DNA from: Pirellulales bacterium
GTDB lineage: Bacteria; Planctomycetota; Planctomycetia; Pirellulales; Lacipirellulaceae
DNA length: 64,000 bases
NCBI GenBank assembly: GCA_019636345.1
Contig: JAHBXQ010000008.1
Location: 124,001 to 188,000 of the forward strand
Direction of reading: 5' to 3'
Below, piece by piece: positions 1 to 64,000 of this stretch; position 1 is the stretch's first letter, and the number at the start of each line of letters is the position of its first letter. A program made the translations under genes and the position numbers. Under the pieces are notes generated by a model. It was given only the letters and a program-made list of their open reading frames with translations. It did no database searches and was not told where the DNA came from.

Positions 1-1
1 C

Positions 2-1093
2 TCACCGCTGAACGCGGGCCGAGCCGCCGGCGGCGAGGGATTCCACTTCGCTCAGCTTGGCCATCGAGACGTCGCCGGGGAACGTGGTCAGCAGCGCGCC
101 GTGGGCCCAGCCGAGGCGGAGGGCTTGTTCGGTCGGTCGGCCGTCGAGGAGTCCGAACAGCAGCCCCGCGGCGAATCCGTCGCCGCCGCCGATGCGGTCG
201 ATCACGTCGAGCTGCATCGTCGGGCTCACGAGCTGTTCGTCCCCCAACACGACGACCGCAGCCCAGTCGTGCCGGTTGGTGCTTTTCACCTCGCGGAGCG
301 TCGTGGCGACCCCCTTCACGCCGGGGAATTCGGCCCGGACGCGTTCGATCATGCCGAAGAACGCGCCGGGATCGAGCTTGCCGGCTCCGGCGTGCCCCTC
401 GGGACCGGCGATCCCCAGGCCCAGTTGCAGGTCCTCCTCGTTGCCGATCAACAGGTCGACGTTCTCGACGATGCTGCGCATCACCTGCCGCCCCTTCTCG
501 TTTCCTCCCGCAAGCGTGGCCCACAACTTGGCGCGGTAGTTGAGGTCGAACGAGACGACGGCGCCCGCGGCCTTGGCGGCCTGCATTCCTTCGATGATCG
601 TCTGCGAGGTCGTGTCGGACAGGGCGGCGAAGATCCCGCCCGAATGGAACCACCGTACGCCGCGGCTGAAGATGGCGTGCCAGTCGAAGTCGCCCGGCTT
701 GAGCAGGGCGCCCGCTTCGTTGGCTCGGTTGTAGAACACGACCGGCGCCCGCACCCCCTGGCCGCGGTCGCTGTAGACCGTGGCGATGTTCGGCCCGCGC
801 ACGCCGTCGTGCTTAAAGCGTTTGTAGAACGGGCGGACCCCCGTCTCGCGGATGCGGGCCTCGACGAGTTCGCCGATGCCGTTGTCGACCATGGCCGTGG
901 CGACGCCGGTGCGCAGCCCGAAACAGCTCGCCAAGTTCGCGGAGACGTTGTACTCGCCTCCGGAGACGTGGACCTCGAACGACCGGGCTTGCCGGAAGGG
1001 GATCACCCCGGGGTCGAGCCGATGGACGACGGCCCCCAGCGAGAGGAAGTCAAGTTCGCATTCCGCAGCGGGACGAAGCGTAAGGGCGGGCAT
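2..1093 (-). CDS. kdgK: PfkB-family sugar kinase, probable 2-dehydro-3-deoxygluconokinase
   Basis: Cytosolic ribokinase-fold kinase predicted to phosphorylate 2-keto-3-deoxygluconate with ATP. Seen: an N-terminal GGEYNVSANLA segment (PfkB signature 1) and, near residue 300 of 363, IGGGDGFAAG, which matches signature 2 with its catalytic Asp and anion hole. The open frame extends upstream to 1234, but that stretch is Ser/Thr/Arg-rich and unlike the family, so I chose the ATG at 1093. The gene follows a D-mannonate-type SDR on the same strand, which supports the KDG assignment because both act in hexuronate breakdown. Substrate is inferred; another PfkB sugar is possible. The TGA lies at positions 2-4, so the gene is complete. 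Confidence 0.85.
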   Translation of the reverse strand: MPALTLRPAAECELDFLSLGAVVHRLDPGVIPFRQARSFEVHVSGGEYNVSANLASCFGLRTGVATAMVDNGIGELVEARIRETGVRPFYKRFKHDGVRGPNIATVYSDRGQGVRAPVVFYNRANEAGALLKPGDFDWHAIFSRGVRWFHSGGIFAALSDTTSQTIIEGMQAAKAAGAVVSFDLNYRAKLWATLAGGNEKGRQVMRSIVENVDLLIGNEEDLQLGLGIAGPEGHAGAGKLDPGAFFGMIERVRAEFPGVKGVATTLREVKSTNRHDWAAVVVLGDEQLVSPTMQLDVIDRIGGGDGFAAGLLFGLLDGRPTEQALRLGWAHGALLTTFPGDVSMAKLSEVESLAAGGSARVQR

Positions 1094-1276
1094 CAGAGGA
1101 TCCAAGCGAGTGACGGGTGGTGTAGCGGCGGAATCAAGCTTGTCTGTCGACAGGGTTGTCGCCGTAGGGCGCGGAGAGGAGAAAGGAACGCTTCCACGCA
1201 GGGCACTGTCCCTGGGCTGAGCGACGCCGGACATGACCTCTGCAGTCTTTGCGAACTCGGCGATGAATCGACGGGA

Positions 1277-2089
1277 TCAAATCGTCGTCGACGAGAATCC
1301 CCCGTCGACGACGATGTTCTGACCGGTGACGAACGACGAGGCCCGGTGCGAAGCCAGCCAGACGACGGCGCCGGCCAGTTCGCTCGCTTCGCCGAAGCGG
1401 GCCATCGGGGTGTGGGAGATGATCTGACCGCCCCGCTCGGTGTAGCTGCCGTCGTCGTTGAACAGCAGCTTGCGGTTTTGATCGGCAGGGAAGAAACCGG
1501 GGCTAATTGCGTTGACCCGCACGCCGTGGGTCGCCCACTCGCGGGCCAGGAACTGCGTGAAGTTGATCACCGCCGCCTTGGCCGCCGAGTACGCCACGAC
1601 GCGCGAGAGCGGGATCATGCCCGACATCGAGGCGATGTTGATGACGCTCCCCCGCCCTGCGGCGAGCATTCCCTCTCCGAACGCCTGGCACGGCAGGAGC
1701 GAACCGCCGACGAGGTTCAGGTCGAACACGTCGCGCCACGCTTCGAGCGGCAGCTTGCAGAAGTCGGCGCCGGGGGGGAGCGTCGCCTCGGGGCGGTTCC
1801 CTCCGGCCGCGTTCACTAGCACCGTCACGGGGCCGAGTTGCGCGGCGATCGCGTCGCGCGCCGCGCAGAGCGAAACGAGATCGAGCGCATCGGCCGATTG
1901 AAACATCGCCGTGCCGCCGGCGGCTTCGATCGCGCGGACCCGCTCGGCGCCGCGCTCGGCGCTGCGTCCGACGACGGCCACCTTGGCGCCGGCGGCAGCG
2001 AGGGCCTCGGCCATGGCGCCCCCCAGGGCGCCCGTCCCGCCGAGAACGGCGGCCGCCGCGCCGTCGAGTTTGAACAAATCGCTCGCCAT
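1277..2089 (-). CDS. SDR oxidoreductase, D-mannonate oxidoreductase (fructuronate reductase) type
   Basis: Short-chain dehydrogenase of about 270 aa, predicted to interconvert fructuronate and mannonate with NAD(P)H. Seen: a Rossmann loop GGTGALGGAMAEAL near residue 17, VNAAGGN (the NNAG equivalent, with the GGN typical of the mannonate-reductase SDR subgroup), a catalytic Ser in NIASMSG, and YSAAK. The C-terminal VTGQNIVVDGGFSS is standard for classical SDRs. I chose the ATG at 2089 (MASDLFKLDG) over an extension to 2296, because the core fold begins there and a purine-rich AGGGGCGGA precedes it. It sits 183 bp before the KDG kinase on the same strand, probably as one operon. Substrate is inferred from subgroup and neighbour. 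Confidence 0.85.
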   Translation of the reverse strand: MASDLFKLDGAAAAVLGGTGALGGAMAEALAAAGAKVAVVGRSAERGAERVRAIEAAGGTAMFQSADALDLVSLCAARDAIAAQLGPVTVLVNAAGGNRPEATLPPGADFCKLPLEAWRDVFDLNLVGGSLLPCQAFGEGMLAAGRGSVINIASMSGMIPLSRVVAYSAAKAAVINFTQFLAREWATHGVRVNAISPGFFPADQNRKLLFNDDGSYTERGGQIISHTPMARFGEASELAGAVVWLASHRASSFVTGQNIVVDGGFSSTTI

Positions 2090-2324
2090 GTCCGCCCCTG
2101 TCGGAAGAGTGTGGAATTGCCGGCTCGGTCGCTCTGCTGCGAAAGTGCCAGAATAAGCAGTTTGCCCGAACTCTGCGAGTTGCGGACAGGAGGGTTTTTT
2201 TCGCAAGCAATGCAGAAAATTCGCAATCCCCGGCTCGGAGGGGGCGCAAGAGCTGCGACCGGCAACGCCCCTCGCGGCGAGCGCCAGGCGGCTCAAGTCA
2301 TAACAGGGTGCGGGACGACGCTGC

Positions 2325-4403
2325 CTAGTGGAGCCGATGTCCCGGCTTCGCCCCGTCGTCGGGGGTCAGCAGGAACACCTCCCCCTCGCCTCCCGCGGCG
2401 ACGACCATTCCCTCGCTCAGGCCGAACTTCATTTGCCGCGGTTTGAGATTCGCGACGCAGACCACGAGCCGGCCGACGAGTTGCTCGGGCTCGTACGCGC
2501 TTTTGATCCCGGCAAAGACCTGCTTCGTGACGCCCCCGCCCAGGCTCAGCTTGAGTTTGAGCAGCTTGCGGGCCTCGGGGACCCCGTCGGCCTCGACGAT
2601 GCGGGCGACGCGGAGGTCGACCTTGGCGAAATCGTCGATCGTGCACTCCTCGGCGAGCGGCTCGGCGGCGAGCGGGGCGCCGTCGTCGTTCCACGTGTCG
2701 GCGCTTGCGCCGCTGGGCGCTGAAGCGTCCGACGCCGGGCCGTCCGGGGAAGCTGACGCCGGGACGGACTGGTCTTTGCTGTCTTCGATCATGGCGTGAA
2801 GGTCCTTTTCATCGACGCGCTGAAGCATGTGCCGGAACTTGGCGACCGGCGTGCCGACCAATGGGGCGGCCGCTTGGTCCCAACTCGTGATCGGATCGCC
2901 TAGGAGCTCGCCCGTCTGCTGGGCGAGCTTCGGCAGCACCGGGGCGAGGTATACGGCGAGTTGCCGGAACAGGTTGAGCGCCACCGTGCAGACGTCCTGC
3001 AGCCGGCTCGCTTGGGCGGGGTCCTTGCGCAGCTCCCAGGGCTTGTTTTCTTCGACGTACGGATTGGCCCGATCGGCGAGCCCCATCACTAGCCGCATGG
3101 CCCGGCTGTAGTCGCATGCCTCGTACGCCGCGGCGAGCTCCTCGCCGAGCGCAGCCGCATGCTCGAACAACCCGCCGTCGTCGGGGTACCGGGCGGACAG
3201 TCCGGTTTTCTCGACGAACTTCGCGGTGCGGCTGGCCAGGTTGACGACCTTGCCCACCAGATCGGTGTTCACCTTGGCCTGAAACTCGTCGAGCGACAGG
3301 TCGAGATCGTCGACCCGCGAGCTGAGCTTCGCGGCGTAGAAGTAGCGCAGGTAGCTGGGATCGAGCCGGTTGAGATACGTCCGCGCGGCGACGAAGGTCC
3401 CCTTGCTCTTGGACATTTTCTCGCCGTCGACGGTCAGGAAGCCGTGGATGCGGACCTTCGTCGGCAGGCTGTACCCGGCGGTCTTCAGCATCCCCGGCCA
3501 GAACAACGTGTGGAAGTAGGTGATGTCCTTGCCGATGAAGTGGTGTATTTCTGTTTTGGTGGATTTCCACCAGTCGTCGAACTTGGCGCCCGTACGGTCG
3601 CACCACTGCTTGGTCGAAGCCATGTATCCGATGGGGGCGTCGAACCAGACGTACCAGTAATTGCCGGGCGAGTCGGGGATCTCGAAGCCGAAGTACGGCG
3701 CCGGGCGCGACACGTCCCAGTCTCGCAGCGGCTCGCCCAGGAAGTGCCCTTGCAGATAATTGACGATCTCGGCCTGCAGGGCCGAGCCCGTTTGGGTCCA
3801 CTCAGCGAGGAAGCCGTGGAGTTGCTCCAGTTCGATGAACAGATGGGGCGAGCTTTTTACGACCGGCGTCGCGCCGCTCAGCTTGCTGACCGGGTCCACG
3901 AGATCGATCGGACTGTAGTGATGGCCGCAGGCGCTGCAGTTGTCGCCGGGCTGGTCTTTGGCGCCGCACTTGGGACACGTGCCGCGGACGAACCGATCGG
4001 CGAGAAAGGTCCCCGCCTCGGGATCGAACAGTTGTTCGACGTTCCGCTCCTTGACGAGCCCCGCGGCGCGGATTTTGGCCCAGATCTCGGCGCACAGCGC
4101 GCGATTTTCCTCGCTGTGGGTGCTGCCGTAGTTGTCGAACTCGATATCGAACTCGGCGAAGTCCCGTTCGTGCGCCGCCTGCATGTCGGCGACGACCGCC
4201 TCCTCGCTGCGGCCTTCCTGCCGGGCCCGGATCATGATCGCCGTGCCGTGCGTGTCGTCGGCGCACATGAACCGGCAGTCGTGCCCCCGCAGCTTCTGGA
4301 AGCGGACCCAGACGTCGGTCTGGATGTACTCGACCAGGTGGCCGATGTGGATATGCCCGTTCGCGTAGGGCAAGGCGGCGGTGACGAGGATCCGACGGGG
4401 CAT
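2325..4403 (-). CDS. metG: Methionyl-tRNA synthetase with C-terminal tRNA-binding domain
   Basis: Class I aminoacyl-tRNA synthetase that charges tRNA-Met. Seen: HIGH motif at residues 19-22, a zinc knuckle CPKCG...CSACG in the connective-peptide region, KMSKSKG in mid protein, an anticodon-binding helical domain, then a linker rich in Ala/Ser/Pro/Asp and a C-terminal EMAP-II-like domain ([18 protein letters not shown]). The 692-aa length fits the long MetG form with the dimerising tRNA-binding domain. An in-frame TTG exists at 4415, but the ATG at 4403 begins exactly at the family N-terminus ([16 protein letters not shown]). It sits 86 bp downstream of the ferritin stop on the same strand. 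Confidence 0.97.
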
Positions 4404-4489
4404 GGGCAGCGACAAACGGCGGCGAGAGTGAGTGCGAGCGGGCGTTCCCGATTAGCCGCGACGCGGCAGCGGAGCGCGGAGCGACGACG

Positions 4490-4996
4490 TCACGCCCCGC
4501 CCGGCTCGGCGACCCGTGCGGCGAGCTCGCGATCGAGGTCCAACAGCGACGCCGGATCGTCTTTGACCATGTTGAATTTGTGGACGATCTCGCGGGCCGA
4601 TTTCTCTTCCTCGACTTGCTCGGTGATGAACCATTCGAGTTCCACGAGCGCCGCGAACGCCTTTTCGTGGAACGCCAGTTCATAGAGGGCGTCGATCTGA
4701 GCGCTGACCCGTTGTTCTTGGGCGAGCGACGCCTCGAACACCTGCGGGATCGACGGGAAGTCCACCTCGGGTTGAGCGATCGGCCTGAGCAGCACCCGGC
4801 CGTTCCGCGCGATGAGGAAGTCGTACAACTTCATCGCATGGGCGTATTCCTCGGCGCTTTGCAGCCGCAGCCAGTGGGCGCAGCCGGTGAACTGCTCGTG
4901 CTCGCACCACGCGGCCATCGAGAGGTAGCTGTACGACGAGAACAGCTCGTTGTTGATCTGGTCGTTGATCGCGCTTTGAACTTTGTCGGTCAACAT
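4490..4996 (-). CDS. ftnA: Bacterial ferritin (FtnA-like)
   Basis: Non-haem ferritin of 168 aa that oxidises and stores iron in a 24-mer cage. Seen: the ferroxidase-centre Glu17, Glu50 and His53 at their canonical numbers (NNELFSSYSYL; SAEEYAHAMK) and a later WFITEQVEEE helix carrying the third-site Glu/Gln. No haem-ligand Met at the bacterioferritin position is evident, so this is ferritin rather than Bfr. The start is the ATG at 4996, preceded by ACGGAGCC (GGAG about 8-10 nt upstream); the longer open frame to 5212 runs into the tRNA terminator region and is rejected. Confidence 0.93.
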   Translation of the reverse strand: MLTDKVQSAINDQINNELFSSYSYLSMAAWCEHEQFTGCAHWLRLQSAEEYAHAMKLYDFLIARNGRVLLRPIAQPEVDFPSIPQVFEASLAQEQRVSAQIDALYELAFHEKAFAALVELEWFITEQVEEEKSAREIVHKFNMVKDDPASLLDLDRELAARVAEPGGA

Positions 4997-5157
4997 AGCG
5001 GCTCCGTTCGGTCGGGATCGATTCAAGGCGCCACAGCGGACGGCCGGGACGCAAAGGAATTCGCGCGGCGTCGCCGCCTGCGCCCGCGTCGGGGCGCGCA
5101 CGCTTATTCTCTCCGCTGGGCCGTCGGCGTCCTCCGTGCGCCAGAGATAATCTACAG

Positions 5158-5201
5158 AAAAAACAACGGCTCGCCGACCGCAGAGGCCGACGAGCCGTTG
5201 T
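5158..5201 (-). terminator. Rho-independent terminator of tRNA-Leu
   Basis: On the minus strand a perfect 10-bp stem (CAACGGCTCG, 5200-5191, with CGAGCCGTTG, 5173-5164) closes a 17-nt loop and is followed at once by six U residues (5163-5158). It lies about 60 nt downstream of the tRNA-Leu 3' end, which fits termination of that transcript. Confidence 0.8.
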
Positions 5202-5259
5202 CTCAGTCTCAACAGACCGCCGCGGCCGGCGTCTCGGTCGGCGACGGTCTCTCTCTGAG

Positions 5260-5344
5260 TGGGCCCGACTGGAGTCGAACCAGCACGCCCTTAACGGGCA
5301 CAAGGCCCTCAACCTTGCGCGTCTGCCAATTCCGCCACGAGCCC
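5260..5344 (-). tRNA. tRNA-Leu(GAG)
   Basis: Read on the minus strand: the acceptor stem GGGCTCG pairs with CGGGCCC and is followed by discriminator A. The anticodon stem CAAGG/CCTTG closes loop TTGAGGG, giving anticodon GAG. A long variable arm (TGCCCGTTAAGGGCG) marks a class II Leu tRNA. The T-arm GGTTCGACTCC is canonical. The CCA end is not encoded; the genome reads ACTC. Length is 85 nt. It has its own promoter and terminator, so it is an isolated single-tRNA unit. Confidence 0.96.
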
Positions 5345-5376
5345 AGAGAATCCCGGCGTTTGCGTCCGGACATAGC

Positions 5377-5404
5377 AGTCTAGCCGCGCCGCGAGGGGCG
5401 TCAA
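5377..5404 (-). promoter_or_regulatory. Sigma70-type promoter for tRNA-Leu
   Basis: Minus strand: -35 TTGACG (5404-5399), 16-nt spacer, -10 TAGACT (5382-5377). The predicted start near 5370 leaves a leader of about 26 nt before the mature tRNA 5' end. Confidence 0.65.
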
Positions 5405-5453
5405 GCTGGCTGGCGCCGTGCCGGGCGCCTGGCCAAGTCCCGACGAGCGGAGA

Positions 5454-5479
5454 TTCACAGCAGAGGCACGAAGGCACGG
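5454..5479. repeat. Short degenerate tandem intergenic repeat
   Basis: The segment contains GAGGCACG followed directly by AAGGCACG, an 8-nt unit repeated with one change. It lies in the 249-bp gap between the tRNA promoter and the symporter stop. Comparable tandem units occur at 16370-16390 and 32051-32138. No coding capacity is seen. Confidence 0.4.
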
Positions 5480-5593
5480 GGGAAATCCGGGCAGTCGAGG
5501 TTCGTCCCGTGGCGAATGCGACGGCCTGACCATGCCGCAGGCCAAGTTTCGAGGCTGGGACGACCGCTGCGTTTCCCGCTCGCCATGGCCGAA

Positions 5594-7195
5594 TTACGCC
5601 GGACGGGGAGCCTCCTCAAAGCGGGCGATCACCGCGCAGCCGCAGGAATCGCTCCAGACGTTGACCATCGTCCGGGCCATGTCGAGCACGCGGTCCACCG
5701 CGATGATCAGGCCCTGGCTCTCGGCGGGGAGGCCGACCGCCTGCAGGATGATGACCATCATCACCAGCCCCGCGTGAGGAATGCCCGCAGCCCCGATGCT
5801 GGCAAGCAGCGCCGTGAGCGCGACGATCGCCTGCTGAGCGAGCGACAGGTCGTGCCCCGTCATCTGGGCGATGAACAGCACGGCCACCGCCTCGTACAGC
5901 GCGGTGCCGTCCATGTTGATCGTCGCCCCCAAGGGGAGCACGAACGCCCCGACTCGGTTGCTGACTCCGGCACGCTGCTCGACGCAGTTTAGGGTCAAGG
6001 GGAGCGTGCCGTTGCTGCTGGCCGAACTGAACGCGGTGAACAAGGCGGGGCTCATCGCCTGGGCGAACTCACGAGGGTTGCGTTTGGCGACGAACTTGAG
6101 GATCGCCGGCAGCACGACCCCCGCGTGGAACCCCAGGGCCAGAGCGACCGTCAGCATATACCAGCCGAGCGAGCCGAAGATGGCGCTCCCCTCGGTGGCG
6201 GTCGCCGAGAGCATGAGGAAGAACACCCCGAAGGGCGCGAGCGCAATGATGAGCATCGTGATCTTCATCATCACTTCGAACGCGGCGTCGATCAGTTCGC
6301 GAATCCGCTCGGCCGACTTCCCCCCGACGAGGATCGTGCAGACGCCGAACAGCAGGCTGAACGCGATGATCGACAGAAACTGTCCCTGTGCGGCTGCGGC
6401 AAAGGGGTTCTCGGGGATCAGTGCGAGAAGCTGCTCGTACAGCACGGCGGCGAGACTTTGCCCTTGCGGGGCCTCGACCGCCTCGACCGCCTGCAGGGCT
6501 CGACCGACCCCGGGGCGGATGATGTTGACCATCGCCAGCCCGACGCAGATCGCGATCAGGCTGGTCGACGCGTAGTACAGCATCGTGCGGCCGAACATCC
6601 GGCCGAGCGACTCGGCGTGTCCCAGTCCCACGACTCCGGACACGAGCGACACGATGATCAACGGCACCGACACCATCTTCAGCATCCGCAGAAACAGGTC
6701 GCCGATGAGTTGAGCGTAGTCCCCCGTTGCGCGGGCGAGGGACCGACCCTCGGCGGCGAACAGGGCGTAGGCCGGCCCGTCGAGCGCCGCCAGTTGCTTG
6801 ATCGTCGGCGCGTGGCGCCGGGGCGCCGGGGCGTCGGCGGCTTGAGGCGGCAATTCGGGCCACGGTTCGCCCAACTCTTGTGCGAGGTCGTCGACGTCCT
6901 GTTCGGGGCCGATCGCCCAGCGCCGGGTGCGGTAGGTCGCTCCGGGGCCGGCTTTGTCGACGACTTCGTCGAACTGAATCAGCGTGCGCTGCGACGAATC
7001 GAGCGACCAGAACCGCCCCGCAGGGACGGCGACGGGGGCCTTCATGCCGACCTTCTGGATCGAACCGGGCTTGATCTCGATCGGCTGGGCGAGTTGCCGC
7101 CCGCCGGCGCCCGCGTTCAGGCCGATGCCGATCGCCGCGGCCAGCAGCATGGCAATGAGGATCTGCCAGTGGAGAGCCAAGCGGTTGCGAGTCAT
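5594..7195 (-). CDS. Dicarboxylate/amino acid:cation symporter (DAACS/SDF family)
   Basis: Inner-membrane secondary transporter of the glutamate/C4-dicarboxylate:Na+/H+ symporter family, 533 aa. Seen: an N-terminal membrane helix (ILIAMLLAAAIGIGLNAG), the serine-rich hairpin SSASSNGTLPLT, and the TM7 signature NMDGTALYEA that binds cation and substrate. The gap of about 140 residues between the first and second membrane segments (IEIKPGSIQKVG... to the ARATGDYAQLIGDLFLRMLKM region) is longer than in GltP and looks like a periplasmic insertion; this is unusual but has been retained in frame. Start is ATG at 7195 with no clear Shine-Dalgarno sequence. Substrate cannot be told from the sequence. 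Confidence 0.9.
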   Translation of the reverse strand: MTRNRLALHWQILIAMLLAAAIGIGLNAGAGGRQLAQPIEIKPGSIQKVGMKAPVAVPAGRFWSLDSSQRTLIQFDEVVDKAGPGATYRTRRWAIGPEQDVDDLAQELGEPWPELPPQAADAPAPRRHAPTIKQLAALDGPAYALFAAEGRSLARATGDYAQLIGDLFLRMLKMVSVPLIIVSLVSGVVGLGHAESLGRMFGRTMLYYASTSLIAICVGLAMVNIIRPGVGRALQAVEAVEAPQGQSLAAVLYEQLLALIPENPFAAAAQGQFLSIIAFSLLFGVCTILVGGKSAERIRELIDAAFEVMMKITMLIIALAPFGVFFLMLSATATEGSAIFGSLGWYMLTVALALGFHAGVVLPAILKFVAKRNPREFAQAMSPALFTAFSSASSNGTLPLTLNCVEQRAGVSNRVGAFVLPLGATINMDGTALYEAVAVLFIAQMTGHDLSLAQQAIVALTALLASIGAAGIPHAGLVMMVIILQAVGLPAESQGLIIAVDRVLDMARTMVNVWSDSCGCAVIARFEEAPRPA

Positions 7196-7365
7196 CGCGA
7201 TCCCGAGGATGGAGGCGGAGCGGGTCGAGTCGACTGCGGCGCTGGCGCAGAACCAGTACGAACGCGCGGCGAGCTGATGCGACGGCGCTCACTCGAATTT
7301 CGCGCCGCCACGGATCGCACGGAGTTTGCCGCTCACAACTTGCGAACGACTCTGAGCGGCGAAGA

Positions 7366-9114
7366 TTACTTGGCCTCGTTCCCCGCAGCGACTCCTCCGG
7401 GCGGGGTTGCTTGGTCGTCGGTCGTCGCCGGATCGTCAGGTTGCACTTCCGACGATTCCGCGCCGGCGGACGGAGCCTCGGCGGAGGGCTTTTCCTCGGC
7501 GGACTCGGCGGCGGCTTCCGCTTCCAGGTCTTGCCGCTCGCGCCACGGCTTGCCGGCCTCGTAACTGGCAAGTTCCTTGGCGAGCTGGCCGTCGTAGTCC
7601 TCGTCCCCCAGTTCGACCGCCTTCTTGGACCACTCTTTCGCCTGGGCGAAATCTCCCGCCTCGGCATACGCGGCGGCCAGGGTGCTGAGGATGTGAGCCG
7701 CCTTGTAATCGGTCAGTTTGCACGCTTGTTCGGCCAGTTCGACCGCCCGCTTGCCGTCGCGCACCTCGTCGTCGGGCGAGGTGGCCAGCACCCAGGCGAG
7801 ATTGTTGAGCAGCGCAGGGTCGTGCGGCTCGATCTCAAGCGCTTTGTTGAAGTCGTCGACGGCCGGGGCGTGCTCGCCGACGTTGAGATAGGCGTCCCCC
7901 CGGCTGCGGCGGGCGAGGTAGTTGTCGGGATCGGTCGCAAGCACCGCGTCGTAAGCGGCGATCGCTCGCCGCGGCTGTTTGGCGATGACGCTGTAGAGGG
8001 CGAGCTGCATTTGCAGTTCAGGCTGGTTCGGGGCCGCGGCGACCAGCTTCTCCATCTCGGCGATCGCCTCGGCGAGCTTATCCTCGGCGGCCAGAATCTG
8101 GCACCGCAGGCGCAGCGCCGCGATCAGGCCCGGTTGCTTGGCGAGCGTCGCGTCGACGTCGGCCATCGCGGCGGCGAAGTTCTCCTCGCTCAAGTTCGCC
8201 TCGGCCCGATGGATGAGCGTCAACAGCGAGTCGGGCGCCATCGTCAGCACCTTGCCGAACTCCTCGATCGCCTTGGCCGTCTCGCCCTGCTGCCGAAAAA
8301 TCTCGCCCCGCTGCTGATACGGCACGGGCGAATCGGGGACGGCGATCGTCGCCTTCTCGAGCACCGCCAGCGCGTCGTCGTACTTCTGCTGCTCGCGCAG
8401 GATTTCGCTTTGCAGCAGATAGGCCGCCAGTTCGTCCGGGTTGTCGGCCAGCACGGTCGCCACGTCGGCGAGCGCTTGGTCGAGATTCTTGTCCTGCCGC
8501 AAGAGCGCGGCCCGGGCCAGTCGGAACCGCGGGTTCTCCGGTTCCAGCTCGATCGCCTGATCCATGTCGGCCAGTCGTCGCGCCGGATCGCTTTGCAACT
8601 GGGCTCGCAGGGCGTAGGCGATCGCGCGATCGTCGGCCGGGGCGGTTTCGTCCTTGACGTAGTCGGTGAGAATTCGCTTCGCCTCGTGGGGATCGCCGCC
8701 CGGGCCGGCCTGCAGCTTGCCGAGCATCAGCCGCGCAGAGCCGGGCGGGTTCGTCGCGGCCAGGATGCGCCGCAGGTCGGAGACCGCCATCCCTCGGACT
8801 TGCTGAATTCGCGGGTCGGCCTGCTCGGCCGGGGCCACGCGGTCGATCGCCGCCATGAGCTGCGTGGCCCGCTGCATGAGGGTCTCGGCGAGCATCTGAT
8901 CGGCGAACGTCAGGCTTTCGTCGTCGAGCCCTTTGTCGACGGCGGACTGCAACAGATCGATGACGCGATTGACGTCGCGGAGGTCCTCGGCGGTGATCTT
9001 CTCGCGGAGGGCCTCGTCGAGATCCTCCTGCCCAGGGCCCTCGGCCCAAGCGGGGGCCGCAGCCAGGGGGCAGGACAAGGCCACCGCGAACCACAAGCGA
9101 CGCAAAGCGAACAT
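7366..9114 (-). CDS. Secreted tetratricopeptide-repeat protein
   Basis: Protein of 582 aa with a signal peptide (MFALRRLWFAVALSC, cleavage after AWA) followed by an almost continuous array of TPR units, recognisable by repeated W/L-G-Y-A-P-type spacing (for example AIAAYDAVLATDPDNYLARRS, with DPDN and EPENP at helix turns). The last 50 residues are acidic, Ala/Glu/Ser/Pro-rich and probably disordered. TPR arrays are protein-binding scaffolds; the partner is unknown. I chose the ATG at 9114 because the signal peptide starts there; the frame is open to 9306. The symporter lies 170 bp downstream on the same strand, but a functional link is not shown. Confidence 0.85.
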   Translation of the reverse strand: MFALRRLWFAVALSCPLAAAPAWAEGPGQEDLDEALREKITAEDLRDVNRVIDLLQSAVDKGLDDESLTFADQMLAETLMQRATQLMAAIDRVAPAEQADPRIQQVRGMAVSDLRRILAATNPPGSARLMLGKLQAGPGGDPHEAKRILTDYVKDETAPADDRAIAYALRAQLQSDPARRLADMDQAIELEPENPRFRLARAALLRQDKNLDQALADVATVLADNPDELAAYLLQSEILREQQKYDDALAVLEKATIAVPDSPVPYQQRGEIFRQQGETAKAIEEFGKVLTMAPDSLLTLIHRAEANLSEENFAAAMADVDATLAKQPGLIAALRLRCQILAAEDKLAEAIAEMEKLVAAAPNQPELQMQLALYSVIAKQPRRAIAAYDAVLATDPDNYLARRSRGDAYLNVGEHAPAVDDFNKALEIEPHDPALLNNLAWVLATSPDDEVRDGKRAVELAEQACKLTDYKAAHILSTLAAAYAEAGDFAQAKEWSKKAVELGDEDYDGQLAKELASYEAGKPWRERQDLEAEAAAESAEEKPSAEAPSAGAESSEVQPDDPATTDDQATPPGGVAAGNEAK

Positions 9115-9562
9115 GAAGGGAGAACCTCGGAAGGCGTAAGAGCCAGGTGAACCGGGCGGCGTGCGGAGGCGCCAGCAACGAGGGCGGACGCGCCCAGCGG
9201 CAATTATTACCGCCCCGGGTATTCCTGACCACGCGAATCGCGACGGCCGAGCAGGACGCCCGCAGAAGTCCATGTTCTGTACCGCCAACGCTCCCGGTGC
9301 GCCCAAAAAAAGGCGTTCTCAATCACGGAGTTGGACGCGGATTCAGGCATTGCCGGCTGACTCGAACGGCCTCAACCGGAGTTGATCGCGGTTGCAGGCG
9401 CAATCCCCCCGGCGGTCATGTCTCGTCAGGTCCTCGGCATGATTGGCGGTTCAGACAGGGATTGTGCAGTCCGCCAGGCCGCGCGCAAAAAGCTTGCCCG
9501 TGTGGGCGGCGGCGCGTAGGATTAGTGTACGTACGAACACTTATTCTGCGGAGGCTTGCGCC
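9115..9562. other. Divergent intergenic region, no gene seen
   Basis: This 448-bp spacer separates the TPR protein (minus) from the RAYT-like protein (plus). Open frames here are extensions of neighbours with no family resemblance. It holds a promoter candidate for the plus-strand gene at 9494-9522. An AT-rich patch (TAATAATT on the minus strand near 9205) could serve the TPR gene but has no convincing -35. Confidence 0.5.
9494..9522 (+). promoter_or_regulatory. Promoter candidate for the RAYT-like gene
   Basis: -35 TTGCCC (9494-9499), 17-nt spacer, -10 TAGGAT (9517-9522). The predicted start near 9529 gives a 34-nt leader that includes the GGAGG ribosome-binding site at 9550-9554. Confidence 0.4.
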
Positions 9563-10039
9563 ATGCCGTGCTATCACCTGTCCTGGGACGCCTACGGCCA
9601 GTGGGCGACGCCGGCTCCCGAGACGCTGGTCGTCGCGGGGCAGCGGCTTCTGCCCGACCGGGTCGTCGCCGAGCGATTTCGCCATGCCGGCGACGCCCCC
9701 GAGGCGTGCTTTGACGACGCCCTGCAGCGGCAACTGCTGGCCGAGACGAACATCGCGGCCGGGCAGGAGGGCTTTCGGGTCCACGTTGCTGCGGCCGATG
9801 CGACCTCGCTGCATGTCGTGGTCAGTTGGAACGACGACCGGCCGTGGGAGGAGATCCGCCGCGCGGTGCGCGACTCGATCGTCCGGCGGCTGCGGGCCAC
9901 GGGGCAGCGGACTTGGTTGTCGCATCGGGGGACGCGCCGGCGGATTGTCGACCAGGGCGACTACGATCGGCATGTCGCCCAACTGTTGTCCCGGCCGCGC
10001 AGTTGGAAGTGGAGCGAAGCCCGCGGGTTGAGCCGGTAG
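9563..10039 (+). CDS. RAYT/Y1-transposase-like protein lacking the first HUH histidine
   Basis: A 158-aa protein resembling the small REP-associated (IS200-like, Y1) transposase relatives that begin YHLTxxxYGxW. Seen: YHLSWDAYGQW at residues 4-14, a central VHVAAADATSLHVVVSW (73-89) where active relatives have NHVHVVV, and WLSHRGTRR (118-126) matching their WTRHGSTR block. His84 is kept but the partner His is Ser82, so the HUH metal site is broken; Tyr134 is the only plausible nucleophile. I infer a domesticated or inactive nuclease fold, possibly still DNA-binding. Start ATG 9563 has GGAGG 8 nt upstream; the frame is open to 9443 but without family similarity. Family assignment is from memory and moderate. 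Confidence 0.6.
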   Translation: MPCYHLSWDAYGQWATPAPETLVVAGQRLLPDRVVAERFRHAGDAPEACFDDALQRQLLAETNIAAGQEGFRVHVAAADATSLHVVVSWNDDRPWEEIRRAVRDSIVRRLRATGQRTWLSHRGTRRRIVDQGDYDRHVAQLLSRPRSWKWSEARGLSR

Positions 10040-10065
10040 CCCAATGCCGCGCCGGCGTCGCGTGC

Positions 10066-10479
10066 TCAGAATCGCCACGCGGCGACGGTTTCGAGTTGGC
10101 CGCGGTCGTCCGGCGCCAGGCGGCACGCTTCGCGCGTTTGGTAGTTCATCAGCAGGGCTTCGGTCCCGTCCGGCTTGGCGTGCACGGCGGCCGTCAGTCG
10201 GCCGGCGGCGTTGTACATCTGCCAGACCTGCAGCGAGACCGAGCCGGCGGGGACGAACCGCTCGCTGAGCACGGCGATTCGCCCCGCGGAGAACTCGCGC
10301 ACTTCGGCGATCCGTCGCAGCGGGCTCGACCGCAGGATGCGCCACCCGGCGATCCGCACCTCGCGGATGCCGCCGGTCTCGTCGCGCTCGACGTGCAGCG
10401 CGCCGCGCCCCGGCCGCGTGAAGCTGACGGTCGAGTCGAGTCGGGTTGAATCGGGCGAACGGGAATCGAAGGCGACCAT
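10066..10479 (-). CDS. Hypothetical protein
   Basis: A 137-aa protein I do not recognise. It is predicted soluble, without signal peptide or membrane helix, and rich in beta-type alternation (GALHVERDETGG, VWQMYNAAGRLTAAVHAK, EALLMNYQTRE). Coding is supported by a good ribosome-binding site (AGGAG six nt before the ATG at 10479), by protein-like composition, and by a tight fit of 26 bp to the convergent stop of the RAYT-like gene. Function unknown. Confidence 0.6.
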   Translation of the reverse strand: MVAFDSRSPDSTRLDSTVSFTRPGRGALHVERDETGGIREVRIAGWRILRSSPLRRIAEVREFSAGRIAVLSERFVPAGSVSLQVWQMYNAAGRLTAAVHAKPDGTEALLMNYQTREACRLAPDDRGQLETVAAWRF

Positions 10480-10743
10480 GGAGGGCTCCTGGAGCGGGAG
10501 AAGTCCCCGGCGCCACGGTCACGGCATAACTGGCCGCGACGGGGCCGGACCCCTGCTGAAGCGCAACGTCGGCCAGGACGTTACGCCGTTTGCTAGCGGG
10601 GACGCTCTGGGACGTCTGGCGGCACAACCGGTGCGACCGGCAAGTGCCATGGCTGGCCGGACCGGGGCCATCTACCATCCCGACTTGCCCCGAGGCGGCT
10701 CGTCGCGCTCGGCGGCATCTCCCTGCTGAGATCGAGGTGCGCG

Positions 10744-11622
10744 ATGAAGTCGCCGAGTTGCTTCGCCCTGATCCTCGTTGCGTCTCTGACCGGGGCTCCG
10801 CTCCGCTCCGCCGGTGCGACGATCGAGTTCGCCTCGGCCGCGATGGGCGCCCCCGGGGTCCGCGGCGGGCAGACGATCGGCGTCGGCCAGTTTGTCGCCT
10901 GGCGATTCACGGTGACGGGCAATATGCTGGCCACGGAGGTCGGCGGCCACTTGGCGCTGCCGCTAGCGGGTGAGTTGTTCGCGGCGATCGTGCGGTTGGA
11001 ATCCGTCACGGCATTGCCGCCGGAGCCGCCGTTCGCCACGAGCGCGGTCGTCGGCAGTGCGCTGGTCGCCGCGGCGTATCCCAGCGAGGAAACGTTCGCG
11101 CCGCTGTCAGCGTCGCTGACGCCGGGGGCCTACGCGCTGGTCTTTGGGGCCGGGCAGTTCGGGCCGGCTGGCACGACGTGGGGGACGGGCGCCATGGTCC
11201 AGGCGGCCGATCAACCGCTGATCGCCCCGACGACCCCGAGTTCCTTCCTGCTGTGGATCGCCAGCACGAGCGAGTGGCGCACCAATGTCGGCTCGAATAT
11301 GCGGTTCGTCGTCCGCGGGAAGGCGTATGGAGGACCGGGGGATTTCGATTTCGACGGCGCAATCGACGGCGCCGATTTGGCGGTGTGGCAGACGCACTAC
11401 GGCGAGACCGACCTCTCGACCGCGGCCCAGGGAGACGCGACCGGCGACGGCGCGGTCGATGGCGGCGACTTCCTGACTTGGCAGCGCGGCTTCAGCGCCG
11501 CGGCAAGCGGCGCCGTGCTCGCCGCACCCGAACCGGCGGCGTTCGCCCTGGGTGCGCTCTGTGCCGCCGGTGCGACGGCGGTGCGAGGCAGGGGATCGCT
11601 CGCGAGAGGCCGGCGAGCGTAA
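10744..11622 (+). CDS. Secreted protein with dockerin-like repeats and PEP-CTERM-like tail
   Basis: A 292-aa protein with an N-terminal signal peptide (FALILVASLTGAPLRSAGA), a beta-rich domain of about 180 residues, then two EF-hand-like dockerin units: GDFDFDGAIDGADLAVW (near 199-215) and GDATGDGAVDGGDFLTW (near 229-245). The end has APEPAAF, a hydrophobic run and a basic RGRGSLARGRRA tail, like PEP-CTERM/exosortase sorting signals. Planctomycetes commonly combine these modules in surface proteins. The N-terminal domain gives no recognisable enzyme. Start is ATG 10744 with GAGG six nt upstream. Confidence 0.8.
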   Translation: MKSPSCFALILVASLTGAPLRSAGATIEFASAAMGAPGVRGGQTIGVGQFVAWRFTVTGNMLATEVGGHLALPLAGELFAAIVRLESVTALPPEPPFATSAVVGSALVAAAYPSEETFAPLSASLTPGAYALVFGAGQFGPAGTTWGTGAMVQAADQPLIAPTTPSSFLLWIASTSEWRTNVGSNMRFVVRGKAYGGPGDFDFDGAIDGADLAVWQTHYGETDLSTAAQGDATGDGAVDGGDFLTWQRGFSAAASGAVLAAPEPAAFALGALCAAGATAVRGRGSLARGRRA

Positions 11623-11768
11623 TGAGGTCGCGAGTCGGCAGGAGCCGTTTATTGCCGGGGTCCCGCTTCCGGCCGTTTGCTGCGGGCTTCGTGCGCTGAA
11701 GCTGCCGGCCAACTCGGCGGAGCATGTTTCGGGCGCAACCGCCCGTTACGGAGAGACGGGCCTGCGAC

Positions 11769-12362
11769 TCAGTTGGCGGCGACGCGCGCGGGGGACTTGC
11801 CGCGCGGCTTCCCGTTGGCCGACGGGCGGATCGAGGCGAGCACCGACGACAGTTGGTCGAATCCCACCATCTCGGCCAAACCGGCTTCAGCGAGTTCGGG
11901 ACCCGAGACGTAACGACCCGGGTTGATCCATTGGTCGACCGACTCGTAGCTGGCGCCGAAGAGGTCGGCCAGCAGCTTGTCCATTTCTTTTTCGAGCGAG
12001 CCGAAGTGGCGAGCCCACTCGGCGGCCTCGGCCAGACCGACGTTCTCTTCGCTCTGCCACCGCATGGGGTGGAACAGCATGACGCTGCACGGGGTGACCA
12101 GCCGGCGCTTGCAGGCGGCGTACGGCCAAAGCGCGGCCGAGGAGCACTCGCCCGTGACGATCCCCGTGGCCTGCAAACCGCGCAGGCGGATGAGCGTCAT
12201 CAGCGACATCGCACAGTAGGGGCTCCCCCCCGGCGAGTCGAAGTAGATGAGGCACTCTCCCCCCGGTTCCACGTCGAGGATCCGCTCGGTCAGTTCCGAT
12301 TCGTTCTCGGTGAGATCGCCGACGATGGCGATCTCGGGCAGGCGGTCGTCGTCGTGAGCCAT
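11769..12362 (-). CDS. ClpP-family serine protease-like protein
   Basis: A 197-aa member of the ClpP/crotonase fold. Seen: the oxyanion loop FDSPGGSP (41-48), a nucleophile elbow TGECSSAAL with Ser75 at the ClpP Ser97 position, and VMLFHPM with His98 at the His122 position. In the third-triad region (INPGRYVSGPE) my alignment puts Gly149 where ClpP has Asp, so the triad may be incomplete or use another residue. There is no clpX or tig next to it, so it is probably a ClpP paralogue rather than the main ClpP. Start is ATG 12362; the C-terminal 20 residues are basic and disordered. Confidence 0.8.
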   Translation of the reverse strand: MAHDDDRLPEIAIVGDLTENESELTERILDVEPGGECLIYFDSPGGSPYCAMSLMTLIRLRGLQATGIVTGECSSAALWPYAACKRRLVTPCSVMLFHPMRWQSEENVGLAEAAEWARHFGSLEKEMDKLLADLFGASYESVDQWINPGRYVSGPELAEAGLAEMVGFDQLSSVLASIRPSANGKPRGKSPARVAAN

Positions 12363-12746
12363 GCGCAGAGTCCTTCGACTCGGTAAGGTGTCGCGAGCGG
12401 TCGCTCCGGGCAGCGGAGCGACGGGGCTCCCGGGGCGGGCCGAGGCGTCGGCCGCCGGTCCAGGCAATCCCTGTAGTGTACGGTTTTCTCCGGGCGTCCA
12501 CTAGGATTTGACGGTCCGAGGGAAGGAAACACCCTGCCGAAGCGAGGCGAATCGCACGGGTTGTGCGGGTCGAACCAGTGCTCCGGCGGGGCCGCAACCG
12601 GGCGCGAGTTACGCTGGCGCCCGATCGCCGGTACACTTCCCAGCCGAGCGTTCTCGCCTGCCTCCGCCGAGCAGAACGCCCCGGCGTTGGCCGCCGCCGA
12701 GGCCGGAGAGCTTCGTCCGTCCCGGGGCCGAATCGCAAAATCGACT
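12363..12746. other. Divergent intergenic region with a promoter candidate for the UbiD gene
   Basis: This 384-bp spacer lies between the ClpP-like (minus) and UbiD (plus) genes. On the plus strand TTACGC (12609-12614), a 17-nt spacer and TACACT (12632-12637) could drive UbiD with a leader of about 100 nt. On the minus strand TACACT occurs near 12475 without a good -35. No gene or RNA is seen. Confidence 0.35.
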
Positions 12747-14630
12747 ATGGGTTATCGCAATCTCCGCGAGTGCGTCGACGACCTCGCTCGACATGGCCAA
12801 CTGCTGCGGATCGACGCCCCCGTCGACGCGCGGCTCGAAGCGGCGGCGATCCATCGCCGCGTTCACGCCGCGGAGGGGCCGGCGTTGTTGTTCGCCAATG
12901 TCGTCGGCTGTCGGTTCCCCATGGTCAGCAACCTGTTCGGAACCTGGGACCGCACGCGGCTCATGTTTCGCGACTCGCTGGCTGCGGTCGAGCGGTTGGT
13001 GACGCTCAAGGCGAGGCCGCAACAAGCGTTGCGGGCGCCGTGGAAATACTGGCGGGCGCCGCTCGATGCCGTCACGATGCTCCCCCGTTACGTTCGCAGC
13101 GGGCCGGTGCTCGAACGCCAAGTGCGGCTCAGCGAACTGCCGCAACTGGTCAGCTGGCCCCGCGACGGGGGACCGTTCGTCACGCTGCCGGTCGTGTACA
13201 CCGAAGACGTTCGCGAGCCGGGCCTGCGGCGCTCCAACCTGGGGATGTATCGGGTGCAGCTTGCCGGGCCGCACTACGAGCCTGATCGCGAGGTCGGGCT
13301 TCACTATCAAATCCACCGCGGCATCGGAGTTCACCACGCGGCAGCGATCGAAGCGAACCAGCCGTTCCGCGTGAACGTGCATGTCGGCGGGCCGCCGGCG
13401 ATGGCGGTCGCCGCGGTGATGCCGTGCCCCGAGGGGATGAGCGAGCTGGCCTTCGCCGGGGCGCTGTCGCGTCGCCGCACGCGAATGATCCGACGCCCGG
13501 GAGGCATCGCCGTCCATGCCGACAGCGACTTCTGCATCACGGGGATCGTCGACCCCGAGCGGCTCGTCCCCGAAGGGCCGTTCGGCGATCATTTGGGATA
13601 CTACAGCCTCGCCCATCCGTTTCCGGTGCTGCGGGTCGAGCAGGTCATGTGCCGACGCGACGCGATCTGGCCGTTCACCGTCGTGGGTCGCCCGCCGCAG
13701 GAAGACACGCTGTTCGGCCGGCTCATCCACGAGCTGACGGGGCCGCTCATTCCCACGGTGTTGCCCGGGGTGCACCAAGTGAACGCGGTCGACGCGGCGG
13801 GAGTTCATCCGCTGCTGCTGGCGATCGGCAGCGAGCGGTACATGCCGTTCTTGGAACGCGTCGCGCCGCAGGAGTTGCTCACCCAGGCGTGCGCGATCTT
13901 GGGGCAGGGACAGTTGTCGCTCGCCAAGTTCCTGCTGATCGCCGCCCGGAACGACGACCCGCGGCTTGACGCGGGGGACGAGGGAGCGTTTCTGGCCCAT
14001 GTGCTGCGGCGAGCCGATTGGAGCCGCGATCTCCACTTCCACACGCACACGACGATCGACACGCTGGACTATTCGGGCGCCGGTCTCAATGCGGGGTCGA
14101 AAGTGGTGATCGCCGCTGCGGGACCGCCGCGGTACGAACTGGCGGAGCGGATCCCGAACGACTTGCGCTTGCCGGAGGGGTTCGCCAACCCGCGCGTCGC
14201 GCTCCCCGGGGTGTTGGCGATCGAAGGACCGAGGTGCCCGGCGCCGACGTTCGACTACGACGAATCGGTCCGCGCCCGCACCGCCGGCCGCGAGCAAGTC
14301 GCGGCGCCGATGCGGCGGTTTTGCGAGTCGTTCACGGCGGAGAGTTCAGTGAACGCTTTTCGCTTGGTCGTGATCGTCGACGACAGCCAGTTCGTCAGCG
14401 AGTCGCTGGGGAACTGGCTGTGGACGACGTTCACGCGCGCCAATCCCGCGGACGACCTGTGGGGAATCGACGCGCTGACGAGCGAGAAGCACTGGGGTTG
14501 CCGGGGGGCGCTGGTGATCGACGCCCGGGTGAAACCGCACCACGCACCGGTCCTGGCGGAAGACCCTGCGACGACGCGCCGCGTGGAAGAGTTGGCCGCT
14601 CCGGGGGGGCCGTTGCACGGACTGTTTTAG
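12747..14630 (+). CDS. UbiD-family (de)carboxylase
   Basis: A 627-aa prenylated-FMN-dependent decarboxylase of the UbiD family. Seen: the N-terminal split-barrel region (RMFRDSLAAVERL-type), the substrate/cofactor segment NLGMYRVQ near residue 165, the conserved VDPERLVPEGPFGDHLGYYS carrying the catalytic Glu-Arg-Glu neighbourhood near 270-290, and RPPQEDT. At more than 600 aa it is longer than E. coli UbiD (497) and resembles the long form annotated as menaquinone (futalosine-route) decarboxylase in other phyla; that role is an inference. No ubiX/flavin prenyltransferase is adjacent. The ATG at 12747 (MGYRNLRECV) matches the family start; the upstream open frame is rejected. Confidence 0.88.
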   Translation: MGYRNLRECVDDLARHGQLLRIDAPVDARLEAAAIHRRVHAAEGPALLFANVVGCRFPMVSNLFGTWDRTRLMFRDSLAAVERLVTLKARPQQALRAPWKYWRAPLDAVTMLPRYVRSGPVLERQVRLSELPQLVSWPRDGGPFVTLPVVYTEDVREPGLRRSNLGMYRVQLAGPHYEPDREVGLHYQIHRGIGVHHAAAIEANQPFRVNVHVGGPPAMAVAAVMPCPEGMSELAFAGALSRRRTRMIRRPGGIAVHADSDFCITGIVDPERLVPEGPFGDHLGYYSLAHPFPVLRVEQVMCRRDAIWPFTVVGRPPQEDTLFGRLIHELTGPLIPTVLPGVHQVNAVDAAGVHPLLLAIGSERYMPFLERVAPQELLTQACAILGQGQLSLAKFLLIAARNDDPRLDAGDEGAFLAHVLRRADWSRDLHFHTHTTIDTLDYSGAGLNAGSKVVIAAAGPPRYELAERIPNDLRLPEGFANPRVALPGVLAIEGPRCPAPTFDYDESVRARTAGREQVAAPMRRFCESFTAESSVNAFRLVVIVDDSQFVSESLGNWLWTTFTRANPADDLWGIDALTSEKHWGCRGALVIDARVKPHHAPVLAEDPATTRRVEELAAPGGPLHGLF

Positions 14631-14705
14631 GAATCAACGCCGCAGCGGCTAAGAAAGCTGTTGGCGCGATGCGAAACGCACCTTGGCGCCGAGGCTGTCG
14701 GGGCG

Positions 14706-14714
14706 TGCTAGACT
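14706..14714 (+). promoter_or_regulatory. Extended -10 immediately before the CehA-like start codon
   Basis: TGC followed by TAGACT (14709-14714) makes an extended -10. The predicted +1 is 14721, two nt before the ATG at 14723, implying a nearly leaderless mRNA. A TTGGCG lies 20 nt upstream, too far for a standard -35. Confidence 0.4.
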
Positions 14715-14722
14715 TGGGGAAT

Positions 14723-16264
14723 ATGACGCATTCCCTGCCACGAACGTCGTTCGCACTGTGTCGCATGGCCTTGCTGACGTGCGCGCTAACGGCTGGTTCG
14801 AACTGCGTCGCACAGCGGACCGACGGCAAGCTCGTCCTGCGAGTCGTCGACGAGCAGACCAAGGCCCCGATCGCAGTGCGGCTCGAACTGCGCGACGCGC
14901 GCGATCGACTCGTGCGGATCAACCCGCCCGAATCCGTCGCCGCCGCGGACGGCGTGTACTTCACGGGCGAGACGACGCTCGCTCTCCGCCGTGGGAACTA
15001 CACGCTGATGCTCGAGGCGGGGCCCGAGTATCAGACGTTTTTCACTCAGCCTGGGACGCTCGAAATCGTTCGCGGCGCCGACGACGCCAAGGACGTGGCA
15101 ATGATGCGCCGCGTCGACATGCGGCGCGAGGGGTGGTACGCCGGCGACCTCGACGTGCGGTTGCCGGCCGAGGGGCTGGCGACCGTCATGGCGGCTCGCG
15201 GCGTCGACGTGGCGCCTGTCGCCGTCGCCGTCAACGAGCTTGGTCGCTGCCGCCGGCCGAAGACCGCGGCTGGAGCCGCAGCGCCGACGACGGTCCGCTA
15301 CGAAGGCCGTGGCGGCGGACTTCTGCTGGTCGGCGGCGACACCCTGCCGGACGTGTGCGACGTGCCGGCCGACGGATCGCTGCTGGCTCCGCTGGCCGCG
15401 GCGCGGAAAGCCGGTGCGGCGATCGTCGCGATGCGGGCCGACGCTTGGGCCCTGCCGGTGTGGATTGCGTCGGGAAAGCTCGACGCGGTGCAGATCATGT
15501 CCGCCGAAGGCTCGCCGACCCGGCGCGGGAACCGAACCGCGACTGCGACCGAGAGCAGCCGGCCGCGCGATCTCACGCTTTTCCCCGGCAAGACCGGCCC
15601 CGGCCGCTACGCCGAGTCGATCTATCACCGGCTCCTCGACTGCGGACTGCGAATCGTCCCGGCCGCGGGAACCGGCGCGGGGGACGGCGGCGAGATGTCC
15701 TTGGGAGCCAACCGCGTCTACGTCCGCTGCGGAGACGACGTCACGCCCGCTGACTGGCTGGCCGGACTTCGCGCCGGTCATGTCACGGTGACCAACGGTC
15801 CGTTGTTGCGGACGAGCGTCGACGGCCGCCCCCCCGGGCATCTCTTCGAACAGCCGACCGACGGCACGCGCGAGTACGAAGTCGCGCTGAACTTGGCGTT
15901 CTACGCGCAGACGCACATCGAGTACCTGGAGATCGTCAAAGACGGCCGCGTAATTCACAACGTCCGGCTGGACGAGTTGGCGGGTCAGGGGGGGCGGTTG
16001 CCGAAGGTCCCCTTCGATGCCAGCGGGTGGTTCGCCGTCCGTGCGGTCACGAGCGACCTCGAGCGGCGCCAGTTCGCCACGAGCGGAGCGTACTTCGTCC
16101 AGGCGGGCGAGCAGCCGCGGATCAGCCGCGAGAGCGTCGAGTTCTTTCGCACGTGGCTCGACGAGTTGGCCGCGAAGTTCGTGGACGATGCGGCCGTGCA
16201 GGCCGATGTCGCCGCGGCTCGGCCCTTCTGGGACGACTTGCGCGCCCGGGCGAACGTCGATTGA
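14723..16264 (+). CDS. CehA/McbA-like (PHP-related) secreted protein without metal-ligand histidines
   Basis: A 513-aa protein with a signal peptide (residues 1-30, cleavage near CVA), an Ig-like/carboxypeptidase-regulatory N-domain (KLVLRVVDEQTKAPIAVRLELRD) and a region resembling the planctomycete branch of CehA/McbA metallohydrolases. That branch normally reads GGDLHVHRP at the metal site; here residues 140-147 read AGDLDVRL, replacing both His, and the downstream AEDLHV block reads ARGVDV (158-163). The later LRAGHVTVTNGPLL and a beta-rich C-terminus are typical of the family. I infer a non-catalytic homologue. It follows UbiD by 92 bp but has its own -10. Confidence 0.65.
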   Translation: MTHSLPRTSFALCRMALLTCALTAGSNCVAQRTDGKLVLRVVDEQTKAPIAVRLELRDARDRLVRINPPESVAAADGVYFTGETTLALRRGNYTLMLEAGPEYQTFFTQPGTLEIVRGADDAKDVAMMRRVDMRREGWYAGDLDVRLPAEGLATVMAARGVDVAPVAVAVNELGRCRRPKTAAGAAAPTTVRYEGRGGGLLLVGGDTLPDVCDVPADGSLLAPLAAARKAGAAIVAMRADAWALPVWIASGKLDAVQIMSAEGSPTRRGNRTATATESSRPRDLTLFPGKTGPGRYAESIYHRLLDCGLRIVPAAGTGAGDGGEMSLGANRVYVRCGDDVTPADWLAGLRAGHVTVTNGPLLRTSVDGRPPGHLFEQPTDGTREYEVALNLAFYAQTHIEYLEIVKDGRVIHNVRLDELAGQGGRLPKVPFDASGWFAVRAVTSDLERRQFATSGAYFVQAGEQPRISRESVEFFRTWLDELAAKFVDDAAVQADVAAARPFWDDLRARANVD

Positions 16265-16369
16265 CCGGACCCCGACCGACGCCGGCGTTGCTAGCGTCGC
16301 GCACTGCGCGTCGGAATCGCTGAGTTTTCGTCGCCATGTTCGTCGTGCCGTTGCAGTTCATCTCGGGTC

Positions 16370-16390
16370 CCTTGGCGACCTTGGCGGTTC
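16370..16390. repeat. Tandem 9-nt intergenic repeat
   Basis: CCTTGGCGA is followed directly by CCTTGGCGG in the 278-bp spacer between the CehA-like and DUF481 genes. It resembles the short tandem units at 5454-5479 and in the inverted repeat at 32051-32138. No coding role is seen. Confidence 0.4.
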
Positions 16391-16479
16391 CATGAGACGA
16401 CTTTGCAGTCCTCCTGTTCGGCAACCGACTCGGCTTGTCCGGGCCGGGGTCGGTTTGGTATCACTCTCCCCCCCTGGGC

Positions 16480-16507
16480 TTGGGGCCGCGGCGAGGCGGG
16501 GTACGAT
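16480..16507 (+). promoter_or_regulatory. Promoter candidate for the DUF481 gene
   Basis: -35 TTGGGG (16480-16485), 16-nt spacer, -10 TACGAT (16502-16507). Predicted start near 16514 with a leader of about 29 nt to the ATG at 16543. Both boxes are imperfect. Confidence 0.35.
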
Positions 16508-16542
16508 TCGCCGCGCGAGCATCGACGCGCGCGGGATCATTC

Positions 16543-17460
16543 ATGCTTCGCCGAACACTCTTGCTGCGAGTCGTCCTGTTGGGCTTGGGTTGCGTCGGCG
16601 GTTCGCCGGCGCCGGCCCAATCGACGGGTCCGGCCGTGCTGCCGCCGCCGGAGGCGGGGGGGATCGCCGACGCGATTCCGCTCCCCGCGTACGAATCGCT
16701 TCTCTCGTCCCCGCAGGCGTCGCCGGCCGAGACGCCGCTGACCGACCTGGTCGCCGAGCCCGTCACTCCGACCCCCTACTGGTACCAGCCGGCGTACTGG
16801 TTCGGCCCCGTCCCGTGGGACGCGGGCGTCGAACTGGGGATCAACGGCAGCCAGGGGAACAACGAAACGTTCAGCATGCGCTCCGGCGGGCATCTCAAAC
16901 GCGAGACCCCGAGTTGGAAGTTCGACTCGTCGCTCGCCTACAACAAGAACCACGCCAACGGCGTCGAGACGCAGAACAACGGCAAGCTCGACGTGCGGCT
17001 CGATCGGATCCTGGCCGCGTCCCCCTGGTCGGTGTTCTATCTGGGCAACCTGATCTACGACGAGTTTCAGACCTGGGACACACAGCTTTCGCTCAATACG
17101 GGCGTGGGACGCCAAATCTTCAAGACCCCCGATCTGGACCTGACCGCGCGGTTCGGCGCCGGCGCCGTCCGCGAGTTCGGCGGCGTCAACAACGACTGGG
17201 CGCCGCAGGCCCTGTTCGGCGCCGACTACTCGCACCAAATCTCGCCGAGTCAGAAGCTCGTCGGCAAGGTCGACTACTATCCCGAGTGGGCCGACTTCAA
17301 CAACTATCGCGTCGTCACCGACCTAGGATGGCAAGTTGCGCTCGACAAGCCCAAGAACGTCAGCCTGAAAGTCTCGGTGATCGACTGGTACGACAGCACG
17401 CCCGACGGCGCCTCGCCCAATACGCTCAACTACGCGGTGTTGCTGATCTGGGCGCTGTGA
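16543..17460 (+). CDS. DUF481-family outer-membrane protein
   Basis: A 305-aa secreted protein with a signal peptide (LLLRVVLLGLGCVGG, cleavage near APAQ), a Pro-rich spacer and a beta-strand-rich domain beginning WDAGVELGINGSQGNNETFS. That pattern, alternating aromatic strands (FDSSLAYNKNHANG, SPWSVFYLGNLIYDEF) and a C-terminal aromatic end, fits the DUF481 (YdiY-like) outer-membrane beta-barrel family. Function in the family is poorly known. An in-frame upstream start at 16435 exists, but the signal peptide begins at the ATG at 16543. Confidence 0.75.
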   Translation: MLRRTLLLRVVLLGLGCVGGSPAPAQSTGPAVLPPPEAGGIADAIPLPAYESLLSSPQASPAETPLTDLVAEPVTPTPYWYQPAYWFGPVPWDAGVELGINGSQGNNETFSMRSGGHLKRETPSWKFDSSLAYNKNHANGVETQNNGKLDVRLDRILAASPWSVFYLGNLIYDEFQTWDTQLSLNTGVGRQIFKTPDLDLTARFGAGAVREFGGVNNDWAPQALFGADYSHQISPSQKLVGKVDYYPEWADFNNYRVVTDLGWQVALDKPKNVSLKVSVIDWYDSTPDGASPNTLNYAVLLIWAL

Positions 17461-17720
17461 AGGGCGCAAGCGAGCACGCCCCTCGAGGAGCGAACGAGAC
17501 CGACGCAGGTCCTTTCTTGCGAGGGATTGCGCCGTTGCGCGAAACTCAGTCGAGGGATGCGTCTGCCGTCAGAATGCTGCATCTGTCGAGCGACCGCCGG
17601 CCCTCCTAGAGCCGGGGGCGACGACGGGGTAAGATGCCGAGTCTGCGCCGACGCGGGCGACTCTGGTTCCAGGGCGCACTCCCGCCGGCGCATTCGTCGG
17701 AGCCGCGCGAGTCGACCCCT

Positions 17721-18197
17721 ATGAGCCAGTCCCCCGTCACGTTGCTGCAAGCGACTCTGCTGCGCGAAATGCCGATCTGCGCAGCGATGGAGATTCAAGC
17801 GGCCGCCTGGGACGCGGATCGGTTGACCGTCGTCATGCCGCTCGAGCCGAATCGCAATCACCAATCGACGGCTTTTGCCGGCAGTCTCAGTGCGCTCTGC
17901 ACGATCACCGGGTGGGGCACGGTGTTCCTGTTGCTTCACCAGCGCGGGCTGTACGGCAACATCGTCATCCGCCGAAGCCAGATTCGCTTCCTTCGTCCTG
18001 TGCGCGACCCCCAAATTCGCGCCGCCAGCCTGCCGGTCCCCGTCGACCAATCCGGCTACTTCTTCGAGTTGCTCTTGAGCAAAGGGATGTCCAAGATTGA
18101 CGTCGCGGTGGAGATCGCCGACGCCGAGGGTCCCCTCGTGGCGTTCACCGGTTCGTACGTGGTGCAGGACTTGGAGGAAGTCATCGGCGATTTGTGA
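17721..18197 (+). CDS. Hotdog-fold thioesterase-like protein (YiiD C-terminal type)
   Basis: A 158-aa cytosolic protein resembling the stand-alone YiiD_C putative thioesterase domain. Seen: NRNHQSTAFAGSLSALCTITGW near residues 50-70 (the hotdog helix region with the conserved N-H and G-S), and RRSQIRFLRPV, a typical thioesterase strand. Substrate is unknown; acyl-CoA is a family-level guess. I chose the ATG at 17721; the frame is open to 17634 but that part is Arg/Pro-rich. A TAAGAT at 17630-17635 could be its -10. The gene converges with the ABC permease. Confidence 0.72.
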   Translation: MSQSPVTLLQATLLREMPICAAMEIQAAAWDADRLTVVMPLEPNRNHQSTAFAGSLSALCTITGWGTVFLLLHQRGLYGNIVIRRSQIRFLRPVRDPQIRAASLPVPVDQSGYFFELLLSKGMSKIDVAVEIADAEGPLVAFTGSYVVQDLEEVIGDL

Positions 18198-18269
18198 TTG
18201 GATCGCGGCACGCGGCCGACGCCAAGCGTCATCACGCGAGCGGCCGATCGCAGACGGCCAATCGCTCCC

Positions 18270-19106
18270 CTACAGCGGCGCCGGGACGTCTCGGCGACAG
18301 AACCGCAACGTCGCCAACCCCAGGCACGCAAGTCCGACGCCATACAGCACTGCGTTGCAGGCCAGGAACGTCGGCATCGCCGCCGAGCGATCAGCGGTCA
18401 TGGCGAGCACCAGCCGCGTCGGCTCGTACGCCGACAGGATCGTCAACTGCTCGAACCACGCGAATCGCGGGGCGATGCGGGCCACGATCATCAGCGCCAA
18501 TTCGACGATGTAGAACCCGATCACCAGCGCCACGGCCTGCGGGCGGCTGCGGGCCCAGGCCGAGGCGAGCGTCGCGATCCCCGTGACGCAAACGATCAAC
18601 CCGGCCAGATTGATCGACGCGGGCAGATACGCCGACCAGGGCGGGGGATCGGCGAACCCGGCGGTGGCGATCCCCAGCCCTGAACCGCACCACGCGGCTG
18701 CGGCCAGCGCCACGGCGCCCAGCAGCGTGACCGCCGTGTGGGCGCCGACGACGCTCGCTCGGCGCACCGGCTGGGCGAGCAGCATCTCCATGGTCCCCGA
18801 GCCGAGTTGCCCGGCCAAGCACTCCGACCCGCGGGCGATCGCCCACAGCCCCGACGCCAACAGCACCGGGCCCTCCTCGTAGCCGAACGCCAATCGCCCC
18901 AACGGAGTTGCGAGCTGCTCGATCGGCACAGGCAGCAATTTGCTGAACGCCTTGAGCCCCTCGCTGAACAGCTTGATGAAGGCGTCGAACTCGATCATCG
19001 CCGACACCCACGACCGCAGCCACAGAAACCCGACCATCAGCGCCGTGCACGCCGCGAGCATGCCGGCCGAGTCGCGCAGGTAGCGGCAAAAGAGGACCAG
19101 GTTCAT
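18270..19106 (-). CDS. ABC-2 type transporter permease
   Basis: A 278-aa integral membrane protein with six hydrophobic segments (TALMVGFLWLRSWV; VLLASGLWAIARG; VTLLGAVALAAAAWC; LAGLIVCVTGIATLASA; VALVIGFYIVELALMI; and a C-terminal one). The block LAGQLGSGTMEMLLAQPVRR matches the coupling region of ABC-2 exporters. It follows the ATP-binding subunit by 84 bp on the same strand and surely forms an exporter with it. Substrate is unknown; such pairs often export lipids, polysaccharide or drugs. Start ATG 19106. Confidence 0.88.
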   Translation of the reverse strand: MNLVLFCRYLRDSAGMLAACTALMVGFLWLRSWVSAMIEFDAFIKLFSEGLKAFSKLLPVPIEQLATPLGRLAFGYEEGPVLLASGLWAIARGSECLAGQLGSGTMEMLLAQPVRRASVVGAHTAVTLLGAVALAAAAWCGSGLGIATAGFADPPPWSAYLPASINLAGLIVCVTGIATLASAWARSRPQAVALVIGFYIVELALMIVARIAPRFAWFEQLTILSAYEPTRLVLAMTADRSAAMPTFLACNAVLYGVGLACLGLATLRFCRRDVPAPL

Positions 19107-19190
19107 GGGCGGGGCGCTCGTTGGTGCGTGGTCGTTCGTCCGTCGCTTGTCGTGGGAATCGCGGCCGAACGCCGGAGGCGCGAGGGGCGG

Positions 19191-20069
19191 CTAGCTGCTT
19201 CCCGCGTGATGTCGTTGGTAGGCCGTGCGGAGGCCGACCGGTTCGATCTGCAGCTCGGCGAGCGGCTGCCGGGCGAGCCATCCCAGCAGCGGGGGCAGAT
19301 CGCCGGACGTGGTGATCACGACCGTCCCCCCGGCGCCAGTCTCGACGACCACGCCCGCGGCCAGTTCCGCGGGGAGCGGCGTCATCGGGCCGGCGAGTTG
19401 CAGGCGAATTCGATGTTGCCGGCGCAGCTCCGCCACCCGCACCGACTCGACCAATCGCCCGGCGCGGAGAATGACGACCCGATCGCAGGCCTCTTCGGCT
19501 TCCGAAAGCACGTGCGACGAGAACAGCACGGTTTGCCCCGCGGCGCGGGCCTCGCGGACCAGTTCCAGCACGTCGCCGCGCACCGTGGGGTCGAGGTTCT
19601 CGGTCGGTTCGTCGAGCACCGCGAGCGGCACGTCGGGCGCCAGGGCCGCGGCCAGAGCGAGCTTCTGCCGCATGCCGGTCGACATTTCGCTCACCCGGCG
19701 GGCGAGATCAAGCTGCAGCCGTTCGGCGATGCGGTGCGCCCGCGCGAGCGTGCCGGCGCCGCGAAGCGAAGCGAAGAATTCGAGCGTCTCGCGTCCGGTG
19801 AGTCGCCGCGCAAAGCGCGCTTCGCCCGGGAGGTAGCTGGTCAGCCGATGCACTGCGACCGATTGCCGGTAACAGTCGAGACCGTCGACCGTCGCCCGCC
19901 CGGCGGTCGGTTTGAGATAGCCCAACAGAAGCCGCAACAGGGTCGTCTTGCCGGCGCCGTTGGGGCCTAACAGGCCGAGGATCTCGCCCCGCTCGACCCC
20001 CAGCGTGCAATCGTCGAGCGCCGCGACGGGGCCGTAGCGTTTTGCGAGCGATTCAGTGGAAATCAGCAC
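19191..20069 (-). CDS. ABC transporter ATP-binding protein
   Basis: A 292-aa ATPase subunit. Seen: Walker A GPNGAGKT (35-42), signature loop STGMRQKLAL, which departs from the LSGGQ consensus as in many ABC-2 ATPases, Walker B LAVLDEPTENLDP, and the H-loop SSHVLSEAEE. The last 80 residues form a C-terminal domain of the type found in CcmA/DrrA-like exporters. The start is GTG at 20069 (encodes MLISTESLAKRYG). It precedes the permease, forming a two-gene operon. Confidence 0.93.
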   Translation of the reverse strand: MLISTESLAKRYGPVAALDDCTLGVERGEILGLLGPNGAGKTTLLRLLLGYLKPTAGRATVDGLDCYRQSVAVHRLTSYLPGEARFARRLTGRETLEFFASLRGAGTLARAHRIAERLQLDLARRVSEMSTGMRQKLALAAALAPDVPLAVLDEPTENLDPTVRGDVLELVREARAAGQTVLFSSHVLSEAEEACDRVVILRAGRLVESVRVAELRRQHRIRLQLAGPMTPLPAELAAGVVVETGAGGTVVITTSGDLPPLLGWLARQPLAELQIEPVGLRTAYQRHHAGSS

Positions 20070-20124
20070 GGGGACGATCTGCCGGCAGGTCGGAAAGGGG
20101 CGCGCGAAGCGCGCCGCCGCGGCG

Positions 20125-21414
20125 CTACCGCCGGTCGATCGGCACGTAGTCGCGCTCGGTGGACCCCGTGTAAATTTGCCGGGGGCGGCAAATGCGCTTG
20201 TCGGGGTTAGCGTGCATCTCGCGCCAGTGGGCGATCCATCCGGGAAGGCGACCGATCGAAAACAGCACCGTGAACATCTGCTCGGGGATCCCCAGCGCGC
20301 GATAGACGACCCCCGAGTAAAAGTCGACGTTCGGATACAGCTTGCGTTCGATGAAGTACGGGTCGCTCAGCGCGACCTGCTCGAGTTCCTGGGCGATGTC
20401 GAAGATCGGATCCTTGATCTTCAAATTCTGGAGGATCTTGTGGCAGGCTTCCTTGATGATCGTCGCGCGGGGGTCGAAGTTCTTGTAGACCCGGTGCCCG
20501 AAGCCCATGAGCCGGAAGTTGTTGTCCTTGTCCTTGGCCATGTCGACGTACTTCTTGACGTTGCAGCCGTCCTGGCGGATGCGCTCGAGCATCGCGACGC
20601 ACGCCTCGTTGGCTCCGCCGTGCAAGGGGCCCCACAACGCGTTGATGCCCGCCGAGATCGACGCGAACAGATTCGCGTTCGACGAACCGACCATCCGCAC
20701 GGTCGAGGTGCTGCAATTCTGCTCGTGATCGGCGTGAACGATCAACAGCAGGTTCAGCGCGTCGACGTGATCGGGGTCGACTTGATACTCCTCGGTCGGC
20801 ACCGCGAACATCATCCGCAGAAAGTTCTGGCAGTAGTTCAGCGAGTTGCGCGGATAGATGTACCGCTGGCCGACCGATTTCTTGTACGCGAACGCCGCGA
20901 TCGTGGGGAGCTTGGCTAGCAGCCGCACGATCGACAGGTCCACTTGGTCGGGATCGTGGGGGTTGAGCGAGTCCTGGTAAAAAGTCGACATCGCTCCGAC
21001 GACCGAGCTGAGGATCGCCATCGGATGAGCGTCCCGCGGAAAGCCGTCGTAGAACAGCCGCATGTCCTCGTGGATCAGCGTGTGCCGCCGCAGCGTATTG
21101 CGGAACGCCTCGGCTTGCTGCGGGGTCGGCAATTCGCCGTAGATCAGCAGGTACGCGACCTCGACGAAGTCCGATTTCTCGGCGAGTTGTTCGATCGGAT
21201 AGCCGCGGTAACGAAGAATTCCCACCTCGCCGTCGAGGTAGGTGATGCTGCTGGTCGTCGACCCGGTGTTCACGTAGCCGTCGTCGACAGTGATGTAGCC
21301 GGTCGAGCTGCGCAGCTTGCCGATCTCGACGCCGTGCTCGTCCTCAGTGCCGACAATCACGGGGAGGTCGACCGATTTTCCGTCGGGCAACGTGAGTTTC
21401 GCGACCTCTCCCAT
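20125..21414 (-). CDS. gltA: Citrate synthase (type II-like)
   Basis: Condenses oxaloacetate and acetyl-CoA, the first step of the TCA cycle; 429 aa. Seen: HADHEQNCSTSTVR, HGGANEA with the substrate-binding His, GFGHRVYKNFDPRA with the catalytic His, and PNVDFYSG with the catalytic Asp. The N-terminal beta-rich extension (residues 1-50) and DGYVNTGSTTSSITYLDG are typical of the hexameric, NADH-sensitive type. The ATG at 21414 has AAGGA eight nt upstream. It has its own promoter candidate at 21529-21557. Confidence 0.97.
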   Translation of the reverse strand: MGEVAKLTLPDGKSVDLPVIVGTEDEHGVEIGKLRSSTGYITVDDGYVNTGSTTSSITYLDGEVGILRYRGYPIEQLAEKSDFVEVAYLLIYGELPTPQQAEAFRNTLRRHTLIHEDMRLFYDGFPRDAHPMAILSSVVGAMSTFYQDSLNPHDPDQVDLSIVRLLAKLPTIAAFAYKKSVGQRYIYPRNSLNYCQNFLRMMFAVPTEEYQVDPDHVDALNLLLIVHADHEQNCSTSTVRMVGSSNANLFASISAGINALWGPLHGGANEACVAMLERIRQDGCNVKKYVDMAKDKDNNFRLMGFGHRVYKNFDPRATIIKEACHKILQNLKIKDPIFDIAQELEQVALSDPYFIERKLYPNVDFYSGVVYRALGIPEQMFTVLFSIGRLPGWIAHWREMHANPDKRICRPRQIYTGSTERDYVPIDRR

Positions 21415-21742
21415 CGAGACTGTCCTTTCGAGCCTGTCGAAGCGGGCCTTACGTCAACGCCGCGACGAGCGGGCGATTCGCCGGACGCCGTGCGCCGGCG
21501 TCCGGTCCGCACTGCCGCGGGAGCCTGCAGTTTACCGGGGCTCGCCCGGGGGTTCAATCGCCGGCCTCGCGCCGCCCTTGCTGCGCCGCCGTCGAAGGAC
21601 CCTGCGTCAGAACAGGCGAGCGGAGGGCCTCAGCCCTTGGCTGGCGTGGTTCGTCGGCGCCACAGGGACTCGCGCCCCCGCTTGCCGACACGCGCTTGTA
21701 CGCAAACCCGGCGCGTGACGCAAAGTAGGGAAGAAGCCGACT
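21415..21742. other. Intergenic region upstream of gltA
   Basis: 328 bp between the gltA start and the parvulin stop, both on the minus strand. Apart from the gltA promoter at 21529-21557 I see no gene; the open frames are GC-driven and without family similarity. Confidence 0.5.
21529..21557 (-). promoter_or_regulatory. Promoter candidate for gltA
   Basis: Minus strand: -35 TTGAAC (21557-21552), 17-nt spacer, -10 TAAACT (21534-21529). The predicted start near 21522 gives a leader of about 108 nt. Confidence 0.5.
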
Positions 21743-22999
21743 TTAGCGCCGTTTGCGACCGCTGAGCGCTTGCTGCAGGTCGGCGCCGCGCAGGTCGCCG
21801 TCGAACAGCGTCCAAACCCGCGCCTCGCTCATCAGCTTCGCGATCTCGGCCTCGGTCCCCTCGGCGCGTTGCTTGTCCTCGAGCGCTTTGCGGATCTCGG
21901 CCTGAGCCTCGGTGAACGGAGTGCAGCCCGCTTCCTTGCGGTCCAGAACCCGCACGATGTGGAAGCCCAGTTCGCTTTCAATGCCGTCGCTCATCTGGCC
22001 GATCTGCAGCGTCCGCAGCACGTCGTTCATGGCTTCGCAGCGGAGCGATCCCAGCGTCTCCCATTCATGCAGACCCCCCTCGTGGGCGGTGAAGCCCTGC
22101 GACTTCGCCCGAGCGACTTCGGCAAACACGGGGCCGCGCAGCTCGGGGTTGAGCACGACCTTGGTCCAGACGTCGTTGCCCATTTCGGCCAAGGCCTTCC
22201 AGGCCGCCTGGCGATCGCCGCCGAAGCGGTCCAGCCGGACCATCAGCTCCTCCCACCGCACCTTCGCCGGGTATTCGTACTCGGACTTGTGCTCGCGATA
22301 GTACTCGAGCATCTCGTCGTGCGTGACCGGTTTGAGCTTGGGAGTCTTCTGCCGGACCCACTCGGTCGCGATCGTCCGTTCGACGAACTGCCGCTGGATG
22401 TCTTTGAGGGCGGCCCCGCTCGCCTGGAGCTTTTCTTCCAACTCGACGCGGCTCGTGGCGCCCGTCATCTGCAGCAGCCGCGGGATTTCGATCTCCTCGA
22501 AGGGCTTGGCCAGTTGCTCTTCGATCTGCTTCATGTTGTCCTTGGGAACGGTGCGGCGGAAGTCGGCCAGCAGCAGCTTCGTTTCCACCAGCGCCAGCAC
22601 CTGCTGTCGCAGCACCATCTGGCTGACCGCCTCGAACTGCTCGGGGGGAATGCGGTCGCGGTTCATTTCCAAGAGCTGGTCGACCTGCCACATGACGTCT
22701 CCCGCCAACACCACTTGGCCGTCGATGCGGGCGACGATCTGTCCCCCCTCGAGCGGCTTGGCGTCGGGGGGGGTCACGGCGGGGCCGGTTCGTTGCGTCG
22801 ACGGTCCCGGTTGCTCGAACGTGGCGGACGGCACGTTGAGATTCGTCGGCCCGGGGGGCGTCTGGAACGGATCGTACAACCCGCGTACGCGCGGGTTCTC
22901 GCCCGGGGGAGGCGGCGGATCGAACGCGGCTTGGGCCCCCGCGCGCACGGCGATCAGCGCGGACGCAGCCAACAGAACGGCGGTGCTAGAGCGTGACAC
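21743..22999 (-). CDS. Parvulin-type peptidyl-prolyl isomerase (SurA/PrsA-like), secreted
   Basis: A 418-aa exported chaperone/isomerase. Seen: a signal peptide if translation starts at GTG 22999 (VSRSSTAVLLAASALIAVRAGAQA), a Pro-rich spacer, a SurA-type helical N-domain containing GDVMWQVDQLLEMNRD, and a parvulin domain near residues 250-385 (QGFTAHEGGLHEWETLG; ESELGFHIVRVLDRK). The family isomerises prolyl bonds and assists folding of outer-membrane or secreted proteins. A TTG at 23077 would give an N-terminus before the signal peptide and is less likely. It lies just downstream of mfd on the same strand. Confidence 0.85.
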   Translation of the reverse strand: MSRSSTAVLLAASALIAVRAGAQAAFDPPPPPGENPRVRGLYDPFQTPPGPTNLNVPSATFEQPGPSTQRTGPAVTPPDAKPLEGGQIVARIDGQVVLAGDVMWQVDQLLEMNRDRIPPEQFEAVSQMVLRQQVLALVETKLLLADFRRTVPKDNMKQIEEQLAKPFEEIEIPRLLQMTGATSRVELEEKLQASGAALKDIQRQFVERTIATEWVRQKTPKLKPVTHDEMLEYYREHKSEYEYPAKVRWEELMVRLDRFGGDRQAAWKALAEMGNDVWTKVVLNPELRGPVFAEVARAKSQGFTAHEGGLHEWETLGSLRCEAMNDVLRTLQIGQMSDGIESELGFHIVRVLDRKEAGCTPFTEAQAEIRKALEDKQRAEGTEAEIAKLMSEARVWTLFDGDLRGADLQQALSGRKRR

Positions 23000-23105
23000 G
23001 CGCGTGGGGTTCGCTGGGGGGAGGAGGAGGCAGAACGACGAACTCCGGCCCGGCGCCGGCGGCGATCTCGGCTGCAAGCTGGCCGCGGCACAGGGGGGCG
23101 GGAGT

Positions 23106-26100
23106 TTAGGCGCCGACCAGCGCCGGCCGCAAGACGGATTCCAGCGCCGCCAACGTCGCCCCCGGATCGCCCGCCGCGGGGCCCAGCGGCAGGTACGCGG
23201 ACCGATCGTCCGCCACGCGCAGCGCCGCTCCCGACCCTGCTAGCAGCTCGCGCAGCCGCCGCTGGTCGGCGTAGGTCAGCACGGCGTACTTGTCTTCCAG
23301 GTGGATCCCCGCGATCCCCCACTTGTGGGCCCAGATCCGCAACCGGCCCAGTTCGACGAGCTGATCGACCGGCTCGGGCCGCGGGCCGAAGCGGTCGGCC
23401 ATCTCCGCCGCGAAATCGTCGAGATCCGACTCGTCGGCGATCCGCGCCAACCGGCGATACAGATCGATCTTCGTCCGCAGGTCCGTGACGTACTGCCGCG
23501 GAAAGTACGCCGCGACCGGCAGATCGATCGTGACGTCGACCGCCTCGCGCTGCGGCATCTTCTTCAGCCGCCGCACCGCTTGGTCCAAAAGCGAGCAGTA
23601 CAACTCATACCCGACCGTGGCGATGTGGCCGCTCTGCTGCGGGCCGAGCAGGTTGCCGGCGCCGCGGAGCTCGAGATCGCGCATCGCCAGGGCGAACCCG
23701 GCGCCCATCTGGCTGAACTCCTCGATCGCGCGCAGCCGCCGCGCCGCCTCGGGGGACAGATGCCGCTTCTCGTCGACCAGCAGATAGCAATACGCCCGGT
23801 GCTTGTATCGCCCGACGCGCCCCCGCAGTTGGTGCAGGTCGGCCAAGCCGTAGCGATCGGCGTCGTCGATGAAGATCGTGTTCGCGTTGGGAATGTCCAG
23901 GCCGCTCTCGACGATCGTCGTGGCTAGCAAGACGTCGAACTCCCGGCGCACGAACCCCAGCATCACGTCTTCGAGTTCGCCCTCGGGCATTTGCCCGTGC
24001 CCGACGCCGATCCTCGCCTCCGGGACGATTTGCGCCAGCCGCTGGGCCACCGCGTGGATGTCGTGGATGCGGTTGTGGACGAAGTACGCCTGTCCGTCGC
24101 GATTCAGCTCGCGGAGGATCGCGTGGCGGATCAGCGACTCGTCGAACCGCGCCACGCGCGTCTCGACCGCAAGCCGATCCTTGGGCGCCGTCTCCAGGTT
24201 CGAGATGCTGCGCACCCCCAACAGCGACATGTGCAGCGTGCGCGGAATCGGCGTGGCGGTCATCGTCAGCACGTCGACCGCGGCCCGGAGCGCCTTGAGT
24301 CGCTCCTTGACCGCGACGCCGAATCGCTGCTCCTCGTCGATGACCACCAATCCCAGGTTCTGAAACGTCACGTCGGGCGACGCGAGCCGATGCGTGCCGA
24401 TCAGCAGATCGAGCGCCCCCTCGGCGGTTTTCTTCAGGATCTCGCGCTGCTCTTTGGCCGTGCAGAACCGCGACAACGCGGCGATCTCGAACGGGTACTC
24501 GGCCATCCGCTGCGAGAACGTGCGGCGATGCTGCTCGGCGAGCACAGTCGTGGGCACCAGCACCGCGACCTGATAGCCCGCGTCGATCGCCTTGAACGCG
24601 GCCCGCATCGCCATCTCGGTCTTGCCGAAGCCTACGTCGCCGCAGAGCAGGCGGTCCATCGGCTTGGGCTGCTGCATGTCGGCCTTGATGTCGCGGATCG
24701 CGGAGAGTTGGTCAGGCGTCTCCTGGTACGGGAACGCCGCGTCGAACTCCTGCTGCCAGTGGCTGTCGCCGGGGAACGCGATTCCCGCGCGCAGCTCGCG
24801 CACCGCCTGCAGCTGCAACATGTCGGCCGCCAGATCGGTGACGGCCTGCTCGGCGGCCTTCTTCTGGCGGAGCCACGCTGTGCCGCCGATCTTCGCCAGC
24901 CGGGGCCGCGCCGCTCGTCCGCCGACGTACTTTTGCACCAGCTCGATCTTGCTGGCCGGGACGAAAATGCGCGTCCCGCCGTCGTACTCGAGTTCGAGAT
25001 GCTCCTCGGCCGCCGCGTCCTTCTCGATGAGCTTGATGCCGCGATAGCGCCCCACCCCGTGGGCGAGATGGACCACGAGGTCCCCCTCGCGAAGTTGCAG
25101 GAAGCTGTCGATCGCGCGGCCGGTCTCGCGCACGGCGCGGCGGACCAGTTCCTGCCGGTGAAACAGCTCCGCGGCGCTGATCAGGATCGTCCCGCGCCTC
25201 GCCGCGTGACCGGGCTCGCTTCGCTCGACCTCGGTCGCGCGGCGAGGCGGAATCACGCGGAACCCCGCGGCCAAACGGCCGTGGGCGAAATGCAAGCGCC
25301 CTTCCGCAGCCAGCATCGTCTCGCGGAACACCTCGCCCAGACGCTCGACCTCGGCTTCGTTGTCGCAGACCAGAAACACGTCCTGCCCCGCGGCCGCGGC
25401 GTCGAGTTCCTTGCGCACCCGGGCCACGTCGCCGCTGAATTGTTCGATCGATTCGAACTGCAGGTGGGCCGTCGTCTCGTACGACCCCGCGGGAACCCCC
25501 GCCGCGGCGACGGACGGCAGCTTGTACAGTTCCTTCAGCGCCGTCGACGTGCCGAACGCTTCGTCGGGCCGTTCGAGTCGCTGGAGATAGTAGCGGCCTT
25601 CCTCCTCAAGCTCCATCGGCTCAACGAGCATGACCCAGCTTCCCGGCGGGGCGTACTCGACCAGATGCGTGCGATTGCGCGCCGACGGCTTGAGGACTGT
25701 GATCCCCGTTTCGCGATGCGAAGCGAGGCTGCGCTGGGTCGTCACGTCGAACGCGCGAATCGATTCGATCTCGTCGCCGAACAGCTCGATCCGCAACGGG
25801 TGGAGCGCATCGGGGGGGAACACGTCGAGGATCCCGCCGCGTTGGGCGAACTCGCCCGGCAGTTCCACCGCCGAGGTCCCTGTGCAGCCGTGCTCGGCGA
25901 GCCAGCGGGTCAGTTCGCCGGCGTCGAGCGACTGGCCCACGGCGATCGTGCGGGTCGCGGCGGCCAACTCCTCGCGACTCGGGACCGGCTGCATCAGGCT
26001 GTGGATCGCGGCCACCAGGAGGCAGCGCCGGTCCTCGCCCGCGGCCAGCCGCTTCAACACGCGCAACCGCTGCCCGAAGATCTCGTCGTGCAGCACGCGC

Positions 26101-26399
26101 TCGCCCGTGTCGGTCTCCCACGCGGGGAACGGCAGCACGGTCGCGTCGGTGAAGAGCGCCAGATCGTCGCACAGCGCGTCGACGTCGCGGGCGTGGGGGA
26201 TGACGACCACCAGCGCGCCGGAGCAGTGCCCCGCCAGCGCCGCGGCGGCGAGGGCGCGCGACGACCCCCAGACTCCGCCCAGCGTCCCCCCGTGGCCGGC
26301 GGCCAGTTCGGAGACGACTGCGGTGAAGCCGGCGTGCTGGTCAAGTTGGCCGGCCAGCGCCCGAAGCGCCCCGGCCGGCACGGCCAAGTCGGTCGCCAC
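23106..26399 (-). CDS. mfd: Transcription-repair coupling factor
   Basis: A 1097-aa DNA translocase that removes RNA polymerase stalled at lesions and recruits UvrA. Seen in order: the UvrB-homology N-domain (FPAWETDTGERVLHDE), the RNAP-interaction Tudor-like domain (VHLAHGVGRYRGI), helicase motifs GDVGFGKTEMA (Walker A), DEEQRFGV (motif II), TMTATPIPRTLHMSL, the second RecA lobe with ATTIVESGLDIPNANT and QLRGRVGR, and the C-terminal regulatory domain. I chose GTG 26399 because the conserved fold starts there, the longer open frame (to 26612) is Arg/Ala-rich, and a TACAAT box sits exactly upstream. Confidence 0.96.
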   Translation of the reverse strand: MATDLAVPAGALRALAGQLDQHAGFTAVVSELAAGHGGTLGGVWGSSRALAAAALAGHCSGALVVVIPHARDVDALCDDLALFTDATVLPFPAWETDTGERVLHDEIFGQRLRVLKRLAAGEDRRCLLVAAIHSLMQPVPSREELAAATRTIAVGQSLDAGELTRWLAEHGCTGTSAVELPGEFAQRGGILDVFPPDALHPLRIELFGDEIESIRAFDVTTQRSLASHRETGITVLKPSARNRTHLVEYAPPGSWVMLVEPMELEEEGRYYLQRLERPDEAFGTSTALKELYKLPSVAAAGVPAGSYETTAHLQFESIEQFSGDVARVRKELDAAAAGQDVFLVCDNEAEVERLGEVFRETMLAAEGRLHFAHGRLAAGFRVIPPRRATEVERSEPGHAARRGTILISAAELFHRQELVRRAVRETGRAIDSFLQLREGDLVVHLAHGVGRYRGIKLIEKDAAAEEHLELEYDGGTRIFVPASKIELVQKYVGGRAARPRLAKIGGTAWLRQKKAAEQAVTDLAADMLQLQAVRELRAGIAFPGDSHWQQEFDAAFPYQETPDQLSAIRDIKADMQQPKPMDRLLCGDVGFGKTEMAMRAAFKAIDAGYQVAVLVPTTVLAEQHRRTFSQRMAEYPFEIAALSRFCTAKEQREILKKTAEGALDLLIGTHRLASPDVTFQNLGLVVIDEEQRFGVAVKERLKALRAAVDVLTMTATPIPRTLHMSLLGVRSISNLETAPKDRLAVETRVARFDESLIRHAILRELNRDGQAYFVHNRIHDIHAVAQRLAQIVPEARIGVGHGQMPEGELEDVMLGFVRREFDVLLATTIVESGLDIPNANTIFIDDADRYGLADLHQLRGRVGRYKHRAYCYLLVDEKRHLSPEAARRLRAIEEFSQMGAGFALAMRDLELRGAGNLLGPQQSGHIATVGYELYCSLLDQAVRRLKKMPQREAVDVTIDLPVAAYFPRQYVTDLRTKIDLYRRLARIADESDLDDFAAEMADRFGPRPEPVDQLVELGRLRIWAHKWGIAGIHLEDKYAVLTYADQRRLRELLAGSGAALRVADDRSAYLPLGPAAGDPGATLAALESVLRPALVGA

Positions 26400-26406
26400 G
26401 GAGAGG

Positions 26407-26412
26407 ATTGTA
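26407..26412 (-). promoter_or_regulatory. -10 box positioned for near-leaderless mfd
   Basis: Minus strand TACAAT (26412-26407) followed by seven pyrimidine-rich nt and GTG at 26399. Predicted +1 is 26400, one nt before the start codon. No strong -35; TTCGCG lies 16 nt upstream. Confidence 0.4.
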
Positions 26413-26630
26413 CGCGCTCCTCCCGGTGCGCGAATACCGAGATTCGCCCCCGAAATCGCCGTTCGCGTGCTGAGACCTCGCGCCCAGGCGCGCAGACGCG
26501 ACACCGACCCCGCGAGCGGAGCCTGCCGGCAGCCGGCGGTCTCCGCGGCCGTCTCATCGCTCTTTGGGGCCCCTGCACCGCGATGCGAAATTCCGACGCC
26601 CTCGCCGCCCAAGGCCGGGCGAGACCCAGC

Positions 26631-26658
26631 TTGTCCGATCGGGCCGATTTGCGATAAT
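26631..26658 (+). promoter_or_regulatory. Promoter for the TlpA-like gene
   Basis: -35 TTGTCC (26631-26636), 16-nt spacer, -10 GATAAT (26653-26658) with an extended TGC just upstream. Predicted start near 26665 gives a leader of about 195 nt. Confidence 0.5.
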
Positions 26659-26859
26659 CCCTGCAGTCGGCGACGCTGGCTGGTTGCACCGTGGCGTGCG
26701 AGTCGCCCGCGCCCGACGCCGTCCCCTCCGGAGCCTTCCGTTCGCCGGGCCCCAGTCCTTAGTGCCTCTTGCGCGTCGCCGCCCCGCGTGGGCCGTCGTC
26801 TTGCTCATCCGAGCTTGGAACTCGACGACGACGCGCCGTTCCCCTTTGCGGAGTCATTC

Positions 26860-28032
26860 ATGTCGTCTGCCGTTTGGCGTCGTTGTCGTCAGAGCCGTCT
26901 GTTGTTCGCAGTCGCCCTGGCGGGAGTCGCCGCGGCGGCCGTGCCGGGCTTCGCCCAAGCCCCAGCCGCCCCGGCCGCCAAAATCGAGGAAGCCCCCGAC
27001 GGCAGCACGGCCGAGATTCTCAAGTTCATCGAGCAGTTGGCCGAGCAAGAAGAGCCCGAGGAGGCGACCGAGGAGGAGCAGCTTGCCCTGCAACGGAAAG
27101 TGATCCGCAGCATCGCCGCGGCTGCCGCGAAGGCGATCGCCGCGAAGCCCGCCACGCCGGAGGAGGAAGCCCAGGCCTACTTCTACCGGCTGCAGGGGCT
27201 CGCCCTGGGGGTTCGCCTGGAGCTGCCCGACGCTGCCGACGATCTGGCCAAGGCCGTCGCCGCGGCGCGGAAGAGCAAGAACGAGGATGTCGCCGCGCTG
27301 GGCCTGAAGTTCTTCATCGAGGGTCGCCTTGGCGATTGGCCGAATCTCGAGGAGGACGAGCGGGCCGAGACGATCGCCGAGATCCTCGCCCCGCTCGAGC
27401 AGGGAGTCGTCGAGGGGAACCAGATTCAAACCGTGATGACGGTCGCTGACTTTCTGGAGATGCAGGAGGACCTGCCGCGGGCGGTCAAGCTGCTGAGCGC
27501 CGCGATTCCGCTCATCGAGAACAGCGACTTCCCCCGCCGCGAGGACGCCGTGAAGATGCTCGGCGGGGTGGCCCGCCGGCTCTCGCTGCCGGGCAAGACG
27601 ATGGCGCTCGAGGGGACGCTTCTCGACGGCACCGATCTCGACTGGTCGCAGTACGAGGGGAAGGTCGTGTTGGTCGACTTTTGGGCGACTTGGTGCGGCC
27701 CCTGTCGGGCCGAACTCCCCAACGTGCTCAACATGTACAAGTCGTACCACGAGCAGGGCTTCGAGGTGCTGGGGATCAGTCTCGACGACGACCCCAAGCA
27801 GGCGGCCTCGTTCATCGAGAAGATGGAGATTCCCTGGGCCACGCTGTTCAGCGACGACAAGAACGCCCGCGGCTGGGAAGATCCCCGCGCCGTCGAGTAC
27901 GGCGTGACCGGCATCCCGCTGGCGATCCTGCTCGACCAAGAGGGCAAGGTCGTCAGCCTGCAGGCCCGCGGCGACAACCTCAAGCGTGAGCTTCACAAAC
28001 TGCTCGGCCCGCCGAAGTCCGCAGCGGAGTAA
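26860..28032 (+). CDS. Secreted TlpA/ResA-like thiol-disulfide oxidoreductase with helical N-domain
   Basis: A 390-aa exported protein: signal peptide (LLFAVALAGVAAAAVPGFAQA), an acidic helical region of about 210 residues rich in Ala/Glu with TPR-like spacing, then a thioredoxin domain from near residue 245. The redox motif is WCGPC (278-282) in VDFWATWCGPCRAELPN, and the cis-Pro lies in VTGIPLAILLD. ResA/TlpA proteins reduce periplasmic disulfides, often for cytochrome c maturation, which fits a genome with multihaem cytochromes; that link is inferred. Start ATG 26860 marks the signal peptide; the frame is open far upstream over mfd. Confidence 0.88.
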   Translation: MSSAVWRRCRQSRLLFAVALAGVAAAAVPGFAQAPAAPAAKIEEAPDGSTAEILKFIEQLAEQEEPEEATEEEQLALQRKVIRSIAAAAAKAIAAKPATPEEEAQAYFYRLQGLALGVRLELPDAADDLAKAVAAARKSKNEDVAALGLKFFIEGRLGDWPNLEEDERAETIAEILAPLEQGVVEGNQIQTVMTVADFLEMQEDLPRAVKLLSAAIPLIENSDFPRREDAVKMLGGVARRLSLPGKTMALEGTLLDGTDLDWSQYEGKVVLVDFWATWCGPCRAELPNVLNMYKSYHEQGFEVLGISLDDDPKQAASFIEKMEIPWATLFSDDKNARGWEDPRAVEYGVTGIPLAILLDQEGKVVSLQARGDNLKRELHKLLGPPKSAAE

Positions 28033-28093
28033 GCGACTGCGGCTCGCGCCGCTCAACCCGTCGGCTCCCTGAGCCGAAGGCGCCGCCGGCTAC

Positions 28094-28111
28094 GACGCTT
28101 TGCAAAGCGTC
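28094..28111. promoter_or_regulatory. Perfect 18-bp palindrome upstream of the Nramp-like gene
   Basis: GACGCTTTGCAAAGCGTC is a perfect inverted repeat 35 bp before the GTG of the Nramp-like transporter and 61 bp after the TlpA stop. There is no following T-tract, so it is not a classic terminator. It could be an operator for a dimeric regulator. The function is inferred from position only. Confidence 0.45.
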
Positions 28112-28146
28112 AACGCTCGCTTCTCACCCCCTCGCCGGTCTGTTGC

Positions 28147-29643
28147 GTGAACGCCTCGCCCCGTGACACCGGCAACCTGTCCCCCGTCGAACCTCCGCCG
28201 CCGTGCGCGGCGCTGGCAGGGCCGTGGTCGCTTGGCAAAGCGGGGCGGGTCGCGCGCCTCTTCGGTCCTGCGGCGATCGTCGCCTCGGTGGCGATCGGCG
28301 CCGGCGAAACGATCATCGTCGTCCGCACCGGCGCCTTCTTTGCCTACGGCCTGCTGTGGATGGTGCTCGCCAGCGTTCTGGTGAAGGGGATCATGGTCCC
28401 CTATCTCTTGGGACGATACACGGCGATCAGCGGCGAGTCGTTCGGCCACAAGATCGTCCGTCTGCCGGGGCCGCGCGGATGGCTGTTGGTCCTGCTCGCC
28501 GTGCTGGAACTGGCGGCCGCGGGACCCTTGTGGGCCGCGATCGCCCGACCCAGCGGCGAGCTCCTGGGATACCTCGTCTACGGCGAGGGCGTCGGCCAGC
28601 ATGCCGACGTCACGCGCATGCTTGCGATCGCGTTCATGGCGCTGGCGTTGGGGCTCAGCTTGGCCCTGTCGTACGAGGGGCTCGAACGGCAACAGTTGAT
28701 CATCTGCGGCGCCTTGGTGCTCGGCACGGTCGTCGGCACGGCGCTGGTGCAACCCGACCTGCGGGCCGCACTGGCGGGATTTCTGTCGTTCGGTCGCATT
28801 CCTGACGTCCTGCCCGGCGCCCCTGCGGATTTTCGTCAGCACGCCCCGGCGATGCTGGCCGTGACGTTCGGTTACGTCGGCGGCAGCGTGATGACGTACC
28901 TGGTCTATCCCGACTGGATCGCGCTGCACGGGTGGGGGATGACCTCGCATCCGCGGCTCGAGGAGATTCGCCGCCGGGCCGCCGTCGGGGCGCCCGAAGA
29001 CTATCTGCCGACCGACCCGGTCGCGGTGAAGGCGGTCCGCCGTTCGATCGCTCCGCTCAAATGGGACGTTGCCTGCGGGGCGATCGTGCTGCTGGTGGTC
29101 ACGGCCGCTTTCATGACGGCCGGCGCCGCAGTGATCTCCCCGCAGGTCGCGGCCGGAACGCTCAGCGGGGCGTTCGCGGGGTGGAGCCTGCTGACCAGTC
29201 AGGCGTCGATCTGGCAGACAATTCACCCGACGCTCGTGTGGGTCTACTACGCCTGCGTGCTGGCCGCGTTGTGGGGGACGCTGCAGGCGTATCCCGACAT
29301 CTACGCCCGCTGCGTCGCCGAGTACGCCGACGCGATCTGGCCGCAACGCCCCTGGAGCCAACCGCGGATACAGCGCTGGATCTGCGCGTACGTGTTCATG
29401 GCCGCGACGGCGTTCATCTGGAGCGACGCAAACTTCGACCTGCTGACGACCCTCACGGCCTTCCTGGCGACGAACCTGGGAGTGGCGATCGCAGTGCTCG
29501 CGGCGCTCTATCTCAACTTCCAACTCCCCCGGGCGTATCGCACCGGCGGCCCAGCGCTGGTCGGCGGACTGCTCGCCGCCGCGGCGATGATCGCCGCCTC
29601 GGCCGTCGCCGCTTGGGGCGTGTGGCAGAAGCTCGTGGGGTGA
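28147..29643 (+). CDS. Nramp-family-like divalent metal transporter
   Basis: A 498-aa inner-membrane protein with about 11 helices of the Nramp (APC-fold) type. Seen: TM1 GPAAIVASVAIGAGETIIVV, a long inter-helix loop with YPDWIALHGWGM, and a TM6-like VTFGYVGGSVMTYLV. Canonical Nramp TM1 carries DPGN; here the equivalent is AIGAGET, so the metal-binding Asp and Asn are missing, as in the divergent planctomycete branch. Substrate is therefore uncertain (metal ion or something else). The start is GTG 28147. An 18-bp palindrome lies just upstream. Confidence 0.7.
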   Translation: MNASPRDTGNLSPVEPPPPCAALAGPWSLGKAGRVARLFGPAAIVASVAIGAGETIIVVRTGAFFAYGLLWMVLASVLVKGIMVPYLLGRYTAISGESFGHKIVRLPGPRGWLLVLLAVLELAAAGPLWAAIARPSGELLGYLVYGEGVGQHADVTRMLAIAFMALALGLSLALSYEGLERQQLIICGALVLGTVVGTALVQPDLRAALAGFLSFGRIPDVLPGAPADFRQHAPAMLAVTFGYVGGSVMTYLVYPDWIALHGWGMTSHPRLEEIRRRAAVGAPEDYLPTDPVAVKAVRRSIAPLKWDVACGAIVLLVVTAAFMTAGAAVISPQVAAGTLSGAFAGWSLLTSQASIWQTIHPTLVWVYYACVLAALWGTLQAYPDIYARCVAEYADAIWPQRPWSQPRIQRWICAYVFMAATAFIWSDANFDLLTTLTAFLATNLGVAIAVLAALYLNFQLPRAYRTGGPALVGGLLAAAAMIAASAVAAWGVWQKLVG

Positions 29644-29725
29644 GCTCGCCGGCAACTCGCTCCGGGGAACTGCCGCGGGGGCTCCCTGGGGGCTCGCTTC
29701 GCACGCCCCCTGCCGCGTTCCCGTT

Positions 29726-29734
29726 TGCTACAAT
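29726..29734 (+). promoter_or_regulatory. Extended -10 giving a leaderless mRNA
   Basis: TGC followed by TACAAT (29729-29734). The predicted +1 (seven nt after the last -10 base) is 29741, which is the A of the ATG of the next gene. Confidence 0.45.
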
Positions 29735-29740
29735 CCCCCG

Positions 29741-30133
29741 ATGCTCGACGCCGAATACACCGTCTATCGCCCGCGGCGAATTCGTCTGCGGACTTGGTTC
29801 CTGCTGATCGCGGGGCTGCTCGTGGCGTGGAGCGTCGCCAGCTACTGGGCCGAGTACCGCGACGCTGCGGCTCGCCGGGCGCGCGAGAACATGGCCCCCG
29901 CCGCCGGCGCCTGGTGCACGATCGTGTTCCGCAGCGACGCCGTGGGAGTCGTCCGCTCGGGCCCCCGGGCGATCGAGTTGGACGGCACGCATAACTACCT
30001 CGCCGGCTCGTTTGTACGGATGAACGACCAATGGATCGTCCTCCGGACCGGCCGTGGTCGCGAAGGGGCTCCCTCGCGCGAGGTCTGGATCCCCCGCGAG
30101 CAGGTCCTGCAAATGGAACTCGGCGGCCCGTGA
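29741..30133 (+). CDS. Hypothetical single-pass membrane protein
   Basis: A 130-aa protein with one membrane helix near residues 18-35 (TWFLLIAGLLVAWSVASYW) preceded by a basic RPRRIRLR stretch, so the N-terminus is probably cytoplasmic. The C-terminal half is a beta-rich soluble domain (WCTIVFRSDAVGVV...VWIPREQVLQMEL). I do not recognise the family. It lies between the Nramp-like gene and prfB, each with its own promoter signal. Confidence 0.7.
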   Translation: MLDAEYTVYRPRRIRLRTWFLLIAGLLVAWSVASYWAEYRDAAARRARENMAPAAGAWCTIVFRSDAVGVVRSGPRAIELDGTHNYLAGSFVRMNDQWIVLRTGRGREGAPSREVWIPREQVLQMELGGP

Positions 30134-30176
30134 GCCGCGGCGACGTCAGGCCCTCGTCGGACCGGCGGCGGCTCCC

Positions 30177-30182
30177 TATAAT
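30177..30182 (+). promoter_or_regulatory. Consensus -10 box for prfB
   Basis: A perfect TATAAT. Predicted start near 30189 leaves a leader of about 40 nt before the ATG at 30229. No strong -35 is evident upstream. Confidence 0.45.
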
Positions 30183-30228
30183 CCTCTGCTTGAGTTCCCC
30201 CCTCGCCCCTCGCCGGGAGTCCCCATCG

Positions 30229-31351
30229 ATGCTCGACAGCCAATACTACGATCGCGCCCGGGCGATCCGCGAGGCGATTGTCCAGCTACGGGACTCTCTT
30301 TGACGCCCCCGGCAAGAACGACCGCATCGCGGCGATCGACGACCAGATGGGGGCGCCCGACTTCTGGAACGACCAGGAACGGGCCCAGCAGATCGTGGGC
30401 GAGCGGAAGGCCCTGCTGGCCGTCGTCCGCCCGCTGGCCGCGATCCAGAAGGGGAGCGAGGACCTCGAGGCGATGCTCGAAATGGCCGCGGAGGATCCCG
30501 CGTTCGCCGAGGAAGTTCCCGCTGAGGTCGAACGACTCGAGGGGACGCTCGAAGACCTCAAGCTCAAGGCCTTGCTGAACGGCCCGCACGACGGGGCCGG
30601 AGCGCTGGTGACGATCAACGCCCGCGACGGGGGGACCGACGCCAACGACTGGGCCGAGATGCTGCTGCGGATGTACATCCACTGGGCCCAAAAGAACGAC
30701 TACGCGACCGAGCTGATCGATCGCCAGGACAACGAACAGGCGGGGATCAACAGCGCGACCCTCGCCGTGCGGGGGCCGATGGCGTACGGCTATCTCCGCG
30801 GCGAGACCGGCATGCACCGGCTCGTGCGGATCAGCCCCTTCAACAGTGAAGGCAAGCGTCAGACGAGCTTCGCGGCCGTCGACGTCTCGCCGGAGATTTC
30901 CGACTCGGTCGAGGTCGAGATCAACGACAGCGACATCCGCGAGGACACGTATCGCGCCAGCGGCGCCGGCGGGCAGCACGTCAACAAGACCTCGAGCGCC
31001 ATTCGGCTGACCCACATGCCCACGGGGATCGTGGTCACGTGCCAAAGCGAACGCAGCCAGCACAAGAACCGCGCCACTGCGTGGAAGATGCTCCGCTCGC
31101 GGATGGTGCAGCGGGAGGAAGAGAAGCGCGAGCAGGAAGAAGCGATCAAGTACCAGCGCCAGGCGAAGACCGGCTTCGGGTCGCAGATTCGCAACTACTT
31201 CCTTCACCCCGACCAACGGGTGAAGGACGCGCGCACGAAGTACCAGCAGACGAACTTCCACGCCGTGCTGGACGGCGAAATCCAAGGGTTTCTCGACGCG
31301 GTGCTCCGCTGGCGCGCCGGCCAGCCGGTCGAGGAGGACGACGACGAGTAG
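30229..31351 (+). CDS. prfB: Peptide chain release factor 2 with programmed +1 frameshift
   Basis: RF2 terminates translation at UGA and UAA. The gene reads 30229-30300 (24 codons) to an in-frame TGA, then continues in the +1 frame from 30302 to 31351, giving 373 aa. Seen: the slippery CTT-TGA-C, the stop-codon recognition SPF (in RISPFNSEG), and GGQ at 247-249 (SGAGGQHVNK). The N-terminal helical domain and C-terminal basic tail are normal in length compared with E. coli (365 aa). Treating the second frame as a separate gene starting near 30278 would be wrong. Confidence 0.95.
30298..30304 (+). promoter_or_regulatory. prfB programmed frameshift site
   Basis: CTTTGAC: the Leu codon CTT is followed by stop UGA and C, the least efficient stop context. 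RF2 shortage allows +1 slippage. The internal Shine-Dalgarno-like element usually placed just before it (AGGGGG) is weak here, reduced to CGGGA at 30288-30292. Confidence 0.9.
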
Positions 31352-31450
31352 TCCGCCCTGTCGCCGCGACGCGGTTCGTCCGATTCAGCGTAACCGGACG
31401 AAGCCCTCGTTCCTCGCGATCGCAAGCGAGAATATCCGGCGATTCTTCGA

Positions 31451-31480
31451 TTGACTTCGCCATGTCCTGCGTGGTATGAT
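31451..31480 (+). promoter_or_regulatory. Strong promoter of the cold-shock gene
   Basis: -35 TTGACT (31451-31456), 18-nt spacer, -10 TATGAT (31475-31480) preceded by TGG (extended -10). This is the best match to a sigma70 promoter in the window. Predicted start near 31487. Confidence 0.7.
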
Positions 31481-31486
31481 AGTCGA

Positions 31487-31743
31487 GCTTGCGGATAGCG
31501 AAGGCGATTGCGAGATGTTTTGCCAGCCGGCCGGCCGCGGTCGACTGCCTACTCTTTCTTCCCTCGCCCCTTCGCGGGGGAGGCTCTCACGGCTTCCCTG
31601 CGTTCGGCTCCTTGGGTGGCTCTTTTGCTCGCCGCGAGCGTCCGTCTCCCTGTCGGGGGACGTCTGTGACTTGGCCCTCGGCGATTGGCACGGCGCGGGG
31701 GGCTGCGTTTTACGTTTTTGCTGCGTGCCGGGAGATTTGCGAA
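31487..31743 (+). promoter_or_regulatory. Long 5' leader of the cold-shock gene
   Basis: A leader of about 257 nt between the predicted start and the GTG. It contains a GC hairpin around 31562-31583 (CCTC-CCCC arm, GGGG-AGG arm, short TTCGC loop), and the start region has GGGAG at 31730-31734. CspA-type genes use long structured leaders as thermosensors; whether this one does is inferred from length alone. The larger 31352-31743 gap also holds an 8-bp inverted repeat (TTCGTCCG/CGGACGAA, 31375-31402) that may end prfB. Confidence 0.45.
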
Positions 31744-31941
31744 GTGTCGCAAGGTACGATCAAGAAGCTGACGGACAAAGGTTTTGGTTTCATCAAGGGT
31801 GAGAGCGGCGAGCTGTTCTTTCACCACTCGGCCGTCGTGAACAGCGACTTCGACAGCCTCCGCGAGGGGCAGGAAGTTGAGTACACCGAGGGTCGCGGTC
31901 CCAAGGGCCCGCGGGCTGAAACCGTGAAAGTGGTCTCGTAA
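31744..31941 (+). CDS. Cold-shock domain protein (CspA family)
   Basis: A 65-aa single CSD protein that binds single-stranded RNA/DNA. Seen: RNP1-like KGFGFIKG near residues 12-19 and RNP2-like ELFFHHSAV near 24-32, followed by the usual GQEVEYTEGRGPKGPRAETV. The start is GTG 31744 with GGGAG nine nt upstream; an in-frame extension to a TTG at 31489 is open but not CSD-like. A strong promoter, long leader and strong terminator make it a monocistronic, probably highly expressed unit. Confidence 0.95.
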   Translation: MSQGTIKKLTDKGFGFIKGESGELFFHHSAVVNSDFDSLREGQEVEYTEGRGPKGPRAETVKVVS

Positions 31942-31984
31942 CGCTTGCCTCGCCTTCACGGCGATCCTAAACGCTGCGAACAGT

Positions 31985-32028
31985 CGACCGCCCGGCAAGC
32001 TTCGGTTTGCCGGGCGGTTGTTTTTTTT
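31985..32028 (+). terminator. Strong rho-independent terminator of the cold-shock gene
   Basis: A 14-bp stem (31985-31998 with 32007-32020; 12 perfect pairs plus one GU and one CG) capped by GC-TTCG-GT, a stable UUCG-type loop, then eight T residues (32021-32028). The stem lies 43 bp after the stop. Confidence 0.93.
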
Positions 32029-32050
32029 GCGCTGATCGCAAGGAGCAGAA

Positions 32051-32138
32051 CACGCCGAGGGGCTGAGGGCGCAGAGAGAGCGGGCAGGCTCCGGATTGTC
32101 TCGACAAAGGTCCCCTGCGCCCTCAGCGCCTCGGCGTG
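32051..32138. repeat. 24-bp near-perfect inverted repeat
   Basis: Arms 32051-32074 and 32115-32138 are reverse complements over 24 nt with one mismatch (position 11), separated by 40 nt. The left arm contains the tandem unit GCCGAGGG/GCTGAGGG. It sits between the cold-shock terminator and the convergent HTH gene. It could fold into a long hairpin or be a remnant of a palindromic mobile element. Confidence 0.6.
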
Positions 32139-32167
32139 CGTCCGCGGTTGCGACGCGGATCGCCCCG

Positions 32168-32710
32168 CTACGATCCCAAATCGCCGAACAGACTGTCCGG
32201 GATCGTCCGCTCGGCGATCCGGCCCAATTCGTCCTGCGTGCGTCGCTGGCCGACCGAGTGCCACGGCGAGACGTCCTGCAGTTCGGGCATGACGTCGACG
32301 AGTTGCCCGATCAGCATGTCGGCCAGCCGGCGAGCGGCGGGGGTGTGGGCCGACTCGGCCAGGCTCTTGGCCGTCTTCATCGCTCGCAGCAGTCGGGCCC
32401 GGACGTCGACCGGGGCCGACAGGGGGCCTTCGCTGTCAATCAGCAGGTCGGCCAACGGCACTTCGAGCGCCTGCTGCCAATCGAGGAGCTGCGAGAGTCG
32501 CAGGTCGGCGGTCGGCTCTTCCTGGCAGCGGGCGTCCTGCATGCTGATGTTCAGCTTGCGGGCGACCGAGCGCACCGAGACCCCCTGTTGCTGCCGGACC
32601 TCGGCGATGCGGTGCAGCTTGCGCGACGGCGACGGAGCCGACAGGCGGGGCGAGACGGGCTGGGGGGAATTCAAACCGCCAATTTCGAAATTGTAATCGA
32701 CCGTACTCAT
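32168..32710 (-). CDS. XRE-type helix-turn-helix protein
   Basis: A 180-aa predicted DNA-binding protein. Seen: after a Ser/Pro-rich N-terminus of about 30 residues, KLHRIAEVRQQQGVSVRSVA followed by RKLNISMQDARCQE, an HTH of Cro/C1 type, and DWQQALEVPLADLL, its closing helices. The C-terminal 90 residues are helical (RARLLRAMKTAKSLAESA) and probably dimerise. No ligand domain. The start ATG 32710 has GGGGAGG eight nt upstream, and an 8-bp hairpin (32725-32747) overlaps the edge of that site. Targets unknown. Confidence 0.78.
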   Translation of the reverse strand: MSTVDYNFEIGGLNSPQPVSPRLSAPSPSRKLHRIAEVRQQQGVSVRSVARKLNISMQDARCQEEPTADLRLSQLLDWQQALEVPLADLLIDSEGPLSAPVDVRARLLRAMKTAKSLAESAHTPAARRLADMLIGQLVDVMPELQDVSPWHSVGQRRTQDELGRIAERTIPDSLFGDLGS

Positions 32711-33272
32711 GGCATGGGCCTCCCCTCTCGCCGTTCCGGGGCGAGAGCAATCGTGTCCGAGGGACGAGAACGGCTTCAGCGGCAAGGGCGGCCGAGCGCA
32801 GGGAGCGCAGGAGACGACCAGCGGCGAAGCACCGGCGAAGATAAGTCCCGCAAGAGCACGCTTGCCGCCGTCAGTGCGATGCAAGCTGCGAAATACTGCC
32901 GAACGCCTAATCGATCGACCAGATCGAATCTTGCCCTGGCGTCGGCGGGAAAAGCAGGAGTCGCTGGCCGGCGACTCCGCAGCCATTCATGCCGGTGGCA
33001 TCATAAACGCGCCGGGGCGGCTCGACAAGCGTCGCCGGAGAAATCGCAGACTGCCGCCGCTCGGAACGACGTGCAGCCGGCAAGCGTCGCCGAGCGATTG
33101 CCGAATTGCAAGTGCTTTCACGTTCCGCCCAAGAACCTCGCTTGCTGCTGGCGCAGGAAGCGTTTGCATGCTTGACGGACACTCGCGCGAGGGGAACTTG
33201 ACTCGGCGTTTTCTCCCCAAGGTCGCGCGTTCAGAACGTGCGTTGCAGGGGACCGCGCTGAAGCTTGGCGGC
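32711..33272. other. 562-bp intergenic region, no gene seen
   Basis: Lies between the HTH regulator start and the GT2 stop, both minus strand. It includes the leader hairpin of the HTH gene. Open frames (for example 32907-33182 minus) are Arg/Ser-rich and lack any family pattern or ribosome-binding site. No RNA gene is recognised. Confidence 0.45.
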
Positions 33273-33833
33273 CTACGGATTCGTCGCCGGCGAACCGGTG
33301 AACGCTGCAAGCAAATTGGCGCCCAGCGACAGGGGCGCCGGGGCGTGGCGTCGACGCGGTTCGACGCCCGGTTCCAGGGCCAGCCGGCGAAAGCCGAGGA
33401 CGGTGCGATGGGCTGCTTGCAGCCGGGCGTTCAGGCTGGTCACCGCGGCGAACCGCCGCGAGCCGCGCGACTCGCCCGCTTCCCGGCGAGCCGGGGCGGC
33501 TTCGCTTCGCAGGATCGTCGCCAGTTCCTCCAGATCGATCGCCGAGGCGCCGTCGTGAGCGATCACTTCGCTCACCCCCAACGACCTCCGCACGCGCTCG
33601 AGCGCCGCGCCGAGACCTCGTTGGAACGGTTGCCGCAGCACGTGCACTTGCGGGTAGCGGACGGCCAATTCGCACGCCGTTTCGTAGGTTTCGTCGGTCG
33701 AGCCGTCGTCGACGATCACCAACTGGAATCCCCCCCCGGGCCCCATGGCCAGGCTCAACACCGCATCGACCGTCGCCCGCAGGGTCCGTTCGCCGTTGTG
33801 GATTGGGAGCACGATCGTCGCGCGGGAATTCAT
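33273..33833 (-). CDS. Short family-2 glycosyltransferase-like protein
   Basis: A 186-aa protein with the nucleotide-binding half of a GT2 domain: [39 protein letters not shown] and [18 protein letters not shown]. The metal-binding DxD region, expected after about 90 residues, reads AHDGAS, with one Asp only. The protein ends about where the acceptor-binding half would begin, so it is either a truncated gene or a minimal, perhaps inactive GT2. Start ATG 33833 fits the family; the frame is open to 34274. Confidence 0.65.
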
Positions 33834-34075
33834 AGCGAGGTCTCCAAGCCGCGAGTCGACAACGAGGGAGGGGTCCGCGGCGACGAGGGACGGGGAGGGC
33901 GTCGCCCAGCCGGGTTCAGGAAGCCCGACCGTTAGATTCATCGGGCGGTCCGACGGGCAACTGGAATCGCGGGCTCCAGACGCCGACGGCGCCATCCGCA
34001 CGCATCGCGCGGGTCGTGAGGTTCGCAGCGCGAGAGCCGGTCGTACGCTGCCGCGGGCTGTCGCGAGGACCGGTT

Positions 34076-34104
34076 TTGCCGTTGAGGCCCGGCACTGGTA
34101 TGCT
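34076..34104 (+). promoter_or_regulatory. Promoter for hisI
   Basis: -35 TTGCCG (34076-34081), 17-nt spacer, -10 TATGCT (34099-34104) with TGG extension. Predicted start near 34111, leader about 36 nt. It lies in the 313-bp divergent gap 33834-34146, which otherwise shows no gene. Confidence 0.5.
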
Positions 34105-34146
34105 GAGTCCTCGCCTAGCGCCGTCTCCGCCCTTGTCGTGGCCGTC

Positions 34147-34545
34147 ATGTCTCGCCTCCCCGACTTTTCTGACCCCGACGCCTTGCTGCCAGTCGTCGCC
34201 CAGGATGCCGCGACCGGGGCCGTGCTGATGGTCGCCTTCATGAACGAGGCCGCTTGGCAGGCGACTCTCGCCACGGGCGAGGCGACCTACTTTAGCCGCA
34301 GCCGGGGGCGGTTGTGGAAAAAGGGCGAGACCAGCGGCCATGTCCAACGGGTTCGCGAGGCGTTGGTCGATTGCGACGGCGACGCGATCCTGCTCAAGGT
34401 CGAGCAGTTCGGCGGGGCCGCCTGTCACGAAGGATACGCGAGCTGCTTCTTTCGCCGCCGCGCCGGCGAGCGATGGGAGACGGTCGGCGAGCGCCTGTTC
34501 GACCCCGCGGCCGTGTACGGGGCGAAGGACTCGGCCGCCCAGTAA
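34147..34545 (+). CDS. hisI: Phosphoribosyl-AMP cyclohydrolase
   Basis: Third step of histidine synthesis: opens the adenine ring of phosphoribosyl-AMP; a zinc/magnesium enzyme. Seen: GHVQRV, the magnesium-binding DCDGD, and the zinc cysteines in [15 protein letters not shown]. At 132 aa it is the stand-alone HisI form without fused HisE. No other his gene is next to it. Start ATG 34147; upstream in-frame codons are not conserved. Confidence 0.95.
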
Positions 34546-34672
34546 ACCGCAACTCCCGCTTTGCCGTCCGACAGCCTAGGTTTCCCTGATGAGGCCATGT
34601 CATCCGCGGTACTGAAGAAACTGCTTTCACCTTGCATCACGCCGCCATCGTTTACGCAAAGGACGTCCGACC

Positions 34673-35137
34673 TTGAGTCTTGAATCGCGCATCGTTGAGC
34701 TTGGTCTGGAGCTGCCGCAGCTCCCCGCTGCGCTGGGTCTCTATCGCCCCGTGCTGGTCGTGGGAAATCTGGCCTACCTGTCGGGTCACGGACCGCTGCG
34801 GGCCGACGGCACGTTCGTCAAGGGGAAGGCGGGCGTCGACTTCGACGTCGCCGCGGCCAAGGAGGGGGCGCGGCTCACCGCGCTCGCCAGTCTCGCCTCG
34901 TTGCGAACCGCGCTGGGATCGCTTGATCGCGTCCGGCGATTGGTGAAGACGATGGGGCTGGTCAATTCCGCCCCCGAGTTCGTCGACCACCCGGCTGTGA
35001 TCAACGGGTTCAGCGAAGTGATGCGCGACGTCCTGGGCGAGGAGGCCGGCCTCGGCGCTCGCAGCGCGTTCGGCGCCGCAGCCCTGCCGGCGGGCTGGGT
35101 CGTCGAAATCGAGTCGGTGTTTGAAATCGAGGCGTAA
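34673..35137 (+). CDS. RidA/YjgF-family protein
   Basis: A 153-aa member of the Rid family (enamine/imine deaminases), in the longer subgroup that begins SLESRIVELGLELP and continues NLAYLSGHGPLRADG. The C-terminal ALPAGWVVEIESVFEI corresponds to the trimer interface. The Arg that marks active RidA proteins (R105 in the canonical R-x-x-P region) is not obvious, so deaminase activity is uncertain. The start is TTG 34673 with AAGGA nine nt upstream; no ATG gives a family N-terminus. It is followed after six bp by an unknown gene. Confidence 0.82.
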   Translation: MSLESRIVELGLELPQLPAALGLYRPVLVVGNLAYLSGHGPLRADGTFVKGKAGVDFDVAAAKEGARLTALASLASLRTALGSLDRVRRLVKTMGLVNSAPEFVDHPAVINGFSEVMRDVLGEEAGLGARSAFGAAALPAGWVVEIESVFEIEA

Positions 35138-35143
35138 CGCCCG

Positions 35144-35785
35144 ATGGCCGACCCCGCACTTCAGGACTTCGCCGACTCGCCGTGCGCGGCGTGGCTCGAC
35201 GGTCCGGCGACCGCGACGGACCTGCGACTTCGCGTCGAGTTCCGCCACGTCGGCGACCGGTATGCCCATCGCGTGGTCGTCGTCGCCAGCGACGGACAGA
35301 TTGCACCGGCGTTGGAGTCGCTCGAAGGCGCCGACGGCGATCCCTGGCCCGAGAGCCCGGCCCTGCAGGCGCTCAACCGGGATCAACTGGTGCGGGCCGC
35401 CGACGCGGGCCAAGCGACCGTGGCGGCCCTGGTGGGGATGAGCGGCGCCTGCCACTGGTCGCTGGGGATCGAGCCGAGGAGCGAACCTGCCGGTCCGGGG
35501 CTGCTGTTCGACGCCGCCTGCCGGATCAAGCGACTTCCCCCCGCGTTGGGAAGCCGTTACTGCCTCGCTCCCGGCGCCGAGAGCTGCGCAGGACTCGGCG
35601 GCGAGGTCGTCGTCACAGCGGCCGACGGCCGGTGGCGACTGCGACTCGCCCCGGTCGCGGACGAGCCGCTTGACTGCACGCTCGATGGCGCGCAACTCCG
35701 CATCCGGCGGCCCGTCGATCCCGCGACGGGGCTGCCGACGACGCTTCGCTGGCGGTACGCGGTGCAGTTGCTCGCGCCGGAGTGA
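35144..35785 (+). CDS. Hypothetical protein in the ridA unit
   Basis: A 213-aa soluble protein I do not recognise. No signal peptide or membrane helix. It is rich in beta-type strands (DLRLRVEFRHVGDRYAHRVV; GRWRLRLAPVADEPLDCTL). Its start lies six bp after the ridA stop, so the two are almost certainly cotranscribed. The N-terminus ADPALQDFADSPCAAWLDGP has a planctomycete-style hypothetical look but gives no function. Confidence 0.7.
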   Translation: MADPALQDFADSPCAAWLDGPATATDLRLRVEFRHVGDRYAHRVVVVASDGQIAPALESLEGADGDPWPESPALQALNRDQLVRAADAGQATVAALVGMSGACHWSLGIEPRSEPAGPGLLFDAACRIKRLPPALGSRYCLAPGAESCAGLGGEVVVTAADGRWRLRLAPVADEPLDCTLDGAQLRIRRPVDPATGLPTTLRWRYAVQLLAPE

Positions 35786-35831
35786 CGCCGGGGCGAAGCG
35801 GTCGCCGCCGCCGCGCAATCGTCGGGGACCG

Positions 35832-36662
35832 TCACTGCATCTGATCGATCGGCACGATCTTGTCGCCGATGCGCTTCGCGGGGGGCTCGGTCTGTACGCC
35901 GCGGATCGGCTTCAGCTCGCGGATCCAGATGTTCCGGAACCGCACCGGGTCGCCGTGGTCCTGCAGCTTGATCGGCTGCCGGCTGTCGTGCGGCGTGTAG
36001 ATCGGGGGCCGAGCGTAGGGGGTGTCTCCCTTGAGCTGGAAGTGATTCTGGATCAGCACCCCGTTGTGCAACGCCGTGATCGCCGCCGGCGAGGCGAGCG
36101 ACCCGTCGTCGTTGAACCGCGGCGCCGTCCAGATGACGTCGTATACGTTCCACTCGCCCGGGGGGCGCATCACATTGACCTGCGGGGGCTGCTGTTTGTA
36201 GATCGCTCCGGCTTGGCCGTCGAAGTAGGTCTTGTTCTGGTACGAGTCGAGCACTTGCAGCTCGTACGGGCCGAAGAAGACCCCGCTGTTGCTGCGCTGC
36301 TGGCTTTCGCGCGTGACGCCGGTCGGGGCCGACCACTCGATATGGAGTTGGCAATCGCCGAACGACTGTTTCGAGTAAATGTCTCCCTTGCCGGCGACCG
36401 CTGCATCGTCGACGACCTTCCAGTTGTCGGCGCCGTTCCAGGCAGAGAGGTCCTTGCCGTCGAACAGAATCACCGCGTCCGAGGGGGGCGCCCCGGGCTC
36501 GCTGCCGGGGGTCACCACCGGGGGCTCGGGCCATTTGACGCCGGGGAGGTACTCCATGGCCGCGGCCGGCAGGACGACGGCGCCGGACAGGACGACGGCC
36601 CCGAACAGAACGGCGGCCGGCACGCTGCGGCTGGGCCGGACGATTTCACGCTGCATCTTCAT
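35832..36662 (-). CDS. Secreted DUF1080 (3-keto-disaccharide hydrolase-type) protein
   Basis: A 276-aa exported protein with a signal peptide (SVPAAVLFGAVVLSGAVVLP, cleavage near AAA) and one DUF1080 concanavalin-like domain. Seen: ILFDGKDLSAWNG, the domain start; GDCQLHIEWSAP; RSNSGVFFGPYELQVLDS; and IWIRELKPI at the end. DUF1080 proteins are greatly expanded in planctomycetes; some cleave 3-keto-glycosides, which is the most likely role. Start ATG 36662. Confidence 0.9.
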   Translation of the reverse strand: MKMQREIVRPSRSVPAAVLFGAVVLSGAVVLPAAAMEYLPGVKWPEPPVVTPGSEPGAPPSDAVILFDGKDLSAWNGADNWKVVDDAAVAGKGDIYSKQSFGDCQLHIEWSAPTGVTRESQQRSNSGVFFGPYELQVLDSYQNKTYFDGQAGAIYKQQPPQVNVMRPPGEWNVYDVIWTAPRFNDDGSLASPAAITALHNGVLIQNHFQLKGDTPYARPPIYTPHDSRQPIKLQDHGDPVRFRNIWIRELKPIRGVQTEPPAKRIGDKIVPIDQMQ

Positions 36663-36904
36663 CGCACGAGTTGCCCCTGAGAAATTCTGACAAGAGAGGC
36701 CGCAGCGCCCCGTGATCGCCGGGGCTCGAGCGGGCCGTTACGGCGGTCGATTATGGGCCGGCGCACTGGGCAGGGCAACCAGTTTCTGCGGGCCAGGGTC
36801 ATTGCCAGCCGGGGCCCGTTGGGCGAAAATTCGGGGCCCGGCGGGCAATTCGCCCCGCGGGTCTCAGCCGCTTGTTTCCCAACTCCGCCCCCCGCGTCGC
36901 GCCC

Positions 36905-37651
36905 ATGTTCGCCGAGAATATCGAGCAGATCAAACAGGACTGGACCGACAAGTACGTCGTCGTCGATGCGACTCTGCCCGAGTTGGCCCGGTTTCGCGAG
37001 TTGGTCGGCCAAGTGAAGACCGTCAACATGAGCGGTCGGGCGCTGGTCGAGTTCATGGACTACCACCTGAACGTCGGCTGGTACGACATCGATCGGGCGT
37101 ACTTGAAGCAGGTCCCCAAGCCCGAACCGAGGCCGGCCGAGGCCAAGGCGAAACCGGCGGCCAAGCCGGCGGCCGAGAAGAAGCCCGCGGCCGATGCGGG
37201 CGCGAAGAAGCTCTCGCCGTTGGAGTTGGCCCGGCAACAAGGCGCCGGCGGCGCCGCGAAGCCTGCGGGGGCCAAGACCTCGACGGCCGACATTTTGGCC
37301 GCCGCGCGCGGCGGCGCCGCGCCGGCCAGGAGCGACAAGCCCGCAGCCAAACCGGCCGAAGCAAAGCCGGCCCCGGCAGCGAGCGGCGCCCCGGCCAAGG
37401 TCGACCGGGCGAAGATGTCGGTCGCCGACATGTTGGCGATGGCGCGCGGAGACAAACCGGGCGGCGCCCCCCCGGCCAGCAAACCGGCCGAGCCGGTCGC
37501 CCCCCCGCAGGAGGAAGCCAAGGCCGCCGCCGAAACCGTCGCTGCGGCGCCCGCCCCTTCGACCGAGCCCGCCCAGCCGCAGCGCGTCGACAAGTCGGGA
37601 ATGGACGTCGACCAGATGCTCGCTTACTGCCGGCAAACCGACGGACGATAG
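36905..37651 (+). CDS. Small SH3-like domain with a disordered tail of repeated helical motifs
   Basis: A 248-aa protein. Residues 1-70 form a compact domain ([50 protein letters not shown]) reminiscent of SH3/KOW-like barrels. The rest is a Lys/Ala/Pro/Glu-rich, presumably disordered tail carrying four copies of a short amphipathic motif: [12 protein letters not shown] (102-113), [13 protein letters not shown] (124-136), [13 protein letters not shown] (170-182) and [13 protein letters not shown] (232-244). The consensus is roughly K-x-S-x-x-D-(M/I)-L-A-x-A-R. I do not know its function; the architecture suggests multivalent binding to one partner. Start ATG 36905. Confidence 0.72.
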
Positions 37652-37703
37652 CGGGCAAGCTTGCGGTTTGACGTTTGGCTGGAGCGCTTGCAGGCGTTTC
37701 CGA

Positions 37704-39275
37704 TCAGCGTTTTCCGATCCCGTCGCGATCCTCGTCCAGGCGGTCGCGTACCCGTGCGGCTTGCGTGCGGATCGCGCGAAGCTCTTCGGCGCTCTTTCGC
37801 CGGAGGTTGTTCATCTGAAATCCCATTCGCGGGTTCGCGGCGAGCTTGCTCTCATGCCGCGCCAGAAAGTCCCAGTACAGGGTGGTCAGCGGACACGCGT
37901 CGGGGCCGGTCGCGCTGGCCGGGTTGAATCGACACCTCTGGCAGTAGTCGCTCATCCGCTGGACGTACTTGCCGGTCGCGGCGTACGGCTTGCTCGCCAT
38001 GATCCCGCCGTCGGCATACTGGCTCATTCCCAGCGTGTTGGGCAGCTCGACCCACTCGACCGCGTCGACGAACACAGCCAGATACCACTGGTGAACCTGC
38101 CGGGGATCGATCCCGGCCAGAAGCGCGTAGAGCCCTGTGACCATCAACCGCTGGATGTGGTGAGCGTAGCCGAGCCGCAACGTCTGACCGATCGCCTGCC
38201 GCAGGCAGTTCATTTCCGTTTGGCCGGTCCAGTAGAACCGCGGCAAGTCGCGGTCGGCCCCCAGTTCGTTGAGCTCCAGGTACTCGGGCATGAACCGCCA
38301 GTAGACTCCCCGCACATACTCGCGCCAGCCAAGGATCTGACGAACAAACCCTTCTGCAGCTGACAACGGGGCATCGCCTCGTCGATAAGCCGCCTCGGCC
38401 GCGGCGACCGCGGCGCGGGGATCAAGAAGCTTCAGGTTCAACGCCGCACTAAGCCGCGCGTGATAGAGCCACGGCTCGTCGGTCCACATCGCGTCTTGGC
38501 ACTTGCCGAACATCGGCAGGCGATGCTCGATAAAATCGTCGAGCGCCGCGGTCGCTTGTTCGGGGGTCACAGGCCAATCAAACGCGGCGAGATCTCCAGG
38601 ATGGTCGGCGAATCGCTCGCGGACCAACTGCAGCACGTCGGCCGTGACAACGTCGGGGGCGAACGACCGCGGCGGCTCAATTGCGCCCGGTCCGGTCCGG
38701 CCGAACGAACCGCGGTTCTGGTCGTCGTAGTTCCAGGCGCCGCCGACCGGCTCGCCCTCGTCAAGCAGCACTGCGTGCTTCCTGCGAAGCTCTCGGTAGA
38801 AGTACTCCTGTCGGAGTCGCTTCCGCGAGTCGGCGTGGGCGTTGAATTCGTCGAGCGTCGCCAAGAAGTGCTCGTCGGGGCGAATCTCGAGCGGGAGTCC
38901 GGCCTTCCGGGCGACCGCCTCGAGCGCCGCACGGACGCGGTGCTCGCCCGGCTCGACGACGACCAGCCGCTCAGGCCGCAGTCGCTCGATCGCGGCGGCC
39001 AGTTCCGCGGCGAGCGTGCCGCGGTTGTCGCGGTCATCGAGCTGTGCGTAATGAACCGTAAAGCCTTGCGCCCGCAGCCAGTCGCGGTAATGTCGCATCG
39101 CGGCCAGAAAGATCGCGATTCGCGCCTGGTGCGACCAAACGTGGGTCGCCTCGCCGGCGACCTCGGCCATCCACACCGCGTCGCACCGCGGGTCGAAGTC
39201 GCGCAGCACCGCCGACCGGCGGTCAAGCTGATCCCCCAGAACCAGGCAAAGGCGGCGAACGACGGGCGCACTCAT
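37704..39275 (-). CDS. FeS-containing bacterial (6-4)-type photolyase/cryptochrome
   Basis: A 523-aa cryptochrome/photolyase of the deoxyribodipyrimidine photolyase-related (FeS-BCP, PhrB/CryB-like) branch, which repairs UV lesions or senses light using FAD. The four [4Fe-4S] cysteines are Cys357, Cys445, Cys448 and Cys461; their spacing (88, 3, 13) equals that reported for Agrobacterium PhrB. The N-terminal alpha/beta antenna domain begins LCLVLGDQLDRRS, and the FAD domain contains LGWREYVRGVYW and WVELPNTLGMSQYADGG. Start ATG 39275. It is downstream of a desaturase on the same strand. Confidence 0.93.
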   Translation of the reverse strand: MSAPVVRRLCLVLGDQLDRRSAVLRDFDPRCDAVWMAEVAGEATHVWSHQARIAIFLAAMRHYRDWLRAQGFTVHYAQLDDRDNRGTLAAELAAAIERLRPERLVVVEPGEHRVRAALEAVARKAGLPLEIRPDEHFLATLDEFNAHADSRKRLRQEYFYRELRRKHAVLLDEGEPVGGAWNYDDQNRGSFGRTGPGAIEPPRSFAPDVVTADVLQLVRERFADHPGDLAAFDWPVTPEQATAALDDFIEHRLPMFGKCQDAMWTDEPWLYHARLSAALNLKLLDPRAAVAAAEAAYRRGDAPLSAAEGFVRQILGWREYVRGVYWRFMPEYLELNELGADRDLPRFYWTGQTEMNCLRQAIGQTLRLGYAHHIQRLMVTGLYALLAGIDPRQVHQWYLAVFVDAVEWVELPNTLGMSQYADGGIMASKPYAATGKYVQRMSDYCQRCRFNPASATGPDACPLTTLYWDFLARHESKLAANPRMGFQMNNLRRKSAEELRAIRTQAARVRDRLDEDRDGIGKR

Positions 39276-39394
39276 GCGCCCAGAACCGCAAGGGAAGGTC
39301 GACGACCACGGGGATGATTGACGTTTGACGTGCGATTTTTGGCGCTTGATTGCCGTCCTGTCGCGGCCGGGGCCAAAAAGTCAACTTTCAAGCG

Positions 39395-40417
39395 TCAAAC
39401 GTCCCCCGCCTCCGCGACGACGTCGCTGGCGAAATCTTCGGCGTCGGCCGGCAGACTCGCATCAGTCGGCGCGGCCCCGGCGTTCACGCCGCAACCTGGA
39501 TTGCGCCACAGGCAGGGCAGCATCGCGAGCGTGGCCTTCCAGTACCGCTCGTACGCCGGATAGGTCGTCTCCGGGTTCGCGCCGCGATACTCGTCCAGCT
39601 TCGATTCGAGCTGGGTATGCACAAGCCGCGGATGCCGATGGTGCGGCCCGTGGATGAAGATGTCGAAGTTCAGAAACGAGCTGAGTCGCAGCAGCCACTT
39701 GCGCGGCAGCACGGTGCGCGTCCCCAACAGCGGGTCGAAGCTGGCCATCCCCAGGTGCTCGGTGAACTTGCGGCCGGTCTGCATGAGCGCGGCCAGATAC
39801 ATCGGCAACAGCACGCACCGTGCATGCCGCGGCCACCAACCCAGGCAGGCGACGACGCCCCAGATGACGCTCCACAAGGCGACGATGCCGACGTACTCCC
39901 AGCGGATCGTCTGCCGGATTGCAGGGGATTTGATCGGCGACTTCGCCGAGAAGTAGATCCGGCCGTAGATGATCGGCCCGGCGATTACCCCGGCGAGCAA
40001 GTCGAACCAGACGAACGCCCGACGAAACGCCAGCGACGCGTCAGGGTCCGTGTAGGGCCACAATTCCCAATCGCGGGGCGAATTGAGATAAGCATGATGC
40101 CGGATGTGGGCCTCGCGATAAGTCGTGTAGGGGGTGAACATGAAAGCGCCCAACAGCCGCCCCCACAACACCGACCAGAACCGCGACTTCCACAGCGTTT
40201 GATGCGCCGCTTCGTGCAGGGCGCTCGTCCAGCAGAACATCATGGTCGCGGTGAACAGCGCCATGATTGCCGCCAGCCACGGCCGGTCGGCCACGTACGT
40301 CGTGTCGGCGATCAGCATCCCTGCGGCCGCGAGCGGCACCGACGCAAGCCGCGGCAAGGTTTGCTTCTCGTCGAGGTGCTCGAGTTCAGCGGCGGTGAAG
40401 TTGGTCGTCGCGCCCAC
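39395..40417 (-). CDS. Membrane fatty-acid desaturase-like protein
   Basis: A 340-aa integral membrane di-iron protein. Seen: the three histidine boxes HEAAH, HIRHH (REAHIRHHAYLN) and HGPHHRHPRL near the C-terminus, with hydrophobic pairs between them (IMALFTATMMFCWTSAL; IVALWSVIWGVVACLGWW). The family desaturates or hydroxylates lipid chains; the exact substrate is unknown. The start is GTG 40417 (MGATTNFTAAELEHL). It lies 119 bp before the photolyase. Confidence 0.88.
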   Translation of the reverse strand: MGATTNFTAAELEHLDEKQTLPRLASVPLAAAGMLIADTTYVADRPWLAAIMALFTATMMFCWTSALHEAAHQTLWKSRFWSVLWGRLLGAFMFTPYTTYREAHIRHHAYLNSPRDWELWPYTDPDASLAFRRAFVWFDLLAGVIAGPIIYGRIYFSAKSPIKSPAIRQTIRWEYVGIVALWSVIWGVVACLGWWPRHARCVLLPMYLAALMQTGRKFTEHLGMASFDPLLGTRTVLPRKWLLRLSSFLNFDIFIHGPHHRHPRLVHTQLESKLDEYRGANPETTYPAYERYWKATLAMLPCLWRNPGCGVNAGAAPTDASLPADAEDFASDVVAEAGDV

Positions 40418-40864
40418 GCCTAGGTTCCGTTGTTAATTGCGCCTGTCTCGGAGGCGACTCCTCCGCCGGCGCCGCGATCCTCGCTCCGTCTCAATAAAGC
40501 GGGCCGGAGTCGCGGCAATCCAGAGCTTGCTGAAACGGTGTGTTCCGGAACGGACCGGGACGCACGAGCGGCCGCTCGCCGACGTCTCGGGCGAGCCGAT
40601 CGTGCGCGGATGCTTGAGTCTCCGGGCGATGCCGGGGCGTCCGTGCGGGAAGAACCGTCCGGCATCCGCATGCCAGACGGAGGTGCGGCAGGGCTCGGCA
40701 GTCGTCAAACTCGCGACAATCGCCGCAAGGCGACCCAACTGCCCAGTTCCCCAACTTTACCCCGCGTTCTGGCGTCGGTCAATTTGCGGGGGAGCCGGGG
40801 GCCGGCTACGCTCGATACAAAGGCGGCCAAAGCCCGCCCGACACGCAGGAACCCGCACATCCCC
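40418..40864. other. 447-bp divergent intergenic region
   Basis: Between the desaturase (minus) and the GNAT-like gene (plus). It holds the plus-strand promoter candidate at 40784-40812. Both strands are open over long stretches because of base composition, but I see no recognisable protein or RNA. Confidence 0.45.
40784..40812 (+). promoter_or_regulatory. Promoter for the GNAT-like gene
   Basis: -35 TTGCGG (40784-40789), 17-nt spacer, -10 TACGCT (40807-40812). Predicted start near 40819, leader about 46 nt. Confidence 0.42.
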
Positions 40865-41992
40865 ATGCCCCCCGCCTCCCACGAGACCGCCGGCGTGCAT
40901 TGGGAGACGACGCTCGCCGAGGCGGAGACCCTCGACGCCCAGCCCGAGCTGGTCGCCAACTTCAACCACTTCCAACGCTACTCGACCTCGGCGACCGAGC
41001 TTTCCTGGGCCGTGCTGCGGCGGAGCGGACAACTGGTCGCCGCGGCGCCGGTCGTTCGCTTGCGGCGGCGCTCCGTCACCGACCTGCTGCAAACGGCGTG
41101 GCGGAGACGATTGGGGTGGCTTGCCCCGGTGCTGCGCAAAACGACGCTGCTGGTCGACACGGCGTTCTTGGCCTTCGACCCGGCGAGCCCTTTTCTCGTC
41201 GCTCCCGAGGAAGATCGCCGCACGGCGAAGCAGACCATCGCCGACTTTCTCTGCCGGCAGAAGAAGGTCGACACGGTCTGGATCGCCGAACCTCCCGCCG
41301 AGGCGACGTGGGCCGCCGGGGGCAAGTTCGACCAATTCCATACGCTGCCGATGGTCGCGATCGATCTGGCCGGGAGCGATTCGTTCGACGCCTATTTGGC
41401 GACGCTTTCCAAGAAACGCCGTCGCAACTATCGTCACGAGAGCGAGGCGTTCGCCGCGGTCGGCGCGACGATCGAGGTCGTCGAGGGGCCGCTCGCCGCT
41501 CGGCCCGAGCTGCTCGCCGCGCTCGTCGACTGCCTCCGCGCGAGCGAAGCCCGCAGCGATCTGAGCGTCCCCTTCAACGACGTGCTCATCAGCCCGCAGG
41601 CCTTCGCCGCCCAGCCGCAGACGGCGCTGGTGGCGCGCGTCGGAGACCGGGCGGTCGGATTCATGAGCTTTCTGCAGGCGGGCGACCGGTGGATGCAGGT
41701 CCACGGGGGGCTCGACTACGGCCTGTCGCTCGAAGCGTACGCGTACCACAACCTCATCTACGCCGCGGTGCGCGAGGCGATTGCCCGCGGCTGTCGAGCC
41801 GTCACGATGGGGCCCTTGAACAACGAGACCAAACGCCGCGCGGGGACCGATCTGTCGCCGATCGTGGCCAGCGTCTGGAATCGATTTCCGGTCGACCGGA
41901 TCGTCGCCCGGGGGTGGCTGTTTCCTCGGCTGGCGATCTATCAGGGTCCGCTCAGCGACGGCTCGACCGCGGCCGCTCCGCGCGGCGTCTGA
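40865..41992 (+). CDS. GNAT/FemAB-like (BioF2/Acetyltransf_6) protein
   Basis: A 375-aa protein of the peptidoglycan-biosynthesis-like double-GNAT fold. Seen: YLATLSKKRRRNYRHESEAF, the typical substrate-binding helix in which an RRxxRR-like basic block precedes the second GNAT half, and VGDRAVGFMSFLQAGDRWM, its core strands, ending with HNLIYAAVREAIARGCRAV, the motif-A-like helix. The family transfers acyl or aminoacyl groups in cell-surface polymer synthesis; the substrate is not predicted. Start ATG 40865. The last 52 bp overlap the convergent SDR gene. Confidence 0.78.
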   Translation: MPPASHETAGVHWETTLAEAETLDAQPELVANFNHFQRYSTSATELSWAVLRRSGQLVAAAPVVRLRRRSVTDLLQTAWRRRLGWLAPVLRKTTLLVDTAFLAFDPASPFLVAPEEDRRTAKQTIADFLCRQKKVDTVWIAEPPAEATWAAGGKFDQFHTLPMVAIDLAGSDSFDAYLATLSKKRRRNYRHESEAFAAVGATIEVVEGPLAARPELLAALVDCLRASEARSDLSVPFNDVLISPQAFAAQPQTALVARVGDRAVGFMSFLQAGDRWMQVHGGLDYGLSLEAYAYHNLIYAAVREAIARGCRAVTMGPLNNETKRRAGTDLSPIVASVWNRFPVDRIVARGWLFPRLAIYQGPLSDGSTAAAPRGV

Positions 41993-42903
41993 ACGATGGG
42001 TTCACGCTCGCGGTGCGGGGCCCCCGGCAGCGGCTCGTCGGGCCGTTTGCCCAGCGAGCCGATCGTCCGCGCCAGCGCCCGATCCCACAGCAGGGTCGGC
42101 AACAGGGCTTGGGCGATCGCCAGCCCGAGGGCGTCCCACCCCACGCGGTATTGAGCGCGCGGCCAGCGTGCGGAGAGGGCCTTGAGCACGACCCGGGCGA
42201 CCGCGTCGGGCGCGGTGCGCGACTTGGCGCCCCGTTCGTTGAACTTGGCGGTGCGCGTCAGCGGCAAGGCGTACCCCGGCGCCAGTTCCGCGGGGACGCG
42301 CCGCGCCGCGGCGGCGATGCTCGCCCGGGCTTTGGCGAAGATCGGCGTGCGAACTTGCCCGGGGCGAATCACCGAGACCGGGATCCCCCACGGCCGCAGT
42401 TCGACCCGCAGCGCCGCCGACATCGCCTCGAGCGCGAATTTTGTCGCCGAGTACCCGCCGACCATCGGCAGACTGGTCGTGCCGTTCATGCTCGTGATGT
42501 TGACGATCCGCCCCCCGCCGCGACGCAACAAGGGCAACATCGCTTGGATCACGCGCAGGGGTCCCAGCGCGTTGACGTCGAACAACTGCGCCAGCTCCTC
42601 GACGTCGGTCAGTTCCAGCGGCGCCGGCATGCCCAGGCCTGCGTTGTTGACCACGCCGTACAAACCGTGGGGAACCTCGCGCTCGATCCGCTCGGCGGCC
42701 GCTTTGACCTGTTCGGCACAGGTCACGTCCAGCACCAGCGGCGTCAGCGCATCGCCCAGCGCCGCCTGCAACTCGGCCGCAGCGGCTTCCGAGCGGACCC
42801 CGGCGAAGACATGGCGCCCGGACTCGATGAGCGACTTGACGGTCGCGCGGCCGATTCCGGACGAGGCGCCGGTCACGAGGACGGCGCGAGTTGGCAAGGG
42901 CAT
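41941..42903 (-). CDS. SDR-family oxidoreductase
   Basis: A 320-aa classical short-chain dehydrogenase. Seen: TGASSGIG (11-18) for NAD(P), NNAG, the catalytic Ser in NITSMNG, YSATKFALE with Tyr and Lys, and VIRPGQVRTP. A C-terminal extension of about 50 residues, including a hydrophobic LGLAIAQALLPTLLW, suggests a membrane-associated retinol-dehydrogenase-like type. Substrate unknown. Start ATG 42903. The end overlaps the GNAT gene by 52 bp tail to tail. Confidence 0.88.
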   Translation of the reverse strand: MPLPTRAVLVTGASSGIGRATVKSLIESGRHVFAGVRSEAAAAELQAALGDALTPLVLDVTCAEQVKAAAERIEREVPHGLYGVVNNAGLGMPAPLELTDVEELAQLFDVNALGPLRVIQAMLPLLRRGGGRIVNITSMNGTTSLPMVGGYSATKFALEAMSAALRVELRPWGIPVSVIRPGQVRTPIFAKARASIAAAARRVPAELAPGYALPLTRTAKFNERGAKSRTAPDAVARVVLKALSARWPRAQYRVGWDALGLAIAQALLPTLLWDRALARTIGSLGKRPDEPLPGAPHREREPIVQTPRGAAAVEPSLSGP

Positions 42904-43135
42904 CAGAACGATCGCTGGGAAGGAGGATGCGGCGTGCGGGGGAGCAGGACTCTCCGAGTCGCGCGGGCCGCTCGAACGGCGCCGCGATCAGCCGCCATCA
43001 TAGCGGTTCGCACGGATCGCTGCACGAACCTTGCGGAAACTACGTCAGGCGCCAGCCAGGGGGCGTTCGACGACTCGGTCGCGTCAAGCCAGCACAACTC
43101 GCCTCGGAACGTCCGGAGCCGATGCGCCGGCAGAG

Positions 43136-44020
43136 TCAGTCGCCTCGCGGACGCCCCGCAGGGTTCGGCAATTGCTGCTCGTACTCCTGCAGGAACGCTT
43201 GCGGGGTGCGGCCGGTTTGGCGTTTGAAGATACGGTAGAAGTGGCTCGCGTCGCGGAATCCCGCTTCGAGCGCCGAACCGAGCACGTTGTGCGTCTCGCG
43301 CATCCGCCGCGAGGCGAACTCGATCCGCCGCCGCGTCACGTACTGGTTGACCGTCATCCCCATGTGCCGGCGGAAGTGCTCGGTGTACGAGCGATAGCTC
43401 ATGTCGGCCAGCTCGGCGAGTTCGCCGATCCGCACCGGTTCGAGGAGCCGATCCTCGAGCGCCGCGAGGCTGGCCGCGAACCCGCGCTGGTCCTCCCCCG
43501 CGCCGCGGCGCCGTTCGACCGCTCGCCGCAGCAGCACGAGCAGGTGAATCGCGTGCGCGTGCACCAGCGCAGCCCGCGCAGGGCGCTCGCTTCCCAGCTC
43601 CAACAACAGCGCGCGAAACACGCGGCGGTATTCACCCGAATCGTAAGCTGTAGCGAACCGCAGCGGCACGCTCGTCGGCCAGGACGCAATCAGTTCGCTC
43701 CACGCCAGGGCGACGCTCGTCGGCGTCGCGACGACCGCCGGGGCGAGCCCCGTGATCGCAAGCGTCAGCGGCGACTCGGGATCGTCGACGAACCGATGCA
43801 CCGTCCCGGCGGGGATCCGCACGACGTCGTCAATCGCCAATCGCGTCGTCCGCCCGGCCGACTCGACGGCGCCGCGCCCCGCGTCGACCAGCACCAGCTC
43901 GTCGAACTCGTGCGACTCGGCCGGCATCTCGAACCCCGGCGCATGCCGACTGGCGAACGCCGCGACGCCGAAGTCGGGCATCACCAGCGGGGCAGGCGTC
44001 GTTCGCAAAGCGGGGTCCAT
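43136..44020 (-). CDS. AraC-family transcriptional regulator with cupin sensor
   Basis: A 294-aa regulator. The N-terminal half is a cupin-like ligand domain (EFDELVLVDAGRGAV, VVRIPAGTVHRFVDD). The C-terminal half has the double HTH: IGELAELADMSYRSYTEHFR, then GMTVNQYVTRRRIEFA and AGFRDASHFYRIFKRQTG, the AraC signature. Start ATG 44020; the longer frame to 44140 would overlap purK. No sugar operon is adjacent; a regulated target is not evident. Confidence 0.9.
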   Translation of the reverse strand: MDPALRTTPAPLVMPDFGVAAFASRHAPGFEMPAESHEFDELVLVDAGRGAVESAGRTTRLAIDDVVRIPAGTVHRFVDDPESPLTLAITGLAPAVVATPTSVALAWSELIASWPTSVPLRFATAYDSGEYRRVFRALLLELGSERPARAALVHAHAIHLLVLLRRAVERRRGAGEDQRGFAASLAALEDRLLEPVRIGELAELADMSYRSYTEHFRRHMGMTVNQYVTRRRIEFASRRMRETHNVLGSALEAGFRDASHFYRIFKRQTGRTPQAFLQEYEQQLPNPAGRPRGD

Positions 44021-44078
44021 CACGCCCGCAGAGCCTATCGCGCCGCAAGTCAAAGGACAAGCAACGCGGCGCTGGAGG

Positions 44079-45236
44079 CTAGCGACCGACTCGCAGTCGT
44101 CGGCGACCCGCGATCGCTGCGGCACGGGCGGCGTCTGCATCGGCGGCCAGGGCGGTCAGGTGGCCCATTTTGCGGCCCGGGCGGGCGCTCGTTTTGCCGT
44201 ACAGGTGGAGTCGCAGTTGCGGGTCGGCCAGCACTTCGGGCCAGTCGGGCTCGCCCGGCGACCACAAGTCGCCCAACAGGTTGGCCATCGAGGCGCCTCC
44301 CACGAGCGGCTCGAACGATCCGAGCGGCAAATTGCACACTGCTCGCACTTGCTGCTCGAACTGCGACGTGCGACAGGCGTCGATCGTCAGATGCCCTGAG
44401 TTGTGCGGCCGGGGGGCGATTTCGTTGACCAGCAGCCGACCGTCGCGCGTCAGAAAGAACTCGACGCACAACAGCCCGACCGCGTCGAGCTGATGCGCGA
44501 TCGTCGTGGCGATTTCGGTCGCCGCAGGGGCGAACGGCGCCAGCGACGGATCAGGGAAGGTCGATACGTCGAGAATGTGGTCGGCATGATCGTTGGCCAC
44601 GGGCCCGAAGGAAGCCATCTCCCCCGCCGGACTGCGGGCCACGAGCATCGACAATTCGCACTGGAAGTCGACGAACCCCTCGAGGATGCACGGCTGCCCC
44701 CCTAACACGGCGTGGGCTGCGGCGGCATCCTCGGGCGATCGCACCAGCGATTGTCCTTTGCCGTCGTAGCCCCACGCGGCCGTCTTGAGCACGGCAGGGA
44801 GCCCGACGGCGGGAATCGCCGCCGCGAGGTCCGCCGTCGTCGTCGCCTCGGCGAACGGCGAGCAGGGGACGCCGATGCGCTCCAGGAATCGTTTCTCGCG
44901 CAGTCGGTCCTGTACCGTGTGGAGCACGAACCCCGAGGGGCGCACCGGGGCGTGACGGCCGGCGGTCTCGGTCGCGATCGGGGCGATGTTCTCGAACTCG
45001 AGGGTGACCACCGCGACGCTCGCCGCGAATTCGCTGACCGCGGCGACGTCCTCGAACGCCCCCACGCTTTGCCGCCAGCAGACGTCGGCCGCCGGGGCGT
45101 CGTGCTCAGGGGCGTACACGCGGACGCGGTAACCGAGCCGCGTGGCGGCCATGGCGAACATTCGCCCCAACTGCCCGCTGCCGAGCACGCCGAGCGTGGC
45201 GCCCGGAAGGATGCGGCTGGAAGAGTCGTCGGCCAC
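44079..45236 (-). CDS. purK: N5-carboxyaminoimidazole ribonucleotide synthase
   Basis: ATP-grasp enzyme of purine synthesis: ATP + AIR + bicarbonate to N5-CAIR; 385 aa. Seen: LGVLGSGQLGRMFAMAATRL at the start, VTLEFENI, KTAAWGYDGKGQ (ATP-grasp loop), and LLVNEIAPRPHNSGHLTIDA with the metal-binding Glu and Asn. purE, its usual partner, is not next to it here. The start is GTG 45236 (MADDSSSRILPG). Confidence 0.95.
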   Translation of the reverse strand: MADDSSSRILPGATLGVLGSGQLGRMFAMAATRLGYRVRVYAPEHDAPAADVCWRQSVGAFEDVAAVSEFAASVAVVTLEFENIAPIATETAGRHAPVRPSGFVLHTVQDRLREKRFLERIGVPCSPFAEATTTADLAAAIPAVGLPAVLKTAAWGYDGKGQSLVRSPEDAAAAHAVLGGQPCILEGFVDFQCELSMLVARSPAGEMASFGPVANDHADHILDVSTFPDPSLAPFAPAATEIATTIAHQLDAVGLLCVEFFLTRDGRLLVNEIAPRPHNSGHLTIDACRTSQFEQQVRAVCNLPLGSFEPLVGGASMANLLGDLWSPGEPDWPEVLADPQLRLHLYGKTSARPGRKMGHLTALAADADAARAAAIAGRRRLRVGR

Positions 45237-45413
45237 GGCACACTCGATCGGAGCAAGGAAATGGAGAACGGCTGCAACGCGTCAGCCCGCCCCCCGAGCC
45301 GCGAGGCGTCAGCCCGCGGAGCCAAGGCGCCCTATTCAACCACGACGATGCCCTGTTGCCCAGCGGTCTGTTCGCCTGTGTCGGAACGTCGCCGAACCAC
45401 GCGGATTCGGCCG

Positions 45414-47267
45414 TTACGGGACGGGATATCGCGAAGGGATCATCGGGCCTTCGTCGCTCACGAGACCGGCTGTGCGGGGGTCGGACAACAGATCGGTCAC
45501 GGCAACCGCTTTCCCGTCGACAAGCGCCGCGTTGCGGATCAGTCGCACGCCGTGGCTATAGTCGACGTACCAGTCGACATGGACGATCGTGAGGGGTTGA
45601 ATCGGCTCGCCGTCGAGTTTCCGCCAGCCGTAGATCGCCACGCGATCGGGGCGCTCGAAGATGCGGGGCGAGAGGACCACGTCCTTTTTCGCCCCCGTGA
45701 CGAGAGCCTCCAGGGAGTTCGTGCCGCGCTGGATTTCGATCCTGCGATTCGACTCGACGAACGCGGCGACGCTCTCACGATCCTCGGTGAGGGGCTGCGG
45801 GGCAAGTCGCACCGTCGCTGCGGCGTCGATCGCGTCGACCAACTTGCGGGTGGGAAGCGTGCAGCCGAGCCGGTCCGCCAACCGCTGGGCCGTTTGCGGC
45901 GTCATCGGGATCCGCAGAAAGTCGGCGTCGCTTCCCACGGCCAGCACGTCGGGTGCGACTTCGACGACGACCTCGATTGACCGACCGTCGGCGTCGGTCG
46001 CCGGGATTGCGACGCGCTGAAGCTTGCGCAGAAACTCGGGAACGTTCCCTGCGGCGATCTCGGCGAAGATCGCCGCCTCGCGCCGCTCGCGCGGCAGGTC
46101 GGCAACTCGGCGGGCGAACTCCGTGCCGCCGATCGCACCCGCGGGGCGCGGGGGGAACGCCAGGGGGGGCAGCTCTGCGAGCGGCGGGAGCGCCGCCGCG
46201 GCCGAACGGTCCGCCGGATCGGCCGGGGTCGGCGCCGGCTGAATCCACGACGCGTACGCCCGCGGACCGCCGAACGATCCCCAGCGCTCTGCGAGCGGCG
46301 TGCGAGTCGTCAACGCATGGAGCAGGCCGTTCATCTCCCCCACCAGCGCGGTGTGAAGAATCTTGTTCTCGGGGTTCTTGTGGACCCACGCCCGAATCTG
46401 ACCGCCGAGTCCCTCGTAGGCGACGAACGGTTCGCCGTCGGTGCGAACGAGCGGAACCCCCGCGGCGGCGAAGGCGTCGGCCATGCGCCGCGTGGCGCGG
46501 TACGTGCCGCCGGTCTCGCCGACGACCTTCTTCCCCTGGAACGTGACCTCGCGATCGTCGTAGGCGAGGACGACCAACCGCCGCGCGGGATCGCCGCGGA
46601 GCCAGTCGAGCAGCTTCGCAGCGTGCTTGGCGGCGTCGAACGAGTAGTTGGCGTCGAGAAACGCGATCGTGTCGATCCACGCGGGGATCGCGGCGTGCCC
46701 CTCGATGACGCCGTGCAAAAAGCTTCCCCCGCCGCTGTGGGCGGCCAGCGCGACCGGCGCGTCGTCGGTCAGCTCTTGCCGCCAGCGGTCCAGCAGGGCG
46801 ACGATCGTGTCGTCGGCGTCGGCGCGGGAAGCCCGCCACGCGGGCCAACTGAGGCCCTGGGCCTCGACGACCGCGAGCACGTATCGCTCCTGCGGCGAGA
46901 TCGTTCGCAGCAACCGCGTTTGAGCGGCGACGTGTTGGATGTCGAAATGCCAATCGAGCCTCTCGGCCGCCCGGCACCCGAGCGTCTGTTCGAGCGTGTT
47001 GCCGTTGGGGAGCGCAAACAGCACGAGCCGCGTCGACTTGAGCGTGCTGACGCCGTCGAGCGGATAGTTGACGTGGATCCGCACGCCTGCGGGTTCCGTG
47101 CGGGTTCCCCACGATTCCTGAAACCAGGGCGAGCGGATCAACCAGGCCGCCGGCTCGGCAGCGCAAGCTCCGGCGATCGTCGCCGCGATGATCAAGCAAC
47201 TCGCGCTGCGAACGAGCGACGCGCCCAGCGCCCGCGGTTCAGGTGGTGCCGGGTCGCCTTGTCTCAT
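45414..47267 (-). CDS. Secreted alpha/beta-hydrolase-like protein of unknown substrate
   Basis: A 617-aa exported protein with a signal peptide (SASCLIIAATIAGACA). The first 350 residues look like an alpha/beta hydrolase: VNYPLDGVSTLKSTRLVLF, a nucleophile elbow AAHSGGGSF (Ser178), LVVLAYDDREV with a candidate acid, and NKILHTALVGE with a candidate His. The C-terminal 200 residues hold no known domain. The ATG (47267) overlaps the stop of the preceding cytochrome gene as ATGA, so the two are translationally coupled. Frame upstream of 47267 is a shadow of that gene. Confidence 0.7.
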   Translation of the reverse strand: MRQGDPAPPEPRALGASLVRSASCLIIAATIAGACAAEPAAWLIRSPWFQESWGTRTEPAGVRIHVNYPLDGVSTLKSTRLVLFALPNGNTLEQTLGCRAAERLDWHFDIQHVAAQTRLLRTISPQERYVLAVVEAQGLSWPAWRASRADADDTIVALLDRWRQELTDDAPVALAAHSGGGSFLHGVIEGHAAIPAWIDTIAFLDANYSFDAAKHAAKLLDWLRGDPARRLVVLAYDDREVTFQGKKVVGETGGTYRATRRMADAFAAAGVPLVRTDGEPFVAYEGLGGQIRAWVHKNPENKILHTALVGEMNGLLHALTTRTPLAERWGSFGGPRAYASWIQPAPTPADPADRSAAAALPPLAELPPLAFPPRPAGAIGGTEFARRVADLPRERREAAIFAEIAAGNVPEFLRKLQRVAIPATDADGRSIEVVVEVAPDVLAVGSDADFLRIPMTPQTAQRLADRLGCTLPTRKLVDAIDAAATVRLAPQPLTEDRESVAAFVESNRRIEIQRGTNSLEALVTGAKKDVVLSPRIFERPDRVAIYGWRKLDGEPIQPLTIVHVDWYVDYSHGVRLIRNAALVDGKAVAVTDLLSDPRTAGLVSDEGPMIPSRYPVP

Positions 47268-49765
47268 CGCGCACCGCTCCGCAAGAAGGCGACCAGATCG
47301 GCGATCTCTTCGCCGGCGAGCGTGTCGAGCAACCCCGCGGGCATCGGCGAGACGTCCGAGGGGCGCTGATCCTCCAAGTCCTCGCGGCTGAATTTCACGT
47401 ACTTGGTCGGATCGAGGAAGTCGGTTGATACGAAGATCTCCTCGCCGTGCATGTTGCTCACCCGGCCGGTGAAGACCCGGCCGTTCACCGTGAACCGGGT
47501 CTGTTGATACTGGTCGGAGATCGTCGTATCGGGTTCGACGATCGCCCGCAGCAGATCGCTCAATGCGAATCGCCCCCCGGCGCCGGTCAGGTCGGGGCCG
47601 ACCATCGCCCCGCGACCGGCGAACACATGGCAATTCGCGCACAGGGCCGCTGTGAACAAACGACGGCCGTTGTCCAAATCGCGGTCCTCTCCCGCGGCCT
47701 CGACGGCGGCGATCGCCTCGTCGAGCGTCCACTTCTGCACGAAGGGCCGGGCCGGAATCGCCTCGAGCGGGGTCGTCGGTTGCTCGAACGACTTGGCAAG
47801 CTCCGCGGCGAGCGCGGTTCGCTCCGCGGCGGTCAGCGATTGAAGCGCCCGATTGCGGATCTCGACGAGCGACTTGAAGGCGCCCGCGTTCGTCTCAGCC
47901 GCGGCCCGGCGACACCAAGCGAAGAACTGCCGCCGCTCATCGATCGTCCAGTCGGCGGAAATCGCGCTTGCCGCGCGGGCGGCGTCGAACCCCTCGCTGA
48001 GGGTCGGGGCCTCGGTCAATCGGGCGAGAAGCCGCTCTTTGATCCGCGGCGCCGCCAGCCGCACCAACAACGGCGCCAACTGGGCGTCAAACTCCGCGTT
48101 GCCCGACGGGTGCAACGGGTCGAGCCGCGCCAGCAGTTTCTGCCGATTCTCGGGCGAGAGCCCCAACCGCAGCACGCCCAATGACGCGGCGCGGACGTAG
48201 TCGAACTGGTCGCTCTCGGGGAGGGCCGCGCAGTCGATGCGTCGCAGCGACTCGGTCCACACGTCCCCCAAGGCGGCGCTCCCCATACGGGCCATCGCGA
48301 CCAGTGCTGCAATCCGGCGGCGCGGGTCAGGTTCGTTGAGCGCCGCTTCGCCCCAGCGTTGAATCGGCTGTTGCTCCAAGACGATCCGCGCCGCCGAGCG
48401 GAGCGCGGGGTCGTTGCTCGCCAGATACGGCCACGCCTTGTCCACAGCCCCCTCGGGGGCGCCGACGTGGAACGCTTCGAGTTCCCGCCGTTTGCGACGG
48501 GCCTCGCCGGCAGCGGCGGCCTGTTGCGAGTCGACGTCCGCGGTCAACTCTTCCGCCGCCGCGTCGCCGCCGACCCAGGCGATGCGATACAGCCCCGATT
48601 CGATCTTGCGCCCCCCGACAACAAAGTACAGGGCGCCATCGACGGGGTTCGCGACAAGATCGGTCACCGGCAACGGCAGGCCCGCGGCGAATTGTTCGTA
48701 CTTGCCGCGATAGCTGGCGCCCTCGGGTCGCAGATGGACGGCGTAGATCTTGCCGTAGCTCCACTCGCCGGCGAACATCGCGCGGCGATACTTGGGGGGG
48801 AACTTCGTGTGCGTGCCGAATTCGAGCCCCGTGGGAGACCCCGGTCCGACGTCGACCGCGGGGGGGAGCGAGTCGATGGCGCCGGCGGGCCAGACGCCGT
48901 CGGTCGCACGCCAGCCGAAGTCGACCCCGCTGGTCACGTGGCAAACGCGGGTGGGCCGATACCAAGGGAGCCCCACGTCTCCTTCGTTGTCGGAGTCGAA
49001 GGTGAACAGTTCGCCGTCCGGATCGAACGCAATGTCGTACACGTTGCGCAAGCCCGCGGCGTAGAGCTCCATGAGCTCGCCGTTGAGATCCGTCCGCGCG
49101 ATCCAGCCCCCCGGCGCCTCGAATTGCCCGGGGACGAATTCCGCGGCGAACAGCGGCGGCAACAGGCGGTCGTCCTGCCACGCCTTGGGAACGCGGGTGC
49201 GGTCGTACATTGGCAACCGGGTCGCGTTGCCGCAGCAGACGTACAGCGACCGCTTGTTCGGGCCGACGACGACCGCGTGCGGCCCATGCTCGCCGACGTT
49301 GCTCCACACGCGAAGCTGTTCGACATGGTCGTAGCGGTCGTCGCCGGTGGAATCGCTCAACCGGTAGAGCCCCGAGGTGAGCGACCCGCGAACCCCGTTG
49401 AGCATGACGTAGAGCTTGCCGTCGAGACAGGCGAGCCCCTGAGCCATGCCGATGCCCAGATCGATTTTGTCGACCTTCGTCCGTGCGGCCGGGGTTCCCG
49501 GAGGAGGAGGGGTGATGCGATACAACGCCCCTTCCTGGTCCGAGGCGATCAACCGTCCGAGCTCGTCGACGGTCAGCGACACCCACGAACCCTCGACCTC
49601 CAGCGGCGGAGCGTAAATCAACTCCGCGCGAAATCCGGGGAGAACGCGGATGTCGGCGGTCGGCTTGGCGACGGCGTCGGCGGCAACGCCCGTTGCGATC
49701 GCGACGAGGGCGCAAAACGCCAAGCCGCAATTGCGGTTTAACACGGCGAAAGAGGTCGGCTGCAT
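47264..49765 (-). CDS. PVC-type membrane-bound dehydrogenase/haem-binding cytochrome c protein
   Basis: An 833-aa secreted protein of the planctomycete/verrucomicrobial haem-binding family. Domains: signal peptide (CGLAFCALVAIATGVAADA), a six-bladed beta-propeller similar to glucose/sorbosone dehydrogenases (GELFTFDSDNEGDVG, CHVTSGVDFGWR), a helical HEAT-like middle, and a C-terminal cytochrome c with CANCH (Cys709) and PMPAGLLDTLAGEEIADL, whose Met is the likely distal ligand. It probably oxidises a sugar or alcohol in the periplasm, passing electrons to the haem. The substrate is unknown. Start ATG 49765, directly after a -10 box. Frame open to 51844 is a shadow of the opposite cytochrome. 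Confidence 0.9.
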   Translation of the reverse strand: MQPTSFAVLNRNCGLAFCALVAIATGVAADAVAKPTADIRVLPGFRAELIYAPPLEVEGSWVSLTVDELGRLIASDQEGALYRITPPPPGTPAARTKVDKIDLGIGMAQGLACLDGKLYVMLNGVRGSLTSGLYRLSDSTGDDRYDHVEQLRVWSNVGEHGPHAVVVGPNKRSLYVCCGNATRLPMYDRTRVPKAWQDDRLLPPLFAAEFVPGQFEAPGGWIARTDLNGELMELYAAGLRNVYDIAFDPDGELFTFDSDNEGDVGLPWYRPTRVCHVTSGVDFGWRATDGVWPAGAIDSLPPAVDVGPGSPTGLEFGTHTKFPPKYRRAMFAGEWSYGKIYAVHLRPEGASYRGKYEQFAAGLPLPVTDLVANPVDGALYFVVGGRKIESGLYRIAWVGGDAAAEELTADVDSQQAAAAGEARRKRRELEAFHVGAPEGAVDKAWPYLASNDPALRSAARIVLEQQPIQRWGEAALNEPDPRRRIAALVAMARMGSAALGDVWTESLRRIDCAALPESDQFDYVRAASLGVLRLGLSPENRQKLLARLDPLHPSGNAEFDAQLAPLLVRLAAPRIKERLLARLTEAPTLSEGFDAARAASAISADWTIDERRQFFAWCRRAAAETNAGAFKSLVEIRNRALQSLTAAERTALAAELAKSFEQPTTPLEAIPARPFVQKWTLDEAIAAVEAAGEDRDLDNGRRLFTAALCANCHVFAGRGAMVGPDLTGAGGRFALSDLLRAIVEPDTTISDQYQQTRFTVNGRVFTGRVSNMHGEEIFVSTDFLDPTKYVKFSREDLEDQRPSDVSPMPAGLLDTLAGEEIADLVAFLRSGAR

Positions 49766-49771
49766 CCCTTG

Positions 49772-49777
49772 ATGATA
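49772..49777 (-). promoter_or_regulatory. -10 box giving leaderless PVC cytochrome mRNA
   Basis: Minus strand TATCAT (49777-49772) followed by six nt and the ATG; the predicted +1 is 49765, the A of the start codon. No clear -35. Confidence 0.4.
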
Positions 49778-50041
49778 CTCGCTCCAGGCCGCTCGCACAG
49801 CGACGACGCGCCCCCCTCGCTGGCTGCATGCTTGCCGCCGGTACGGCGTCGGGGAATCGCTTGGCACGCCGTGGGGCAAGGGCGGCGCCGGCGAGGTTGA
49901 ATCGTAGCGATTGAAACGGCCAGCGGAGCGGTTGCCTCGAATCTGCAGCCGAGTGACGCCTGCCGTGAACGCGAGTAAGATGGAACGATTCCCCGCGCCG
50001 CCGGGAAGTCGCCTCGCCATCGACCGCTTGCAGTGCTCTCC

Positions 50042-52342
50042 ATGCCATTGGCCTCGCCGCTTGTGGGTCGTTCGCTCGTGTTGTTGGCCGCGGCGATTGC
50101 GCTGTTGGCCGCCTGGGCCGCGGCCGACTGGTATTCGGCCGAGCCGTTTTCGTCGCTTCGCACGGCGACGTACGTCGGACGGCAGTCGTGCATCGCCTGC
50201 CATCAGGCGGAAGCCGCCCTGTGGCACGGCTCGAATCACGATCGGGCGATGGAACTGGCGACCGACGAATCCGTGCTGGGGGACTTCAACGACGCCCGGT
50301 TCGAGCGGCTGGGAGTCGAGACGCGGTTCTTCCGCGACGGGGACCGATTCATGGTCCAGACCGAGGGCCCCGACGGACAGTTCCGCGACTACGAGGTGAA
50401 GTACACCTTCGGCGTCAACCCGCTGCAGCAGTACATGGTCGAGTTCCCCGACGGGCGGATCCAGGTCCTCCGCGAATCGTGGGACGTCCGCAAGAACGAG
50501 TGGTTTTTCGTCACGCCCGAGGACGTGCCCGACTCGCGCATCGAATCCGGCGACCCGCTCCACTGGACGGGCCTCGCCCAGAACTGGAACACGATGTGCG
50601 CCGAGTGCCACACGACCGATTATCGCAAGAACTACGACCCCGTCGCGGACACGTACCAGTCGACCTACAACGAGATCGACGTCAGTTGCGAGATGTGCCA
50701 CGGCCCGGGAAGCGTGCACGTGAAGCTGGCTGAGGGCCGTTCGTTGTTCTGGGACCGCAACGTCGGCTACGGCATGGCGAACACGCTCAAAGGGGCGACG
50801 AACGTGAAGCAAGTCGACACGTGCGCTCCCTGCCACTCGCGCCGCGCGCAAGTGCACGGCGACTATCATGCCGGGGCGAACTACCTCGATCATTTCGAGC
50901 CGGCGCTGCTGGAGGAGGGGCTCTACCACGCCGACGGACAGATTCAGGACGAAGTGTACGTCTACGGCTCGTTCCTGCAGAGCAAGATGTACCGCCAGGG
51001 AGTCCGCTGCAGCGATTGTCACGATCCCCATTCGCTCAAGCTGAAGTACGAAGGGAACCGACTGTGCGCCCAGTGTCACCAGCCGGGCAAGTACGACACC
51101 CCCAACCACCATCGCCACGTCGCCGCGGCTGCCGACGCGGCGGAGACGCAGTGCGTGAGCTGTCACATGCCCACCCGCACCTACATGGTCGTCGACGATC
51201 GGCACGATCACAGCATGCGGGTCCCGCGACCGGATCTGACGGCGGCGCTCGGCACGCCCAACGCCTGCAACAACTGCCACACGAAGCCTGAGGAAGACGC
51301 CGAGTGGGCGGCCGAGGCGGTCCGCGCGTGGTACGGCGAGAAGCGACCCGACGATCCTCGCTGGGCCGCGGCGATCGCCGCGGGTCGGGCCGGCGAACCG
51401 GGCGCCGACGAGGCCCTGCGCGAGTGGATCGGCCGGCGCGACGCCCCGGCGATCGTCCGCGCCACGGCGATCGAGTTGGCTGCCCGCTACCCGGGGCCGG
51501 ACGCCCTGGCGGCGGTCGAGCGCTCGCTGCGCGACGACAGCCCGCTGGTCCGCAGCGCCGCGGTGCGGGCCCTGCCGCTGCCGCCCCCCCCGTCGCAGGA
51601 CGGTCCGCGCGACGACGAAGCCGAGGCGGCGCTCAACCCGTGGGGACAGACACGCTCGCGATTCATCGAGAAGACGGCGCCCATGCTGCGCGACGGGACC
51701 CGCTCGGTCCGGCTGGCCACGGCGCATCGGATGGTCGAGGCCGCCGGGGAGCTCGCTCAGAGCGAATTTCGCGCGGCCTTGGACGAGGCGGTCGAGGAGT
51801 TCCGCGCGGCGCAGCAGCTTCATCTCGAACGAGCGTCCGCCCATCTGAATCTGGCCAGCTTGGCGCTTCGACTGGGCGAGTTGCCGCAGGCGATCGCCGA
51901 ACTGCGAGCTGCGATCGCTCGCGAGCCGTATCTGACTGGTCCCCGCGGCGAACTGGCCCGGCTGGTCGAAGCCGAGGGGGGAGACGCTGACGAGGTGCGA
52001 GCGCTGCGGGAAGAGGAGGTCGAACTGTTAACCCGCGACACGGGCCTGTTGCCCGGCAATCCGACGCCCTACTATCGCAAGGCGATGTTGCTGTATCTGT
52101 TGGGGGATCTCGACGAAGCGCGCAGGTCGCTCGTCGAAGCATGCCGCCTGGGGCCCAACGACTATCAAAGCTGGCTCGCTTTGGCGCTGATCTGCGAGCG
52201 GCAACAGAAGTGGCCCCAAGCCGTCGCAGCGCTCGAGCGGATGACGCAACTCGCCCCCGACGACCCGACCCCGCAAGCGATCCTCGCCCGCATCAACGCC
52301 GCCGTCCGTCAGGAGCAGGATGAGGCGGCGGCTGAGGAATGA
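50042..52342 (+). CDS. Octahaem cytochrome c with C-terminal TPR region
   Basis: A 766-aa exported or membrane-anchored protein: an N-terminal hydrophobic segment (SLVLLAAAIALLAAWAAADW) and eight CxxCH haem-attachment sites (CIACH from residue 50, then CAECH, CEMCH, CAPCH, CSDCH, CAQCH, CVSCH, CNNCH). The remaining 350 residues are helical, with HEAT-like repeats and then TPRs (RASAHLNLASLALRLGELPQ; DDPTPQAILARINAA). It resembles planctomycete multihaem proteins with a tetratricopeptide tail; nitrite-, hydroxylamine- or other reductase chemistry is not predictable from the sequence. A GTG exists nine nt upstream, but ATG 50042 is preferred. Divergent from the PVC cytochrome. Confidence 0.9.
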   Translation: MPLASPLVGRSLVLLAAAIALLAAWAAADWYSAEPFSSLRTATYVGRQSCIACHQAEAALWHGSNHDRAMELATDESVLGDFNDARFERLGVETRFFRDGDRFMVQTEGPDGQFRDYEVKYTFGVNPLQQYMVEFPDGRIQVLRESWDVRKNEWFFVTPEDVPDSRIESGDPLHWTGLAQNWNTMCAECHTTDYRKNYDPVADTYQSTYNEIDVSCEMCHGPGSVHVKLAEGRSLFWDRNVGYGMANTLKGATNVKQVDTCAPCHSRRAQVHGDYHAGANYLDHFEPALLEEGLYHADGQIQDEVYVYGSFLQSKMYRQGVRCSDCHDPHSLKLKYEGNRLCAQCHQPGKYDTPNHHRHVAAAADAAETQCVSCHMPTRTYMVVDDRHDHSMRVPRPDLTAALGTPNACNNCHTKPEEDAEWAAEAVRAWYGEKRPDDPRWAAAIAAGRAGEPGADEALREWIGRRDAPAIVRATAIELAARYPGPDALAAVERSLRDDSPLVRSAAVRALPLPPPPSQDGPRDDEAEAALNPWGQTRSRFIEKTAPMLRDGTRSVRLATAHRMVEAAGELAQSEFRAALDEAVEEFRAAQQLHLERASAHLNLASLALRLGELPQAIAELRAAIAREPYLTGPRGELARLVEAEGGDADEVRALREEEVELLTRDTGLLPGNPTPYYRKAMLLYLLGDLDEARRSLVEACRLGPNDYQSWLALALICERQQKWPQAVAALERMTQLAPDDPTPQAILARINAAVRQEQDEAAAEE

Positions 52343-52434
52343 ACGGGGCGACTGGTGGCCGGTGACTCGTGATCAGACGATTTCGACTTGGTCGGACCTT
52401 GCCGCTTATTCCCTCTCCCCTCGCGTTTCCCCTC

Positions 52435-53241
52435 GTGCATATCACAAGCCGCCACAATCCGCGCGTCAAAGACGCCGCCAAACTGCGCACCGGGCGCAAG
52501 CGTGAGGTCGCGGCTCGGTTTCTGATCGACGGGCCGCGAGAAATCGCCCGGGCGATCGCCGCAGGGGTCGAGATCGCCGAGGCGTTTGTCTGCGAACCGC
52601 TCGTCGCGGCACTGGGCGATCCCCAGGCCGCACCTGAGATCGCCGCCCTCCGCTCCGCGGCCCGCGAGTTCGCCACCGTGACCCCCGAAGTGTTCGAGAA
52701 ACTCTGCTTCGGCCAGCGCGGCAGCGGAGCGGTCGCGGTCGCCGTGCCGCCGCGACGGTCGCTCGCCGAGTTGCAGCTCCCCCCCGCGCCGCTCGTGGCC
52801 GTGCTCGAAGGGATCGAGAAGCCGGGCAACGTCGGCGCCGTCTTGCGGAGCGCCGACGGGGCCGGGGTCGACGCGGTCGTCGTCGTCGATCCGCGGACCG
52901 ATCTTTACAACCCGCAGACGATCCGAGCAAGCCTCGGCACGGTGTTCGGTCGGCACGTTTGCACGGCGACGACCGCTGAGGCGCTCCCCTGGCTGTGCGG
53001 CCTCGGCGTGCCGCTCGTGGCGACCCGTCCCGACGCGACGGAACTTTACACGGCGGTCGACTATCGCGGCGGCGCCGCCATCCTGTTGGGGAGCGAGGCC
53101 GCGGGACTCTCCGACGTTTGGCGGCAGGTCGACGTCCTTTCCGTGCGCCTCCCCATGCACGGCTTGGCCGACAGCCTGAACGTCTCGGTCGCCGCCGCGA
53201 TCATGTTCTACGAAGCCGTCCGGCAACGGGGACCTGCGTAA
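52435..53241 (+). CDS. TrmH/SpoU-family RNA 2'-O-methyltransferase
   Basis: A 268-aa SPOUT-class enzyme that methylates a ribose in rRNA or tRNA with SAM. Seen: substrate-binding N-domain ITSRHNPRVKDAAKLRTGRK, then the trefoil-knot motifs EGIEKPGNVGAVLRSADGAG (motif 1), LLGSEAAGLSD (motif 2) and VRLPMHGLADSLNVSVAAAI (motif 3). The RNA target is unknown. GTG 52435 starts the conserved N-terminus; the upstream open frame includes a non-conserved piece. Confidence 0.93.
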   Translation: MHITSRHNPRVKDAAKLRTGRKREVAARFLIDGPREIARAIAAGVEIAEAFVCEPLVAALGDPQAAPEIAALRSAAREFATVTPEVFEKLCFGQRGSGAVAVAVPPRRSLAELQLPPAPLVAVLEGIEKPGNVGAVLRSADGAGVDAVVVVDPRTDLYNPQTIRASLGTVFGRHVCTATTAEALPWLCGLGVPLVATRPDATELYTAVDYRGGAAILLGSEAAGLSDVWRQVDVLSVRLPMHGLADSLNVSVAAAIMFYEAVRQRGPA

Positions 53242-53373
53242 GCGGCCAAGTTCTTCGGGACGGCCCGATGGTCACGGTCTCGACAGAGCGTTGTACTCCC
53301 GTCATGAGACGACGTCTCGATTGACCCCCTGTGCCGCAGCCTCGGAGCTCTCCCGGGGAGCGCAGGCGGTTCG

Positions 53374-53379
53374 TATGAT
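53374..53379 (+). promoter_or_regulatory. -10 box giving leaderless P-type ATPase mRNA
   Basis: TATGAT at 53374-53379. The predicted +1 is 53386, the A of the ATPase ATG. There is no good -35. Confidence 0.4.
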
Positions 53380-53385
53380 GAAGGC

Positions 53386-55254
53386 ATGGGCCCTCTGGTC
53401 TCGATCCTCACGCCGGCGCGGCGGCAGGCGGCGATCGCCGCGCTGGCCCTGGCGATGATCGCCGTGCACCTGGCGATGCGGTTGGCAGGCGGGGAAGAAG
53501 TCGCCGCGCGGGCCGACTGGCCGTTGTGGATCGCGCTCGCCCTAGGCGGAACGCCGCTGGTCGTCGAGCTTTCGGCCAAGCTCGTCCGCCGGCAGTTCGG
53601 CTCCGATCTGCTCGCGGGAATCTCGATCGTCGCCTCGGCCCTGTTGGGCGAATACCTCGCGGGGACGCTCGTGGTGCTGATGCTCTCCGGGGGCGAGGCG
53701 CTCGAATCGTACGCCGTGCGGAGCGCCTCGTCGGTGCTGGCCGCGCTCGCCAAACGGATGCCCGCCTTGGCGCATCGCAAGGAAGGGTCGCGATTGGTCG
53801 ACGTGCAACTGGCCGCCGTGCAGGTCGGCGATCTGGTCATGGTGTTTCCGCACGAAGTGTGCCCGGTCGACGGCACGGTCGTCGAAGGACACGGCGTGAT
53901 GGACGAATCGTACCTCACGGGCGAGCCGTACCAGATGGCCAAGACCGCCGGCGCGGCGGTGCTGTCGGGGGCGATCAACGGCGAATCGGCCTTGACGATC
54001 CGCGCCGACAAGCTGGCGATCGACTCGCGGTACGCCAAGATCATGCGCGTCATGGAAACCTCGCAGCAACAGCGCCCGCAGTTGCGGCGGCTGGGGGACC
54101 AGTTGGGGGCGTTCTACACGCCGCTGGCCTTGGCGGTGGCCGGGGGGGCGTGGCTGGCGTCGGGCGACCCCGTGCGGTTTCTCGCCGTGCTGGTCGTGGC
54201 GACTCCCTGCCCGTTGTTGATCGCCATTCCCGTGGCGATCATCGGCTCGATCTCGCTCGCGGCACGGCGGGCGATCATCGTCCGCGACCCCGCGGCTCTC
54301 GAACGGGCCGACCGCTGCCGAACCGTCATCCTCGACAAGACGGGGACGCTCACCTACGGCGCGCCGCAGTTGGTGGGCGAGTCGCTTGCCGACGGGTTCG
54401 ACGCCGACGAAGTGCTGGCGCTCGCGGCGAGCGTCGAACGCTACTCGAAACATCCCCTCGCCTCGGCGATTCGGCGGGCGAGCGAGGCCCGCCGCGTGCC
54501 GACCCGCGAGGTTGGCTCCGTCCACGAAGCCCCTGGCGCCGGGCTAGTCGGCGAGGTCGGCTCGCAACGCGTGCGGATCACCAATCGTGCGCAGCTGGCG
54601 GAGAAAAATCCCGTGGCGGCGACAATGCTTCCCCCAGCTGTCGGCGGCATGGAATGCGTGGTGCTGGTCGACGACCGCTTGGCCGCGACCTATCAATTCC
54701 GCGACGCCCCACGCCGCGACGGGGCGCCGTTCATCGAACATCTCGCCCCCCGTCACGCGATCGAGCGAATCATGCTGCTGTCGGGCGATCGCGAGTCGGA
54801 GGTCCGCTATCTCGCCGACGCGGTCGGAATCAGCGAGATCTACGCCGGCCAAAGCCCCGAGGAGAAGCTCGAGCGGGTTCGGGCCGAGACCGCCGTCGCC
54901 CCCACGCTGTTCGTGGGAGACGGCATCAACGACGCCCCCGCGCTGCTCGCGGCGACGGTGGGGATCGCCTTCGGCCAGAACAGCGACGTGACGACCGAGG
55001 CCGCGGGCGTGGTCGTCATGGACAGTTCGCTGGGGAAGCTGGACGAGTTCATGCACATCAGCCGACGGATGCGGCGGATCGCGCTGCAAAGCGCCGTCGG
55101 AGGAATGGCCGCGAGCGTCGTGGGGATGGGCTTGGCCGCCGCGGGGTGGCTGCCGCCCGTCGCGGGCGCCGTGGCCCAGGAAGCGATCGACGTCGTCGCA
55201 GTGCTCAATGCGTTGCGCGCCGCGTGGCCGCCGAAATCGCTCCGCGATTTCTGA
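53386..55254 (+). CDS. P1B-type heavy-metal-transporting ATPase with a TPC motif
   Basis: A 622-aa transition-metal pump. Seen: the TGEP actuator loop ([12 protein letters not shown]), the ion-site motif TPCPLL (Cys275) in place of the usual CPC, phosphorylation loop DKTGTLTYG (Asp317), the HP dipeptide in [10 protein letters not shown], and [16 protein letters not shown]. There is no N-terminal metal-binding (HMA) domain; the chain starts directly with membrane helices. The TPC/SPC classes are linked to Co, Ni or Fe in characterised members, so the ion is probably one of these. Start ATG 53386, directly after a -10 box. Confidence 0.9.
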
Positions 55255-55275
55255 GGGCGTCGGCGTGCGCTCGTG

Positions 55276-55758
55276 CTACTCCGCGGCGCTCAGAGCAAGC
55301 CCGTCCTTGAGCAGTTCGATCTGCAGCGACCGGCTCGCGGCGAACACGTCGGAAAAAAACGACACTTCGTCGTTCGTCTTGGCAGATTCCTCGTCCAGAT
55401 ACGTTCGCAGGTCGTCCTGCAGGTGCGGGTCCTCGGCCAGCGCGGTGCGGAGCGCCTCGGCGGCGGGCGAATCGCCGTGGACGGCCAACTCGCCCGTGGC
55501 GCGATCGACGCTGACGCCGATCTGGTCCCCGCTTCCCCAAAACGGCGCCAGCACCGCGGCAAGTCGTTGCTCTAAACGGTCGCGGAGCGAACGCGTCTCG
55601 GGCTGGTCGGCCGAAGGCGCTTCCGTCCCTGTGCTGCGGGCAAACGCCCCGGAGAGGGCGTCGGCGAACGACTCGACCCCGCCGGCAACGACCGTCCCCG
55701 CAGTCCGAGCGACCGTCAGGGCCGCCGGCGCAGCAATCGCAGCGAGCAACGGATTCAT
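55276..55758 (-). CDS. Hypothetical protein
   Basis: A 160-aa protein that I do not recognise. The N-terminal 30 residues are Ala/Val-rich (NPLLAAIAAPAALTVARTAG) and weakly hydrophobic; the rest is acidic and helical (DRLEQRLAAVLAPFWGSGDQ; DPHLQDDLRTYLDEESAK). Start ATG 55758; the open frame to 55842 adds non-conserved residues. It converges with the P-type ATPase, 21 bp apart. Confidence 0.6.
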   Translation of the reverse strand: MNPLLAAIAAPAALTVARTAGTVVAGGVESFADALSGAFARSTGTEAPSADQPETRSLRDRLEQRLAAVLAPFWGSGDQIGVSVDRATGELAVHGDSPAAEALRTALAEDPHLQDDLRTYLDEESAKTNDEVSFFSDVFAASRSLQIELLKDGLALSAAE

Positions 55759-56026
55759 TCGCACACCGACGAGAAGTGAGACAAGCCCAGCGGGCCGGAC
55801 CGAGCGACAGCGCAGTCCTGCATCGTCTCCATCGGCCGGCACGCGGCGTCGTCGCCAGCGAACTTGCCGAGATCAAGACCGATTGACGGCGCAGCCTGCT
55901 AGCAGCGGGCTCGTCTTTGAATTGCGGCGATTGGGCAGCACCACGATGCGCACGACGAAACTCCTGTCTGGACATGGTCCGGCATGGGAGTGCCAAGTTC
56001 CGCCTGGCTGTCGTTGCGAGCGACGC

Positions 56027-57184
56027 TCACCGACCTGCGACCGCCGCCACTTGCGAGTCGCCGTTTCGCTCCTGCCGGGCGAGTTGTTCGTGCCGGGCGC
56101 GAACTTGCTGCTGGACGAACCGCAAGTCGTCCGTGCTGAGCTCGGCGAGCATGCATCGCGTCTCCAGACCGCTCGGCTGCACAAAGACCGCTTCGTCGGC
56201 GGTTACGCGGGCAAGGCGGGCCGCCCACTTGCGGCGAGCGTCGAGCGTGGACCAACCGCGCGGAGCGGAACTGGCCAGACCGCCCGCCGCGCGAAGCGCC
56301 TCGTCCGGCCCCGTGACGCCGAGCGGGCCGAACAGGTCGTCGGCGTCGGGGGTCGACTCCGACTCGTCCTCAGCCGGCTCGTCGCTCGACTCCGGCTGCG
56401 GGGCGAACGGGTCGTCCAGCGCTTCCGATTCAGCGTCGGGCTGGTCCTCCGAGTCCTCTGCGGATTCGTCGGCCGCGTCTTCGGTCGAATCGTCCCCGGA
56501 TTCTTCGGCGTCGTCGAATTCGCCGAAAATCGACGCGCCCTCGTCCTCGTATGCGCCCTGATCCGCGGACATGTCGAGATCGTCTGCAGCGGGTTCGGCG
56601 GCGTCCTCGGTCTTAGCGGCCTCGTCCGCTGCCTCGTCCGCGACTGCGGGATCGGCGGCCGGCGCGGGCTGCGGCGTCGGCTCGTCGATCGGTGCGGGCA
56701 CAGGGGCTGGGGACGACGAATCATCCTCAGCAGGCGCAATCGACTCGCTCGGAGCGTCGGCGTCAGCCGCGGCCGGGCGCTCCGGCGACCAAACCGGCGG
56801 GGCGACCGCTGCGGACAACGGGCGAACTTCCTCCGCGGCGTCCTCTTCACCCGGTTCGTCCGCGGGCGTCGGATCGGTCGCGGCAGGGGTCGGGACCGGC
56901 TCGGGCGTCGAGACCGTCGGCGCGATTGCCTCGGTCTCAGTAGGCGCCGGCGGTTCTTGATCGGGTGAACAATCGCCCGGCTCGCTTGCCAAAGGACAGT
57001 CGACCGTCGCCGCGCAACAAGCGGCCTCCTCGCAGCACGACGGCGGACAAGGCCGGCACCGGCAGCAGTGCCGCCAGAAGACTCCGGCTCCGGCCGACTG
57101 GGCGAACATCGCCGCCGCCAAGATCCATGCCGCCGCTCGTCCGATTTTGCAAGTCATCATCGTGCGTCTCATTGCTGTCGTCAT
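56027..57184 (-). CDS. Secreted Cys-rich, acidic protein with a C-terminal SHD1-like domain
   Basis: A 385-aa exported protein. After a signal peptide (AAAWILAAAMFAQSAGAG) comes a Cys-rich patch (about 10 Cys in 32 residues, e.g. HCCRCRPCPPSCC), then about 250 residues of low-complexity, strongly acidic Pro/Ala/Glu/Asp/Ser sequence, and finally RGWSTLDARRKWAARLARVT with LAELSTDDLRFVQQQV, which matches the SLA1-homology domain 1 pattern common in planctomycete secreted proteins. Several in-frame ATGs occur at the start (57184, 57172, 57160, 57157); I give the first. It follows the pilin-like gene by 35 bp, likely one operon. Confidence 0.72.
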   Translation of the reverse strand: MTTAMRRTMMTCKIGRAAAWILAAAMFAQSAGAGVFWRHCCRCRPCPPSCCEEAACCAATVDCPLASEPGDCSPDQEPPAPTETEAIAPTVSTPEPVPTPAATDPTPADEPGEEDAAEEVRPLSAAVAPPVWSPERPAAADADAPSESIAPAEDDSSSPAPVPAPIDEPTPQPAPAADPAVADEAADEAAKTEDAAEPAADDLDMSADQGAYEDEGASIFGEFDDAEESGDDSTEDAADESAEDSEDQPDAESEALDDPFAPQPESSDEPAEDESESTPDADDLFGPLGVTGPDEALRAAGGLASSAPRGWSTLDARRKWAARLARVTADEAVFVQPSGLETRCMLAELSTDDLRFVQQQVRARHEQLARQERNGDSQVAAVAGR

Positions 57185-57219
57185 GCCGAGCGGCGTTCAT
57201 GACCGCCCGGTCGGAGTCG

Positions 57220-58083
57220 TTACGGACGGGACGTCGGCGCCGCCGACGCGGCAGTCGTCCCCGCCAGCTCGTGGTCGAGCAACGTCTGGACGGCGGTGCG
57301 TTTCTCGAGCACGAGCCGCTCTTCCATGCGGTGCTGTTTCGCGGCGCTCTGCCAGCTTTGGGCGAACGGGCCGGTGAGCTGCGCCGTGGGGGCGTTCGTG
57401 AGCAGCGCAATCGCACGCGCGAACAGCGCTTGCCCTTCCTCGTGCCAGGCGAGCACCTTTTCGGCGAACGACTTGACCTGCGGATCGACGCCCAACGAGT
57501 CGAGTTCCTCGATCGCCGCGACGGCCGCCCCGTGGGCGTTCTTGCGGTCGGTCAGGTAGTCGAACAGTTGCAGTTCGTGCACGTTGTCGATCGACGCTTC
57601 GCGACTGGCCCGTTCGGCGGCCATGATCGTCGCCAACTCGTCCCAGTACGCGCGGGTGAGGACCGCCTTTTGTTCCGAGGTGAGCGGCACAAGATAGCCG
57701 AGGGAGTCTCGTTGACGCTGTCGGGCCGTCTCCGGCGTCACCGGTTCGGCGGGAGCCGGATCCGCGCTCGGCGGGGCGACGCTCTCGGCAGACGGCGAGG
57801 CGGGGCTCTGCGCGTCGACCGCTGCGGGCGCCGGCTCGACAACGCCCTCGGCGGTCAGACCCAGCGCCGGCGGCTCGGCGTCGGAGAGCCACTCGGGAGC
57901 CGCGATCGACGCGCTCTTGAGCGTTCCCGCGGCGATTCCTTTGAGGTCGACCCCCATGTAATTGGCGCCGAAGACCAGCCCCGCGCAGAGCGCGATCATG
58001 CAACCCAAGGTTTCCAACAACGACGCCCCGCGACGCGCGCGGCCGTGCCGAGTCCGACGGCGGACGATGTGCAGTGACGACAT
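57220..58083 (-). CDS. Pilin-like N-terminal protein with long Pro/Ala linker
   Basis: A 287-aa protein. The N-terminus RARRGASLLETLGCMIALCA has the prepilin pattern: basic leader, Gly19, then Ala-Ser-Leu-Leu-Glu, with Glu at mature position 5, followed by a hydrophobic helix. A Pro/Ala/Ser linker (about 90-140) and a helical C-terminal domain (LTRAYWDELATIMAAERASR; SFAEKVLAWHEEGQALFARA) follow. It may be a pseudopilin-like envelope protein; cleavage by a prepilin peptidase is inferred. Start ATG 58083. Directly upstream of the SHD1 protein. Confidence 0.68.
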   Translation of the reverse strand: MSSLHIVRRRTRHGRARRGASLLETLGCMIALCAGLVFGANYMGVDLKGIAAGTLKSASIAAPEWLSDAEPPALGLTAEGVVEPAPAAVDAQSPASPSAESVAPPSADPAPAEPVTPETARQRQRDSLGYLVPLTSEQKAVLTRAYWDELATIMAAERASREASIDNVHELQLFDYLTDRKNAHGAAVAAIEELDSLGVDPQVKSFAEKVLAWHEEGQALFARAIALLTNAPTAQLTGPFAQSWQSAAKQHRMEERLVLEKRTAVQTLLDHELAGTTAASAAPTSRP

Positions 58084-58314
58084 GGTACGAAGCTCGCAGC
58101 GAGGAAGTGATCGAGCAGCCCGGCGCACGACGGTGCGTCGGAGGCGCCTGCACGGCAGCCGTCTGCGCGGAGGCTGCGCCTCACGAATCATAGCTTGAGG
58201 GCCGGAGGGATCGGCCGCGACACGGGGGGCGGTTCGCGCCGCTTGCCTCCGGCGGTCCGATTGGCGCAGTTGGAGCGATCGCGCGGGGCAAGGCGGCGGC
58301 AAACCGTCGGCCCG

Positions 58315-60207
58315 TCACGCCATGGCCGCGGCTTGCCGGTTCGCCCGCCGGCGGTCGTTCTCCAGCAGCATCGCCTTGCGGAGCCGGACTTTCGTGGGGG
58401 TGATTTCCACAAGCTCGTCGTCTTCGATGTATTCGAGGCATCCTTCCAGCGACATGTCGCGCACGGGGCGGACTTGGCTGTTGTCGTCCTTGCCCGCGGC
58501 GCGGACGTTGGTCAGCTTCTTCGCCCGCACCACGTTGACGACCAGATCGCCGGCCCGGCAATTCTCGCCGACGACTTGCCCCTCGTAGACGCTGTCGCCG
58601 GGGCGGATGAAGAACACGCCGCGGTCGTACAAGGCGTCGAGAGCGTAGGCGGTCGCTTGGCCCGTTTCGTTGGCGATGAGCGTCCCCAGGGCTCGGCTCG
58701 GGGTCTCGCCGCGGATCGGTTCGTAGCCCAGCAGTGTATGGTGCATGATCGCCTGCCCCGCGGTCGCGTTGAGCATGCGGCTGCGCAATCCCATCAGCGA
58801 ACGGGCCGGAATCTTGAACTCCATGTGAACGAACCCCGCGCCCGACGAGCGGCGGCTGATCTTCACCAGTTCCGCCCGGCGATCGCCCAGCAAAGCCATG
58901 ACGGCGTTCTGGTTGTCGTCGGGGCAGTCGACGACCAGCATCTCGATCGGCTCGCATTTGACGCCGTCGATTTCGCGGGTGATGACCGTCGGCTTCCCGA
59001 CGCACAGTTCGTACCCCTCGCGGCGCATGTTTTCGATGAGGATTCCCAGATGCATCAGCCCGCGTCCCGAGACGCGAAACTGCTCCTGCGTGGCGCCGGG
59101 GCTCACCCGCAACGCGACGTTGGAGCGGAGTTCGCGTTCGAGTCGCTCGGAAATCTGCCGGCTGGTCAGGAACTTGCCGTCCCGGCCCGAAAAGGGGCCG
59201 TCGTTGACGCGAAACGTCATGTGGAGCGTCGGTTCGTCGACTTTGATCGTGGGGAGTCGGTGGGGCTGTTCGGCGTCGGCGATCGTATCGCCGATCTCGA
59301 TCGGTTCAAGCCCCACGACGGCGCACAGATCGCCGGCGGCCACTTCGTCGACCTCGATCCGCTCGAGCCCCTCGAACGCCAGCAACTGGCTGACTTGCCG
59401 ACGGGCGACCTCGCCCAGGTGGTCGATGACAGCCACGGTCTGCTTGCGCTTGATCGTGCCGGCGTGAACCCGACCGATTGCGATTCGGCCGACGTAGTCG
59501 GAGTAATCGAGCGAGGTCACCGACAACTGCATCGGTTGAGCCGCCGCGGCGTTGTCGCCCGGGGGGGGCACGTGCCGAACGATCGCCTCGAACAGCGGCG
59601 TCAGATCGGCGTTCGGCTGGTCGAGGTCGAGCGTCGCCCAGCCGTCGCGCCCCGACGCAAACACCGTGGTGAAGTCGAGCACCTCGTTCGGCGCTCCCAG
59701 GTCCACGAGCAAGTCGAACACCTCGTCGACGACCTCGTGAGGACGGGCGTCGGGGCGGTCGGCCTTGTTGACGACGACGATCGGTTGCAGGCCGCACTCC
59801 AGCGACTTCTGCAGCACGAACCGCGTCTGCGGCATCGGTCCCTCGTAGGCGTCGACCAACAGCAGCGTGCCGCTGGCCATATTGAGCACCCGCTCGACTT
59901 CGCCGCCGAAGTCGGCGTGGCCCGGGGTGTCGATCAGGTTGATCCGGTACATTTCGCCGTCGGCGGCCCGATAGACGACCGCGCAATTCTTGGCGAGGAT
60001 CGTGATCCCGCGCTCGCGCTCCAGGTCGTTGCTGTCGAGAATCAGGCCGTGCTGCCCGCCGGCGAGCTTGTCAAGCTGCTCGTTGCGGTAGAGCCCCGAT
60101 TGATACAGCATCTTGTCGACGAGCGTCGTCTTGCCATGGTCGACGTGGGCGACAATGGCGACGTTGCGCAAGCGGGCGGCGGGGACGACCAGACGGGAGA
60201 CGGCCAT
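58315..60207 (-). CDS. typA: Translational GTPase TypA/BipA
   Basis: A 630-aa ribosome-binding GTPase of the EF-G superfamily. Seen: G1 AHVDHGKTTL (19-28), switch II DTPGHADFGGEV, G4 NKADRPDARP, then domains II, III, V and the TypA-specific C-terminal domain (RDMSLEGCLEYIEDDELVEI). It assists 50S assembly and stress or cold adaptation. Start ATG 60207. TAGAAT on the minus strand (60286-60281) may be its -10 with a leader near 67 nt. Confidence 0.97.
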   Translation of the reverse strand: MAVSRLVVPAARLRNVAIVAHVDHGKTTLVDKMLYQSGLYRNEQLDKLAGGQHGLILDSNDLERERGITILAKNCAVVYRAADGEMYRINLIDTPGHADFGGEVERVLNMASGTLLLVDAYEGPMPQTRFVLQKSLECGLQPIVVVNKADRPDARPHEVVDEVFDLLVDLGAPNEVLDFTTVFASGRDGWATLDLDQPNADLTPLFEAIVRHVPPPGDNAAAAQPMQLSVTSLDYSDYVGRIAIGRVHAGTIKRKQTVAVIDHLGEVARRQVSQLLAFEGLERIEVDEVAAGDLCAVVGLEPIEIGDTIADAEQPHRLPTIKVDEPTLHMTFRVNDGPFSGRDGKFLTSRQISERLERELRSNVALRVSPGATQEQFRVSGRGLMHLGILIENMRREGYELCVGKPTVITREIDGVKCEPIEMLVVDCPDDNQNAVMALLGDRRAELVKISRRSSGAGFVHMEFKIPARSLMGLRSRMLNATAGQAIMHHTLLGYEPIRGETPSRALGTLIANETGQATAYALDALYDRGVFFIRPGDSVYEGQVVGENCRAGDLVVNVVRAKKLTNVRAAGKDDNSQVRPVRDMSLEGCLEYIEDDELVEITPTKVRLRKAMLLENDRRRANRQAAAMA

Positions 60208-60643
60208 AGTACCGGGGGCGAACGAGGCGGGAACGCCGGCCAGGGGCCGACGCCAGTGGGGGAAAGCGACGCGGGCTCAGATTCTATGCGATCGACGCCC
60301 CCTGCGGCAGTCCACCCCCGCGTCGAGGCGGGACGGCGGCGGCGGTCTCGATGACGATCGCCTCCGACAACGCCTGGACCCCCTGGAACAAAAAGCCGCA
60401 GCGGAACGCAAATTGACGCAGAACGTTCCCTCGGCGATCGCGTCGATCGGCGATTCTCCGCGGGTCTCGAGCATCGCCCCGTCGGCGCTCTTGGCGGCCG
60501 TTTGTTCGCGAATCGGAAGCACGCCAGCGTGTTCGGGCGCGGCGTCGCTCGGGAGCGCCCGAGCGAATATTTTGCGGGCATTCACCCTGATCGGCTGCGC
60601 TCGCGCTTGTTGCCGCTTCCGGTGCGCCCTATACTACCGTGCA
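60208..60643. other. 436-bp divergent intergenic region
   Basis: Between typA (minus) and the PAS-GAF-receiver gene (plus). Signals: a minus-strand -10 TAGAAT at 60286-60281 for typA and the plus-strand promoter at 60607-60635. A minus-strand ORF (60277-60585) starts well but dissolves into an Arg-rich run and is not accepted as a gene. Confidence 0.45.
60607..60635 (+). promoter_or_regulatory. Promoter giving a near-leaderless mRNA for the sensor protein
   Basis: -35 TTGTTG (60607-60612), 17-nt spacer, -10 TATACT (60630-60635). The predicted +1 is 60642, two nt before the ATG at 60644. Confidence 0.48.
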
Positions 60644-62542
60644 ATGATGGCGGGATATGCCCCTATTCCCGCGAGGCTAATACCGACTGGTTCGCTTGCT
60701 CGGCTTGCACCGTGGGATAACGTGGTGTCAGAGGACATAGAGCCGCCCGATTCGGCGTCGCACGCAGGGGATCCGACCTTGGCGGGTCCGGCCTCAGGCG
60801 CCGCGGCCCCCAAACCGCGGATTCTCTACATCGGGGGCGCCCACGACGAGGCGATCGATCTCCCCGAGCGATTGGGAGACGACGTCGAAATCGTCTCGGC
60901 CCCAACGACTGCCCGTACTCTCGCCCGACTGGCTCGCGAGGAGTTCGCCGCCGTCTACGTCGACGCCGACCATTTTGCCGCCGCGGTCGATCTCGGCCGG
61001 CTCCTGGAGGCCGACCGCATTATGCAGGCCATGCCCGACGGGGTGGTGCTGCTCGACGCCGAGAAGACGATCTTGTGGGGCAACGGCCGGTTGCGACAGT
61101 GGGCCGGCTGCGATTCGGTCGTCGGCGAGAACTTCTACCAGGTGTTCGGCAGTCCCGAGATCCTCGGTCCCGAGTTTTGCCCCTTCTCCACCGCCCTGGC
61201 CACGGGCCAAGCGAGCGCGTCGACGCTTCGCACCGAGCACAACAAGTACTACCGCATTCACGCGGCGCCGATCCTGGAAGGAGTGCGCGAGCCGCAGCAC
61301 CTCGTCGTGACGATCCGCGACGTCAGCGAGGAAATTCTGCAGCAACAGAAGATGGTGGCGCTCCACCAAGCCGGCACCGCGCTGGCCGACATCATGCCCG
61401 ACGAGGTCGCCGACCTCGAGTACGCGGAGCGCGTCGAGTTGCTCAAAGACAACATCCTTCACTGCATGGAGGACGTGCTCCACCTGGACGTCATCGAGAT
61501 CCGCATGCTCGACCAGGAATCGGGCGAGCTGGATCCCGTCATGGCGGTCGGCATGGAGCCTGAGGCGGAACGTCGCAAGCTGTTCGCCGCCGAGACCGGC
61601 AACGGCGTCACGGGCTTCGTCGCGGCCACCGGCAAAAGCTATCTTTGCGGCCACACGACCGAGGATCCGCTGTACCTGGAAGGCGCCCGCGGGGCGCGCA
61701 GCTCGATGACCGTGCCGCTGATGCTGCACGAGCAGCTCATTGGCACGCTGAACGTCGAGAGCCCCGAGGGGAACGCGTTCAACGAGAGCGACCTGCAGTT
61801 TCTCGAAATCTTCGCCCGCAGCGTGGCCGCGGCCCTCAACACGCTCGAACTGCTCGCCGCCGAGAAGGCGAGCACCGCCGCGGCGAGCGTCGAGGCGATT
61901 CACAGCGCCGTGGCGCTGCCGATCGACGTCATCCTCAACGACGCCGTGAACGTCATGGAGCGCTACATCGGGCACGAGCCCGACGTGGTGGCCCGGCTGC
62001 AGCGGATCCTGGCGAACGCCCGCGACATCAAAAAGGCGATTCAGAAGGTGGGCCGGAAAATGGCCCCCACGCAGGCCCATCCCGGCGGCTTGGCCGAGGA
62101 AGTGCGGCCGCTGTTGGCGGGTCGCCGCGTGCTGGTCGTCGACAACGACCAGGCGGTCCGCGCCGCCGCTCACGAGTTGCTTGAACGGTACCATACGATC
62201 GTCGAGACGGCCCACGACGGCCGCGAGGCCCAGTACATGGTCCGCAACCTCGACGCCGACGCCCGCTACGACGTGATCATCGCCGATATTCGCCTGCCGG
62301 ACATGAACGGCTATGAGTTCCTCGTCGCGCTGCGCGAGACGATGGACGACGTGCCGCTGGTGCTGATGACCGGCTTCGGCTACGACCCGGGGCACTCGAT
62401 CGTCAAGGCCCGCCGCGAGGGGCTCAAGTCGGTCCTCTACAAACCGTTCCGTCTCGATCAGCTGGTCAGCACGATCGAGGGGATCATCCGCGACGCGCTG
62501 GAACGCAAGAGCGACGATCCTGCGCCGGACGGCGCCTCGTGA
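60644..62542 (+). CDS. PAS-GAF-receiver signalling protein without kinase or output domain
   Basis: A 632-aa cytosolic protein. Order: a disordered N-terminus with a short flavodoxin-like start (KPRILYIGGAHDEAIDLPER), a PAS domain near 124-235 (MPDGVVLLDAEKTILWGNG), a GAF domain near 268-400 (SSMTVPLMLHEQLIGTLNVE), a helical region, and a C-terminal receiver near 495-612 with phospho-acceptor Asp548 in IIADIRLPDMNG and Lys in LYKPF. No histidine-kinase H-box/ATPase or DNA-binding domain is seen, so it probably works through protein contacts. GTG codons at 60722/60725 are alternative starts. Confidence 0.85.
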   Translation: MMAGYAPIPARLIPTGSLARLAPWDNVVSEDIEPPDSASHAGDPTLAGPASGAAAPKPRILYIGGAHDEAIDLPERLGDDVEIVSAPTTARTLARLAREEFAAVYVDADHFAAAVDLGRLLEADRIMQAMPDGVVLLDAEKTILWGNGRLRQWAGCDSVVGENFYQVFGSPEILGPEFCPFSTALATGQASASTLRTEHNKYYRIHAAPILEGVREPQHLVVTIRDVSEEILQQQKMVALHQAGTALADIMPDEVADLEYAERVELLKDNILHCMEDVLHLDVIEIRMLDQESGELDPVMAVGMEPEAERRKLFAAETGNGVTGFVAATGKSYLCGHTTEDPLYLEGARGARSSMTVPLMLHEQLIGTLNVESPEGNAFNESDLQFLEIFARSVAAALNTLELLAAEKASTAAASVEAIHSAVALPIDVILNDAVNVMERYIGHEPDVVARLQRILANARDIKKAIQKVGRKMAPTQAHPGGLAEEVRPLLAGRRVLVVDNDQAVRAAAHELLERYHTIVETAHDGREAQYMVRNLDADARYDVIIADIRLPDMNGYEFLVALRETMDDVPLVLMTGFGYDPGHSIVKARREGLKSVLYKPFRLDQLVSTIEGIIRDALERKSDDPAPDGAS

Positions 62543-62659
62543 TTTGTCGCAGCGCTTGAGCTGAGGCGGGCGACGCCAATCGGCGCACGTTGAGGAGCAA
62601 AGCCCGCGTCCCGAGCGCGGAACTTCTTCCTCACTGCGGCCGAACCCTCTGCGGCTTCC

Positions 62660-63667
62660 TTAGTCGACGACCTTGTCGTCGATCCACGACATCATCTTGC
62701 GCAGTTCCTTGCCGACCGTTTCGACGCCGTGTTCGCGTTCGCGGCGGCGGGTCGCCTTGAAGCTGGCTTGGCCGGCGCGGTTTTCCAGGATCCAGTCGCG
62801 GGCGAACTGACCGCTGCGGATCTCTTCGAGGATCTTCTTCATCTCGGCCTTGGTCTCGTCGGTGACGATTCGCGGGCCGCGAGTGTAGTCGCCGTACTCG
62901 GCGGTGTTCGAGACGCTGTAGCGCATGTAGCCGAGGCCTCCCTGGTAGAACAGGTCGACGATCAGCTTCAACTCGTGCATGCACTCGAAGTACGCCATTT
63001 CGGGCTGATAACCGGCCTCGACGAGCGTCTCGAAGCCCGCCTTCACCAGAGCCGCGGCGCCGCCGCACAGGACGGCCTGCTCGCCGAAGAGGTCAGTCTC
63101 GGTCTCCTCGGCGATCGTGGTGCGAATGACCCCCGCGCGGCCGCCGCCGATGCCGCTGGCGTAGGCGAGGCCAATCTTGAAGGTCTCCTCGCTCGCGCCG
63201 TCCCCGAGCGCGATCAGGCAGGGAACGCCGCCCCCCTTCTCAAACTCGCTGCGAACCAAGTGCCCGGGGCCCTTGGGGGCCACGAGCAGGACGTCGACCC
63301 CCGGGGGGGGCGTGATCTGTCCGAAGTGGATATTGAACCCGTGCGAGCACATCAGCACCTTGCCCGGCTTCAGGTGCGGCAGCACGTCGGCCTTGAACAC
63401 GTCGGCCTGCAGTTCGTCCGGAAGCAGGATGTTGATCACGTCCCCCTGCTTGGCGGCTTCGGCGGCGCTGACCGGCTCGAACCCGTGGCTCTTGGCCAAG
63501 TCGTAGTTCTTGCCGCCGGGACGCTGGCCGACGACCACTTTGACGCCGCTGTCGCGCAGGTTCTGAGCGTGGGCGTGTCCCTGCGAGCCGTAACCGAGAA
63601 TGGCCACGGTCTTGCCCGCAAGGGCCTTCATGTCGGCGTCTTTGTCGTAGTAGATCGTGGCGGCCAT
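62660..63667 (-). CDS. ilvC: Ketol-acid reductoisomerase (class I)
   Basis: Second common step of branched-chain amino-acid synthesis: isomerises and reduces acetolactate/acetohydroxybutyrate with NADPH and Mg2+. 335 aa, class I (single C-terminal knotted domain). Seen: [17 protein letters not shown] (NAD(P) loop), [26 protein letters not shown], and the metal-binding [17 protein letters not shown]. It follows ilvN/ilvH by about 60 bp on the same strand, the usual ilvBNC arrangement. Start ATG 63667. Confidence 0.98.
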
Positions 63668-63728
63668 GGGCGTGTGGGGGGAGAGGGTGACTGGTGATTG
63701 GTGAATGGGGATCGGACGCTTGCGTCCG

Positions 63729-64000
63729 CTACGCTTCGCCGCCGAACGGGCGATTCACGCCGCGGACCATCGCGATCCGGCCGGTGCGGACCAACTCGAC
63801 GATGCCGTACGGGCGCATGAGGTCGATGAAGGCTTCGATCTTCTTCTCCTGCCCCGAGATCTCGATCATGATCTGCTCGGGGGCGACGTCGACGATCTTG
63901 CCGCGAAAGATCTCGCACAACTGCTGGATCTCGGCCCGGCCGGCGGCCTGGGCCTCGACTTTGATGAGCATCAGGTCGCGTTCGACGAACTCTTTGGAGC
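63729..64000 (-). CDS. ilvN: Acetolactate synthase small subunit, 3' part (cut by the window edge)
   Basis: The C-terminal 90 residues of the regulatory subunit of acetolactate synthase. The frame stays open to 64000 and reads [20 protein letters not shown] at the edge, matching the family around ERDLMLIKV, then [20 protein letters not shown] and ARG-VNR near the end. The N-terminal ACT domain lies beyond the window. The gene ends about 60 bp before ilvC. Called ilvN; ilvH is the equivalent name in other bacteria. Confidence 0.95.

What the first reader, a model, noticed from the sequence alone, without database searches (positions are those of the whole stretch)
36905..37651. Disordered tail with four copies of a helical motif (K-x-S-x-x-D-M/I-L-A-x-A-R)
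After an SH3-like domain, a Lys/Ala/Pro tail carries four evenly conserved amphipathic motifs at residues 102, 124, 170 and 232 while the linkers between them are low complexity. Such spacing is typical of multivalent short linear motifs that bind one partner repeatedly. I know of no described system for this motif.
Basis: partly seen in the sequence, partly recalled or inferred. Interest (0 to 1): 0.55.

Follow-up and report, generated by a model that had tools for sequence, protein, structure and literature searches.

The report
Respiratory-complex accessory protein with docking motifs
An uncharacterised planctomycete protein carries four copies of a short helical tag that is otherwise found almost only on the tail of a core respiratory enzyme, which suggests that it is an unrecognised partner of that enzyme.

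Summary
Window 36905-37651 (+) encodes a 248-residue protein: an SH3-like barrel, then a Lys/Ala/Pro tail with four helical motifs at the stated places. Across 81 orthologues the tails hold 202 motif copies against 0.5 expected after shuffling; in the tail, AlphaFold2 puts helices only on the motifs. The new result is a partner. All 150 printed hits of a motif profile in 97 genomes lie in two proteins: this one and the Rieske subunit of a cytochrome b complex, in a roughly 190-residue N-terminal tail ahead of a twin-arginine membrane anchor, inferred to be cytoplasmic. Of genomes at least 90% complete, 57 of 57 with that Rieske gene have the SH3-like gene, and 7 of 7 without the SH3-like gene lack the Rieske; a second family gives 11 of 11 and 7 of 7. 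In family f17 both proteins lack the main motif (4 of 4). The likeliest reading is an accessory factor of the respiratory chain, comparable in fold to cyanobacterial PetP but not shown to be one. The receptor is unknown, and 12 of 76 genomes keep the SH3-like gene without this complex.

The parts
36905..37651 (+). Gene of the SH3-like, motif-tailed protein (248 aa)
   Evidence: Translation; barrel found in 84 of 97 genomes; no Pfam or NCBIfam family
36905..37129 (+). SH3-like barrel with N-terminal helix, residues 1-75
   Evidence: AF2 pLDDT above 90 over most of it; closest folds NdhS, FTR variable chain, PsaE, PetP and KOW domains, tied
37208..37246 (+). Motif copy 1, residues 102-114 [13 protein letters not shown] (short SPLE variant)
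   Evidence: Sequence; predicted helix 105-113; mean column identity 0.58 against 0.41 for linkers
37271..37312 (+). Motif copy 2, residues 123-136 [14 protein letters not shown] (main type)
   Evidence: Profile hit 30.9 bits (the profile contains this copy); predicted helix 127-135; identity 0.67
37409..37453 (+). Motif copy 3, residues 169-183 [15 protein letters not shown] (main type)
   Evidence: Profile hit 31.2 bits (the profile contains this copy); predicted helix 173-180; identity 0.76
37589..37642 (+). Motif copy 4, residues 229-246 [18 protein letters not shown] (C-terminal variant). Outside the window, the second motif protein is the Rieske gene G000:C1:124299-125330 (L114:6299-7330 +), followed by cytochrome b (L114:7436-8212 +)
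   Evidence: Predicted helix 235-246, pLDDT about 90; identity 0.59. Rieske and cytochrome b:

Best explanation
The protein is a soluble, cytoplasmic accessory factor of the Rieske/cytochrome b complex of a main respiratory chain of planctomycetes. Shown: an SH3-like domain (predicted), a tail with several copies of a short motif predicted to be helical, the same motif in one to about five copies in the N-terminal tail of the Rieske subunit, and strongly linked presence of the two genes. Inferred: the Rieske tail is cytoplasmic (twin-arginine anchor); both tails dock, multivalently, on a common partner, or the two proteins on each other, so that the SH3-like barrel is held at the cytoplasmic face of the complex, where it tunes electron flow or assembly, much as PetP sits on cyanobacterial cytochrome b6f. 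The link to the complex is the firmer part of the inference; the identity of the receptor is a guess (a third, common receptor gets about 0.3 on its own).
For: 1) Motif sharing: in 12 whole genomes, all hits at E<=0.005 lie in this gene or in a Rieske gene, the latter in 8 of 12 genomes (read). In 97 genomes all 150 printed hits lie in the two proteins: 103 SH3-like and 43 Rieske by position, plus four in fragments cut by contig ends, three of Rieske tails and one of an SH3-like tail (fragments read). Weaker hits were not printed. 2) Rieske tails: 65 of 65 counted carry at least one copy, 119 copies against 0.19 expected (70 genes read, the 4 of f17 counted apart, L130 cut by its contig); twin-arginine before the membrane stretch in 63 of 66. 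3) Co-occurrence in the 76 genomes at least 90% complete (own included): 57 both, 12 SH3-like only, 0 Rieske only, 7 neither (Fisher p 2e-5, not corrected for kinship). A neighbouring-gene control is much weaker: p 0.053 with Rieske, 17 genomes having Rieske without it; 0.41 with the SH3-like gene. Family f21, at the same E<=1e-20 limit for Rieske: 11 both, 2 SH3-like only, 0 Rieske only, 7 neither, p 5e-4. 4) In family f17 both proteins are present and both lack the main motif, 4 of 4 genomes. 5) In the window genome the Rieske gene heads a respiratory run: cytochrome b, a cytochrome b C-terminal protein, a 1551-aa protein with several cytochrome c matches and, further on, oxidase subunits II (by eye) and I. 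6) Fold: top structural matches include NdhS, PsaE, FTR variable chain and PetP, SH3 proteins of electron transport, tied with KOW domains.
Against: 12 of 76 genomes at least 90% complete, and both genomes of genus g62 in f21, keep the SH3-like protein without this Rieske; the 12 also lack the matching cytochrome b, having at most relatives of 28-43% identity. One of them (G056) has six near-perfect motif copies. So the complex cannot be the only thing the protein works with. In f21 the SH3-like tails carry mainly the SPLE variant while Rieske tails carry mainly the [10 protein letters not shown] type, so the motif is not always the same on the two proteins. Three genomes below 90% completeness (G025 58%, G033 68%, G038 87%) have the Rieske and no SH3-like hit. 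Two of the four f17 SH3-like tails keep a stretch like the short variant (SALEVAR, SALELAR). The two genes are on different contigs in the window genome. Co-occurrence was not corrected by a tree. No physical interaction was tested and no complex was modelled.
Confidence: 0.5

Rival explanations
1. The SH3-like domain is itself the receptor of the motif. The protein then polymerises through its own tail into a network, and the Rieske tail is a client that pulls the respiratory complex into it.
For: Explains with one protein why motif and barrel travel together and why the motif persists without the complex. The barrel is well conserved where the motif is present (mean column identity 71% over 63 orthologues) and has only 38-43% identity to the window in the four f17 sequences, where the main motif is absent.
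Against: In f21 the barrel stays recognisably similar while the tail motif changes type. The AF2 monomer gave no sign of docking that I could read (pTM 0.35; coordinates and PAE not available).
Confidence: 0.22
2. The motif helices associate with each other (homotypic, or SH3-like tail with Rieske tail), like short zippers, without any receptor.
For: The same motif occurs on both proteins, mostly in several copies. It has hydrophobic residues at +4 and +5, often at -1, and mostly Ala at +6 to +8.
Against: Ten-residue helices are short for stable zippers; copies are separated by long linkers; f21 tails differ in type.
Confidence: 0.13
3. The tail is a general membrane- or nucleic-acid-binding Lys/Ala/Pro tail; its likeness to the Rieske tail reflects convergence and the link to respiration is incidental.
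For: Lys-rich low-complexity tails are common in GC-rich bacteria (general knowledge). The barrel has weak matches to KOW (7 of 38 members, best E 0.0056) and to a Mind bomb SH3 repeat (4 of 38, best E 2.7e-4), and KOW domains of Spt5 and NusG are among its structural neighbours.
Against: The likeness is in sequence, position by position (S/T-x-x-D/E-h-h-A-x-A-R), not in composition (shuffles), and all printed hits of the motif search lie in the two proteins.
Confidence: 0.12
4. The co-occurrence is only shared ancestry: both genes were lost in the same few clades for unrelated reasons.
For: The Rieske-less genomes cluster in a few groups (g3, g5, g7, g11, g13, f15, g56, g58, g62) and the tests are not tree-corrected.
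Against: If genera are single lineages, the SH3-like gene was lost at least six times (G024 within g7, G030 within g13, g3/g5, g46, g53, g56/g58), each time in a lineage without the Rieske gene; no genome at least 90% complete has the Rieske without it.
Confidence: 0.1

Closest known systems
PetP, regulatory subunit of cyanobacterial cytochrome b6f (PDB 2N5U, 7R0W; PMC9342900, passages read)
   Same: Small SH3-type barrel; here linked to a Rieske/cytochrome b complex; PetP binds on the cytoplasmic side.
   Different: No detectable sequence relationship. Structural likeness is weak: Foldseek E 0.13 and 0.58 for 7r0w_V; VIA Z 7.0 and 6.5 for 2n5u, rmsd 3.0 and 3.4, 66 aligned. The solved PetP chains have 64 and 79 residues, so no motif tail; described from cyanobacteria and red algae.
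NdhS (6HUM, 6KHI, 3C4S), PsaE, ferredoxin-thioredoxin reductase variable chain
   Same: Among the best structural neighbours of the barrel: NdhS 6hum_S Z 8.2 and 7.5, 55 aligned, rmsd 1.5 and 1.6. All are SH3 modules of electron-transport proteins.
   Different: Z under 8 in the domain-only search and tied with KOW domains of Spt5; no sequence match in the PDB; no helix-motif tail.
Tic62 and TROL of chloroplasts, sharing a membrane recruitment motif for ferredoxin-NADP reductase (PMC7108012, passages read)
   Same: A soluble protein with several copies and a membrane protein with one copy of a short motif that recruits an electron-transport enzyme.
   Different: Unrelated proteins and motif; the receptor is known there and unknown here; plant chloroplasts, not bacteria.
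Rieske iron-sulfur proteins of bc1 and b6f complexes
   Same: The second motif protein is one: Pfam Rieske above the cut-off, CTHLGC and CPCHGSGF boxes, next to cytochrome b.
   Different: Roughly 190-residue motif-bearing N-terminal tail; NCBIfam Rieske models match but below their cut-offs.

Membership tests
PetP | SH3-type fold | tested here: inconclusive
   Barrel predicted with mean pLDDT 86; PetP 2n5u Z 6.5, rmsd 3.4, 66 aligned, tied with KOW and NdhS rows
PetP | Detectable sequence relationship | tested here: inconclusive
   Profile A2 against the PDB sequences gave 5 weak hits, none PetP; PetP is not among the families listed for A2 in Pfam
PetP | Binds the cytoplasmic face of a cytochrome b6f complex | not testable with these tools
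   Only co-occurrence with a Rieske/cytochrome b gene set and a shared motif
NdhS / PsaE / FTR variable chain | SH3-type fold of these families | tested here: inconclusive
   Among the top structural rows (NdhS Z 7.4-8.2) but tied with KOW; no sequence relationship in the PDB search
Tic62/TROL-type recruitment motif | Shared short motif on a soluble and a membrane protein | tested here: met
   Motif on the SH3-like protein and on the Rieske tail; resemblance of arrangement, not homology
Tic62/TROL-type recruitment motif | Motif binds ferredoxin-NADP reductase | not testable with these tools
   No binding assay or complex model
Rieske subunit of a bc-type complex (second motif protein) | Rieske [2Fe-2S] domain beside cytochrome b | tested here: met
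   Pfam Rieske 33.9 bits, cut-off 20.3; cytochrome b PF00033 134.4 bits and PF00032 22.7 bits (cut-offs 27.2 and 20.7) in the next two genes
Bacterial microcompartment encapsulation peptide | Amphipathic helix that binds shell proteins | not tested
   One paper listing seen; no shell genes were looked for

The most novel reading that the evidence does not exclude
The helix is a portable docking tag for redox proteins in planctomycetes. It builds a multivalent hub at the cytoplasmic face of the Rieske/cytochrome b-oxidase chain, scaffolded by the SH3-like protein, to which soluble reductases are recruited. One f21 genome (G118) carries an exact [12 protein letters not shown] in the linker between the Rieske and FNR-type domains of a nitrite/sulfite reductase fusion.
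Probability: 0.15. Interest if true: 0.85.

Novelty: new variant of a known kind. Interest (0 to 1): 0.66.

Why it matters
If true, planctomycete respiratory complexes have an unrecognised accessory subunit and a long, tagged Rieske tail. That would be a cytoplasmic SH3-like partner of a bc-type complex outside phototrophs, and a bacterial multivalent helical motif shared between a soluble protein and a core membrane enzyme. It also gives a first testable function to a protein without annotation that is present in most sampled relatives (84 of 97 genomes).

Tried and rejected
L002, the second hit of the full protein in its own genome (E 0.005), I take as spurious: I saw no related gene in the stretch, which holds ordinary genes. 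Viral contigs: 73 stretches matched a pattern, no relative. PDB sequence search with the domain profile: best E 0.21, unrelated. Gene neighbours: 12 window stretches were sought in 80 loci (at most 5 kb each side); prfB (32), an unknown gene at 35144 (27) and the 3-keto-disaccharide hydrolase (19) recur and point to no function; the other nine gave none at E<=1e-10, but one of them (a cold-shock-like gene) I translated in the wrong frame, so it was not tested. The clustering was muddied by antisense ORFs and is used only as a lead. Other motif proteins in 12 Rieske-less genomes: every hit at E below 0.01 lies in the SH3-like gene. G074:C152 (E 0.009) is a single hit in a large ORF that I did not identify; I treat it as chance. 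A profile search of the 13 genomes scored as lacking the SH3-like gene gave only short partial matches, best E 0.016. The C-terminal motif has high confidence in the AF2 model, but without coordinates or PAE I do not claim that it docks. Four genomes (G378, G383, G260, G311) have only a distant Rieske (35-41% identity, E about 1e-16 to 1e-15, no motif tail) and are counted as lacking this Rieske. L130 was left out of the tail counts (cut by its contig) and the four f17 sequences were counted apart. L133, L150 and L156 lack a twin-arginine by my pattern. The comparison of barrel scores within f1 (14 Rieske-plus against 8 Rieske-minus genomes, Mann-Whitney p 9e-4) fits relaxed constraint but is confounded by kinship.

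Full report
What is there. The window codes on the + strand, 36905-37651, for a 248-residue protein; a longer TTG-started frame exists (36872), but orthologues align from the ATG. Neither Pfam nor NCBIfam names it. The window lies at G000:C8:124001-188000 of a 5.2-Mb genome.

Is it more than chance? The barrel was found in 84 of 97 genomes. I read 81 of these genes. Their tails hold 202 copies of the pattern [ST]xx[DEQ]hhAx[ARLC][RK] (run with an optional extra residue), against 0.52 expected after shuffling each tail. Over 178 distinct copies the commonest residues are [13 protein letters not shown]; 42 of them are the C-terminal type with Cys before the Arg. Two positions outside the pattern are also biased: K at -2 in 108 of 178, and M or L at -1 in 87 of 178. 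S/T at the helix start with D/E three residues on, and hydrophobic residues at -1 and +4, are the 'capping box' and 'hydrophobic staple' of self-standing helices (recalled, not from a call). In the tail, AlphaFold2 places helices only on the four motifs. A shorter variant, SPLEMARQQG, is copy 1 here and the main type in genus g13 and in family f21.

Who else has it? A profile of 47 main-type copies was run against 12 whole genomes. All hits at E<=0.005 lie in the SH3-like gene or in one other gene, the latter in 8 of the 12. In the window's own genome it is G000:C1:124299-125330, a Rieske iron-sulfur protein (Pfam 33.9 bits) with three motif-like stretches in its N-terminal tail ([50 protein letters not shown]). 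It is followed by a cytochrome b, a cytochrome b C-terminal protein, a 1551-residue protein with several cytochrome c matches and, further on, cytochrome oxidase subunits II (by eye) and I. A 97-genome scan with the same profile printed its best 150 hits: 103 lie in the SH3-like gene, 43 in the Rieske gene, and the other four in fragments of these two proteins at contig ends. Of 70 Rieske genes read, 65 (without the four of family f17 and one cut by its contig) hold 119 copies against 0.19 expected, at least one each, with a copy in the first 30 residues in 64. A twin-arginine precedes the membrane stretch in 63 of 66, so the tail is inferred to be cytoplasmic (established knowledge of Tat-dependent Rieske proteins).

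Do the two genes go together? In the 76 genomes at least 90% complete, own included, 57 have both genes, 12 only the SH3-like gene, none only the Rieske gene and 7 neither (Fisher p 2e-5; absences of the SH3-like gene rechecked with a profile). Among all 97 the counts are 68, 16, 3 and 10; the three exceptions are 58, 68 and 87% complete. A control, the conserved neighbour gene at 35144, is much less linked: p 0.053 with the Rieske, 17 genomes having the Rieske without it, and p 0.41 with the SH3-like gene. In a second family, f21, found in the phylum scan (19 of 294 genomes hit, all in one class), 11 genomes have both, 2 only the SH3-like gene, 0 only the Rieske and 7 neither (p 5e-4; two of the seven have a distant Rieske without a tail). 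If genera are single lineages, the SH3-like gene has been lost at least six times, always in lineages that lack the Rieske gene. In family f17 all 4 genomes have both proteins, and neither protein has the main motif, although two of the four SH3-like tails keep a stretch like the short variant (SALEVAR, SALELAR). None of these tests is corrected by a tree.

What speaks against a dedicated respiratory subunit? Twelve genomes at least 90% complete and two f21 genomes keep the SH3-like gene without the Rieske; the twelve also lack the matching cytochrome b. Their motifs may be near-perfect (six copies in G056) or mostly of the short type (g13, g62). In those twelve the profile's hits below E 0.01 lie only in the SH3-like protein. 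So either the motif has a use, perhaps with a common receptor, that does not need this complex, or these are remnants on their way out; within family f1 the barrel scores lower in Rieske-less genomes, but kinship confounds this.

Fold. The barrel alone is predicted well (mean pLDDT 86). Structural comparison puts NdhS, the FTR variable chain, PsaE and PetP beside KOW domains of Spt5 and NusG, at Z 6 to 8 and tied; Foldseek gives nothing below E 0.001. Weak Pfam matches of the members are to KOW (7 of 38) and SH3_15 (4 of 38, best E 2.7e-4). This says SH3-like barrel, not family. PetP is of interest because it is an SH3-type protein on the cytoplasmic side of cytochrome b6f (passages of PMC9342900), but membership is not shown.

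Mechanism. The best-supported reading is an accessory factor of the Rieske/cytochrome b-oxidase chain. Shown: domain and helices (predicted), motifs, sharing with the Rieske tail, linked occurrence. Inferred: cytoplasmic location of the tail, physical association, multivalent docking through a common receptor or on each other, and a regulatory or assembly role. The arrangement resembles Tic62 and TROL, a soluble and a membrane protein that share a recruitment motif for ferredoxin-NADP reductase (passages of PMC7108012), without homology. A single extra observation fits: in genome G118 an exact [12 protein letters not shown] lies in the linker between the Rieske and FNR-type domains of a nitrite/sulfite reductase fusion, beside an MFS transporter and a molybdopterin enzyme; apart from Rieske genes and one unplaced hit in G074 it was the only hit at E<=0.05 in 20 genomes.

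Novelty. No paper in the library holds the string ADILAAAR and none holds Pirellulales with Rieske. Searches joining Rieske with Planctomycetes or Rhodopirellula, and Planctomycetes with short linear motifs, returned papers whose listings do not concern this (listings only). Most subscription papers are not in the library. I rate it a new variant of a known kind: SH3 accessory proteins and shared recruitment motifs are known; this pair and this motif I did not find described.

Noticed in passing
L371:1382-4267 (+), genome G118:C1:2738881-2741766: Nitrite/sulfite reductase - Rieske - FNR-type fusion (962 aa) with an exact copy of the motif in the linker before the FNR domain; next to an MFS transporter, a 4Fe-4S/DmsC protein and a molybdopterin oxidoreductase.
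   Followed up: partly
L330 and L376:2903-4438 (+), genome G362:C1:5532462: A second SH3-like paralogue with many SPLD-type repeats and a C-terminal helix-hairpin-helix domain (HHH_5, E 7.5e-5, below the curated cut-off).
   Followed up: no
window 35144-35785 (+): A 213-residue protein without a Pfam or NCBIfam match, found upstream of the SH3-like gene in 26 of 80 loci (27 with a hit) and in 58 of 97 genomes.
   Followed up: partly
L378:199-4854 (+), genome G000:C1: A 1551-residue protein with several cytochrome c matches and a PDZ domain in the Rieske/cytochrome b/oxidase gene run.
   Followed up: no
L035, L052, L061 (genus g13) and L328, L329 (genus g62): Tails with many copies of the short variant (SPLEQLRQQG, SPIEMIRAQQ), up to eight by pattern, in genomes without the Rieske gene.
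   Followed up: partly
window 37704-39275 (-): Deoxyribodipyrimidine photolyase-related protein (DPRP, 256.8 bits) convergent with the SH3-like gene; not a recurrent neighbour.
   Followed up: no
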